In this document: positions 1 through 31,541 of the stretch, piece by piece | How the letters are laid out: each line of letters starts with the position of its first letter | How positions within the stretch are numbered: the first letter of the stretch is position 1 | IMG/VR virus record: IMGVR_UViG_3300019776_000060 | Span: 1-31,541 of that record | Direction: 5' to 3' (one strand) | Source: a virus | Length of the DNA stretch: 31,541 nucleotides | Notes under the pieces: model-generated | The model's database searches: none | Seen by the model: only the letters and a program-made list of their open reading frames with translations | Told to the model about the DNA's origin: nothing | Translations under genes and position numbers: made by a program

Positions 1-1
1 G

Positions 2-103
2 CGTAGATACGCATTAGCAGCAGTAGTAGGAGTAGTGCAAGCAGACGATGATGGTAATGCCGCTTCGTCACCTAAACCAGTAGTAAAAGCAAAGGAAATC
101 TAA
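2..103 (+). CDS. ERF-family single-strand annealing recombinase, C-terminal fragment
   Basis: The last 33 codons of a gene that begins outside the window. The visible part starts [19 protein letters not shown] and ends in a lysine-rich tail. The pattern RRYAL(A/S)A-(L/V)G-(DE)DDDGN is typical of the C-terminal end of the ERF core in phage recombinases of the P22 Erf type, which anneal complementary single strands during phage recombination and replication. Its stop overlaps the next start (TAATG), so the two genes are probably translationally coupled. Only the C-terminus is visible, so the family call rests on this one motif. Confidence 0.7.
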
Positions 104-342
104 TGGCCTATGTACCAAAAGAGGGAAGCGGTAGCCTATTTAAAAATGACCGCAAAACGACTGACACGCATCCTGACTATACGGGGTCTATTATGGTCAA
201 TGGGCGTGAACATTACCTATCTGCGTGGGTTAAAGAAGGCAAAAAAGGTAAGTTTTTTAGCGTATCTATTGGCAAAGAAAAACAACCTGTAGGCTTTAAA
301 GAAGCTGGGTCGGATGAAATTCTTAACGATGTTCCGTTTTAA
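103..342 (+). CDS. Small SSB-like protein with acidic DVPF tail
   Basis: A 79-residue protein whose start overlaps the recombinase stop. The middle (about residues 25-60) alternates charged and hydrophobic residues, as expected of a small beta-barrel, with [20 protein letters not shown] as the best-conserved-looking part. The C-terminus ends DEILNDVPF, closely matching the acidic tip (D-D-I-P-F) by which bacterial SSB recruits partner proteins. With a recombinase upstream and a nuclease downstream, a single-strand binding role is likely. The OB fold itself cannot be proved by eye. A good Shine-Dalgarno is absent and the start depends on the TAATG overlap. Confidence 0.6.
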
Positions 343-349
343 GGAGAAT

Positions 350-481
350 ATGATGAAAAAAGCACTTGTAGCAGCATCAGCATTTTTTGTAATTGGTTTG
401 GCTTCTGCTCAATACGCTAACTGCTGGCAACAGTATGTATGCGGAGGTGGCGGTTGCCAATGGGTCACAATCTGCCGATAG
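350..481 (+). CDS. Small secreted cysteine-rich peptide
   Basis: A 43-codon gene with the ribosome-binding site AAGGAG at 341-346. Either of two adjacent ATGs (350 or 353) could start it. The product has a textbook Sec signal peptide: MMKK, a hydrophobic stretch of about 14 residues, then ASA followed by Q, giving a predicted mature peptide of about 23 residues. The mature part has four cysteines and a GGGG run (YVCGGGGCQW), so one or two disulfides in the periplasm are plausible. I do not recognise the family. It lies between the SSB-like gene and another small gene in an early operon. Confidence 0.6.
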   Translation: MMKKALVAASAFFVIGLASAQYANCWQQYVCGGGGCQWVTICR

Positions 482-490
482 GAGATAGCC

Positions 491-688
491 ATGCTAAGTC
501 ATATCCGCGATGTTATAGGCGATAAGGCCAAGATTTCAACAGAGCCTTTTGGGGTAGATGAAGAAAGACAATTAATAGCATTTGAGGTAAATGACTTAGC
601 TGCTGTCATTAAAGATGTGATTAGGACTTGTGCGGATTGTTGTACAGACCCACAAAGCCGTGAAGCTATACTAGATTTACTTACTTAA
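491..688 (+). CDS. Hypothetical protein, 65 residues
   Basis: A short acidic protein preceded by GGAG at 481-484, seven bases before its ATG. It has no membrane segment. Three cysteines cluster near residues 47-51 (TCADCC). The C-terminal half looks helical. I do not recognise a family. It sits nine bases downstream of the secreted peptide gene and 20 bases upstream of the nuclease gene, so it is probably part of the same early transcript. Confidence 0.55.
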   Translation: MLSHIRDVIGDKAKISTEPFGVDEERQLIAFEVNDLAAVIKDVIRTCADCCTDPQSREAILDLLT

Positions 689-708
689 CGCAGTAAAAAG
701 GGGAAATT

Positions 709-1458
709 ATGTCAGAGCATTGGTATTGTGCCGTTACAGGCGCACCACGATACACAACAATAGGGAAAAATGGAAAAGAACGCAATACCACGCTTAGAGA
801 TGCAAAAGCAGCACCAGGCACTCTCGTACCTTCCGTTTCTACAATTAACAGCCAACTATCTAAGTCTGGATTGGACACATGGAAACAAACCCAAGTCCTT
901 TATGCAGCCACAGAAAACCCAAGATTTGATGGTGAAGATGAAAAAGAATGGGTAGCACGAATCCTAGATTTAGCTAAGAAAAAATCCCAAGATGCAATGG
1001 CTAGAGGAACGCTTGTTCACGACTTCTTAGAATCGTTTTACAGCCAAGAATATTTGCCAGAGATGCCAGCGTATGTCCGCAAAGTAGATGACGCTATAAC
1101 AGCCCATTTTGGCAGTCAGCTATGGATTCCTGAACAAAGCCTAGTTAACGCTCAAGAAGGCTATGGTGGTAAATGCGATTTATATTGCAAGCCAAAAGTA
1201 GACTTTGGTGGGGTAGTTATTGACTTTAAAACTACGGAGAAATCCCCTGGTGAACTAACACCCTACCTAGAGCATACACTACAGCTTGCAGCTTATAGAG
1301 AGGTTCTTGCCCCATCTGCACGATGCGCGAATGTGTACATTAATGGTGAAACAAACGAGGTCGCTATTTATGAGCATAAAGAACAAGACCTTAGAGATGC
1401 CTATCAAATGTTTTTGCATTTGTTGGGAATATACAAACTCAAAACTGGGTTAAACTAA
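709..1458 (+). CDS. PD-(D/E)XK exonuclease (RecB/Cas4-like)
   Basis: A 249-residue nuclease of the PD-(D/E)XK superfamily. In order: GTLVH at about 100-104 (the H of motif I), E142, GGKCDLY with Asp157, VVIDFKTT with Asp172 and Lys174 (the D-X-K metal centre), and QLAAYREVL with Gln192 and Tyr196 (the RecB-type QxxxY motif). All catalytic positions are intact. Its size fits phage recombination exonucleases that resect ends for an annealing protein, which matches the ERF-type gene upstream. The Shine-Dalgarno AAAAGGGGAAA (697-706) is strong and reappears before the gene at 1612. The stop is six bases before a branched RNA structure. Confidence 0.85.
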   Translation: MSEHWYCAVTGAPRYTTIGKNGKERNTTLRDAKAAPGTLVPSVSTINSQLSKSGLDTWKQTQVLYAATENPRFDGEDEKEWVARILDLAKKKSQDAMARGTLVHDFLESFYSQEYLPEMPAYVRKVDDAITAHFGSQLWIPEQSLVNAQEGYGGKCDLYCKPKVDFGGVVIDFKTTEKSPGELTPYLEHTLQLAAYREVLAPSARCANVYINGETNEVAIYEHKEQDLRDAYQMFLHLLGIYKLKTGLN

Positions 1459-1463
1459 ACAAC

Positions 1464-1528
1464 GGGGGCGAGGCGTTTTCCCCTTTCGCCTACCATGTCT
1501 ATCCGTGTAGACCGCCCCCACCTTTTTT
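1464..1528 (+). terminator. Branched (three-way-junction) structured RNA with U-run
   Basis: Three perfectly complementary helices nest here. The outer stem is GGGGGCG 1464-1470 with CGCCCCC 1513-1519. The first inner hairpin is AGGCG 1471-1475 with CGCCT 1487-1491 (loop of 11). The second is GTCTA 1497-1501 with TAGAC 1508-1512 (loop of 6). Five bases (1492-1496) join the inner hairpins, and both others abut the outer stem directly. A run of six T follows at 1523-1528, as in an intrinsic terminator. The first loop contains TTTCCCCTTT (1477-1486), complementary to the ribosome-binding sites of the genes at 709 and 1612. It could be a terminator, a small RNA, or both. Confidence 0.65.
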
Positions 1529-1611
1529 GCATAAAAGCAACACATAGGGTTTTTCCTAGTTTTCACGCCTTGCAAATCAATAGAAACTGTAGTCTTTAAA
1601 GGGGAATTTAA

Positions 1612-1794
1612 ATGAAAAAAGCACCATTTATGGCAACTGTATGTGTGGGTGACACATACTTAGATGTACACGGCTACATTGAGCAAATTGAAGAAGTCTA
1701 TATTCACGATACCAACATTGATGTTACCGAGATGTTGCACTCGCTTAATTGGGATAAATTTGAAGCTAAATTCCATGAGGTGATGTATGCGTGA
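1612..1794 (+). CDS. Hypothetical protein, 60 residues
   Basis: A small acidic protein with a strong Shine-Dalgarno (AAAGGGGAA, 1598-1606) ahead of its ATG. The sequence is hydrophilic with alternating aromatic and acidic residues and no membrane segment. I do not recognise the family. The last eight bases overlap the start of the next gene. It is the first gene after the branched RNA structure, which separates it by about 150 bases from the nuclease gene. I see no convincing promoter in that gap. Confidence 0.55.
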   Translation: MKKAPFMATVCVGDTYLDVHGYIEQIEEVYIHDTNIDVTEMLHSLNWDKFEAKFHEVMYA

Positions 1795-2017
1795 GTTATG
1801 CCCATGCGATAAGTGCGAACTAAAATACAAGTGCGAAGAGGACAATATGGCTTGTCGTGCATTTGCCTACTTTGTGCGGTATGGCACATTTGAGGACTAT
1901 ACAGTCCGTATGCCTACCAAGCAGTTATTCACTAAAATTTTTTATGAAGATGACAGTAATCTAAAAAATTACCTTGTTTCGTTAAAAATTAAAGACCAAA
2001 TGCAGGAGTCGTTATGA
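1787..2017 (+). CDS. Small cysteine-rich, possibly zinc-binding protein
   Basis: A 76-residue protein starting inside the previous gene, with GAGGTGAT as ribosome-binding site. The N-terminus has five cysteines within 19 residues (LCPCDKCELKYKC, then C23), suggesting a metal site, perhaps an iron-sulfur or zinc knuckle. The rest is helical and lysine-rich. The stop overlaps the next start (ATGA). I do not recognise the family. Similar small Cys-cluster proteins are common in phage early regions and some bind host polymerase or nucleases, but nothing here shows which. Confidence 0.55.
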   Translation: MRELCPCDKCELKYKCEEDNMACRAFAYFVRYGTFEDYTVRMPTKQLFTKIFYEDDSNLKNYLVSLKIKDQMQESL

Positions 2018-2157
2018 ATGAACCCATGACATTGCGTGAAATAGCAGAAGTTGAAGGCATTAGCCATCAAGCAGTAACAGAAATACTAGAACGGGCTTAT
2101 AAAAAAATTCGCAGAATTTTAAAAGACAGAGGCATCCGATTAGAGGATTTAGTATGA
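2014..2157 (+). CDS. Sigma-70 region 4-like mini-protein
   Basis: A 47-residue protein that overlaps both neighbours by ATGA, so it sits in a fully coupled translational chain. Residues 5-38 read MTLREIAEVEGISHQAVTEI and continue into an arginine/lysine-rich helix. This matches the helix-turn-helix of sigma-70 region 4 (TLREIA-G-S-AV-I-RA-K-RR), which contacts the -35 element. No other sigma region is present, so it cannot be a complete sigma factor. It may bind DNA, or dock on polymerase the way anti-sigma or co-activator proteins do. The domain match is clear; the role is inference. Confidence 0.7.
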   Translation: MNEPMTLREIAEVEGISHQAVTEILERAYKKIRRILKDRGIRLEDLV

Positions 2158-2378
2158 ATAATGAACCAGTAGCGTATTTTGCAAAAGATGAATTTGGTTG
2201 GTGGGCTGAAACTGATAAAGAAAGTGGAGTGCCTTTTTACACCCATCCAGCAAAGACACTAACAGATGAGGAAATATTAGAATTGACTAAGGATTCCACC
2301 ATATTTGAATATCGTGAATTTGATGATGACATGGTTAGGTTTGCTAGAGCAATACTAAGAAAGGCACAAGAGAAATGA
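2154..2378 (+). CDS. Conserved phage hypothetical protein (YTHP motif)
   Basis: A 74-residue acidic protein that overlaps genes on both sides by ATGA. It starts NNEPVAYF, has VPFYTHPAKTLTDEEI in the middle and ends in a basic helix (FARAILRKAQEK). Proteins with an EPVAY start, an LYTHP-like motif and a TDEEI segment are common in phages of Gram-negative bacteria, but I know of no established function. It is intact. No catalytic residues are obvious. Confidence 0.6.
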   Translation: MNNEPVAYFAKDEFGWWAETDKESGVPFYTHPAKTLTDEEILELTKDSTIFEYREFDDDMVRFARAILRKAQEK

Positions 2379-3154
2379 ATCCAATCGCATTTGTAGTGAC
2401 ATCAACTAACCAAGGCACTTTAATTATCAATAAAAACGACTACAAAATGGTTGAAGATGGCAAAGGGTTTGGTGTAGGGTTTTCCCTAATGAATACAGGC
2501 AGCTACGACCAGATTGAAGTGGACTTTTTAAAAGCCATTTTGATTAGAAGGCGTGAGTTGTTTGGCGATGGCGTAATAGCCGTAGATTGCGGTGCAAACA
2601 TTGGGGTGCATACAGTCCAATGGGGGCGTTTAATGACCACTTGGGGTCATGTCGTGTCCATAGAAGCACAAGAGAAAATTTACTACGCTTTGTGCGGAAA
2701 TATCGCGATTAATAATTGCTTTAATGTTACCGCTAAAAATCTAGCTGTAGGCGCAGAAAAAGGTAGTCTTATCATCCCAGAGCCTAACTACTATGCACCA
2801 GGTTCTTATGGTTCTTTGGAATTAAGAGAGCACCCTGATAAAGAGGATATAGGCCAACAAATTACTTCCAAAAAAGAAGTGGGCATGATTACCCTTGATT
2901 CAATTGGATTTAAACGCTGCGACCTGATTAAGATTGATGTAGAGCGCATGGAGCATGAAGTCTTAGCTGGCGCATGGAAAACCATAGACCAATTTAAGCC
3001 TGTATTGTTTATTGAAGTAGCTAAATGCGTAGATTTAACTGAAGTTTTAGCAAATCATGGTTACAAAACATACCCATTGGGGGCAAATACATTAGCAGTA
3101 CATGAATCTGACCCAATGAAAGTCACAATCACAGAAGGGGGAATATCAATATGA
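2375..3154 (+). CDS. FkbM-family SAM-dependent methyltransferase
   Basis: A 259-residue class I methyltransferase. The SAM-binding motif AVDCGANIGVHT (69-80) has the usual D-x-G-x-N-x-G pattern, the acidic SIEAQ follows at 95-99, and the FkbM signature LIKIDVERMEHEVLAGA lies at about 184-200. The family consensus there is IDVEG, so Arg191 replaces the usual glycine. FkbM enzymes usually O-methylate sugars or other small hydroxyl substrates. In phages they are linked to glycan or virion modification, but the substrate here is unknown. The gene overlaps the one before by ATGA and the one after by ATGA, so it is expressed with the early genes. Confidence 0.85.
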   Translation: MNPIAFVVTSTNQGTLIINKNDYKMVEDGKGFGVGFSLMNTGSYDQIEVDFLKAILIRRRELFGDGVIAVDCGANIGVHTVQWGRLMTTWGHVVSIEAQEKIYYALCGNIAINNCFNVTAKNLAVGAEKGSLIIPEPNYYAPGSYGSLELREHPDKEDIGQQITSKKEVGMITLDSIGFKRCDLIKIDVERMEHEVLAGAWKTIDQFKPVLFIEVAKCVDLTEVLANHGYKTYPLGANTLAVHESDPMKVTITEGGISI

Positions 3155-3333
3155 GCACAAGGTCATTTGGAAAAGTTGGAAAAACTTACCATAGCGCTTC
3201 TGAGGCGTTTAAAGACGCTAGTTACGCCACAGGTATAGAAATGCCTTTAGAAAGCGAATACAGCCACATTTGGGCTGTTTTAGGGGCAATTACAGCATTA
3301 GCCTTAATTGTTTGGGTATCTACCCGTTTTTAA
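3151..3333 (+). CDS. Small C-terminally anchored membrane protein
   Basis: A 60-residue protein with a hydrophilic first two thirds and one C-terminal hydrophobic helix (IWAVLGAITALALIVWVSTRF, about residues 40-58), so it is probably a tail-anchored inner-membrane protein. It starts inside the methyltransferase stop (ATGA). Its last 14 bases overlap the end of the convergent endolysin gene on the other strand, marking the junction between early and late blocks. No family recognised. It might be an extra lysis or superinfection-exclusion protein, but this is a guess from position and topology. Confidence 0.6.
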   Translation: MSTRSFGKVGKTYHSASEAFKDASYATGIEMPLESEYSHIWAVLGAITALALIVWVSTRF

Positions 3334-3835
3334 TCATTTGTAATGCTTCAGATTCTTCTCTGTCTACTCTGGCAAGCCATCCCTTGCCAAAGACAGGGAA
3401 GCTCTTTAATGTGCGATAGTATTCCCGCCTAGCCTCTGAGAATTTAGTGATAAGAGTTGCAATATTACTGTTTCGAATCTGCTCTCTTGTTCGACTTCCA
3501 ATAACTCCGTCAGATACGCATCCAATAGCTTGTTGAAGCAATTTAACGCTTCTTCCTGGGCCTGACATAACCCCTGCGGAAAACATAAGATAGTTGAGTC
3601 CCCTAGGCAATACTCCTGCATAACAAGGTCTCCAGTATTTCTGTTCGTAAAAAGGTTCTACCATCTCAGGTGTTAGTTTACGCATAAACTTTTCGTCTAC
3701 ATCGTGTCCTAACCATTCTTCTAACGACTTTTGGGTAACCCCAAGGTTGGTTCTTCCCCCTGAGTCACGAGGGTCATCAACATAACCACCTTCTGATTTT
3801 AATACTAAGTCTAAGCACTCTTTAAAATCGTTCAT
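3320..3835 (-). CDS. GH108-type N-acetylmuramidase endolysin
   Basis: A 171-residue peptidoglycan hydrolase. The N-terminus has the GH108 signature: SEGGYVDDPRDSGG with catalytic Glu15, then TNLGVTQ (the family usually shows TKYGIT or TKFGIT). A middle motif SAGVMSGPGRSVKLLQQAIG matches the structural core of the family, and the C-terminal third corresponds to the associated peptidoglycan-binding region. There is no signal peptide or membrane helix, so it needs the holin for release. The start overlaps the i-spanin stop (ATGA). It is the last gene of the late transcript. Confidence 0.9.
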   Translation of the reverse strand: MNDFKECLDLVLKSEGGYVDDPRDSGGRTNLGVTQKSLEEWLGHDVDEKFMRKLTPEMVEPFYEQKYWRPCYAGVLPRGLNYLMFSAGVMSGPGRSVKLLQQAIGCVSDGVIGSRTREQIRNSNIATLITKFSEARREYYRTLKSFPVFGKGWLARVDREESEALQMIKNG

Positions 3836-4221
3836 TTAATGCCTATTTGAGCGTTTAACCAATCTTGTAAGCTGACTAATTGTTGCGTTGTATAGGCGCA
3901 AGCAAGTAACTGGTCGGAGGCGCTTTCATTAACTCCGTTGGAGGGGTTGGAAATGCTGGGCAATTTACCGCTACTGGGCTGGCGCAACCCACCATAATAA
4001 CTGCGCAAAGCAGACAACTTAGCTTCGTATTCATTCTGTATTCCTTTAGTTACGAGTTCCTGCTGTGACCGAATGGATTTAACTTTTTCTTCTTGGGTTT
4101 TTGCGACAATTTCAACTTCTTTTTTATAGTTGAGATAGCGATTGTTCCCCGCCCAAAAACCACTACCAAACAAAACAGTAGCAATACAAGCGATAAAAAT
4201 AAGTCTGCCATAGTCAATCAT
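3832..4221 (-). CDS. Rz: i-spanin (Rz-like)
   Basis: A 129-residue inner-membrane spanin. An N-terminal signal-anchor helix (LIFIACIATVLFGSGFWAG, about 7-25) is followed by a charged helical region (KKEVEIVAKTQEEKVKSIRS) that would form the periplasmic coiled coil. The C-terminal block ACAYTTQQLVSLQDWLNAQ is typical of Rz-type proteins of beta- and gammaproteobacterial phages. It joins an outer-membrane partner to fuse the two membranes at the end of lysis. The partner, Rz1, is encoded entirely within this gene in another frame. It overlaps both neighbours by ATGA. Confidence 0.85.
   Translation of the reverse strand: MIDYGRLIFIACIATVLFGSGFWAGNNRYLNYKKEVEIVAKTQEEKVKSIRSQQELVTKGIQNEYEAKLSALRSYYGGLRQPSSGKLPSISNPSNGVNESASDQLLACAYTTQQLVSLQDWLNAQIGIK
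3876..4034 (-). CDS. Rz1: o-spanin lipoprotein (Rz1-like), nested in Rz
   Basis: A 52-residue lipoprotein encoded wholly inside the i-spanin gene in a different reading frame. It begins MNTKLSCLLCAVIMVGC, a short signal peptide with lipobox VGC and lipidated Cys17, and continues into a proline-rich mature part (CPAFPTPPTE, KAPPTSY). Lipobox plus proline-rich tail plus nesting in Rz is the classic lambda Rz/Rz1 arrangement. An AAAGGAA ribosome-binding site lies seven bases before the ATG. After lipidation it would sit in the inner leaflet of the outer membrane and pair with Rz. Confidence 0.88.
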   Translation of the reverse strand: MNTKLSCLLCAVIMVGCASPVAVNCPAFPTPPTELMKAPPTSYLLAPIQRNN

Positions 4222-4766
4222 CTAAACCCCGATATTCTAGGTGAAAACACAAAGGTGCATTGCCATGTATCAGTAGGCTTTACATTTGGGTCAGCCAATC
4301 CAGCAATTCCCCAACCAATATTAATATAGATACACCGATTAGTATTGAAGATACGAACCACAGCGCGGAATAAAAATAGTCCATTAACCCGAATGAAACA
4401 ATGTCCTTCTTTCGCATTGTCATTGTCCTTAATTGTAGGGTCACCGCTAACTATTACTGTATAAGGTGCGTTTAAATATTTGATTGCAAAGGAATAAGCA
4501 GGGTTTCTGCATAGCCATTTAACCTTTGACCAATAGCTTCTGCCGTTGATTCGTTCAAAAGTAGCATCACCATCAAGCGAATTGTCAGGAGTGTCAAACC
4601 AAGTTAGCCATGTAGGAAGTCGTGGGCCTCTACCACAAACACTATGATTGTCTAACCAACCGTCTTTTTGTATTGCAAATAAAGGCAAAATGATACTTAA
4701 AGGTATCGAAATAGCGGTCAGAATTAAACTTATAGGTACTAAAACGATGTATTGTAAATAAATCAT
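4218..4766 (-). CDS. Lysis-cassette membrane protein of unknown function
   Basis: A 182-residue protein with a long hydrophobic N-terminus (about residues 3-32, possibly one or two helices) and a soluble C-terminal part rich in W, N and D. The segment LTWFDTPDNSLDGD (about 54-67) and RNPAYSFA (about 87-94) look like conserved landmarks of a phage family found beside holins and endolysins, but I know no function for it. It lies between the holin and the spanin genes, with ATGA overlaps on both sides, so a role in lysis or its timing is plausible. Confidence 0.65.
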   Translation of the reverse strand: MIYLQYIVLVPISLILTAISIPLSIILPLFAIQKDGWLDNHSVCGRGPRLPTWLTWFDTPDNSLDGDATFERINGRSYWSKVKWLCRNPAYSFAIKYLNAPYTVIVSGDPTIKDNDNAKEGHCFIRVNGLFLFRAVVRIFNTNRCIYINIGWGIAGLADPNVKPTDTWQCTFVFSPRISGFR

Positions 4767-5074
4767 TCTGGGAACTTTTTAGCTAACCATTCTTCAAATA
4801 AAAGGATTGCTCGGCTACCCATGTGACCTGATACACCTACTAATGCTGCTGTGATTAATGGGGAGATATTAGCGTTTTCGCATAGCCAAAAAGTAATGAC
4901 ACCTGCAAATGCAGAGGTGGCAATTTCTCCCATAAACTCAGCAATATTAAATGCTCTAGCGTAGCCTTTTTTAACTTTATTAATAAAGCTAACTACACCG
5001 CCAAGAGAAGAAAGACCAAATACCCACAGGTAGGTCAATAAAGAGTAGGATGTCGGGTCTTTTTCAGGCATCAT
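4763..5074 (-). CDS. Holin, LydA-like
   Basis: A 103-residue membrane protein with about three hydrophobic helices: LLTYLWVFGLSSLGGVVSFI (12-31), a second around 48-65, and ISPLITAALVGVSGHMGSRA (70-89). The SGHMGSRA motif followed by an amphipathic tail resembles the P1 LydA-type holin family, which opens the inner membrane for the endolysin. A second ATG directly after the first (MMP) gives two possible starts one codon apart. It overlaps the previous gene by three bases and the next by ATGA, and the spanins and muramidase follow. Confidence 0.78.
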   Translation of the reverse strand: MMPEKDPTSYSLLTYLWVFGLSSLGGVVSFINKVKKGYARAFNIAEFMGEIATSAFAGVITFWLCENANISPLITAALVGVSGHMGSRAILLFEEWLAKKFPE

Positions 5075-5235
5075 TTCTTCTTTCTCACAGTCGTTTTCTT
5101 AGCGACTTTAGCAACAGGCTTTTCAAAGTCAGGGGCAACATAGTCTTTTTGCGTAGCAGGGAAAGGCCATGTAGTTTCTACAGAAACTTTAGGCATATAG
5201 CCAATTTTGTCAAATAACCAAGTAACTAGAAACAT
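5071..5235 (-). CDS. Small basic protein, 54 residues
   Basis: A short protein between the tail fibre and the holin. It begins MFLVTWLFDKIGYMPK, has a central proline/aromatic part (TWPFPATQKDYVAPDF) and ends in a lysine/arginine-rich tail (VAKKTTVRKKK). The stop overlaps the holin start. No signal peptide or clear membrane helix. I do not recognise a function. Short genes starting W-L-x-D-K-x-G-Y occur next to fibre and lysis genes in other podophages, which supports its being real. The stop and start overlaps fit the operon pattern. Confidence 0.6.
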   Translation of the reverse strand: MFLVTWLFDKIGYMPKVSVETTWPFPATQKDYVAPDFEKPVAKVAKKTTVRKKK

Positions 5236-5240
5236 AATTT

Positions 5241-6200
5241 TTACTCGTAAAGTATATTAATTAAACCAGCGTCAAAAGTGTCTGTGCCGTTTCCTGTAGT
5301 AATACGAACTCGGTCTAATGCGCCACTAAGAGCAGGTGAAGTGCCTGAGCCAACAAATCCAGTACTATTTACATTTATAAAATTAGCATTGCTATTTGAA
5401 ATCCAAGTATTAGAGCCAATTAAAGTTAAAACAACAGTCCCTGATAATGTATTTGCTGCTGCTGCTGTTGTTGTTACAAAAATTAACCCAGTTGTAATAA
5501 TTGTTGAGTTTGTAGTGCCAGTCCATGATTGACTAGCATATCCTGTTGTTGATACGCTTCCTGAACCAACTTGGACTAATAATGTAGAAGCTGCATTAGT
5601 AGAAATACCATTAAACATTACAGTAATGCGCTTAACCCAACTAGGTATGCCAGTAAAATCAATGGATGTTCCGCTTGTAGAAGCTACGGCTGTTGATGCG
5701 GTTATTGCGCTGTTTTGACCAGAAATAACTACAGTACCAGTAGCAGCTGGAAAAGTTGCTGTATTAGTTCCAGCAATAGCGGTTGCTGCTAATGTTAAAG
5801 TTCCAGATGTTGCCCCAGTAACAACTAAAGATGATGTTTTTACAGAAGATGGGGTTGTTGCTCCTATGGTGGTTGCATTAATAGCACCTCCTGTAATAGC
5901 AACAGAACTAGCAGATTGGGTGGAAATAGTGCCTAATCCTAAGCTTGATATTGCCGTATCGGTGTATGTTTTTGTAGCAGCGTCTTGAGGGTTTGCTGGG
6001 TCTGCAAGGTTAACAATTTTATTAGTAGCCATATTTAAATTGGCTGACATTGGGGTTTGACCATCAGAAGCAACACTTCCTGTTAATGCTCCAGCAATAT
6101 CACTTAATGTAGTATTAGCCCATGTTGTTGATATTGTTGTGCCTGTAACTACTGGATTACCAGCAGGTAGATTATAAGTGCCTGAGCCATTTCGGGACAT
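5241..6200 (-). CDS. Tail fibre-like protein
   Basis: A 319-residue virion protein, Ser/Thr/Ala/Gly-rich and without cysteine. The first 70 residues (NGSGTYNLPAGNPVV, then TTISTTWANTTLSDIAGAL, then MSANLNMATNKIVNLADP) are a common attachment-domain pattern in phage fibre proteins. It continues with A/T/S repeats typical of a beta-helical shaft, then a C-terminal domain with IPSWVKRITVMFNGIS. It is encoded far from the two larger fibre genes (21016-25305), close to the lysis genes. Receptor binding is likely but cannot be read from the sequence. The start is supported by AAGGAAA at 6209-6215. Confidence 0.75.
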   Translation of the reverse strand: MSRNGSGTYNLPAGNPVVTGTTISTTWANTTLSDIAGALTGSVASDGQTPMSANLNMATNKIVNLADPANPQDAATKTYTDTAISSLGLGTISTQSASSVAITGGAINATTIGATTPSSVKTSSLVVTGATSGTLTLAATAIAGTNTATFPAATGTVVISGQNSAITASTAVASTSGTSIDFTGIPSWVKRITVMFNGISTNAASTLLVQVGSGSVSTTGYASQSWTGTTNSTIITTGLIFVTTTAAAANTLSGTVVLTLIGSNTWISNSNANFINVNSTGFVGSGTSPALSGALDRVRITTGNGTDTFDAGLINILYE

Positions 6201-6202
6201 GG

Positions 6203-6232
6203 TTGCTTTCCTTTACGATTTAATGCTATAAT
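6203..6232 (+). promoter_or_regulatory. Extended -10 promoter for the HNH gene at 6252
   Basis: TATAAT at 6227-6232 is a perfect -10 box with an upstream TGC, making an extended -10. TTGCTT at 6203-6208 is a fair -35 at 18-base spacing. It faces the plus strand, against the fibre gene that starts at 6200, and would begin transcription near 6239. Confidence 0.6.
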
Positions 6233-6248
6233 CTCTAAAAAGGAGATT
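6230..6248 (+). promoter_or_regulatory. Inverted repeat around the RBS of the HNH gene
   Basis: AATCTC (6230-6235) is the perfect complement of GAGATT (6243-6248), and the Shine-Dalgarno AAGGAG lies in the loop and 3' arm. The 5' arm overlaps the -10 box, so RNA started at the local promoter would lack it and keep the RBS free. RNA read through from upstream could fold and hide it. Confidence 0.5.
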
Positions 6249-6251
6249 ACT

Positions 6252-6830
6252 ATGCCATTTAAAAACCCACATCCTCTTTACCAAGTTTGGCAAGGAATGA
6301 AGGCAAGATGCTTTAATCCAAGCAACAAACATTATGCAAACTATGGTGGTAGAGGCATAAAAATTTGCAACGAGTGGATTAACAATTTTAACCAATTTGT
6401 GCAAGATATGGGCGAAAGACCACAAGGCTACTCTATTGACAGAATTGATAATAATGGTGATTACACGCCAAATAATTGCAAATGGTCTACTAAAAAAGAA
6501 CAACAAAGAAATCGCAGAATTACTAAATATATAACTATTGAAGGCGTTAATTATTTGGTTTGTGAAATTGCCGAAAAATACAATTTTAAATGGGACACAA
6601 TTGTTCAAAGAGCTAAAACCGCAAAAACTTTTGATGAGCTTGTAGATAAAACTCGCAAAGTTTACAAACAAGGTCTTGCACTTGGCGGAAAAGCTAGTGG
6701 CGCAAAAAAACAAGCTCAAACGCATTGCAAAGCTGGGCATGAATTTACCGAAGCAAATACCCATGTTTACAAAGGATGGAGGCGTTGTCGTACTTGTCAT
6801 AGAATTAGGCAATATAACCGCACTTATTAA
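6252..6830 (+). CDS. HNH homing endonuclease with C-terminal zinc knuckle
   Basis: A 192-residue free-standing endonuclease gene on the strand opposite its neighbours. Landmarks in order: HPLYQVWQGMKARCFNPSN (6-25), YGGRGIKICNEW (31-42), SIDRIDNNGDYTPNNCKW (61-78), which form the HNH-type core of a common phage family, and a C-terminal CKAGHEF with RRCRTCH (159-183) as a probable four-ligand zinc site. Such genes cut DNA near their own insertion site and spread by recombination. It lies between a fibre gene and an internal virion gene, interrupting neither. RBS AAGGAG is seven bases before the ATG. Confidence 0.85.
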   Translation: MPFKNPHPLYQVWQGMKARCFNPSNKHYANYGGRGIKICNEWINNFNQFVQDMGERPQGYSIDRIDNNGDYTPNNCKWSTKKEQQRNRRITKYITIEGVNYLVCEIAEKYNFKWDTIVQRAKTAKTFDELVDKTRKVYKQGLALGGKASGAKKQAQTHCKAGHEFTEANTHVYKGWRRCRTCHRIRQYNRTY

Positions 6831-6841
6831 CGCTACCGTTT

Positions 6842-8467
6842 CTACTCATTTGTTGCTCCTTGTGCGCCACGCATTAATAATAATTGTGCAAGTCTTTTTT
6901 GTTCATTAGTCATTTTAGGTGTTTTTGTAGCAATTTGACCTGCTTTATAGGCAGCTTCACCCATTAAACGAGGGCTAGTGGTAGCCATTGTTGCTAATGT
7001 TGCAGGAATATGTGCGCCACCTGTTAAAGCTGTTCCTAACAAAGCGCTTACATCAAGTCCTTGCCCTACTAATCCTCTTGGAGTTTTGGCATTTAATGCT
7101 TGTCCTGCAAGCGCTGGCATAATATCGCCACCACCGCCTTGTTGCATTAATTTATTAGCTAATTCTTGACGATAGCCATAATTAGTATTGACATTGTTAC
7201 GCATTAAAGATTGAAGTTTATTCAAACCTGTAGCAGCAGTAGCTTTATCACCAAGACTTAAAGATTTGCTAATTTCCTTAATTAAATCTTGACCTTCTGA
7301 ATAGCCTTTCATTACATCATTGTATTTAGGGGCTTGGTCAGCAATTTCAGATTTAATTGAATGGTAAATGTTTTGTGCAATAGTACGAGCTTTACCAGAT
7401 TCGTATGGTATTGTTTCTAAAATAGCGCCTACTTTTTGTTTTAAAGCATCCATACCTTCAGGAGTGTGAAATTCATTAGATGGCAAGTTTTTCCATTCAT
7501 CGACAGTTGCACGAATTTCTTGCAAAGCATTGCCAGCTTGAGGATTGATGTTTTGCCCTTTATATGAGGCAATATCTTTAGCATCGCTAATAGCTTTATC
7601 AATACCTTTAAAACTTAATACAGACTTATCTGTGCCAACATCCATCATTCCCAACTTGTATTCTTTGGAAATGTCTTGTTTCATATTAGATAGCGCACCT
7701 TTGGCTTGATTTAAAACATCTTCCATTGGCGCTGTGCCACGCATATTGGCAAGAAATGTTTGATTTCCTGTTTTGCCAGCTTTGTATGCTTGGCTTAACG
7801 CTTCTTCGCCAGCGCCAGTAGCCATACCAACTTCTTTTTTTAATAAAGAAGCTAATGTTGAACCTGTTTTAGAAACAGCGCTAGGAATTGTTCCAAGCAA
7901 AGCATTTACAGGAGCTTCTTTAGCTTTTTGTGCATAAAACTCTTCTCCTGTTTTTCCTGTTTCTTCAGGCATTAATGCGCCTTGAGCTACAGCGCCACCA
8001 ATGTTTTGCAACATAGGGGCTGCTTTAGCAAAACTAGGAATAGCGCCAATACCTTTAGAAATGCCAGCAGCAGGGGCTACAACACCAGCAACTTGACCAG
8101 CTAAATAACTACTTGGATTAGCTTCTTCGTATGGTTTTGCTTGTTGTGCGTAACGCTGTGCAGCTTGACTGCCAACTTGACCGCCTGTAGCTAATTGAGC
8201 AGCGCCCAATACAGGGTTTACAACAGATTCTTTTGTAAGAGCAGCTAAAGCAGATTCTAATGGGCGAGGTGTTGCTTGCACATTTAATTGACCACGATTA
8301 ATTGGCCGACCAAAAGCAGCGCCACCAGCATTTTCACCAAATTGACCGCTAGAAGCAGGTGTTAAAGCAGGTGTTTGAGAAGCGCTTAATTTAGATTCTA
8401 ATTGCGCTTTTGTTGTACCTTCAGGAACATTTTGTATGAGAGTGCCATCTGGCATTAATACATCCAT
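6842..8467 (-). CDS. Internal virion (ejection) protein candidate
   Basis: A 541-residue Ala/Gly/Gln-rich protein. It starts MDVLMPDGTLIQNVPEGTTK, an N-terminal pattern shared by many podophage virion proteins, and has alternating hydrophobic Gly/Ala stretches (about 85-170 and 470-510) with helical, charged regions between. There is no enzymatic motif. Together with the next two or three genes it forms a block of Ala/Gln-rich proteins between tail and fibre genes, the position of the internal core proteins that are ejected with DNA in short-tailed phages. Role assigned from composition and place. Confidence 0.6.
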   Translation of the reverse strand: MDVLMPDGTLIQNVPEGTTKAQLESKLSASQTPALTPASSGQFGENAGGAAFGRPINRGQLNVQATPRPLESALAALTKESVVNPVLGAAQLATGGQVGSQAAQRYAQQAKPYEEANPSSYLAGQVAGVVAPAAGISKGIGAIPSFAKAAPMLQNIGGAVAQGALMPEETGKTGEEFYAQKAKEAPVNALLGTIPSAVSKTGSTLASLLKKEVGMATGAGEEALSQAYKAGKTGNQTFLANMRGTAPMEDVLNQAKGALSNMKQDISKEYKLGMMDVGTDKSVLSFKGIDKAISDAKDIASYKGQNINPQAGNALQEIRATVDEWKNLPSNEFHTPEGMDALKQKVGAILETIPYESGKARTIAQNIYHSIKSEIADQAPKYNDVMKGYSEGQDLIKEISKSLSLGDKATAATGLNKLQSLMRNNVNTNYGYRQELANKLMQQGGGGDIMPALAGQALNAKTPRGLVGQGLDVSALLGTALTGGAHIPATLATMATTSPRLMGEAAYKAGQIATKTPKMTNEQKRLAQLLLMRGAQGATNE

Positions 8468-8476
8468 GTCTATTCC

Positions 8477-9595
8477 TTACGGTAAGTCATTAAAATTAAC
8501 TACTTTTTTTGGCGCTTGTGGCGTTTTAGGCGCTTCTGCTTGCAAAGGAACATTAGGATTTTGTCTTGTGCCAGATTCTTTATCTTTAAGATATTGTTTA
8601 AATCCTAAAAGTTTGCTTTCAATTTGTTTTGCATTATCAGTAACTGCTGGCATAAATGAATTAATCCGTTGCAATTCTGAAGGGCTTTGAGCAGTACCAG
8701 CCCGTTCTTTAATAACGGCAGATACATTGTTAAATACATAAGCTCTAGCTTGTGCTTGTTCTGGCGTATCAAATCTTCCAGCAAGACTTTCTCCAGCAGG
8801 TAAATTTTGTGCCACACCACGACCAAAACTAAATGCGTTTGGAGTTGATTTAACTGCTGTCAAAGCGCCTTCAATAGTTTTATATTGTTGATTAATGTCA
8901 GTAATGTCTTTAGATTGGTCTGCTGTTAATTTAGGTGCAATAGGTTGACCGCCAGCCATAACTGGTTGAGCTTGTCCTGTGCGAGTATTTACAAGCATTG
9001 GGCCATTAGCTGTTTCTACTACTTGACCAGCTATAGGTTGATGCGCTTTAGGATATTCAGCAATTTTTTGTTTAGTTTGTGGGTCTAATAAAATAGTTGA
9101 ATTGCCTGTATCAATGCTAATTGGAGCATGATATTTTGCTCCACCAGCGCCTAAATTAATAGGCTCTCCACCATTTATGCTAGGCATAACAAGGTTTTCG
9201 CCTTCGCCAAGTTTTTGTGGCTTCATCATTTCTTGAACTACAGGTTGCAAATAACGATTAGATGCAGCATATTTCATAGCTTGAGCACGAGTTTCTGGTT
9301 TAGCCATTAACTCTTGGAATGTGCTTAATGCTTGTGCTTTTTCGCCACGCAATGCTTCTGCTAATTTAGCTTCTTGAGTATCTGCACGACTAGCCATCGA
9401 TTGACCAGCCAACATATTGGCTAATGGGTTCATTTGCTGAGTCCAACTAGGCGCAACATAGTAACCGCTAATCATTTGACCTTGTGGTTGTTGCATGCCT
9501 TGAGCCATTAGCAAATCAGCTAACTTTCTTTGGCGGCTAACATCCTGTAATTCAGGATTAAAGTCTAAGGCTTGTTGTTCTGCGGTAAGTGCCAT
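8477..9595 (-). CDS. Internal virion protein candidate
   Basis: A 372-residue protein rich in Q, A and P, without cysteine. It begins MALTAEQQALDFNPELQDVS, has MISGYYVAPSWTQQMNPLAN near 41-60 and long helical stretches (AKLAEALRGEKAQALSTFQE). The C-terminus is proline/lysine-rich. It shares its stop/start base with the preceding gene (TAATG). I recognise the general type from podophage virion modules, not a characterised family. It probably assembles in the capsid core or tail and is ejected with its neighbours. Confidence 0.55.
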   Translation of the reverse strand: MALTAEQQALDFNPELQDVSRQRKLADLLMAQGMQQPQGQMISGYYVAPSWTQQMNPLANMLAGQSMASRADTQEAKLAEALRGEKAQALSTFQELMAKPETRAQAMKYAASNRYLQPVVQEMMKPQKLGEGENLVMPSINGGEPINLGAGGAKYHAPISIDTGNSTILLDPQTKQKIAEYPKAHQPIAGQVVETANGPMLVNTRTGQAQPVMAGGQPIAPKLTADQSKDITDINQQYKTIEGALTAVKSTPNAFSFGRGVAQNLPAGESLAGRFDTPEQAQARAYVFNNVSAVIKERAGTAQSPSELQRINSFMPAVTDNAKQIESKLLGFKQYLKDKESGTRQNPNVPLQAEAPKTPQAPKKVVNFNDLP

Positions 9596-10413
9596 TATGC
9601 TTTCCTTAATGCGTTTGCTAAGTTAGAGCCAGATACATCATACATACCCTCTGAAGCTGTAGTTTGCCCAGCAGGGGTAAATATAAATGGGTTTTGATTG
9701 GCTTTAATTTGACCAATAAAGTTATTGTTTGAAGTGGCTGGGCCTAAAATTGAAGCTAATTGCATTGGGTTATTACCGATTGCAGACTTTGAGCCACCAG
9801 TAGAACTTAATAATGAAGCTAAAGATTTTGCTTTGTTTGCATAGCTTAAAGCGTCTTTAGCAGATATTGTTGATGACATTTGAAAGTCAGAACCGCTAAA
9901 TGTACCTGAATCTAAGCCTGCTTGTGACATATAGTCACCCATGCTTGCATAACTAGGGGTAAACCCTGCATCAGCGCCTAAACCAGCTTGAGCCATATAA
10001 TCGCTCATTCCAGTATAACCAGCGCCTTCAGCACCAGCAGCGCCTGCGCCTGCTTCAGCAGCGCCTGCACCCGCAGCAGCTAAACCTCCAAACCCAGCAG
10101 CAGCAATTAATGGAACAGCCCAACCATAATCATTAATAGTTCTAGTTAACCCGCTATTGTAATCTTGCCCTGCTAAACCATTGGCATATAAATAATCTGC
10201 CCATTGAGCAAATGTTTGTCCTTCAGGCGTTGCTGGGCCTTCCCATTTAAAATCACCTGTTGGGCCATATCCACCAGATTCGTTTTGAACTAAACCAGTT
10301 TGTGGTGCTAAAGCTGTATAGGCTTCAGGAGGCAAATTAGTAACATTACCTTCGCTGTCATATTGAGGATTATCTACCCAATACGAATTGCCATTTAAAT
10401 TAACAAAAGACAT
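9595..10413 (-). CDS. Virion protein with glycine/alanine hydrophobic hinge
   Basis: A 272-residue protein with three parts: a polar N-terminus (MSFVNLNGNSYWVDNPQYDS), a Gly/Ala hydrophobic stretch (about 99-131) that might insert into membrane, and a C-terminal Ser/Asn-rich part. A ten-residue repeat occurs twice, MSDYMAQAGL at 136-145 and MGDYMSQAGL at 158-167. This fits an internal protein that helps form a channel during DNA ejection, but that is inference. It is separated from the upstream gene by three bases and has no strong Shine-Dalgarno, so coupling is likely. Confidence 0.55.
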   Translation of the reverse strand: MSFVNLNGNSYWVDNPQYDSEGNVTNLPPEAYTALAPQTGLVQNESGGYGPTGDFKWEGPATPEGQTFAQWADYLYANGLAGQDYNSGLTRTINDYGWAVPLIAAAGFGGLAAAGAGAAEAGAGAAGAEGAGYTGMSDYMAQAGLGADAGFTPSYASMGDYMSQAGLDSGTFSGSDFQMSSTISAKDALSYANKAKSLASLLSSTGGSKSAIGNNPMQLASILGPATSNNNFIGQIKANQNPFIFTPAGQTTASEGMYDVSGSNLANALRKA

Positions 10414-10416
10414 TTG

Positions 10417-11331
10417 TTACATCCACCATTCGTTTGCGAATTGATTGGTTGTACCCAAAGCACCGCTACTGGTAGCGCCAATATTATTCATGTAATCAGC
10501 AGAACTTGTAAATGGGTTGTTTAAGCCATTGTTTCCAAACATTCCTGCGATACCTGTTAAACCGCTTGCTAAACCACCTAATCCACCACTACCTAACAAG
10601 GCAGCAGAACCTAATCCATAAAGACCAGCTTGAGTGTTAGCAGTTTTAGCGTTAGCAGCATTTTGCGCAGCAATTTGTTGAGCATTAGAAGTAGAATAAG
10701 CGCCAAGATAATCGGGGCCAGCAACAGCAGCTTGAGTGTATGGATTAACATAGCCTGGGGATGCCAAAGATTTAATGTTGGCAGCAGTTTGGTTTTGTAA
10801 GTTTTGTGCTTGCAAACCTGTGTTCATACCTTGAATTTGTGCGCTGGTTAACAAATCATTTTGTTGTTGATTAAATGTTCTCATAGCATTGTCATAGGCT
10901 TGAGTGCCAGGAACAATACCTTGATTGGCTAATGCAGCAGTATTTGATTCCGCTTGTTGAGCCATTTGTGGCTGCAAGCGTTGCATAATTGCTTCAGAAT
11001 AAGTTTGACCAGGATTAATCCCATACATTGGATTAGCTTGGCTTTGTTGTAATCCTTGTAAAGAAGATTCTGTTAATTTCTGTAACTCAGGATTAAGCGT
11101 TTGGTTGGCAGTCCAAGTAGGATTTCCGTATTGGTCTACGCCTTGTTGATAGCTTAAACTAGCATAAGGAGTGTTTTGATTGATGCGGTTTGCTGTTGTA
11201 GCTTGTTGCGCTCCAGTTAAATTCCCTAATGTAGTAGCTTGCGCTGCTTGAATATAAGGGTTAGTTGAGCCAGCATAAGGGTTTGCTTGCCCTGTGCTTG
11301 CGCCTTGTGAAAATGATGAACCTGCACCCAT
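10417..11331 (-). CDS. Podophage tail/virion protein, Gln/Asn-rich
   Basis: A 304-residue protein rich in Q, N, A and G. The segment YASLSYQQGVDQYGNPTWTA (56-75) followed by NQTLNPELQKLTESSLQGLQ (76-95) is a strongly conserved pattern in podophage proteins found next to the nozzle gene. A Gly/Leu-rich stretch (GLGSAALLGSGGLGGLASG) lies near 240-258 and the C-terminus is NEWWM. No enzyme motif. It probably belongs to the internal or tail-tip assembly. The start follows AAGGAGAAAC. Confidence 0.6.
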   Translation of the reverse strand: MGAGSSFSQGASTGQANPYAGSTNPYIQAAQATTLGNLTGAQQATTANRINQNTPYASLSYQQGVDQYGNPTWTANQTLNPELQKLTESSLQGLQQSQANPMYGINPGQTYSEAIMQRLQPQMAQQAESNTAALANQGIVPGTQAYDNAMRTFNQQQNDLLTSAQIQGMNTGLQAQNLQNQTAANIKSLASPGYVNPYTQAAVAGPDYLGAYSTSNAQQIAAQNAANAKTANTQAGLYGLGSAALLGSGGLGGLASGLTGIAGMFGNNGLNNPFTSSADYMNNIGATSSGALGTTNQFANEWWM

Positions 11332-11341
11332 TTGTTTCTCC

Positions 11342-11734
11342 TTATGCCCACTTACAATATTTTGGGCGCATTTCTAATATCACCAAATCTCCATCATCGT
11401 GTGCGTCAGGAATAGTGGCAACATCTCGAAAACCAAGGTGTCGGTTTAGCTTTAGGGCTTTTTCATTATTCCCTGCAACTGTGCCAATTATAACCTTTAA
11501 TTTCAATGTGTTAAAAGGGTAATCAAACACTTTTCTAAGAAAGTCTTTGGTTGCCCAATGTTGCCCTACTGACCCTACATGAATCATGCAAGATTTACCA
11601 AAAAAACCGCAATATACAACTACTGCTCTAATTTCATCATTTATTACTTGCCCTACATAATGGGCATCTTGGGGGGTTGGCATTTCATATTTAACAGCCC
11701 AGTCCTTAAGACTTTGCTCATTAAGTAATATCAA
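11342..11734 (-). CDS. GNAT-family N-acetyltransferase
   Basis: A 130-residue acetyltransferase. The acyl-CoA binding part is seen at NNEKALKLNRHLGFRDVATI (about 88-107), the usual beta4-alpha4 region of GNAT proteins. The start overlaps the nozzle gene stop by ATGA, so it is part of the virion operon. Genes of this type between nozzle and internal proteins recur in podophages and probably acetylate a small molecule or protein, but no substrate is known to me. Confidence 0.7.
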   Translation of the reverse strand: MILLNEQSLKDWAVKYEMPTPQDAHYVGQVINDEIRAVVVYCGFFGKSCMIHVGSVGQHWATKDFLRKVFDYPFNTLKLKVIIGTVAGNNEKALKLNRHLGFRDVATIPDAHDDGDLVILEMRPKYCKWA

Positions 11735-13737
11735 AGCACCCCTCCTTTTTCAAATACATAGTCAGTAGAAGCCCAATGTAACTCAACCCCTTGTGAGGCA
11801 GTATTTAAATTAATTGAGCCTGAAAAACCAATACCTGTAACGCCTTGCCATGTTTTAGTAGTAATTAAACCACCAGCCCATAGGTTTGAATCCCATTTGG
11901 CGGTATCCCAAACAGCTACAGTTTGAGTAGCTGGATTAAATGAAACAGAGCCTAATTGAGATTGAGTGTCAAAATCAACGCTTAATCCGCATACAACATC
12001 AACAACACCGCCAGAAGATTGCAATATTGGGCGTACCAAAGTAAAGCGTTTTAATTGTCCTGGCGCATCAAAATAACTATAAGCCTGTTGTGCGGTTGCA
12101 GTAATATTCTGTCCATCATCGCTATTGGAAGTGTAGAAAGTGGCTACATAGCCATCGCCTCCAAAGTGCATATCGTTATCGCCTGATACTTCCCAACAAT
12201 AGCCTTGTATGCCTGTAAATCTAGCCCATGATTTAGTAATGGTGTGCATGACATACTGCTCCATTCCATCATTTACAGGAATGTTTAATATCAGCATATT
12301 TTCAGAAGCAAAATACTGTATTTGCCAACCAAAATTAGCGTAGTAATTAGTAGCTGCTTGACTAATAGGGTAGTAAATCTTGTCTGTGAGGTTAACTCTA
12401 GGGTCTAATCGGCTTGATTGCAAAGCAGACGCAAGAGGCACTAATCCGTCTTGAGTCAGCAATAATAAGTCACCAGCCCACTTAAAAAAGCATCTGCGGT
12501 TAAAGGTTTGACCTAATTGCCATACGCCTTTTAATGCCCAAGTAGTCGCGGAAGATGGGTCTGTGCCGTTATATACAATAACTTCGCCCATAGAGGTAAC
12601 AAATACAGCGTAGTCATCAGCACCTTGACCAGCGTCTAATGTCCATGTTCCCATAGCTTGCAAATAGCCTGCATTTCGAGCAATAGAGCCAAAATAGAGG
12701 GGTGAAGCAGCGCCCCCAATAGAATCCACAGGCAGATACCAACAAGTCATGGTGTCTTTTTGCGTAAAATATAGGCGGTTTTTAAACAAATTGACATTGA
12801 TAAATGTTGACGAATCTACGCCTGTAATGCCAACAGTCGTATAAGAGCCTACTACAGTAGCGTTAGCCGCAGGGCTTGATGCCATTGTGTAAGTAAATGT
12901 GCTTACGCCTGTAACTGTAATAACATAAGTGCCGTTATATTCCGATGATGTTGCGCCAGAAATAGTGACTCGATTACCCGTAATCAATCCGTGAGGAGAT
13001 GCGGTGGTAAGTGTAGCAACTGCGCCCACATGAGTAATACTGCTAATTGTTTGAGCAGTTGTAGTAGTAGCGACTTTAAACCATGCGCTACCATCGTAAA
13101 TCATTACAGGGTCAGAACCATTGCAAGCCACTAAAAAGTGCCCTGCGGTATTGGTCATATTGACATGCTGAAATTTATTGCTAGTAATGCCAGAAAACAC
13201 TTCTACGGCTGGGTTTGCTTTAGTTTCATATATCTTTGTGCCAGAAGCGCCAAATAGCTTATATCCGCTAGTTTGGGTGTAGTTCATTAGGCTATTAATA
13301 GGGGTTTTAAGCCCAATAGCGTATGTTCCTACAACAGTTGCATTGCCACCTGGCGCTGAAGTCAACGCATAACTAAACTTAGTAGAGTTAATAACGCTGA
13401 TTTCATAAATACCGCTATAAGCAGTAGGTGTTGTTCCTGAAATATATACAGAATCACCTGTGGCTAAACCATGAGCAGATGAAGTCGTTAATGTAGCGGT
13501 TAAATTGATATAAGTAATGCTAGAAATAGCCACCACGCCAGCGCTTGTAGTAAGCAAAGATACTTTTGTATATCCTTTTCTTAGCGTTACATCGGTAGGC
13601 GTAGGAAACCAATTGACCAACTGAACGGCATCTGTTGGGGACATTTGCGCCAATGAATCCCTTGCATTCCAACCGCCAATAGGCGCTGGAACAGAAGCAG
13701 TCATAGCTGTGTTTTGTTTAGCTTTTTGTAAAAGCAT
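11731..13737 (-). CDS. Tail nozzle-like protein (tail tubular B / stabilization protein)
   Basis: A 668-residue tail protein. The N-terminus APIGGWNARDSLAQMSPTDAVQL, with FPTPTDVTLRKGYTK soon after, is the usual start of the podophage nozzle or stabilization protein (T7 gp12 / P22 gp10 position). It contains a 69-residue domain twice, at about 71-139 and 231-299, both of the form ISSIT-ATLTT-HGL-TG-V-ISG-G-Y-V-F-Y-ATVVG-Y. The remainder resembles a beta-propeller. It is encoded directly downstream of the adaptor gene and overlaps the GNAT gene by ATGA. Confidence 0.8.
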   Translation of the reverse strand: MLLQKAKQNTAMTASVPAPIGGWNARDSLAQMSPTDAVQLVNWFPTPTDVTLRKGYTKVSLLTTSAGVVAISSITYINLTATLTTSSAHGLATGDSVYISGTTPTAYSGIYEISVINSTKFSYALTSAPGGNATVVGTYAIGLKTPINSLMNYTQTSGYKLFGASGTKIYETKANPAVEVFSGITSNKFQHVNMTNTAGHFLVACNGSDPVMIYDGSAWFKVATTTTAQTISSITHVGAVATLTTASPHGLITGNRVTISGATSSEYNGTYVITVTGVSTFTYTMASSPAANATVVGSYTTVGITGVDSSTFINVNLFKNRLYFTQKDTMTCWYLPVDSIGGAASPLYFGSIARNAGYLQAMGTWTLDAGQGADDYAVFVTSMGEVIVYNGTDPSSATTWALKGVWQLGQTFNRRCFFKWAGDLLLLTQDGLVPLASALQSSRLDPRVNLTDKIYYPISQAATNYYANFGWQIQYFASENMLILNIPVNDGMEQYVMHTITKSWARFTGIQGYCWEVSGDNDMHFGGDGYVATFYTSNSDDGQNITATAQQAYSYFDAPGQLKRFTLVRPILQSSGGVVDVVCGLSVDFDTQSQLGSVSFNPATQTVAVWDTAKWDSNLWAGGLITTKTWQGVTGIGFSGSINLNTASQGVELHWASTDYVFEKGGVL

Positions 13738-13739
13738 AA

Positions 13740-14651
13740 TTAAGACCCGTACCCCGTGTCTGGAATGTTAGCGTAACCAATCAATACTTTGCTTGGGTAA
13801 GGCGCAAATGACAGATTAGGAGCGCCTTTGTCATTAGCTTTGGCAATAGACAATACACGCTGATAGTCTTGTGAAACTACAGTCGTATCAAAGCCTTTAA
13901 TTCCCCAATATTTCATCTTGGTAAATAGCACCATTAAACGACTATCAAACACGCAAGTGTCTGAATCCGCTAAGAATTGTTGTTGTGGTGTGCCACTAGC
14001 TGACCTAGCCCATGCGTTAGAACGATATTCCCAGCCAAGATATTCTTGGGTGTTCATAATAGGCCATATTTGAAATTGATTGTCTAAAATACGCCAACGA
14101 ATACGAGGGCCAGTTGAAATATAACCAGATTTAAGCCATTGCCATTGCTGCGCATCTTCAGGGCCTAACATTTCCCAATGCTTAGACTTATCCCATTGAG
14201 TGCGGTCTGTAATAGTTTCAAAGTCACTAGGTAAATCATAAGCAGTTTGAGCGCAAACTACGGACTGTAATCCACTACCTGTAGCCATTTGACTCATTAC
14301 TACGACTTTAGTAGTGTTGTTAGCGCTAACTACATAGGTGTCTTGAGGGATGTTATAGCCAGTTAATTGCCATTGGCTTGTTACTGCGCTTAAATCTGCG
14401 CCAGGCGCAAAAGTAAGGTTATAAGAGCCATTTACTGTAGTTGCGTCTGCTGTTAAAGACTGTGTGTAAAAACGATATTGCACCTGTAATGCTTGCCAAT
14501 CATACTCTTTGAGTAATTCATAGCCAGCACCATTCATAAGAGCCAAAATCTGTTGGACATCTTGAGAAGTATTACCAGCAACATAAGTTGGAATAGCTAA
14601 GTTCAACTCAGCAGTTGTCTGTTGCACTAACTGAAGCATTGTTTGTGACAT
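13740..14651 (-). CDS. Tail adaptor-like protein (tail tubular A)
   Basis: A 303-residue head-tail adaptor. MSQTMLQLVQQTTAELNLA begins it, followed by helical and W/Y-rich regions (LKEYDWQALQVQYRFYTQ) and a conserved-looking WEYRSNAWARS. The order portal, capsid, adaptor, nozzle is the normal podophage order. An earlier in-frame ATG at 14681 would add ten residues (MGKAPSKGNN), but the ATG at 14651 has AAAGGAAA correctly spaced and starts the homologous-looking part. It begins three bases after the nozzle start region. Confidence 0.75.
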   Translation of the reverse strand: MSQTMLQLVQQTTAELNLAIPTYVAGNTSQDVQQILALMNGAGYELLKEYDWQALQVQYRFYTQSLTADATTVNGSYNLTFAPGADLSAVTSQWQLTGYNIPQDTYVVSANNTTKVVVMSQMATGSGLQSVVCAQTAYDLPSDFETITDRTQWDKSKHWEMLGPEDAQQWQWLKSGYISTGPRIRWRILDNQFQIWPIMNTQEYLGWEYRSNAWARSASGTPQQQFLADSDTCVFDSRLMVLFTKMKYWGIKGFDTTVVSQDYQRVLSIAKANDKGAPNLSFAPYPSKVLIGYANIPDTGYGS

Positions 14652-14661
14652 ATTATTTCCT

Positions 14662-14685
14662 TTACTTGGTGCTTTACCCAAGTAA
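14662..14685. repeat. Perfect 8-bp inverted repeat in the divergent region
   Basis: TTACTTGG (14662-14669) and CCAAGTAA (14678-14685) are perfect complements around an eight-base loop. On the minus strand the repeat directly precedes the Shine-Dalgarno of the adaptor gene. On the plus strand it precedes the -10 box of the HNH gene. It could be an operator for both directions or an RNA hairpin. Confidence 0.5.
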
Positions 14686-14697
14686 TTGGGCTATAAT
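14670..14697 (+). promoter_or_regulatory. Promoter-like site for the HNH gene at 14763
   Basis: TATAAT at 14692-14697 is a perfect -10 box. The best -35 is TGCTTT at 14670-14675, 16 bases upstream, which is weak. It would start transcription near 14704, just before the hairpin at 14708. Confidence 0.5.
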
Positions 14698-14707
14698 TAA
14701 CAGGACA

Positions 14708-14760
14708 TAGGATGATTAACGGTCATCCTAGCCCCTAACCACCACAACTTATAGGAGTTG
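14708..14760 (+). promoter_or_regulatory. Structured leader of the HNH gene at 14763
   Basis: The leader has three parts. A hairpin TAGGATGA 14708-14715 pairs with TCATCCTA 14723-14730 (loop of 7). The block CCTAACCAC (14735-14743) is identical in the other HNH leader. CAACT 14745-14749 pairs with AGTTG 14756-14760, placing the Shine-Dalgarno TAGGAG in loop and stem. The hairpin would form at the very 5' end of the transcript. Confidence 0.55.
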
Positions 14761-14762
14761 GT

Positions 14763-15263
14763 ATGGCTGATACTGATTTTACACTAACAAAAGACTATTT
14801 ACATGAAATCTTTGAATACAAAGATGGAAGCCTTTATTACAAAATACAAACTTCACCTAATTCAAAAATTGGCAAAAAAGTTGGCTCTTTGACCAATAGA
14901 GGTTACTTATCAACAACTATTAAATCTAAATTTTATTTGATTCATAGAGTTATATTTTTCATGTTTTATGGTTATTTACCAAAAAATTTAGACCACATTG
15001 ATGGAAATAGATTAAACAATAAAATTGAAAATTTAAGACCAGCAACCTTTGGGCAAAATGCTCAAAATGCCAAAATTCGCAAAGACAATAAATTTAATGT
15101 AAAAGGGGTTTATTGGTTTAAAGAATTAAAAAAATGGAAAGTTGACATAGGAATCAATGGAAAACGCAAATATATAGGCGTTTTTGAAGATTTAGAACTT
15201 GCCGAGTTAGTTGCCCAAGAAGCTAGGGACAAATATCACGGCAAGTTTGCAAGGCATAATTAG
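14763..15263 (+). CDS. HNH-AP2 homing endonuclease, copy 1
   Basis: A 166-residue endonuclease on the strand opposite the virion genes. An HNH core spans about 57-100 (HRVIFFMFYG, then LDHIDGNRLNNKIENLRPAT with Asp77, His78, Asp80, Asn86 and Asn90). It is followed by an AP2-like DNA-binding domain (KGVYWFKELKKWKVDIG to the C-terminus, about 114-163). It is clearly paralogous to the gene at 15987: both start MAD-D, and both end DLELAELVA-EAR-KYH. Its last four bases overlap the convergent gene at 15260. It lies between the adaptor gene and that gene, not inside a reading frame. Confidence 0.88.
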   Translation: MADTDFTLTKDYLHEIFEYKDGSLYYKIQTSPNSKIGKKVGSLTNRGYLSTTIKSKFYLIHRVIFFMFYGYLPKNLDHIDGNRLNNKIENLRPATFGQNAQNAKIRKDNKFNVKGVYWFKELKKWKVDIGINGKRKYIGVFEDLELAELVAQEARDKYHGKFARHN

Positions 15264-15886
15264 ACTTCTTCAGCTTCTTTTGTTTTTCGAGCTTTGGGTT
15301 TTTTTTCAGCCATCATAGCCATTAAAGCGTCAATTTGCTCTTGTTGTTTAGCTAATTTAGCATTGGCTTCTTCTTGAAGTTTTTGGTTTTCTGCACGAAG
15401 TGCTTGCAATTCTGCTTCTCTTTGTGCAACTTCTGCTGAATCAGTAGCTAAATTTAAGAAAGCTTTGGCTTTTTGACGGAAATTGTATGGTGACATACCT
15501 GCAACCATGCCAATACGCTGTAGTTGTTGGTCAGAACAATCAGCAATGGACTCTACTGTATGGAATTTTAAGCCTTTGAGTTCTTCAGCTTGGCTACGAG
15601 TGATTTGAGGCCATGCTTCCAAAGGTGTTCCAATAATATCCTCATGGTTTGCTACTTGGTTTTGATAATGTGCCCATTGGCGAGGAAAGCGTGTTTTATG
15701 GGATTCTTGGGCATAAGTGTCAATTTCTGTCAAATTATCACCAGGAATCATAATTCTTACGAAATCAAATTCTTTAAAAATCGGTCTGCCAGCTTCATTG
15801 GAGGCATCCTCTTGTTTGACGCTTTTTTTATAGAATTGGACTGCTAAACGGGAATCCGAACCTTGAATATCGCTATCAATAGCCAT
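15260..15886 (-). CDS. Virion structural protein with C-terminal coiled coil
   Basis: A 208-residue protein flanked on both sides by plus-strand HNH genes. The N-terminal part (FDFVRIMIPGDNLTEIDTYA, about 41-60) resembles a conserved phage head-module protein. A helical middle follows (LQRIGMVAGMSPYNFRQKAK) and the C-terminus is a Gln/Glu/Ala coiled coil ending in a basic tail. It sits between the decoration and adaptor genes, so a head assembly or internal role is likely. It has a good RBS (AAGGAGAT). No enzyme motif. Confidence 0.6.
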   Translation of the reverse strand: MAIDSDIQGSDSRLAVQFYKKSVKQEDASNEAGRPIFKEFDFVRIMIPGDNLTEIDTYAQESHKTRFPRQWAHYQNQVANHEDIIGTPLEAWPQITRSQAEELKGLKFHTVESIADCSDQQLQRIGMVAGMSPYNFRQKAKAFLNLATDSAEVAQREAELQALRAENQKLQEEANAKLAKQQEQIDALMAMMAEKKPKARKTKEAEEV

Positions 15887-15896
15887 GTAAATCTCC

Positions 15897-15926
15897 TTAA
15901 CTAAGTGGTTAGTTTCGTGTTAAAAT
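15897..15926 (+). promoter_or_regulatory. Extended -10 promoter for the HNH gene at 15987
   Basis: TAAAAT at 15921-15926 with upstream TGT makes an extended -10. TTAACT at 15897-15902 is a four-of-six match to the -35 box at 18-base spacing. Transcription would start near 15933, just before the hairpin at 15935. Confidence 0.5.
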
Positions 15927-15934
15927 AACGGAAA

Positions 15935-15984
15935 CTGGTAATTGCGTTACCAGCCTCCTAACCACAACAATTATTAAGGAATTG
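15935..15984 (+). promoter_or_regulatory. Structured leader of the HNH gene at 15987
   Basis: Same plan as the leader at 14708: a hairpin CTGGTAA 15935-15941 with TTACCAG 15947-15953, the shared block CCTAACCAC (15957-15965), and a stem CAATT 15968-15972 with AATTG 15980-15984 that holds the Shine-Dalgarno AAGGA. Relative to copy 1 the stem differs by one pair (C-G there, T-A here), a compensatory change. Confidence 0.6.
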
Positions 15985-15986
15985 CT

Positions 15987-16472
15987 ATGGCTGATATAGA
16001 TTCTACTCTATTGCATAAACATTTTTATTATGTTAATGGCGAATTATTCAGAAAAACAAAAAATCATGGTTGCAAAATTGGCGATAAAGCTGGTCATTTA
16101 AGATGGGATGGCTACAATCAAGTTTCTTTTAAAAATAAATCATATTTACTTCATAGGCTTATTTTTATGATGTTTCATGGTTATATGCCATTAAAAGTTG
16201 ACCATATAGATGGAAATACTTTAAATAATTGCATTGAAAATTTAAGACCCGTTAATCAAATTCAAAACCAACAAAATTCAAAATTAAGAAAATCAAACAC
16301 TTCAGGAATAAAAAATGTTTCTTTTCATAAAAGAACAAATAAATGGAGAGTTCAATTTAATGTTAATGGCGTATCAAAATATATAGGTTCTTTTGATGAT
16401 TTAGAGTTAGCCGAATTAGTGGCTATTGAAGCTAGAAACAAATATCATAAAGAATTTGCTAGGCATAAATAA
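15987..16472 (+). CDS. HNH-AP2 homing endonuclease, copy 2
   Basis: A 161-residue paralogue of the gene at 14763. HNH core at about 52-95 (HRLIFMMFHG, VDHIDGNTLNNCIENLRPVN, with Asp72, His73 and Asp75), then an AP2-like domain from about residue 107 (GIKNVSFHKRTNKWRVQFNV) to the end. All catalytic residues are present. It is followed after a short gap by a bidirectional terminator and lies between the decoration gene and the structural gene at 15260. The local DNA is more AT-rich than the virion genes, as expected of a recent mobile gene. Confidence 0.88.
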   Translation: MADIDSTLLHKHFYYVNGELFRKTKNHGCKIGDKAGHLRWDGYNQVSFKNKSYLLHRLIFMMFHGYMPLKVDHIDGNTLNNCIENLRPVNQIQNQQNSKLRKSNTSGIKNVSFHKRTNKWRVQFNVNGVSKYIGSFDDLELAELVAIEARNKYHKEFARHK

Positions 16473-16473
16473 G

Positions 16474-16509
16474 AAAAAGGGACTCCCCTTGTGAGGGAAT
16501 CCCAGTTTT
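16474..16509 (-). terminator. Bidirectional intrinsic terminator after the decoration gene
   Basis: GGGACTCCC (16479-16487) pairs with GGGAATCCC (16495-16503) with one C-A mismatch and a seven-base loop. On the minus strand it is followed at once by five T, a strong intrinsic terminator for transcripts from the capsid and decoration genes. On the plus strand four T follow (16506-16509), so it may also end the HNH transcript. Confidence 0.75.
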
Positions 16510-16526
16510 ACTACATTTTCTGTAGG

Positions 16527-16832
16527 TTATACAGAAGTGATTGCGAACCAGCCATAGTCACCAGAAGCCATAGAGGTAGCGGTGAAGTATGAGCCAGCGC
16601 CCAATGTTGCTTGGAATGTAGAAGCGTTAACTACTACAGTCGCTGTAGATGCTGCAATAGCAGCGCCAGCTTGTGCGAATACATAACGCTTGCCGTCATT
16701 ACCAAATACCTGTGTACCCAATGGGCCAAAAGCAGGGATGTTTACAGCAGTAGAACCAGCAGTATATGAGAAAGATACTGGAGTAGTACCGTTCAAATTA
16801 ATGCCAGATAGGGGGGTTACTGAATATGCCAT
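16527..16832 (-). CDS. Head decoration protein candidate
   Basis: A 101-residue protein right after the major capsid gene. It is Ala/Thr/Gly/Ser-rich without cysteine, begins MAYSVTPLSGINLNGTTPVS and has the beta-strand rhythm of a small capsid-stabilizing protein. An earlier in-frame ATG at 16886 would add 18 residues, but the ATG at 16832 follows AAAGGAAATATC, the same leader style as the capsid gene, so I prefer it. It is followed by a terminator, which would give the capsid and decoration genes a transcript end of their own. Confidence 0.65.
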   Translation of the reverse strand: MAYSVTPLSGINLNGTTPVSFSYTAGSTAVNIPAFGPLGTQVFGNDGKRYVFAQAGAAIAASTATVVVNASTFQATLGAGSYFTATSMASGDYGWFAITSV

Positions 16833-16864
16833 GATATTTCCTTTATATATTAAATAGACAGTTA

Positions 16865-16892
16865 AATAGAAAGGGCTTTCGCCCAATCTATT
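16865..16892 (-). promoter_or_regulatory. GAAA-tetraloop hairpin between capsid and decoration genes
   Basis: On the minus-strand RNA the sequence folds into a six-pair stem (AATAGA with TCTATT), a UU/UU internal loop, a GGGC/GCCC stem and a GAAA loop. The stop codon of the capsid gene lies at its base. No T-run follows, so it is not a classical terminator. RNA stability or partial attenuation is more likely. Confidence 0.5.
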
Positions 16893-17865
16893 AGGTTGTC
16901 AACAAGCCTTGTAGGAAGCTGTTAGATGTTGTGAGGTTACCTGCCCAACCATACAACTTAACAATAGCGTCTTGGTTAATAGCCTGACGCTCACCACCGA
17001 TAGGTACAAAGTTACGCTCTTTATGTGGGCGTAAGAAGATGTAGTTAGTGTTCAAGAAATACATATAAGTTGCAGTTTCTTGAGAGCCATAACCACCACC
17101 GAGTACCACATCAGCAGATGTACCACCACCGTAGAACTTGAGTGAAGCGAAACCTGCTGCGCCTGATTCCTCAGAAGCAATACGCTGAATAGCTTGCAAT
17201 GCGCCTACATAGTAGGAATACATTGTGTTACCAGCAACGATTAAGTCAGCCTTGTCTGTGCCACGAATTTGTTTGATAGCAGCGTCAGTCATCTTAGACA
17301 AAATGTTTACAGATGTAGCACCTGTAGTGATTTGGTTCTGCCAGAAAGTCCAAGTAGCACGGTTAATACCACCATAAGTACCAGATGTAGGAGAAACTGC
17401 AACAGCAGCGCCCAAACCATCCAAGTTCTTACCACCGTTACCTGTACCATCACCATAAAGGTCACCAGAAATACGGTTCAAAAGACGAGCTTCAGAAACT
17501 TGCATACGACCATCTAAGAGGTCAATGATTGCTTCTTTGCTTGAGTTTTGGAGCATTTCCAAGCCAGACATTGTTACAGAATCAGCGTACTGAGCGATTT
17601 TGAACTGAGCAGCAGAAATAGGGCTATCTGGAGCAATGTTCAACACTTCGTAGCCAGAGTAGCTGTTAGCGTTGTTTGTAGATGTATCGTCATACATGAT
17701 TTCTTGCAAAATCACATTACCGCCTGAGAATGGGCGTACATTGCCCTTCTGATTGAGGCGCTGAAGAATTGCGTTGTTTTGTGTTAAGTTGTCAGCCAAT
17801 TCACCGCTACGACTTTGAATAGTGGTAGCGATAATATCGGTGATTGCTGAGTTAGCAAATGCCAT
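16891..17865 (-). CDS. Major capsid protein
   Basis: A 324-residue protein with a composition typical of HK97-fold capsid proteins: N-terminal helix-rich arm (ITDIIATTIQSRSGELADNL), NVILQEIMYDD near 50-60, and SGLEMLQNSSKEAIIDLLDG near 99-118. Gly/Asn-rich loops follow. It sits between scaffold and decoration genes, as in podophages with Bcep22-like heads. There is no protease gene and no obvious cleavable prodomain. RBS TTAAGGAAAATATC. It should be the most abundant product of the window. Confidence 0.85.
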   Translation of the reverse strand: MAFANSAITDIIATTIQSRSGELADNLTQNNAILQRLNQKGNVRPFSGGNVILQEIMYDDTSTNNANSYSGYEVLNIAPDSPISAAQFKIAQYADSVTMSGLEMLQNSSKEAIIDLLDGRMQVSEARLLNRISGDLYGDGTGNGGKNLDGLGAAVAVSPTSGTYGGINRATWTFWQNQITTGATSVNILSKMTDAAIKQIRGTDKADLIVAGNTMYSYYVGALQAIQRIASEESGAAGFASLKFYGGGTSADVVLGGGYGSQETATYMYFLNTNYIFLRPHKERNFVPIGGERQAINQDAIVKLYGWAGNLTTSNSFLQGLLTT

Positions 17866-17894
17866 GATATTTTCCTTAAAAAAATGTTAGTTAG

Positions 17895-18950
17895 TTAAAG
17901 CCGACCACTCATTGCAGTACCTAATTGTTCTGCTATTAAAGAGCGTCTATCCTTCTTATCTGTTGAGTCGCTCACTTTTCCGCTAGGAGTAGCAGATTTG
18001 GGGCTAACCGCAGCAGCCTTAGCTTTCTGTACTTGCTGGGCTTTGATTGCCGATTGTTTAGCATCGTTCAAGAGTCTATCTTGCTCCAATGACCAAACTT
18101 CGTCATTCATTCGCACAGCTTTCTTGTAAGCCGTTTCGAGGTCTTGGGCTTTACCTAGCTCAAGTAGTTGAGCCATTTCTTCCCTTACCACATCAAAGTG
18201 AGGGTATTTCTCCACATCACTTCGTACTCTTTCAATCTCACTCATTAAGCGTTGGTTTTCCTCTTGGGCAAACCGACCTTTAATGGATGAAACCTCTTGA
18301 TTAACCTGATTTAACTGGTTCATCAGTTGTTGCGTGTAGGCATCAGTTTGTGTTATCTGCCCACCATTTAATTGTATACCATAATCTGACGCAAGTTTTT
18401 GAAATATTTGAACTTTTTGTTCGTATGGGGCAGTAGAAAGTATCTGTTCTGCTCTTACTAGATTTTCAATATATTGCGTAGGTTGGATGCCTCTGCGTTG
18501 TAAATCTTGTGCAAAAGGTGCGATAGCATTTTCATAAGCCTTTGCTCGGTCAGCTTCTGCTTTGTAAGTAGAAACGCCTTTTTTATACTCAGACTCACGC
18601 TGATTAGCATATTCTGCAAACTTAACAAAGTCCTCTTTGCTAATTTGTTCGCCAGCTTCCATTTTGTCCCAAATTTGGACATATTCTTTTTTCCATGTAG
18701 ATGGGCGAGAAATAGGCTTTACTTCTTCTGCTAGTTCCTTCGACTCCTCATGCGTGACCTCAGATTCAGGCTGTGCAGAAATCTCGGCAGACTCTTGTCC
18801 GACTTCTCCAACAACTTCCTCTTTAGCGGATTCCTCGGCAATAGCATCCGTAGGCGTATCAATTTCTTTCTCGATTGGTGCTTCAAGTGTGCCTTCCTCT
18901 GCTGCGTTTAACGCTGCTTCTAATACATCTCTGCGGTCTAAGTCTGACAT
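17895..18950 (-). CDS. Scaffolding protein
   Basis: A 351-residue, highly charged protein. The first 80 residues are strongly acidic (EE and AEE clusters), the middle is a long helical region with coiled-coil character (QQLMNQLNQVNQEVSSIKGR), and the last 60 are basic and lysine/alanine-rich (QKAKAAAVSPKSATPSGKVS). This layout and the place directly upstream of the capsid gene match phage scaffolds, whose basic C-terminus binds capsid subunits. No protease motif is present, so it should leave intact. Confidence 0.8.
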   Translation of the reverse strand: MSDLDRRDVLEAALNAAEEGTLEAPIEKEIDTPTDAIAEESAKEEVVGEVGQESAEISAQPESEVTHEESKELAEEVKPISRPSTWKKEYVQIWDKMEAGEQISKEDFVKFAEYANQRESEYKKGVSTYKAEADRAKAYENAIAPFAQDLQRRGIQPTQYIENLVRAEQILSTAPYEQKVQIFQKLASDYGIQLNGGQITQTDAYTQQLMNQLNQVNQEVSSIKGRFAQEENQRLMSEIERVRSDVEKYPHFDVVREEMAQLLELGKAQDLETAYKKAVRMNDEVWSLEQDRLLNDAKQSAIKAQQVQKAKAAAVSPKSATPSGKVSDSTDKKDRRSLIAEQLGTAMSGRL

Positions 18951-18958
18951 GGTTTTTC

Positions 18959-19339
18959 CTATTTATATCTGAGTTTTTCGTATGCCAATTCAGCGATTTG
19001 GCGTTTTCTTGCTTCCTTAGACTTGGCGCTCATGTCTATAGGTTTATGTTGCATTGGCACATCGTTACCCAATTCAATCATTCTGTGCTGTTTCAGATGC
19101 TCTCTATGGTGGCTACGGCTTTTAATCCATGAGCCGTCTACTTGGCTGATATAGCCTTCAATATCGCTCATGACCATTGAGGCTTCACGCTTTTTGTTCT
19201 CTTGCTTCTCAAGCCAAGAGCGCTTCGCTTCTTCCGCACCAACAGTAGGAGTCCACCACTCAATAAAAAATTCTTCTTCAGTTTGTTGTTTTTTTGCAAC
19301 ATGATTACCTTCAGAATAACCACAATTAGGGCAAATCAT
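18959..19339 (-). CDS. Zinc-ribbon-start conserved phage protein
   Basis: A 126-residue protein with an N-terminal CPNCGYSEGNH, which holds two cysteines and a histidine that could form half a zinc site. The part SDIEGYISQVDGSWIKSRSH (58-77) followed by REHLKQHRMIELGND (79-93) resembles a widespread domain in podophage genes next to scaffold and capsid. The rest is charged helix. Start overlaps the glycosyltransferase stop by ATGA. Function unknown to me. Confidence 0.6.
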   Translation of the reverse strand: MICPNCGYSEGNHVAKKQQTEEEFFIEWWTPTVGAEEAKRSWLEKQENKKREASMVMSDIEGYISQVDGSWIKSRSHHREHLKQHRMIELGNDVPMQHKPIDMSAKSKEARKRQIAELAYEKLRYK

Positions 19340-20160
19340 CCCATCCTCCTTAACAGTTCTGGTATTTGGTCGTATTCATGGGGGCGTAAAGCAATTACAG
19401 AGTCATACCATCTGCCGTTCTTCCAACGCCAACATACAAATTCTTCTTTAGGTAGCAAGACAATGGTTTTAATTCCCAAAGCACCTGCAAGGTGAGCCGT
19501 ACCTGTATCAACAGTCACAATGCCCTTACAAGCCTTCATGTGACTAGCTGTCTTATTCCAATCGGTTTTCCACCCATCGTCAGGCAAAGAGTTGAATACA
19601 CCATCGGTTTTAGGGTTCAAACTGTAAGCATCGCTACCTACCAATTCTTCCATAACCTTCATATCAATGGACTTAATGTAGTAAAGAATCTGCTTACTAG
19701 CCTCCCAATTCACGCCAATCTTAGGGGGAATATTGCTTGGAATAGCGTGTAAATACCCTTCAGAAGCCACTATTTTCTTAGGTGTGACAGGAAACAGGTT
19801 CTTGACCATTGGGTGAGTAAGGGATAGGTAGTATGGCAAAGACATAAGGCCAATCCAATAATCTGATTCTGCGCCTACGCCACCCTCTAATTCATTGGTA
19901 AAGACATCTACGCACTCTAATTGCCCCATGAGGTAGTGCAATGTACCTTCTTGTAAAACTACGACCTTAGACGCTCCTAAAGCCTTTAATGCTGGCAAGA
20001 ATCTGGCAAACATAATAATGTCGCCAAAGCCTTGCTCAACTTGAACAGTAATGGATTTACCTAATAAAGATTCGCCTTGCCATACAGGGATTTTTAACGC
20101 TGGGCGTGTAGGTGAGGGTTCATTCTTAATAATGTCCTCATGCCAACGATACTCATACAA
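19336..20160 (-). CDS. Glycosyltransferase (GT9-like, TPR-linked)
   Basis: A glycosyltransferase of the heptosyltransferase-like group. VEQGFGDIIMFARFLPALKA is the donor-domain start; GIVTVDTGTAHLAGALGIKT and VLLPKEEFVCWRWKNGRWYD are C-terminal motifs found in TPR-associated enzymes. No ATG starts it; the annotated start is TTG at 20160, but the same frame continues upstream to an in-frame stop at 20254-20256 and encodes AYKHLHAGRYEQGFKLYEYR, a TPR-like half-repeat that usually precedes this domain. The true protein therefore likely begins at a rare start such as ATT at 20241, inside the previous gene. Target unknown, perhaps a virion glycan. Confidence 0.75.
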   Translation of the reverse strand: MYEYRWHEDIIKNEPSPTRPALKIPVWQGESLLGKSITVQVEQGFGDIIMFARFLPALKALGASKVVVLQEGTLHYLMGQLECVDVFTNELEGGVGAESDYWIGLMSLPYYLSLTHPMVKNLFPVTPKKIVASEGYLHAIPSNIPPKIGVNWEASKQILYYIKSIDMKVMEELVGSDAYSLNPKTDGVFNSLPDDGWKTDWNKTASHMKACKGIVTVDTGTAHLAGALGIKTIVLLPKEEFVCWRWKNGRWYDSVIALRPHEYDQIPELLRRMG

Positions 20161-20228
20161 TTTAAAGCCTTGTTCGTACCTTCCTGCGTGAAGGTGTTTA
20201 TAGGCTAATTGAAATTGGTCTTGGGGGT

Positions 20229-20702
20229 TTACAGTAGTAATAACAGCGCCTCTTCATCGTCTAACTCTGCAAGCCTCTTAGCTTCTAAAATTGCCAATTC
20301 CTGTTCTAAACGGATTTTGGCTTCTCTTATTGCTACCGCTGCTTGCAAGTCTTGTTGTTGTTGAACAAGATTAGCGATGTATCGGTCAATATTTGCTAGT
20401 TTTGACGGTTTATCAACGCTAACTTCTTGTTTTGATTCTACTTTATTTTGTTGTTTCTTTGCAACTTGTTTAGGGTCAACTAAGTCAGAAATAGTCTGTT
20501 TACGCTTTTCTGCGTCAACTTTTAACGCTTCAATGCGTTTTTGTTCGGCAATTCTAAGTTTTTTCTGTAAGGCTTTATAACGCTTTCTTTCCTCTGGTGT
20601 CCAAGCATCATCACCTCCTCTAGCTGGTGTTGGCGGTGTTGGGGTTATCGTTATTTGTAACGATGAGAAAGGTAGCGTTGAAAACGCCTTAAAGCCAAAC
20701 AT
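20229..20702 (-). CDS. Coiled-coil protein, 157 residues
   Basis: A protein with a short hydrophobic N-terminus (MFGFKAFSTLPFSSL) and a long charged, Gln/Lys/Glu-rich coiled coil from about 35 to the end, finishing DDEEALLLLL. The MFGF-AF-PFSSL start recurs in phage proteins next to fibre genes. It lacks any enzyme motif. Its last bases overlap the likely upstream start of the glycosyltransferase in another frame. Role unknown; it may be a structural or assembly factor for the fibres. Confidence 0.5.
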   Translation of the reverse strand: MFGFKAFSTLPFSSLQITITPTPPTPARGGDDAWTPEERKRYKALQKKLRIAEQKRIEALKVDAEKRKQTISDLVDPKQVAKKQQNKVESKQEVSVDKPSKLANIDRYIANLVQQQQDLQAAVAIREAKIRLEQELAILEAKRLAELDDEEALLLLL

Positions 20703-21019
20703 TACTCAGCCCAAACACGCATAGGGAAAGGCCAAGGCTGAACCGCATAAGCCTCAATAGGTGTAGCATCCTCACCTTCAATTACCAACACATTTACACC
20801 CCAATTAGGCGCAGGATAAGGCACAGGCACATAATCTTCAGGAGTAGGAATAGGTGCTGGTTCGTAAACTGTCCCAATCACAGAAATATTGGCATAGTTA
20901 GGAGTGGTATAGGCTTCTACGACCACATTGCCATCAATGTCCACAACTTCAGGATGAGTTGTATAAAGCACAGAATTAGCTTCTATCTCATCTTGAAAGG
21001 CTAAATAGTATGGGGTCAT
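20702..21019 (-). CDS. Hypothetical protein next to fibre genes
   Basis: A 105-residue acidic, proline-rich protein (PAPIPTPEDYVPVPYPAPNW near 54-73, and a VQPWPFPMRVWAE tail). No signal peptide or membrane helix. It overlaps the fibre gene by ATGA and shares its stop base with the next gene. Small Pro/Trp-rich proteins in this position are often fibre chaperones or assembly proteins in podophages, but nothing here proves that. Confidence 0.5.
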   Translation of the reverse strand: MTPYYLAFQDEIEANSVLYTTHPEVVDIDGNVVVEAYTTPNYANISVIGTVYEPAPIPTPEDYVPVPYPAPNWGVNVLVIEGEDATPIEAYAVQPWPFPMRVWAE

Positions 21020-22785
21020 CCTGTTAATCCTTGAAGTTCAGCGTTAGTTAAGCGTTTAGGGTAGTAGGCTATTTTTTTAATTTGACCATTTAAAGCGCCT
21101 AAATTAATGCCACCGCCAATAACAAGCCTATTTGGAACAAAATATCCTGTTGGACTATTGGCGTTTCCAGTTATTCCATTTACTGTAAGCATTGCTTGAT
21201 TTGTTCCATTAGTTGCTGTTAAAGCCGCTTTATATGCTGTGTTTGCGGAAATAACAGTTGAATTTGATGGGCCTGTATTTATTCCACCGAAAACAACTCT
21301 AGCATCAACAACATTTGATGTTTGAAACATTAAAAATCTATTGTTGTTTGTTGAATCATCAATAGATGCCATTCCTGGATTGGCGCTTTGATTTAAAGCT
21401 AAAACAGCGCCTTCAAAATATAAAGTGCTTTGCGCATTGTTATACCAACTACTAAAGTTAGTCCCTGTCATGCTTGCACTATCAGCACTTCTAGTTACTT
21501 GAGAAGCTACTGTAGGGATATAAGATGTAGGGAAAGCACCTGCTTCTAGTTGTGCGCCCCAAATGTAGATGCCTGAATATCCATTACCTGTAAAATCGCT
21601 ACCAAGATAAGTTTGCACCACATTTATTCTAGCAATGTCATTTGCTAATGCAGCGGCTACTGTAAGTACGCATCTATACCAACCATTTCCTACTAAAGTT
21701 GCAGAGCCAGATGCTCCAACATCGTAAGAGTTTGTACCATTTAATAAATTATAGTATCCACCAACTCCACTAATTCTTAGCCATAATCCTGAATATTCTC
21801 CAGCTTTTGCATAAACAGTAAAGGTTTGAGCACCAGCAGAAGAAACTGGCGTTTGATTTAAGCGATGTTGTGCTGTGGCTGTTGTATCTGCAATTAATTT
21901 TTGTGCTGTTAAAGTTCCATCTGGAGCAATATCAGCCGCAGTAGTAACTATAGCGTTTGTTTTTGTCCAAGTTGCATTATCAAATGCACTTGATTGCAAT
22001 AGCAGATTAGTCCTCTGCTCCTCTATCAATAATCCTAGACTACTTCTTGTTACTGGGTCATGGTCAAATCTAGCTGTATTAGAAGATGCTGTTTGTAATA
22101 CAGGAATGTAGTTAGTGATAGCTGTAGTAGTGGTAGCGTTATAAGCAGTAACTGTTTGCCTAGCTTCTGATTGTGCGCCCCACAAAATAATCGTTGTTGC
22201 TAATGAATTGCTTTCTGCTCTAGCGGCAGATGAAGAAGAAACAATATTAATGTGGATATTTGTTGCTGTTGTAGATGATGTTGAAACAATACACCTATAC
22301 CACCCGCTTCCAACAGAAACAATAGATGCTGTTGCCGTTGAGCCAACAGTTCCGACAGTTCCTAAAGATAAATCAAAGTCTGCGTAAGGGGCAGCGTCAG
22401 CATCAAAATAAATTTGAGCATAATTGTTTGTTCCCGCTTTTAAATACACAGAAACTACTCGACCAGTTGATGAAGCAGAAGCAGCTTGCAAAATATTATG
22501 AACCGCAGCAGTTCCATCTGCTGTTAAAGTGTCTGCCGTTGTATTACCATCAGGCGCAACTGTAGTATTTGCTGTAACAGAAGATGCGACTTTGCCCCAT
22601 GAAGCATTATCAAATTGTTCGCTATAAATCAGTAAATTCTGCTCTGCTACTGAACTTGTCTTAGCATCATAATAAGTAGCTGTAGTAGGTCTGCTAAAGG
22701 TAATGCGAGGGTCTAGGACTTCTGTATTTGCAAAGTCTAGTAATAGCGTAGGTCTAATACTAGGGAAATTAGCTGTAATGGTCAT
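21016..22785 (-). CDS. Tail spike/fibre with two carbohydrate-binding repeats
   Basis: A 589-residue receptor-type protein. The first 45 residues (RPTLLLDFANTEVLDPRITF, SRPTTATYYD) are the spike attachment domain seen in phage fibre/head-spike proteins. Then come two copies of a carbohydrate-binding-like domain: about 50-210 starting NLLIYSEQFDNASWGK, and about 260-410 starting NLLLQSSAFDNATWTK, each with GWYRC and WGAQ near its end. The C-terminal part from about 440 resembles a laminin-G/concanavalin-like lectin fold. It is encoded after the large fibre gene, so both may form the adhesion apparatus. Confidence 0.75.
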   Translation of the reverse strand: MTITANFPSIRPTLLLDFANTEVLDPRITFSRPTTATYYDAKTSSVAEQNLLIYSEQFDNASWGKVASSVTANTTVAPDGNTTADTLTADGTAAVHNILQAASASSTGRVVSVYLKAGTNNYAQIYFDADAAPYADFDLSLGTVGTVGSTATASIVSVGSGWYRCIVSTSSTTATNIHINIVSSSSAARAESNSLATTIILWGAQSEARQTVTAYNATTTTAITNYIPVLQTASSNTARFDHDPVTRSSLGLLIEEQRTNLLLQSSAFDNATWTKTNAIVTTAADIAPDGTLTAQKLIADTTATAQHRLNQTPVSSAGAQTFTVYAKAGEYSGLWLRISGVGGYYNLLNGTNSYDVGASGSATLVGNGWYRCVLTVAAALANDIARINVVQTYLGSDFTGNGYSGIYIWGAQLEAGAFPTSYIPTVASQVTRSADSASMTGTNFSSWYNNAQSTLYFEGAVLALNQSANPGMASIDDSTNNNRFLMFQTSNVVDARVVFGGINTGPSNSTVISANTAYKAALTATNGTNQAMLTVNGITGNANSPTGYFVPNRLVIGGGINLGALNGQIKKIAYYPKRLTNAELQGLTG

Positions 22786-22797
22786 ATTTATCCTTTA

Positions 22798-25305
22798 TTA
22801 AGCCCAAGTACCAATTGATACATTTGAACCAGTTGCGCCTATTGGGGTTAATTTCATCCATGAGCCTAAGACAATAGTTGAAGTTCCACCTGGCGCTGCC
22901 GAGAAAGCAACTACAGGGTTAATTGAGCCACCAGTACCAAAAGCAATAGTACCTTTAACTCGATAAATACCAACCTGCGCTGTGGTTAAAGCACCTGTTA
23001 CTACTACAGGGGTTACTGAGGTTAAATATGCGCCTAATGCTGTAGAAGTAGTGTTACCTGCCAATCTATTAACAGCCACACCCATATTGGTTACTGTCGC
23101 AGTTGCTAAAGTAAAGCCAAATGCTTCTGTATGGGAAACTGTACCAGAGGTAGATAACTGAAACTCACACTCTATTTCATAGGTTGTATTGGCCGCTACT
23201 GTTGCACCGTTAGTAAGAGCAAAAATAGCTTGGTTACCTGTGGCACTTGCAAGGGTTGTAGCGGTGTTTTTGCGATAGTAATAGGAAGTATTAGTTAATG
23301 CTCTGCTTGTGCCTGTAGGGGTGAAATAAAGAGCCGTACCATCGTATTCAACAGAACCAGGGTCTGAAGTAGTCAGTAAAGAACCTGAAGTAAAGCCTAA
23401 TGGTGCTTTAGTAATTGTTCCAGCACCTAATTCAAGCAAATCTAAGCCTGTTGGAACTAAGCCAATACCCACATTTCCACTTGCATCAAATATGAGTTTA
23501 TCTGCACCGCCATTGGTTACAAAGCGAATAGCATTAGAAGTAGTAGTTCCAATAGTTAAATCTGCACTTGTAGAGGTCAAATACACCATATTCGGTGCAT
23601 TTAAGCTAGTTGTGCCAGCAGTTCCTGTCCAAGCACTACTATTCATACCTAAGCTGCCATAAAAGGTAGAAGCTGTAGTGTTGTTATTTGCTACGATAAT
23701 GTCAGATGAAGCATTAGAAGTGGCATTGGTGTTTTGCACTTCTACTTGAGCATAGCTATCTACGCCTGTTGCAAAAGAAGCTAAATGACCTGTGTCTGAA
23801 TAGCTTAAAGTACCATAAGAAATAGCGCCTGAAGTAGTTGAGCCTGTTGTGCTTGCAGTAGCAGTAACGGTGCTTAATGTAGCCGTTCCACCATTAATCT
23901 TGACGCTATTCTCATCTTGATAAGCCATTGACCCTAAATACTGATTTAAAGGGATTTGATTAGGGGCTGTACCCACATCAGATTGATTCACGCCTGCGGT
24001 AGTAGACCAAGTAGGGGCAGAAGCACCATTAGAGGTTAATACTGCGCCTGAAGTGCCTGCTGCGGTTATTGCATATGCTGTGCCTGTACCATAAACTGCG
24101 CCACCAGCAGTAGGAGTAGCAGTCGAGTTTGTACCACCATTTGCGATTGGTAAGGCTGTGCCACTATAAGTAAGCGCAAGAGTGCCTGAACTCGTTACTG
24201 GGCTACCGCTAACAGTAAAGATAGAAGGCGCTGTAAGGCCTACAGAAGTAACAGTTCCTGTGCCGCCGCCAGTAGCAGCGACAGTTAAAACACCATTGGC
24301 AGAAGGTGTAACAGTAATACCAGAACCAGCAGTAAGCGCTGTGTTTTTCCAATAGCCGTTACCACCATCGTAAGTCAGAATGTTGCCGTTTGTAGGTGAA
24401 GTAATTTGCACATTGGAGTCTGTGCCACCTAATTGTGTACCAGCTTGCAATAAGACTTGGAATGAGCCTGAACCACCTGAACCTGCGCTAATAACTAATC
24501 CAATTTGGACTTTCATATTAGGGGCAACAGGTTTTACTTTGGTTGGGTTGCCTGTTACAGGGTTGTACCAAATAACATCATCGTCTGCCCAAGTTTCACC
24601 AAATGCTGAACCTGTAGTGTTAATCCCGTGAATCACGCCATAAGAGGTAATACGACCAAAACCGTTTAACGAAATGTTCTCTGTAGCAACGCCAAGAATA
24701 GCGTTTACATCGGTAATTCCAGCAACTGTAGGGGCAAATGTAACGACTCCACTAGCGCCTACTGTACCTGTGTGGTAAATAATCTGTAGTGGGGAATCGG
24801 TAATAGCAGCAGAGGCTTTACCATAAATAAACAGTTCTTCGCCTACTTGTTGGGTGATATTGCCACCACCCATACCCAAGTTCCAATTACCTAGCGTATT
24901 GTTGTACCACATACGACCAGCAGCAACAGTTGTAGAAGGCGCTGATTCAAAGTCAATATAGCTATTGCTATCTACATGAATTTGACCGCTTGCATTGGCA
25001 TATACGGCTTTACTTGCAGGGTAATCACAAAATACATTCTTACTTCCTGCGGTGAAATTGACTGCGCTACCACCATTACTAGAGGATAGAATAGTATCTC
25101 TTGTCAGCGTATTTGTGCCAACTGTACCAATACCAACTTCCCACTCGCCAAAGGTGTCATGGGTAATTGTGTAATAAGTCGTATTGCCAGCGCCAATAGC
25201 ACTTGTAAAGCCTTGATAGTCAACTACAGCGCCATCTAATGTAATTGTCCCTGTGCCTGTGGTAACGGAAGTTTCTAATACCCTATCTTTAAGGACTAAC
25301 GCCAT
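22798..25305 (-). CDS. Large tail fibre protein
   Basis: An 835-residue fibre with no cysteine-rich or enzymatic region apart from beta-rich repeats. Residues 1-110 (MALVLKDRVLETSVTTGTGT, FCDYPASKAVY) are a recurrent phage fibre N-terminus. A typical shaft segment GTVTSVGLTAPSIFTVSGSP with LPIANGGTNSTATPTAGG lies near 348-410. The C-terminal 150 residues form a compact Thr/Ala/Val-rich domain. It shares one base with the portal stop (TAATG), so it is probably coupled to the portal. Confidence 0.75.
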   Translation of the reverse strand: MALVLKDRVLETSVTTGTGTITLDGAVVDYQGFTSAIGAGNTTYYTITHDTFGEWEVGIGTVGTNTLTRDTILSSSNGGSAVNFTAGSKNVFCDYPASKAVYANASGQIHVDSNSYIDFESAPSTTVAAGRMWYNNTLGNWNLGMGGGNITQQVGEELFIYGKASAAITDSPLQIIYHTGTVGASGVVTFAPTVAGITDVNAILGVATENISLNGFGRITSYGVIHGINTTGSAFGETWADDDVIWYNPVTGNPTKVKPVAPNMKVQIGLVISAGSGGSGSFQVLLQAGTQLGGTDSNVQITSPTNGNILTYDGGNGYWKNTALTAGSGITVTPSANGVLTVAATGGGTGTVTSVGLTAPSIFTVSGSPVTSSGTLALTYSGTALPIANGGTNSTATPTAGGAVYGTGTAYAITAAGTSGAVLTSNGASAPTWSTTAGVNQSDVGTAPNQIPLNQYLGSMAYQDENSVKINGGTATLSTVTATASTTGSTTSGAISYGTLSYSDTGHLASFATGVDSYAQVEVQNTNATSNASSDIIVANNNTTASTFYGSLGMNSSAWTGTAGTTSLNAPNMVYLTSTSADLTIGTTTSNAIRFVTNGGADKLIFDASGNVGIGLVPTGLDLLELGAGTITKAPLGFTSGSLLTTSDPGSVEYDGTALYFTPTGTSRALTNTSYYYRKNTATTLASATGNQAIFALTNGATVAANTTYEIECEFQLSTSGTVSHTEAFGFTLATATVTNMGVAVNRLAGNTTSTALGAYLTSVTPVVVTGALTTAQVGIYRVKGTIAFGTGGSINPVVAFSAAPGGTSTIVLGSWMKLTPIGATGSNVSIGTWA

Positions 25306-27590
25306 TATTGGACTCCGATTATTTTGCCATCCTGACCACGAATAACTGTTTTAGGTCTGTTATGTTGCTGGTTGATTGTATCAACTAACGCACTAATAGC
25401 CTGTGCCATTTGGGCGTTTCCTTGACCAATAGCACTAGCAATCGGCTGTAATGGATGCTCTTGAGCCTTTACATATTCTTCTTCAGATAAGTAGGCTTGT
25501 TCACCATTCGAATCTTCAGCGCCAATACGAGCGACTTCTATCTTAGCCCCATTATTAATGTGAGCCAATAAGACTTGAGTATTACGCTCAGTCATCATCT
25601 TCATTTGGGCTACACGCAATTCCATCTCTCTATCCATTTGGTTGCGTTGCTCTTCCAATTGGAATTTAAGTTGGTTTTCTTGCGCCTGGTACTCTTGTTT
25701 AGCCTTTTCCAACTGCATTTGCATCTGCATCTTCTGTTGTTCAAGTTGGGCTTGGGCTTGCAATTCACCTTGTTTGGCTTGCATCTTAGCTTGCTCGATT
25801 TGCATCTGCATTTGCATCTTTTGCACTTCAGGTGAAGGTGGTTTAGGCTGTCCTTCTGTTTGTTTTGCTTGTTGACGCAATTTATCAGCAGTTTCGTCAA
25901 TAATTCCCTCTAATTGTTTGCCTGCTTTGAACGCTGTTACGCCAAATTTGAGCATTTCTATCGCCATAGGGGCGAGTTCGGGTTGTGTTTGTACCAATGG
26001 CACAGCTTGTTGGAAGAATTGTCCTACAGCGCCTAAAAATGCCATTCTATCGGCTTTTTCTTGCTGTTCATCTTGATAAATCATTGAGTCAGAAGTGACT
26101 TCAATGCGGAAATTCTTAGCAGCTTCGTTTCTTAACAGTTCAATCGCTTGTGGAATGAGTTGTTTGTCTTGGTCAGACAGTTGCATTGCGCCAGAAATCT
26201 TAATTAGCGTGTCATCGGTGAAATGATTGCAGATAATCTGTGCTTTGATGCTCAATAATGAGGTAGCAAAGTCTACTACTGCGTGTTGCATCGTCTTTAA
26301 ACGACCAGCAGCGTTGTTTGACTTGATAATCTGTGCGCCAAGGGTTTCTTGTGGGTCGGTTTGACCACGCTGAATATCGGCAATACCCATCAATTCATAG
26401 ATTTGACTCTTAACTTGCTCCATTGCTTGATAGCATTGTTGTAATGCTTGAGCAAATGGGGTGATGTCTACAAGGTCAATAGCACCTTTCATGCCTTGCT
26501 TTTCAGCAAAAGCCATCCAGTTGTGCACAGGAATTAGGGTATTGTTCTCGCCTTCAGAGAATAAGCGTTGTAATTCGCTTGCAGAAGCATCGTATACGCC
26601 ACGCACCTTCAATGCGTTAATTAAGCCATCAATTCTGTCGCACAGAGCGTCTAATTCTCTTGCTTGGTCTTGGTAGATAACAAAGTCAGGAATCGGCTCA
26701 AGGCTGTCAGTAGTGAGAGTTGAATAGAGAGGCTTAGGGCAAGGCCAGAAGTTCTCAAGACCGAGAGGGTCATCACGCTCATCCAATATCTTTCCGAGGG
26801 ACTTAGAAATCCAGAATACTTTGCCTGTTTCTTTGTCCCAGATTTCATATACCAATGCCTCATAAACGCTATCGTCAGACTTGTAAGACTGTTTTAAATC
26901 ATCAGGCTTAGTGTCCAATGGGATTTTGTAGCCCAATTCTTCACCAAAGCGCTCAACCAATGCAGGGCGTGACATATATACCTTACGCCATACTGCGGTG
27001 ACTTCTTCCCATGTTCTACCAATCGTGTGTCCAAAGTCTTTCCAATGCACATAATCAACTGGGCAGCACTCATACTCAATGCGCTCTTGGGATTCGTTTT
27101 CAATGCCACCTTCGGTTTCAGCCTCATCAGTATCTTCGGTTACTTCAAAGCCATCATCAGGTTCGCCAGCTTCTTCGCCTACAATGTGCGGTTCATATCG
27201 AACCCAACTAACGCCACGACCACCCAATAGGCGGTCAAGTACTGCGTTATTCATTGCAGATTTGTAGTCACCATAGTGCTCAATCTCAAACTCTAACGCT
27301 CTTTCAAGCATCATTGAGGCTACACGCCCAATTGGGTCGTTATCTCGGAATCTACGGCTTACATCAGGGCGAGGAAGTCTTGCAAAGATAGCTGGTTGAA
27401 TGGTTTGACAATTTGACCAAAGTATATTAAATCTAGCGTTTGGGTTTCTATCGTAACGAGAATCATCTTTATACTTTTTTACTATTCTATCAGCACGAGC
27501 TTCCCATCTTTTGAAAGACCTTTCATACCCCATAATGACTTTATACCAGTCCTCGTATGTACGATTTACTGTGGCTTTGCCTTTACTCAT
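25305..27590 (-). CDS. Portal protein
   Basis: A 761-residue portal, the long P22-like type. The N-terminal part (YEDWYKVIMGYERSFKRWEA, then NPNARFNILWSNCQTIQPAI) matches that class. A charged acidic insert lies around 125-150, and the central portion carries the wing and stem. The C-terminus from about 575 is extraordinary: a Met/Gln-rich coiled coil (MQMQMQIEQAKMQAKQGELQ and a similar second block) that would form the barrel domain inside the head. It starts inside the stop of the GIY-YIG gene by ATGA. It is the entry point for DNA packaging together with the terminase. Confidence 0.85.
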   Translation of the reverse strand: MSKGKATVNRTYEDWYKVIMGYERSFKRWEARADRIVKKYKDDSRYDRNPNARFNILWSNCQTIQPAIFARLPRPDVSRRFRDNDPIGRVASMMLERALEFEIEHYGDYKSAMNNAVLDRLLGGRGVSWVRYEPHIVGEEAGEPDDGFEVTEDTDEAETEGGIENESQERIEYECCPVDYVHWKDFGHTIGRTWEEVTAVWRKVYMSRPALVERFGEELGYKIPLDTKPDDLKQSYKSDDSVYEALVYEIWDKETGKVFWISKSLGKILDERDDPLGLENFWPCPKPLYSTLTTDSLEPIPDFVIYQDQARELDALCDRIDGLINALKVRGVYDASASELQRLFSEGENNTLIPVHNWMAFAEKQGMKGAIDLVDITPFAQALQQCYQAMEQVKSQIYELMGIADIQRGQTDPQETLGAQIIKSNNAAGRLKTMQHAVVDFATSLLSIKAQIICNHFTDDTLIKISGAMQLSDQDKQLIPQAIELLRNEAAKNFRIEVTSDSMIYQDEQQEKADRMAFLGAVGQFFQQAVPLVQTQPELAPMAIEMLKFGVTAFKAGKQLEGIIDETADKLRQQAKQTEGQPKPPSPEVQKMQMQMQIEQAKMQAKQGELQAQAQLEQQKMQMQMQLEKAKQEYQAQENQLKFQLEEQRNQMDREMELRVAQMKMMTERNTQVLLAHINNGAKIEVARIGAEDSNGEQAYLSEEEYVKAQEHPLQPIASAIGQGNAQMAQAISALVDTINQQHNRPKTVIRGQDGKIIGVQ

Positions 27591-28144
27591 AACATTATTT
27601 TCCCTGCGTGATTGGTGCTATTTTGGTGTTTTGTAGCCCATTCAAGGCTACCACTTATGCGCCCACACTCCAAGCAAATGTGTTTTTGTGGATTACGAGC
27701 AATTTTTCTACCTAAACTTGATTTGCCTATATTGGCTTTTTGTTCTGCTGTACGCTTTAAACCAAGATTAGATTGTTTAATCTTTAATTTTGTTTCTTCG
27801 CTGTGTTTGCGTGTTTTTAAATAATTAACTATTTTTTGTTTGGATTCTTTAGTATGTTTAAAACCTGAAGAACCTTCGCCACCATCGGTAAGATTGCAAA
27901 GCGTTCCAGTTCCAGAGTTGACGCGACCAAACTGAGCAATTAATTCTATTTCTTTTTTTAAAGCATCAACTTCATTTCCCATAAGAGCTAAACCACGCTG
28001 CCAATCAGGATATTTGGCGCATATTCTTGCGTGATGTTTGTTTGCTCTAGCTTTGATTTGCACTCGTAAATGACGACCTTTGCCAACATAGAACGGAGTT
28101 CCATCTGGCTTTGAGTCTACATAAACAAAATACATTTCACTCAA
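27587..28144 (-). CDS. GIY-YIG homing endonuclease with NUMOD3-like repeats
   Basis: A 185-residue endonuclease. The GIY-YIG domain has YFVYVDSKPDGTPFYVGKG (5-23) with the FYVGKG core, Arg27, a helix with Glu65 (EIELIAQFG), and CNLTDGGEG (83-91). After it come repeats of the NUMOD3 DNA-binding type (GFKHTKESKQKI, RKHSEETKLKIKQSNLGLK, RTAEQKANIGKSSLGRK, about 94-147). A C-terminal HICLECGR hints at a metal site. It sits between terminase and portal on the same strand, and its stop overlaps the portal start, so portal translation depends on this gene's end. Confidence 0.87.
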   Translation of the reverse strand: MSEMYFVYVDSKPDGTPFYVGKGRHLRVQIKARANKHHARICAKYPDWQRGLALMGNEVDALKKEIELIAQFGRVNSGTGTLCNLTDGGEGSSGFKHTKESKQKIVNYLKTRKHSEETKLKIKQSNLGLKRTAEQKANIGKSSLGRKIARNPQKHICLECGRISGSLEWATKHQNSTNHAGKIML

Positions 28145-28145
28145 T

Positions 28146-29492
28146 TTAAATTCTCCCTACTGAAGATTTAGGAGTTAACTCCCACATTTCTTTCAGCGTT
28201 ACATCAGTTTGTCCTACAAACAGCCCTCTAATAGAGTCATCCTTATGGGGCAACTTAGCTTCTTCTTTCCAGGCAATACTTAGCATCCTAAATGCGTCTG
28301 CACCATGAGAAGTCCAATCATGTCTAGGTTTATCCCTAAAGACTTTCTTGTCCTCATCGTACTCACGCTGGTACTGCCTTAAACATTCAATGCCGTCCTC
28401 ACACTTATGGTCAAACCAAGCTCTAGTTAATGCTAGTCGTGTTGCTTGTATACCATCTTGAAGTGACAAACTTGGCACAATCTTCATAGATTTTAACGGA
28501 ATTTTGTCAGAAAGTTGCTCAATTATTGATTTATTTGATGCAAGTGTCTTTGCTCGTGCATCGTGAGGTAAGTAATGAGTGCCGTATTTATAATGCCGTT
28601 CATTCTCTCTTGATTGAATAATGCCAGCATAGAACGCTATGGGTTGACCATTAGATGAATGGTAGTCAAGCAATCGAATCTCGCCATGCACCACTTGAAA
28701 CCACCATATAGCGGTATCGTCTGAGTATCCTAAGTCCCAAGCTGTATGCACAGGGAATAGTGGGTCGTGCTTAACATCGGTGATTCTGCCTTGGTCTGTC
28801 AGTTGACGCATCTCTTTGCCGTAGTAAGCGCCTAAGATTGCAGACTCAAAATCACATTCAAACTCTTGTAGGTATTGGTCTTGCGTCATTGACTTAGCAG
28901 CGTCATCTAACTCAGACTGAGGCAATAGCCCTGTTTGGCTTGCTCTTAGGGTTTTGGCATACCAATCGCCTGACTTAATGGCATTACTATAGATGTCCCA
29001 GAAGGCGTTATGACCTTTGGGTGTTCCAATGAATACAGCCCATCCGAGCCTATCTGCCAACAAAGGCCGAATAATCTCGCCCCAAATACGAGGGCGCATA
29101 TCTGCGTACTCATCTAGGACAATCCCATCAAGGTATAAACCACGAAGAGAGTCAGCATTATCAGCCCCAAAGAGCCTAATCCTTGCGCCATTTATTAATT
29201 CCACCCATAGTTCAGATTGATTAGCTTTAGCCATTACAGGCTTACTAAATCTTAATAGGTAGTCCCATGCGATATTCTTAGCTTGGCTGTAATATGGTGC
29301 AACATAAGCGTAGCGACCATCTTCTTTGCCCTCAATTAGGGCTTTATATATCAATTCATTGATGCAACTGACTGTCTTTCCGCACCTTCGGTGGGCCACG
29401 ATAACAGCCCAACGCTGCTCTCTTTCATGGAAATCTAAGAATACATCTCTAGGTTGGTAGTCTAGTTCTACCTCTTGGACTATTTCATCCAT
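28146..29492 (-). CDS. terL: Terminase large subunit
   Basis: A 448-residue packaging ATPase-nuclease. Walker A AHRRCGKT at about 33-40, Walker B IVLDEY at about 124-129, a coupling motif GTPKGHNAF near 156-164, and the nuclease domain with AWDLGYSDDTA (Asp253), LLDYHS (Asp276) and DWTSHGADAF (Asp399). All key residues are intact. A TTG codon three bases upstream of the ATG is the alternative start. The only SD-like sequence, GGGTG, lies in the 3' arm of a hairpin immediately upstream. Full length for the class. Confidence 0.9.
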   Translation of the reverse strand: MDEIVQEVELDYQPRDVFLDFHEREQRWAVIVAHRRCGKTVSCINELIYKALIEGKEDGRYAYVAPYYSQAKNIAWDYLLRFSKPVMAKANQSELWVELINGARIRLFGADNADSLRGLYLDGIVLDEYADMRPRIWGEIIRPLLADRLGWAVFIGTPKGHNAFWDIYSNAIKSGDWYAKTLRASQTGLLPQSELDDAAKSMTQDQYLQEFECDFESAILGAYYGKEMRQLTDQGRITDVKHDPLFPVHTAWDLGYSDDTAIWWFQVVHGEIRLLDYHSSNGQPIAFYAGIIQSRENERHYKYGTHYLPHDARAKTLASNKSIIEQLSDKIPLKSMKIVPSLSLQDGIQATRLALTRAWFDHKCEDGIECLRQYQREYDEDKKVFRDKPRHDWTSHGADAFRMLSIAWKEEAKLPHKDDSIRGLFVGQTDVTLKEMWELTPKSSVGRI

Positions 29493-29496
29493 CAAA

Positions 29497-29559
29497 CACC
29501 CAGTAGCTTAATCTGGGTGGCTTTGCAATAAATACAAAGACTCCAACCTGCTATGCAGG
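29497..29559 (-). promoter_or_regulatory. Two hairpins between terminase subunit genes
   Basis: The 70-base gap between the terminase genes has two perfect inverted repeats. CCTGC (29547-29551) with GCAGG (29555-29559) has a three-base loop. CACCCAG (29497-29503) with CTGGGTG (29513-29519) has a nine-base loop. The second places the SD-like GGGTG of terL inside its 3' arm, so it could hold back terL translation. A cos or pac function for this region is also possible. Confidence 0.45.
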
Positions 29560-29562
29560 AAA

Positions 29563-29877
29563 TCATTTCTTCCAAGACACCACCATGCGTACTGGAGTCT
29601 TTTCATCGCCTACTACTTCAGTTCTAGCTAGTTTAGGCACATGGTATTCACTTACTGCCATTAGACAATCAAATGCTACTTTAGGGCCATGTTTAGGGTC
29701 TGTAGCAATAGCCTCAAGCCATTCTTGCATACGCTCAGAGTTAGCATCAACGAAGTTAGCAAAAGCCTCTCTAGCCTTTGCAGTAGCTTTATTAGGCACT
29801 CCTGCTGGCCTACCTTTGCCTGCATTAGGTGGTGCTTTACGCTTCTTTTCAGTAGATTTCTCTAATTTAGTGTCCAT
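29563..29877 (-). CDS. Terminase small subunit candidate
   Basis: A 104-residue basic protein directly upstream of terL. It starts with a lysine-rich tail, then GKGRPAGVPNKATAKAREAF (20-39), a pattern usual in phage DNA-binding small terminase-like proteins, and a helical half ending VPKLARTEVVGDEK. A glycine/arginine/proline motif of this kind is associated with DNA contact. No enzyme motif. The position between the ADP-ribosyltransferase-like gene and the large subunit is the standard place for the small subunit, but the protein is short and the call is by context. Confidence 0.55.
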   Translation of the reverse strand: MDTKLEKSTEKKRKAPPNAGKGRPAGVPNKATAKAREAFANFVDANSERMQEWLEAIATDPKHGPKVAFDCLMAVSEYHVPKLARTEVVGDEKTPVRMVVSWKK

Positions 29878-29915
29878 ATAAACTCAAGTAGTTGATTTAT
29901 AAGGGTTTTAGTATA

Positions 29916-31073
29916 TCAGTCTTTTAACTTGTTTACTTGTTCTTCAATTAATGCTTTGCGACTTACTGGTTTACTGTTTTCTTCTAGTATCTTTACTGTA
30001 GATGGGTCAAATACTACAAAATTGCTTGTGCCACCACCAATCTTTTCATTAGCCCATGCTTGTGCTTCAGCTTCGGTTTTAAATGGTGTTGATGTAGTGA
30101 ATTGTTGTGTTGGAGTGGAAAACCCAGCACCACCTCTATTTTCAACTTTAACTTTAGAAACATAGCCTTGTGGTGTTTTTGTAATACCAATTAGTTCACC
30201 ACCTGTAACTGACCTACTGCCTTGGTCTAAATAGCGTATGCCTGGTATTCCTTGATTTGCAAGAAACTTAGAAGCACCTTTTTGACTGTTATGCGTAGTC
30301 AATACATCGTATAGGCTTTCACCAGTTAATTCTTTGCCTGTGCTTCTGCGTGTAAAGTCAGGGTTTATACCTAGTTTGTCTAATTCTTTAGGGTTAATAG
30401 CTTTTAAGCGTTCAATTACATTGGGCTGTTGGCTAATTGGCTTATCCCAATCAAGCATATTAGGAATGTGTTCGTCAGGTATATCTACCTTATACAAATT
30501 ACCATGAGGTTGTTCATCGTATTTAGACCTAACTTCATTAAACTTTTGCAAATATTCTTCTTTGGGAACTGCTACTGGCACATCATTTTTTACATAATCT
30601 CTAACTTTCATATAATTACCAGCATCATTCATAAAATAATTAGGGCCATTTGTAAATTTTTCTATTGTTGGCTCATATTTAACAACTTGTTTTGCGTGTC
30701 TATATGTTTCTGAAACTTCAGGGTTTTCAGCAAAATACATACCATGACCATAAGCCTGTGCGCCTTCGCCAGTTCCTACTTTGCTTATGTCAAAGTTGCC
30801 CACAATCTTATGCGGTGTGCCATGCCATGCGGTTAATGCGCCAATATTAGGCATTAACTGGGTCAATTCTTGTATTGCTTCTGGGCGGTAATTAGGGTTT
30901 GGCTGACCTGTAGCAAAGTCAGTCTTATTCCAACTGCCAATAGCGCTGTCTAACGCTGCTTGGTTTGTAGCTAATTGCTGTGGCAATGTACGGAAATGCT
31001 CTTTAATAGGGTCTGCTAATGCGGACTCTGTAGGAAGTGTATAGCCTCTTAGGGCATCAGCCAGCGTAGCCAT
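29916..31073 (-). CDS. ADP-ribosyltransferase-like phage virion protein
   Basis: A 385-residue protein resembling ADP-ribosyltransferase-like domains of phage polyvalent proteins. Motifs: WHGTPHKI with His84 (82-90), AYGHGMYFAENPEVSETYR (107-125), and near the C-terminus GIPGIRYLDQGSR and TSNFVVFDPSTVKILE. Normally the last two motifs adjoin; here about 60 residues intervene, including a GYVSKVKVENRGGAGFS segment. The first 75 residues are helical. It sits upstream of the terminase genes, as in many podophages. It may be packaged and injected to modify host proteins, but this is inference. Confidence 0.65.
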   Translation of the reverse strand: MATLADALRGYTLPTESALADPIKEHFRTLPQQLATNQAALDSAIGSWNKTDFATGQPNPNYRPEAIQELTQLMPNIGALTAWHGTPHKIVGNFDISKVGTGEGAQAYGHGMYFAENPEVSETYRHAKQVVKYEPTIEKFTNGPNYFMNDAGNYMKVRDYVKNDVPVAVPKEEYLQKFNEVRSKYDEQPHGNLYKVDIPDEHIPNMLDWDKPISQQPNVIERLKAINPKELDKLGINPDFTRRSTGKELTGESLYDVLTTHNSQKGASKFLANQGIPGIRYLDQGSRSVTGGELIGITKTPQGYVSKVKVENRGGAGFSTPTQQFTTSTPFKTEAEAQAWANEKIGGGTSNFVVFDPSTVKILEENSKPVSRKALIEEQVNKLKD

Positions 31074-31244
31074 TTAGCCAACTATATCGGTATCGTGTAG
31101 TTTATTGAGCATCTTAGAAAGCATTTCTTTACGCTTTAGGCGCTCATTAATCTTTTTGTTAATGATGTCATCTTTGCTGTTTACATTGAGTTCAGGCTTT
31201 GTATGCTCTTTGCGCCCAATTACAGCAGGTAATGTCATAGCCAT
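31074..31244 (-). CDS. Small basic protein, 56 residues
   Basis: A short, lysine-rich protein with MAMTLPAVIGRKEHTKPELN at the start and a helical KKINERLKRKEMLSKMLNK region. Stop and start touch its neighbours: its ATG overlaps the stop of the gene upstream by one base (TAATG) and its stop is next to the start at 31073. A second ATG two codons in is an alternative. No known family. The tight packing in a row of small genes before the packaging block supports it. Confidence 0.55.
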   Translation of the reverse strand: MAMTLPAVIGRKEHTKPELNVNSKDDIINKKINERLKRKEMLSKMLNKLHDTDIVG

Positions 31245-31429
31245 TATGCGTTCTCCGCGACATATTTAGCGTATTGCTCTTCTAGCTTTGCTTTGCGTGA
31301 ACCTTTGGCGTGAGTGCGTTCTTCGCTAAGTGCAATAGCAACTGCTTGTTTTTTAGGCTTACCAGCTTTAACTTCAGTTTTAATGTTTTTACCGACTGAT
31401 TGGGCTGACCCAGACTTATCCATTGGCAT
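31244..31429 (-). CDS. Conserved small phage protein (GKPKKQAVAIAL)
   Basis: A 61-residue basic protein. It starts MPMDKSGSAQSVGKNIKTEV and has GKPKKQAVAIALSEER, a pattern often seen in small phage proteins of aquatic podoviruses that carry a short K/A-rich motif before terminase genes. Function not known to me. It has a good ribosome-binding site (AAGGATAG) and shares one base with the next gene. Confidence 0.6.
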   Translation of the reverse strand: MPMDKSGSAQSVGKNIKTEVKAGKPKKQAVAIALSEERTHAKGSRKAKLEEQYAKYVAENA

Positions 31430-31438
31430 AATCTATCC

Positions 31439-31540
31439 TTACTTAAGGTTTTTGAGTTTGTAAAGAGTTGAGTCAATAAGCTGGGCTATTTCGTCAATAA
31501 TATTCTGTAATTGTGTTTCTTGGGGCAAATCTTTACGGGC
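31439..31540 (-). CDS. Hypothetical protein, C-terminal fragment
   Basis: The last 33 codons of a gene entering from the right edge, in the frame that ends at TAA 31439-31441. The visible part (ARKDLPQETQLQNIIDEIAQ and the rest) is one helical, amphipathic stretch. Too short to identify. It probably belongs to the same minus-strand late transcript as the genes to its left. Confidence 0.45.
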   Translation of the reverse strand, partial: ARKDLPQETQLQNIIDEIAQLIDSTLYKLKNLK

Positions 31541-31541
31541 A

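Follow-up and report, generated by a model that had tools for sequence, protein, structure and literature searches.

Two HNH nuclease genes inserted in a phage late gene block carry leaders that point to SymR-like cis-antisense control

Genomic context of the HNH genes

The stretch of DNA analyzed in this study (hereafter the window), 31,541 bases long, is a linear virus record from IMG/VR that belongs to a freshwater phage. It contains two HNH_3 genes on the plus strand, both embedded in a block of structural (late) genes on the minus strand (Table 1). The two encoded proteins share 54% identity. Eighty related phage loci were gathered via the late gene that lies between the two HNH genes, and neither HNH gene was found in any of them (0/80). 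Where the distances could be measured, the upstream gap amounts to 91–115 bp in the related loci, compared with 647 bp for the window. On the downstream side, their genes overlap by 22–31 bp, and in the window they are 585 bp apart. Among these measurable loci, L485 is the sole exception to insertion-free gaps, with a GIY-YIG-type gene at the downstream junction. Both HNH cassettes are intergenic insertions absent from close relatives, as expected of free-standing homing endonucleases. The two insertions, of ~610 bp (cassette 1) and ~540 bp (cassette 2), each comprise the ORF together with its leader and promoter, and cassette 1 also brings a new RBS for the late gene that follows. Since the related phages lack both cassettes, the control region travels with the nuclease gene, with insertion ends that are uncertain by up to ~20 bp.

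The GIY-YIG-type homing endonuclease-like gene of L485 (positions 1999–2562) has the orientation of the late genes and is located at the junction where the window has HNH copy 1, and this junction is likely an insertion hot spot. In the window, cassette 1 splits two late genes that overlap in relatives (14652–14690), and it seems to provide the downstream one with its new RBS (AAAGGAAA) and a hairpin (ACTTGG/CCAAGT). The window also encodes a further HNH-like ORF with no Pfam hit (6252–6830, plus strand) and a NUMOD3 (GIY-YIG-like) gene (27587–28144, minus strand), both without an HNH-type leader.

Table 1. Features of the two HNH cassettes, with their positions in the window and the evidence for each.
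Feature	Position	Strand	Evidence
Inserted cassette 1, ~610 bp	14652..15262		missing from related phages
Sense -10 TATAAT, HNH copy 1; predicted start ~14703-14705	14692..14697	+	sequence; TATAAT/TAAAAT-like element recurs in relatives
Predicted antisense RNA, HNH copy 1, ~65 nt, two hairpins	14704..14768	-	fold; ends inferred from SymR
5' hairpin copy 1, TAGGATGA 14708-14715 / TCATCCTA 14723-14730	14708..14730		sequence, fold, arm-swap tests
Conserved block CCTAACCAC, copy 1	14734..14742		sequence
SD stem-loop copy 1, CAACT 14745-14749, UAUAGG, AGTTG 14756-14760	14745..14760		sequence, swap test, covariation, fold
HNH copy 1 (HNH_3, 166 aa)	14763..15263	+	Pfam PF13392, E=5e-14
Putative antisense -10 TAAAAT in codons 5-7, HNH copy 1	14776..14781	-	sequence; positional enrichment; symR offset
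Sense -10 TAAAAT, HNH copy 2	15921..15926	+	sequence
Inserted cassette 2, ~535-550 bp	15930..16473		missing from related phages; ends +/- ~20 bp
Predicted antisense RNA, HNH copy 2, ~63 nt, two hairpins, MFE -29.0, z -6.1	15930..15992	-	fold; Rfam symR match
5' hairpin copy 2, CTGGTAA 15935-15941 / TTACCAG 15947-15953	15935..15953		sequence
Conserved block CCTAACCAC, copy 2	15957..15965		sequence
SD stem copy 2, CAATT 15968-15972 / AATTG 15980-15984	15968..15984		swap test, fold
HNH-AP2 copy 2 (161 aa)	15987..16472	+	HNH_3 E=1.9e-13; AP2 E=2.5e-6, below Pfam cut-off
Putative antisense -10 TAGAAT in codons 5-7, HNH copy 2	16000..16005	-	sequence; hexamer and offset identical to symR

Leader elements

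An earlier, sequence-only reading of this DNA had described in both leaders a 5' hairpin, an identical CCTAACCAC block and a covarying stem at the Shine-Dalgarno (SD) sequence (CAACT/AGTTG versus CAATT/AATTG), all of which are present, followed by an ATG start codon at 14763 (copy 1) or 15987 (copy 2). The CCTAACCAC block occurs exactly twice in the window, once per HNH leader. The same reading took the stem to enclose the SD. The stem is real, but much of the SD lies in its loop (UAUAGG in copy 1), and the stem therefore presents the SD as much as it hides it. Its energy is -5.2 kcal/mol in copy 1 and just -0.6 kcal/mol in copy 2. When the leader of copy 1 is read as minus-strand RNA, its 5' hairpin becomes the 3' hairpin of a predicted antisense RNA, in which the SD stem-loop has a complementary counterpart. 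The 5' hairpin of copy 2, read in the same direction, is terminator-like, with a stem followed by GTTATTTTAA.

The possibility that CTAACCAC is a phage-wide motif was rejected, as the only other exact copy in the window (15905–15912, minus strand) falls within a native SD hairpin that has no antisense -10. This hairpin (15892–15915, minus strand) belongs to the neighboring late gene, which has its own SD hairpin here and in relatives (L433–L485), unrelated to the HNH leaders and with compensatory changes of its own (CCTAA-CCAC-TTAGG versus CCAAA-CCAC-TTTGG).

The leader class in relatives

Leaders were collected by scanning for the block followed by ATGGCTGA, which yielded 112 leaders after filtering, distributed over 25 protein clusters. 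About 80 distinct leaders share a common order, namely a -10-like element, (G)CGA, a hairpin ending at the block, CTAACCAC, the SD stem and ATG, and they precede HNH genes as well as genes of 24 or more further protein families, among them E. coli symE. The clusters include HNH and NUMOD-type proteins as well as small cysteine-rich proteins, GroES, Icd-like proteins and SymE, where names other than HNH_3 are based on the look of the sequence and not all were matched against Pfam. The plan occurs across phages, plasmids and distant bacteria. Most leaders were collected with patterns that fix CTAACCAC and ATGGCTGA, and the near-invariance of those letters is therefore partly imposed; the antisense -10, the SD stem and the T/A double changes discussed below are free of this bias. 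A looser pattern (TATAAT...GGA...CTAACCAC) was abandoned because it returned mostly chance matches.

The leader is not specific to HNH genes, an option that was rejected given its presence before GIY-YIG, GroES, Icd-like, SymE and other genes. Where the gene context differs, the majority of HNH homologues have no such leader at all. Leaderless HNH genes are mostly co-oriented with their neighbors and leader-bearing ones are mixed, a contrast that is suggestive only. Phage genes resembling GroES co-chaperonins (L143, L366, L367, L368) carry the same leader and antisense -10. In bacterial genomes (L513–L627), the leader is located before twin-arginine-like N-termini (MA[DE]...RR) in Alphaproteobacteria (e.g., L557, L558, L571) and before SymE-like or Icd-like genes in Gammaproteobacteria. 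A contig with an HNH leader of the class (L104) also encodes a Betaproteobacteria-1 RNA (Rfam RF02932, 92.5 bits; 3093–3216, minus strand). An early lead to C4 antisense RNA was dropped, since the C4 matches (L079, L093) are located away from the leaders.

Both stems covary in the related leaders, as the sequence-only reading had anticipated. In 82 non-redundant relatives, the SD stem has a mean of 4.67 bp, compared with 3.00 bp after arms were exchanged among leaders, and no exchange reached the observed value (0/2000). The 5' hairpin has a mean of 6.48 versus 3.53 in arm swaps in the same 82 relatives, a set pre-filtered for the hairpin (0/2000), and 5.82 versus 3.43 without this filter (0/1000). 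The covariation score on alignment A2 is 0.446 versus 0.164 in shuffles (0/500), and slide controls were also run. The structure of A2 was drawn by hand; the RNAalifold consensus gave no pair because the hairpin registers differ. The covariation supports two earlier proposals: that hairpins of unrelated sequence at a kept position reflect selection on RNA structure, and that the nuclease is under tight control. The reading also named loss of a stem without compensation as a point against it: most leaders keep both stems, but a few are weak or broken (the SD stem in L017 and L138, one C-A mismatch in the 5' hairpin of L061).

A predicted fold specific to the opposite strand

Two features escaped the sequence-only reading, namely the better fold of the opposite strand and the pairing of CTAACCAC with the start codon on that strand. 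For copy 2, the fold z-score is -6.1 (-29.0 kcal/mol) for the antisense strand versus -0.9 for the sense leader. The first antisense hairpin is closed by AGCCAU (the complement of the start region) and GUGGUU (the complement of the block), including two G-U pairs. The mRNA reads AUGGCU and AACCAC at those positions, and the same two pairs become A-C mismatches. The antisense fold is the more stable one in 82/82 leaders, with a mean of -12.85 versus -6.54 kcal/mol. This asymmetry of 6.3 kcal/mol, compared to 3.0 kcal/mol in spacer-shuffled controls, exceeds the contribution of the fixed block and start. For the spacer alone, the antisense strand has only a slight advantage in folding (p=0.06), so that the asymmetry is mostly due to the block/start stem, including its inward extension. 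As modeled, most of the leader structure is specific to the opposite strand, and the predicted fold is a two-hairpin antisense RNA complementary to the 5' UTR and the start codon, as in SymR.

Pairing between block and start in the antisense RNA would account for the near-invariance of both CTAACCAC and ATGGCT. It also predicts a double change to CTAATCAC and ATGACT, which is seen in E. coli symE and in a few phage leaders (L323, L629, L646). The earlier scan patterns mostly fixed the C and the G, so that only a pattern open to all four combinations is a fair test of this co-change. Among its leader-like matches, 53 are C/G, four T/A, one T/G and none C/A (p=1.2e-5), where two of the four T/A matches, which have no antisense -10, may have arisen by chance. 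Scanning genomes class-wide for the same four combinations was discarded, as it gave mostly chance matches. From the sequences compared, the co-change of block and codon 2 is the strongest single sign of selection that appears to act on an antisense RNA.

A putative antisense -10 in the coding region

In both HNH copies, a putative antisense -10 is located within the first codons of the target, opposite coding nucleotides 14–19. The fetched E. coli symE sequence has TAGAAT at exactly these nucleotides. Across the class, TAnnnT on the minus strand at coding nucleotides 13–19 is found in 97 of the 112 leaders. Outside the large HNH-linked cluster, it is present in 15/24 protein families, versus 0–4/24 at other codon positions. 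The enrichment was repeated in bacterial genomes fetched later (25/41, with 0–3 at other offsets). No enrichment of a -35 element for the antisense promoter was detected across the leader class. The antisense promoter of symE is located inside the coding region, and mutation of the symR -10 with an unchanged protein abolished SymR and raised SymE (PMC1891008).

Proposed mechanism

We propose, with a probability of roughly 0.8, that both HNH genes are mobile cassettes, each equipped with a sense promoter of its own and with a SymR-like cis-antisense region that represses the nuclease. From the sequence data, we infer the production of the antisense RNA, its repressive effect and the benefit to the phage; its exact ends are placed by analogy to SymR. 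The backward-pointing promoter in codons 5–7 would drive an RNA of ~60–70 nt that starts opposite codon 2, crosses the start codon, the SD and the CTAACCAC block, and ends at the 5' hairpin, which in the model is positioned at the 3' end of the antisense RNA, as in SymR. This RNA would take two hairpins, the first one closed by the AGCCAU-GUGGUU stem, which would be unable to close fully in the mRNA, and its loop would be complementary to the SD loop of the mRNA. Once paired, the two RNAs would prevent ribosomes from loading, and nuclease levels would stay low. For SymE, it is mostly translation that is affected, and the stable antisense RNA is in ~10-fold excess (PMC1891008). Toxicity of the HNH proteins is plausible, and low expression may limit the damage to the carrier of a selfish gene. 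The unrelated 5' hairpins of copies 1 and 2 may also prevent the antisense RNAs from silencing each other's target. Against antisense control, the minus-strand U-tract is weak in copy 1. An efficient minus-strand terminator would cut late transcription, as both cassettes are antisense within the late gene block.

The sequence-only reading had preferred intrinsic RBS occlusion of the T4 I-TevI or Aeh1 mobE type, in which a stem in the mRNA hides the SD and no antisense RNA is needed. There are precedents among phage homing endonucleases (PMC3014915; PMC2988022), a covarying stem surrounds the SD and the stem of copy 1 has -5.2 kcal/mol; occlusion may contribute in copy 1. As a full explanation it is unlikely: the copy 2 stem has just -0.6 kcal/mol, the T4 cases use long upstream transcripts whereas here a promoter-like element directly precedes the leader, and CTAACCAC, the ATGGCT/ATGACT co-change, the stronger antisense fold and the antisense -10, which is at the position proven for symR, are left unexplained. 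The near-invariance of the block in unrelated contexts would also fit a leader element of the mRNA (CUAACCAC) bound by a protein or trans-RNA, e.g., a phage repressor of nuclease translation, and a binding role for CCTAACCAC had indeed been suggested. This is very improbable, given that the block forms one side of a stem that closes only in the antisense RNA and changes to CTAATCAC together with ATGGCT to ATGACT, as antisense base pairing predicts; moreover, its spread over phages, plasmids and distant bacteria makes one common binding protein unlikely. Mere common descent of two paralogues with unselected structures, to which the 54% protein identity could point, is hardly credible, as the plan also precedes unrelated genes and the stems covary beyond swap and slide controls.

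To our knowledge, little work has addressed how free-standing homing endonucleases are controlled outside T4-like phages, and cis-antisense control offers a concrete, testable mechanism, a cis-antisense RNA that would move with the nuclease gene. More broadly, and with less confidence than for the two cassettes themselves, we think it probable that recombination has attached a single portable module of ~100 nt, consisting of the leader and the first seven codons including an antisense promoter of their own, to genes of 25 or more unrelated families, located in phages, on plasmids and on bacterial chromosomes. This module would unite SymR, R1162 RNA and probably PtaRNA1 as a superfamily and, via promoter and stem, fix the protein N-termini as MA[DE]xx[DNH][SF]T. 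Such a module would tie together SymR, R1162 RNA and possibly PtaRNA1, which were described separately, explain the MAD-type N-terminus common to unrelated proteins, and provide a sequence signature by which genes under antisense control, which are probably harmful, could be found in phages, plasmids and prophages. No prior description of such a link was found in the literature searched, which covered few subscription papers or preprints.

Comparison with known systems

At Rfam gathering thresholds, no match was found in the window. Below the gathering score of 61 bits, the minus strand of copy 2 matches symR (RF01809) with 30.6 bits (E=0.0018), and two other leaders do so with 44.1 bits (L129, E=4e-5) and 41.3 bits (L133, E=2e-4). 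Copy 1 matches the R1162 plasmid RNA (RF00043) with E=0.015, also below the Rfam threshold, and the leader of L155 matches symR, R1162 and PtaRNA1 at once. A model built from phage leaders, with the window and SymE left out (R2), finds the leaders of copy 2 (15932–16006, E=1.3e-18) and copy 1 (14718–14782, E=1.7e-14) on the sense strand, an RSF1010-type plasmid leader (E=3.7e-8) and E. coli symE (E=2.4e-4); the next match in the window has E=0.07.

The closest likeness is to the bacterial toxin-antitoxin pair SymE/SymR of E. coli (RF01809; Kawano et al. 2007, PMC1891008), with which the HNH leaders share the plan (hairpin, CTAAYCAC, SD stem, ATG), a putative antisense promoter in the first codons with the -10 hexamer at coding nucleotides 14–19, a predicted antisense RNA with two hairpins that is similar in size and stops at the leader hairpin, and the compensatory C/G versus T/A change. 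The difference is the target, a phage HNH_3 nuclease instead of SymE, and the antisense RNA is here predicted from sequence. SymE itself has an AbrB fold and is under LexA control.

The R1162/RSF1010 RNA (RF00043) shares the hairpin, CCTAACCAC, the SD stem and ATGGCT, but this plasmid leader precedes the RepA helicase gene, its antisense -10 at nucleotides 13–19 is poor and its Rfam model is oriented in the mRNA direction. The likeness to PtaRNA1 (RF01811) is weak and goes through the class member L155 (29.3 bits, E=0.08), while the window leaders give no match. Finally, T4 I-TevI, segB and mobE of Aeromonas phage Aeh1 likewise encode phage homing endonucleases and have a hairpin at the RBS (PMC3014915; PMC2988022). 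They differ in that they rely on self-occlusion in long transcripts, whereas the selected structure of the HNH leaders appears to be mainly in the antisense strand.
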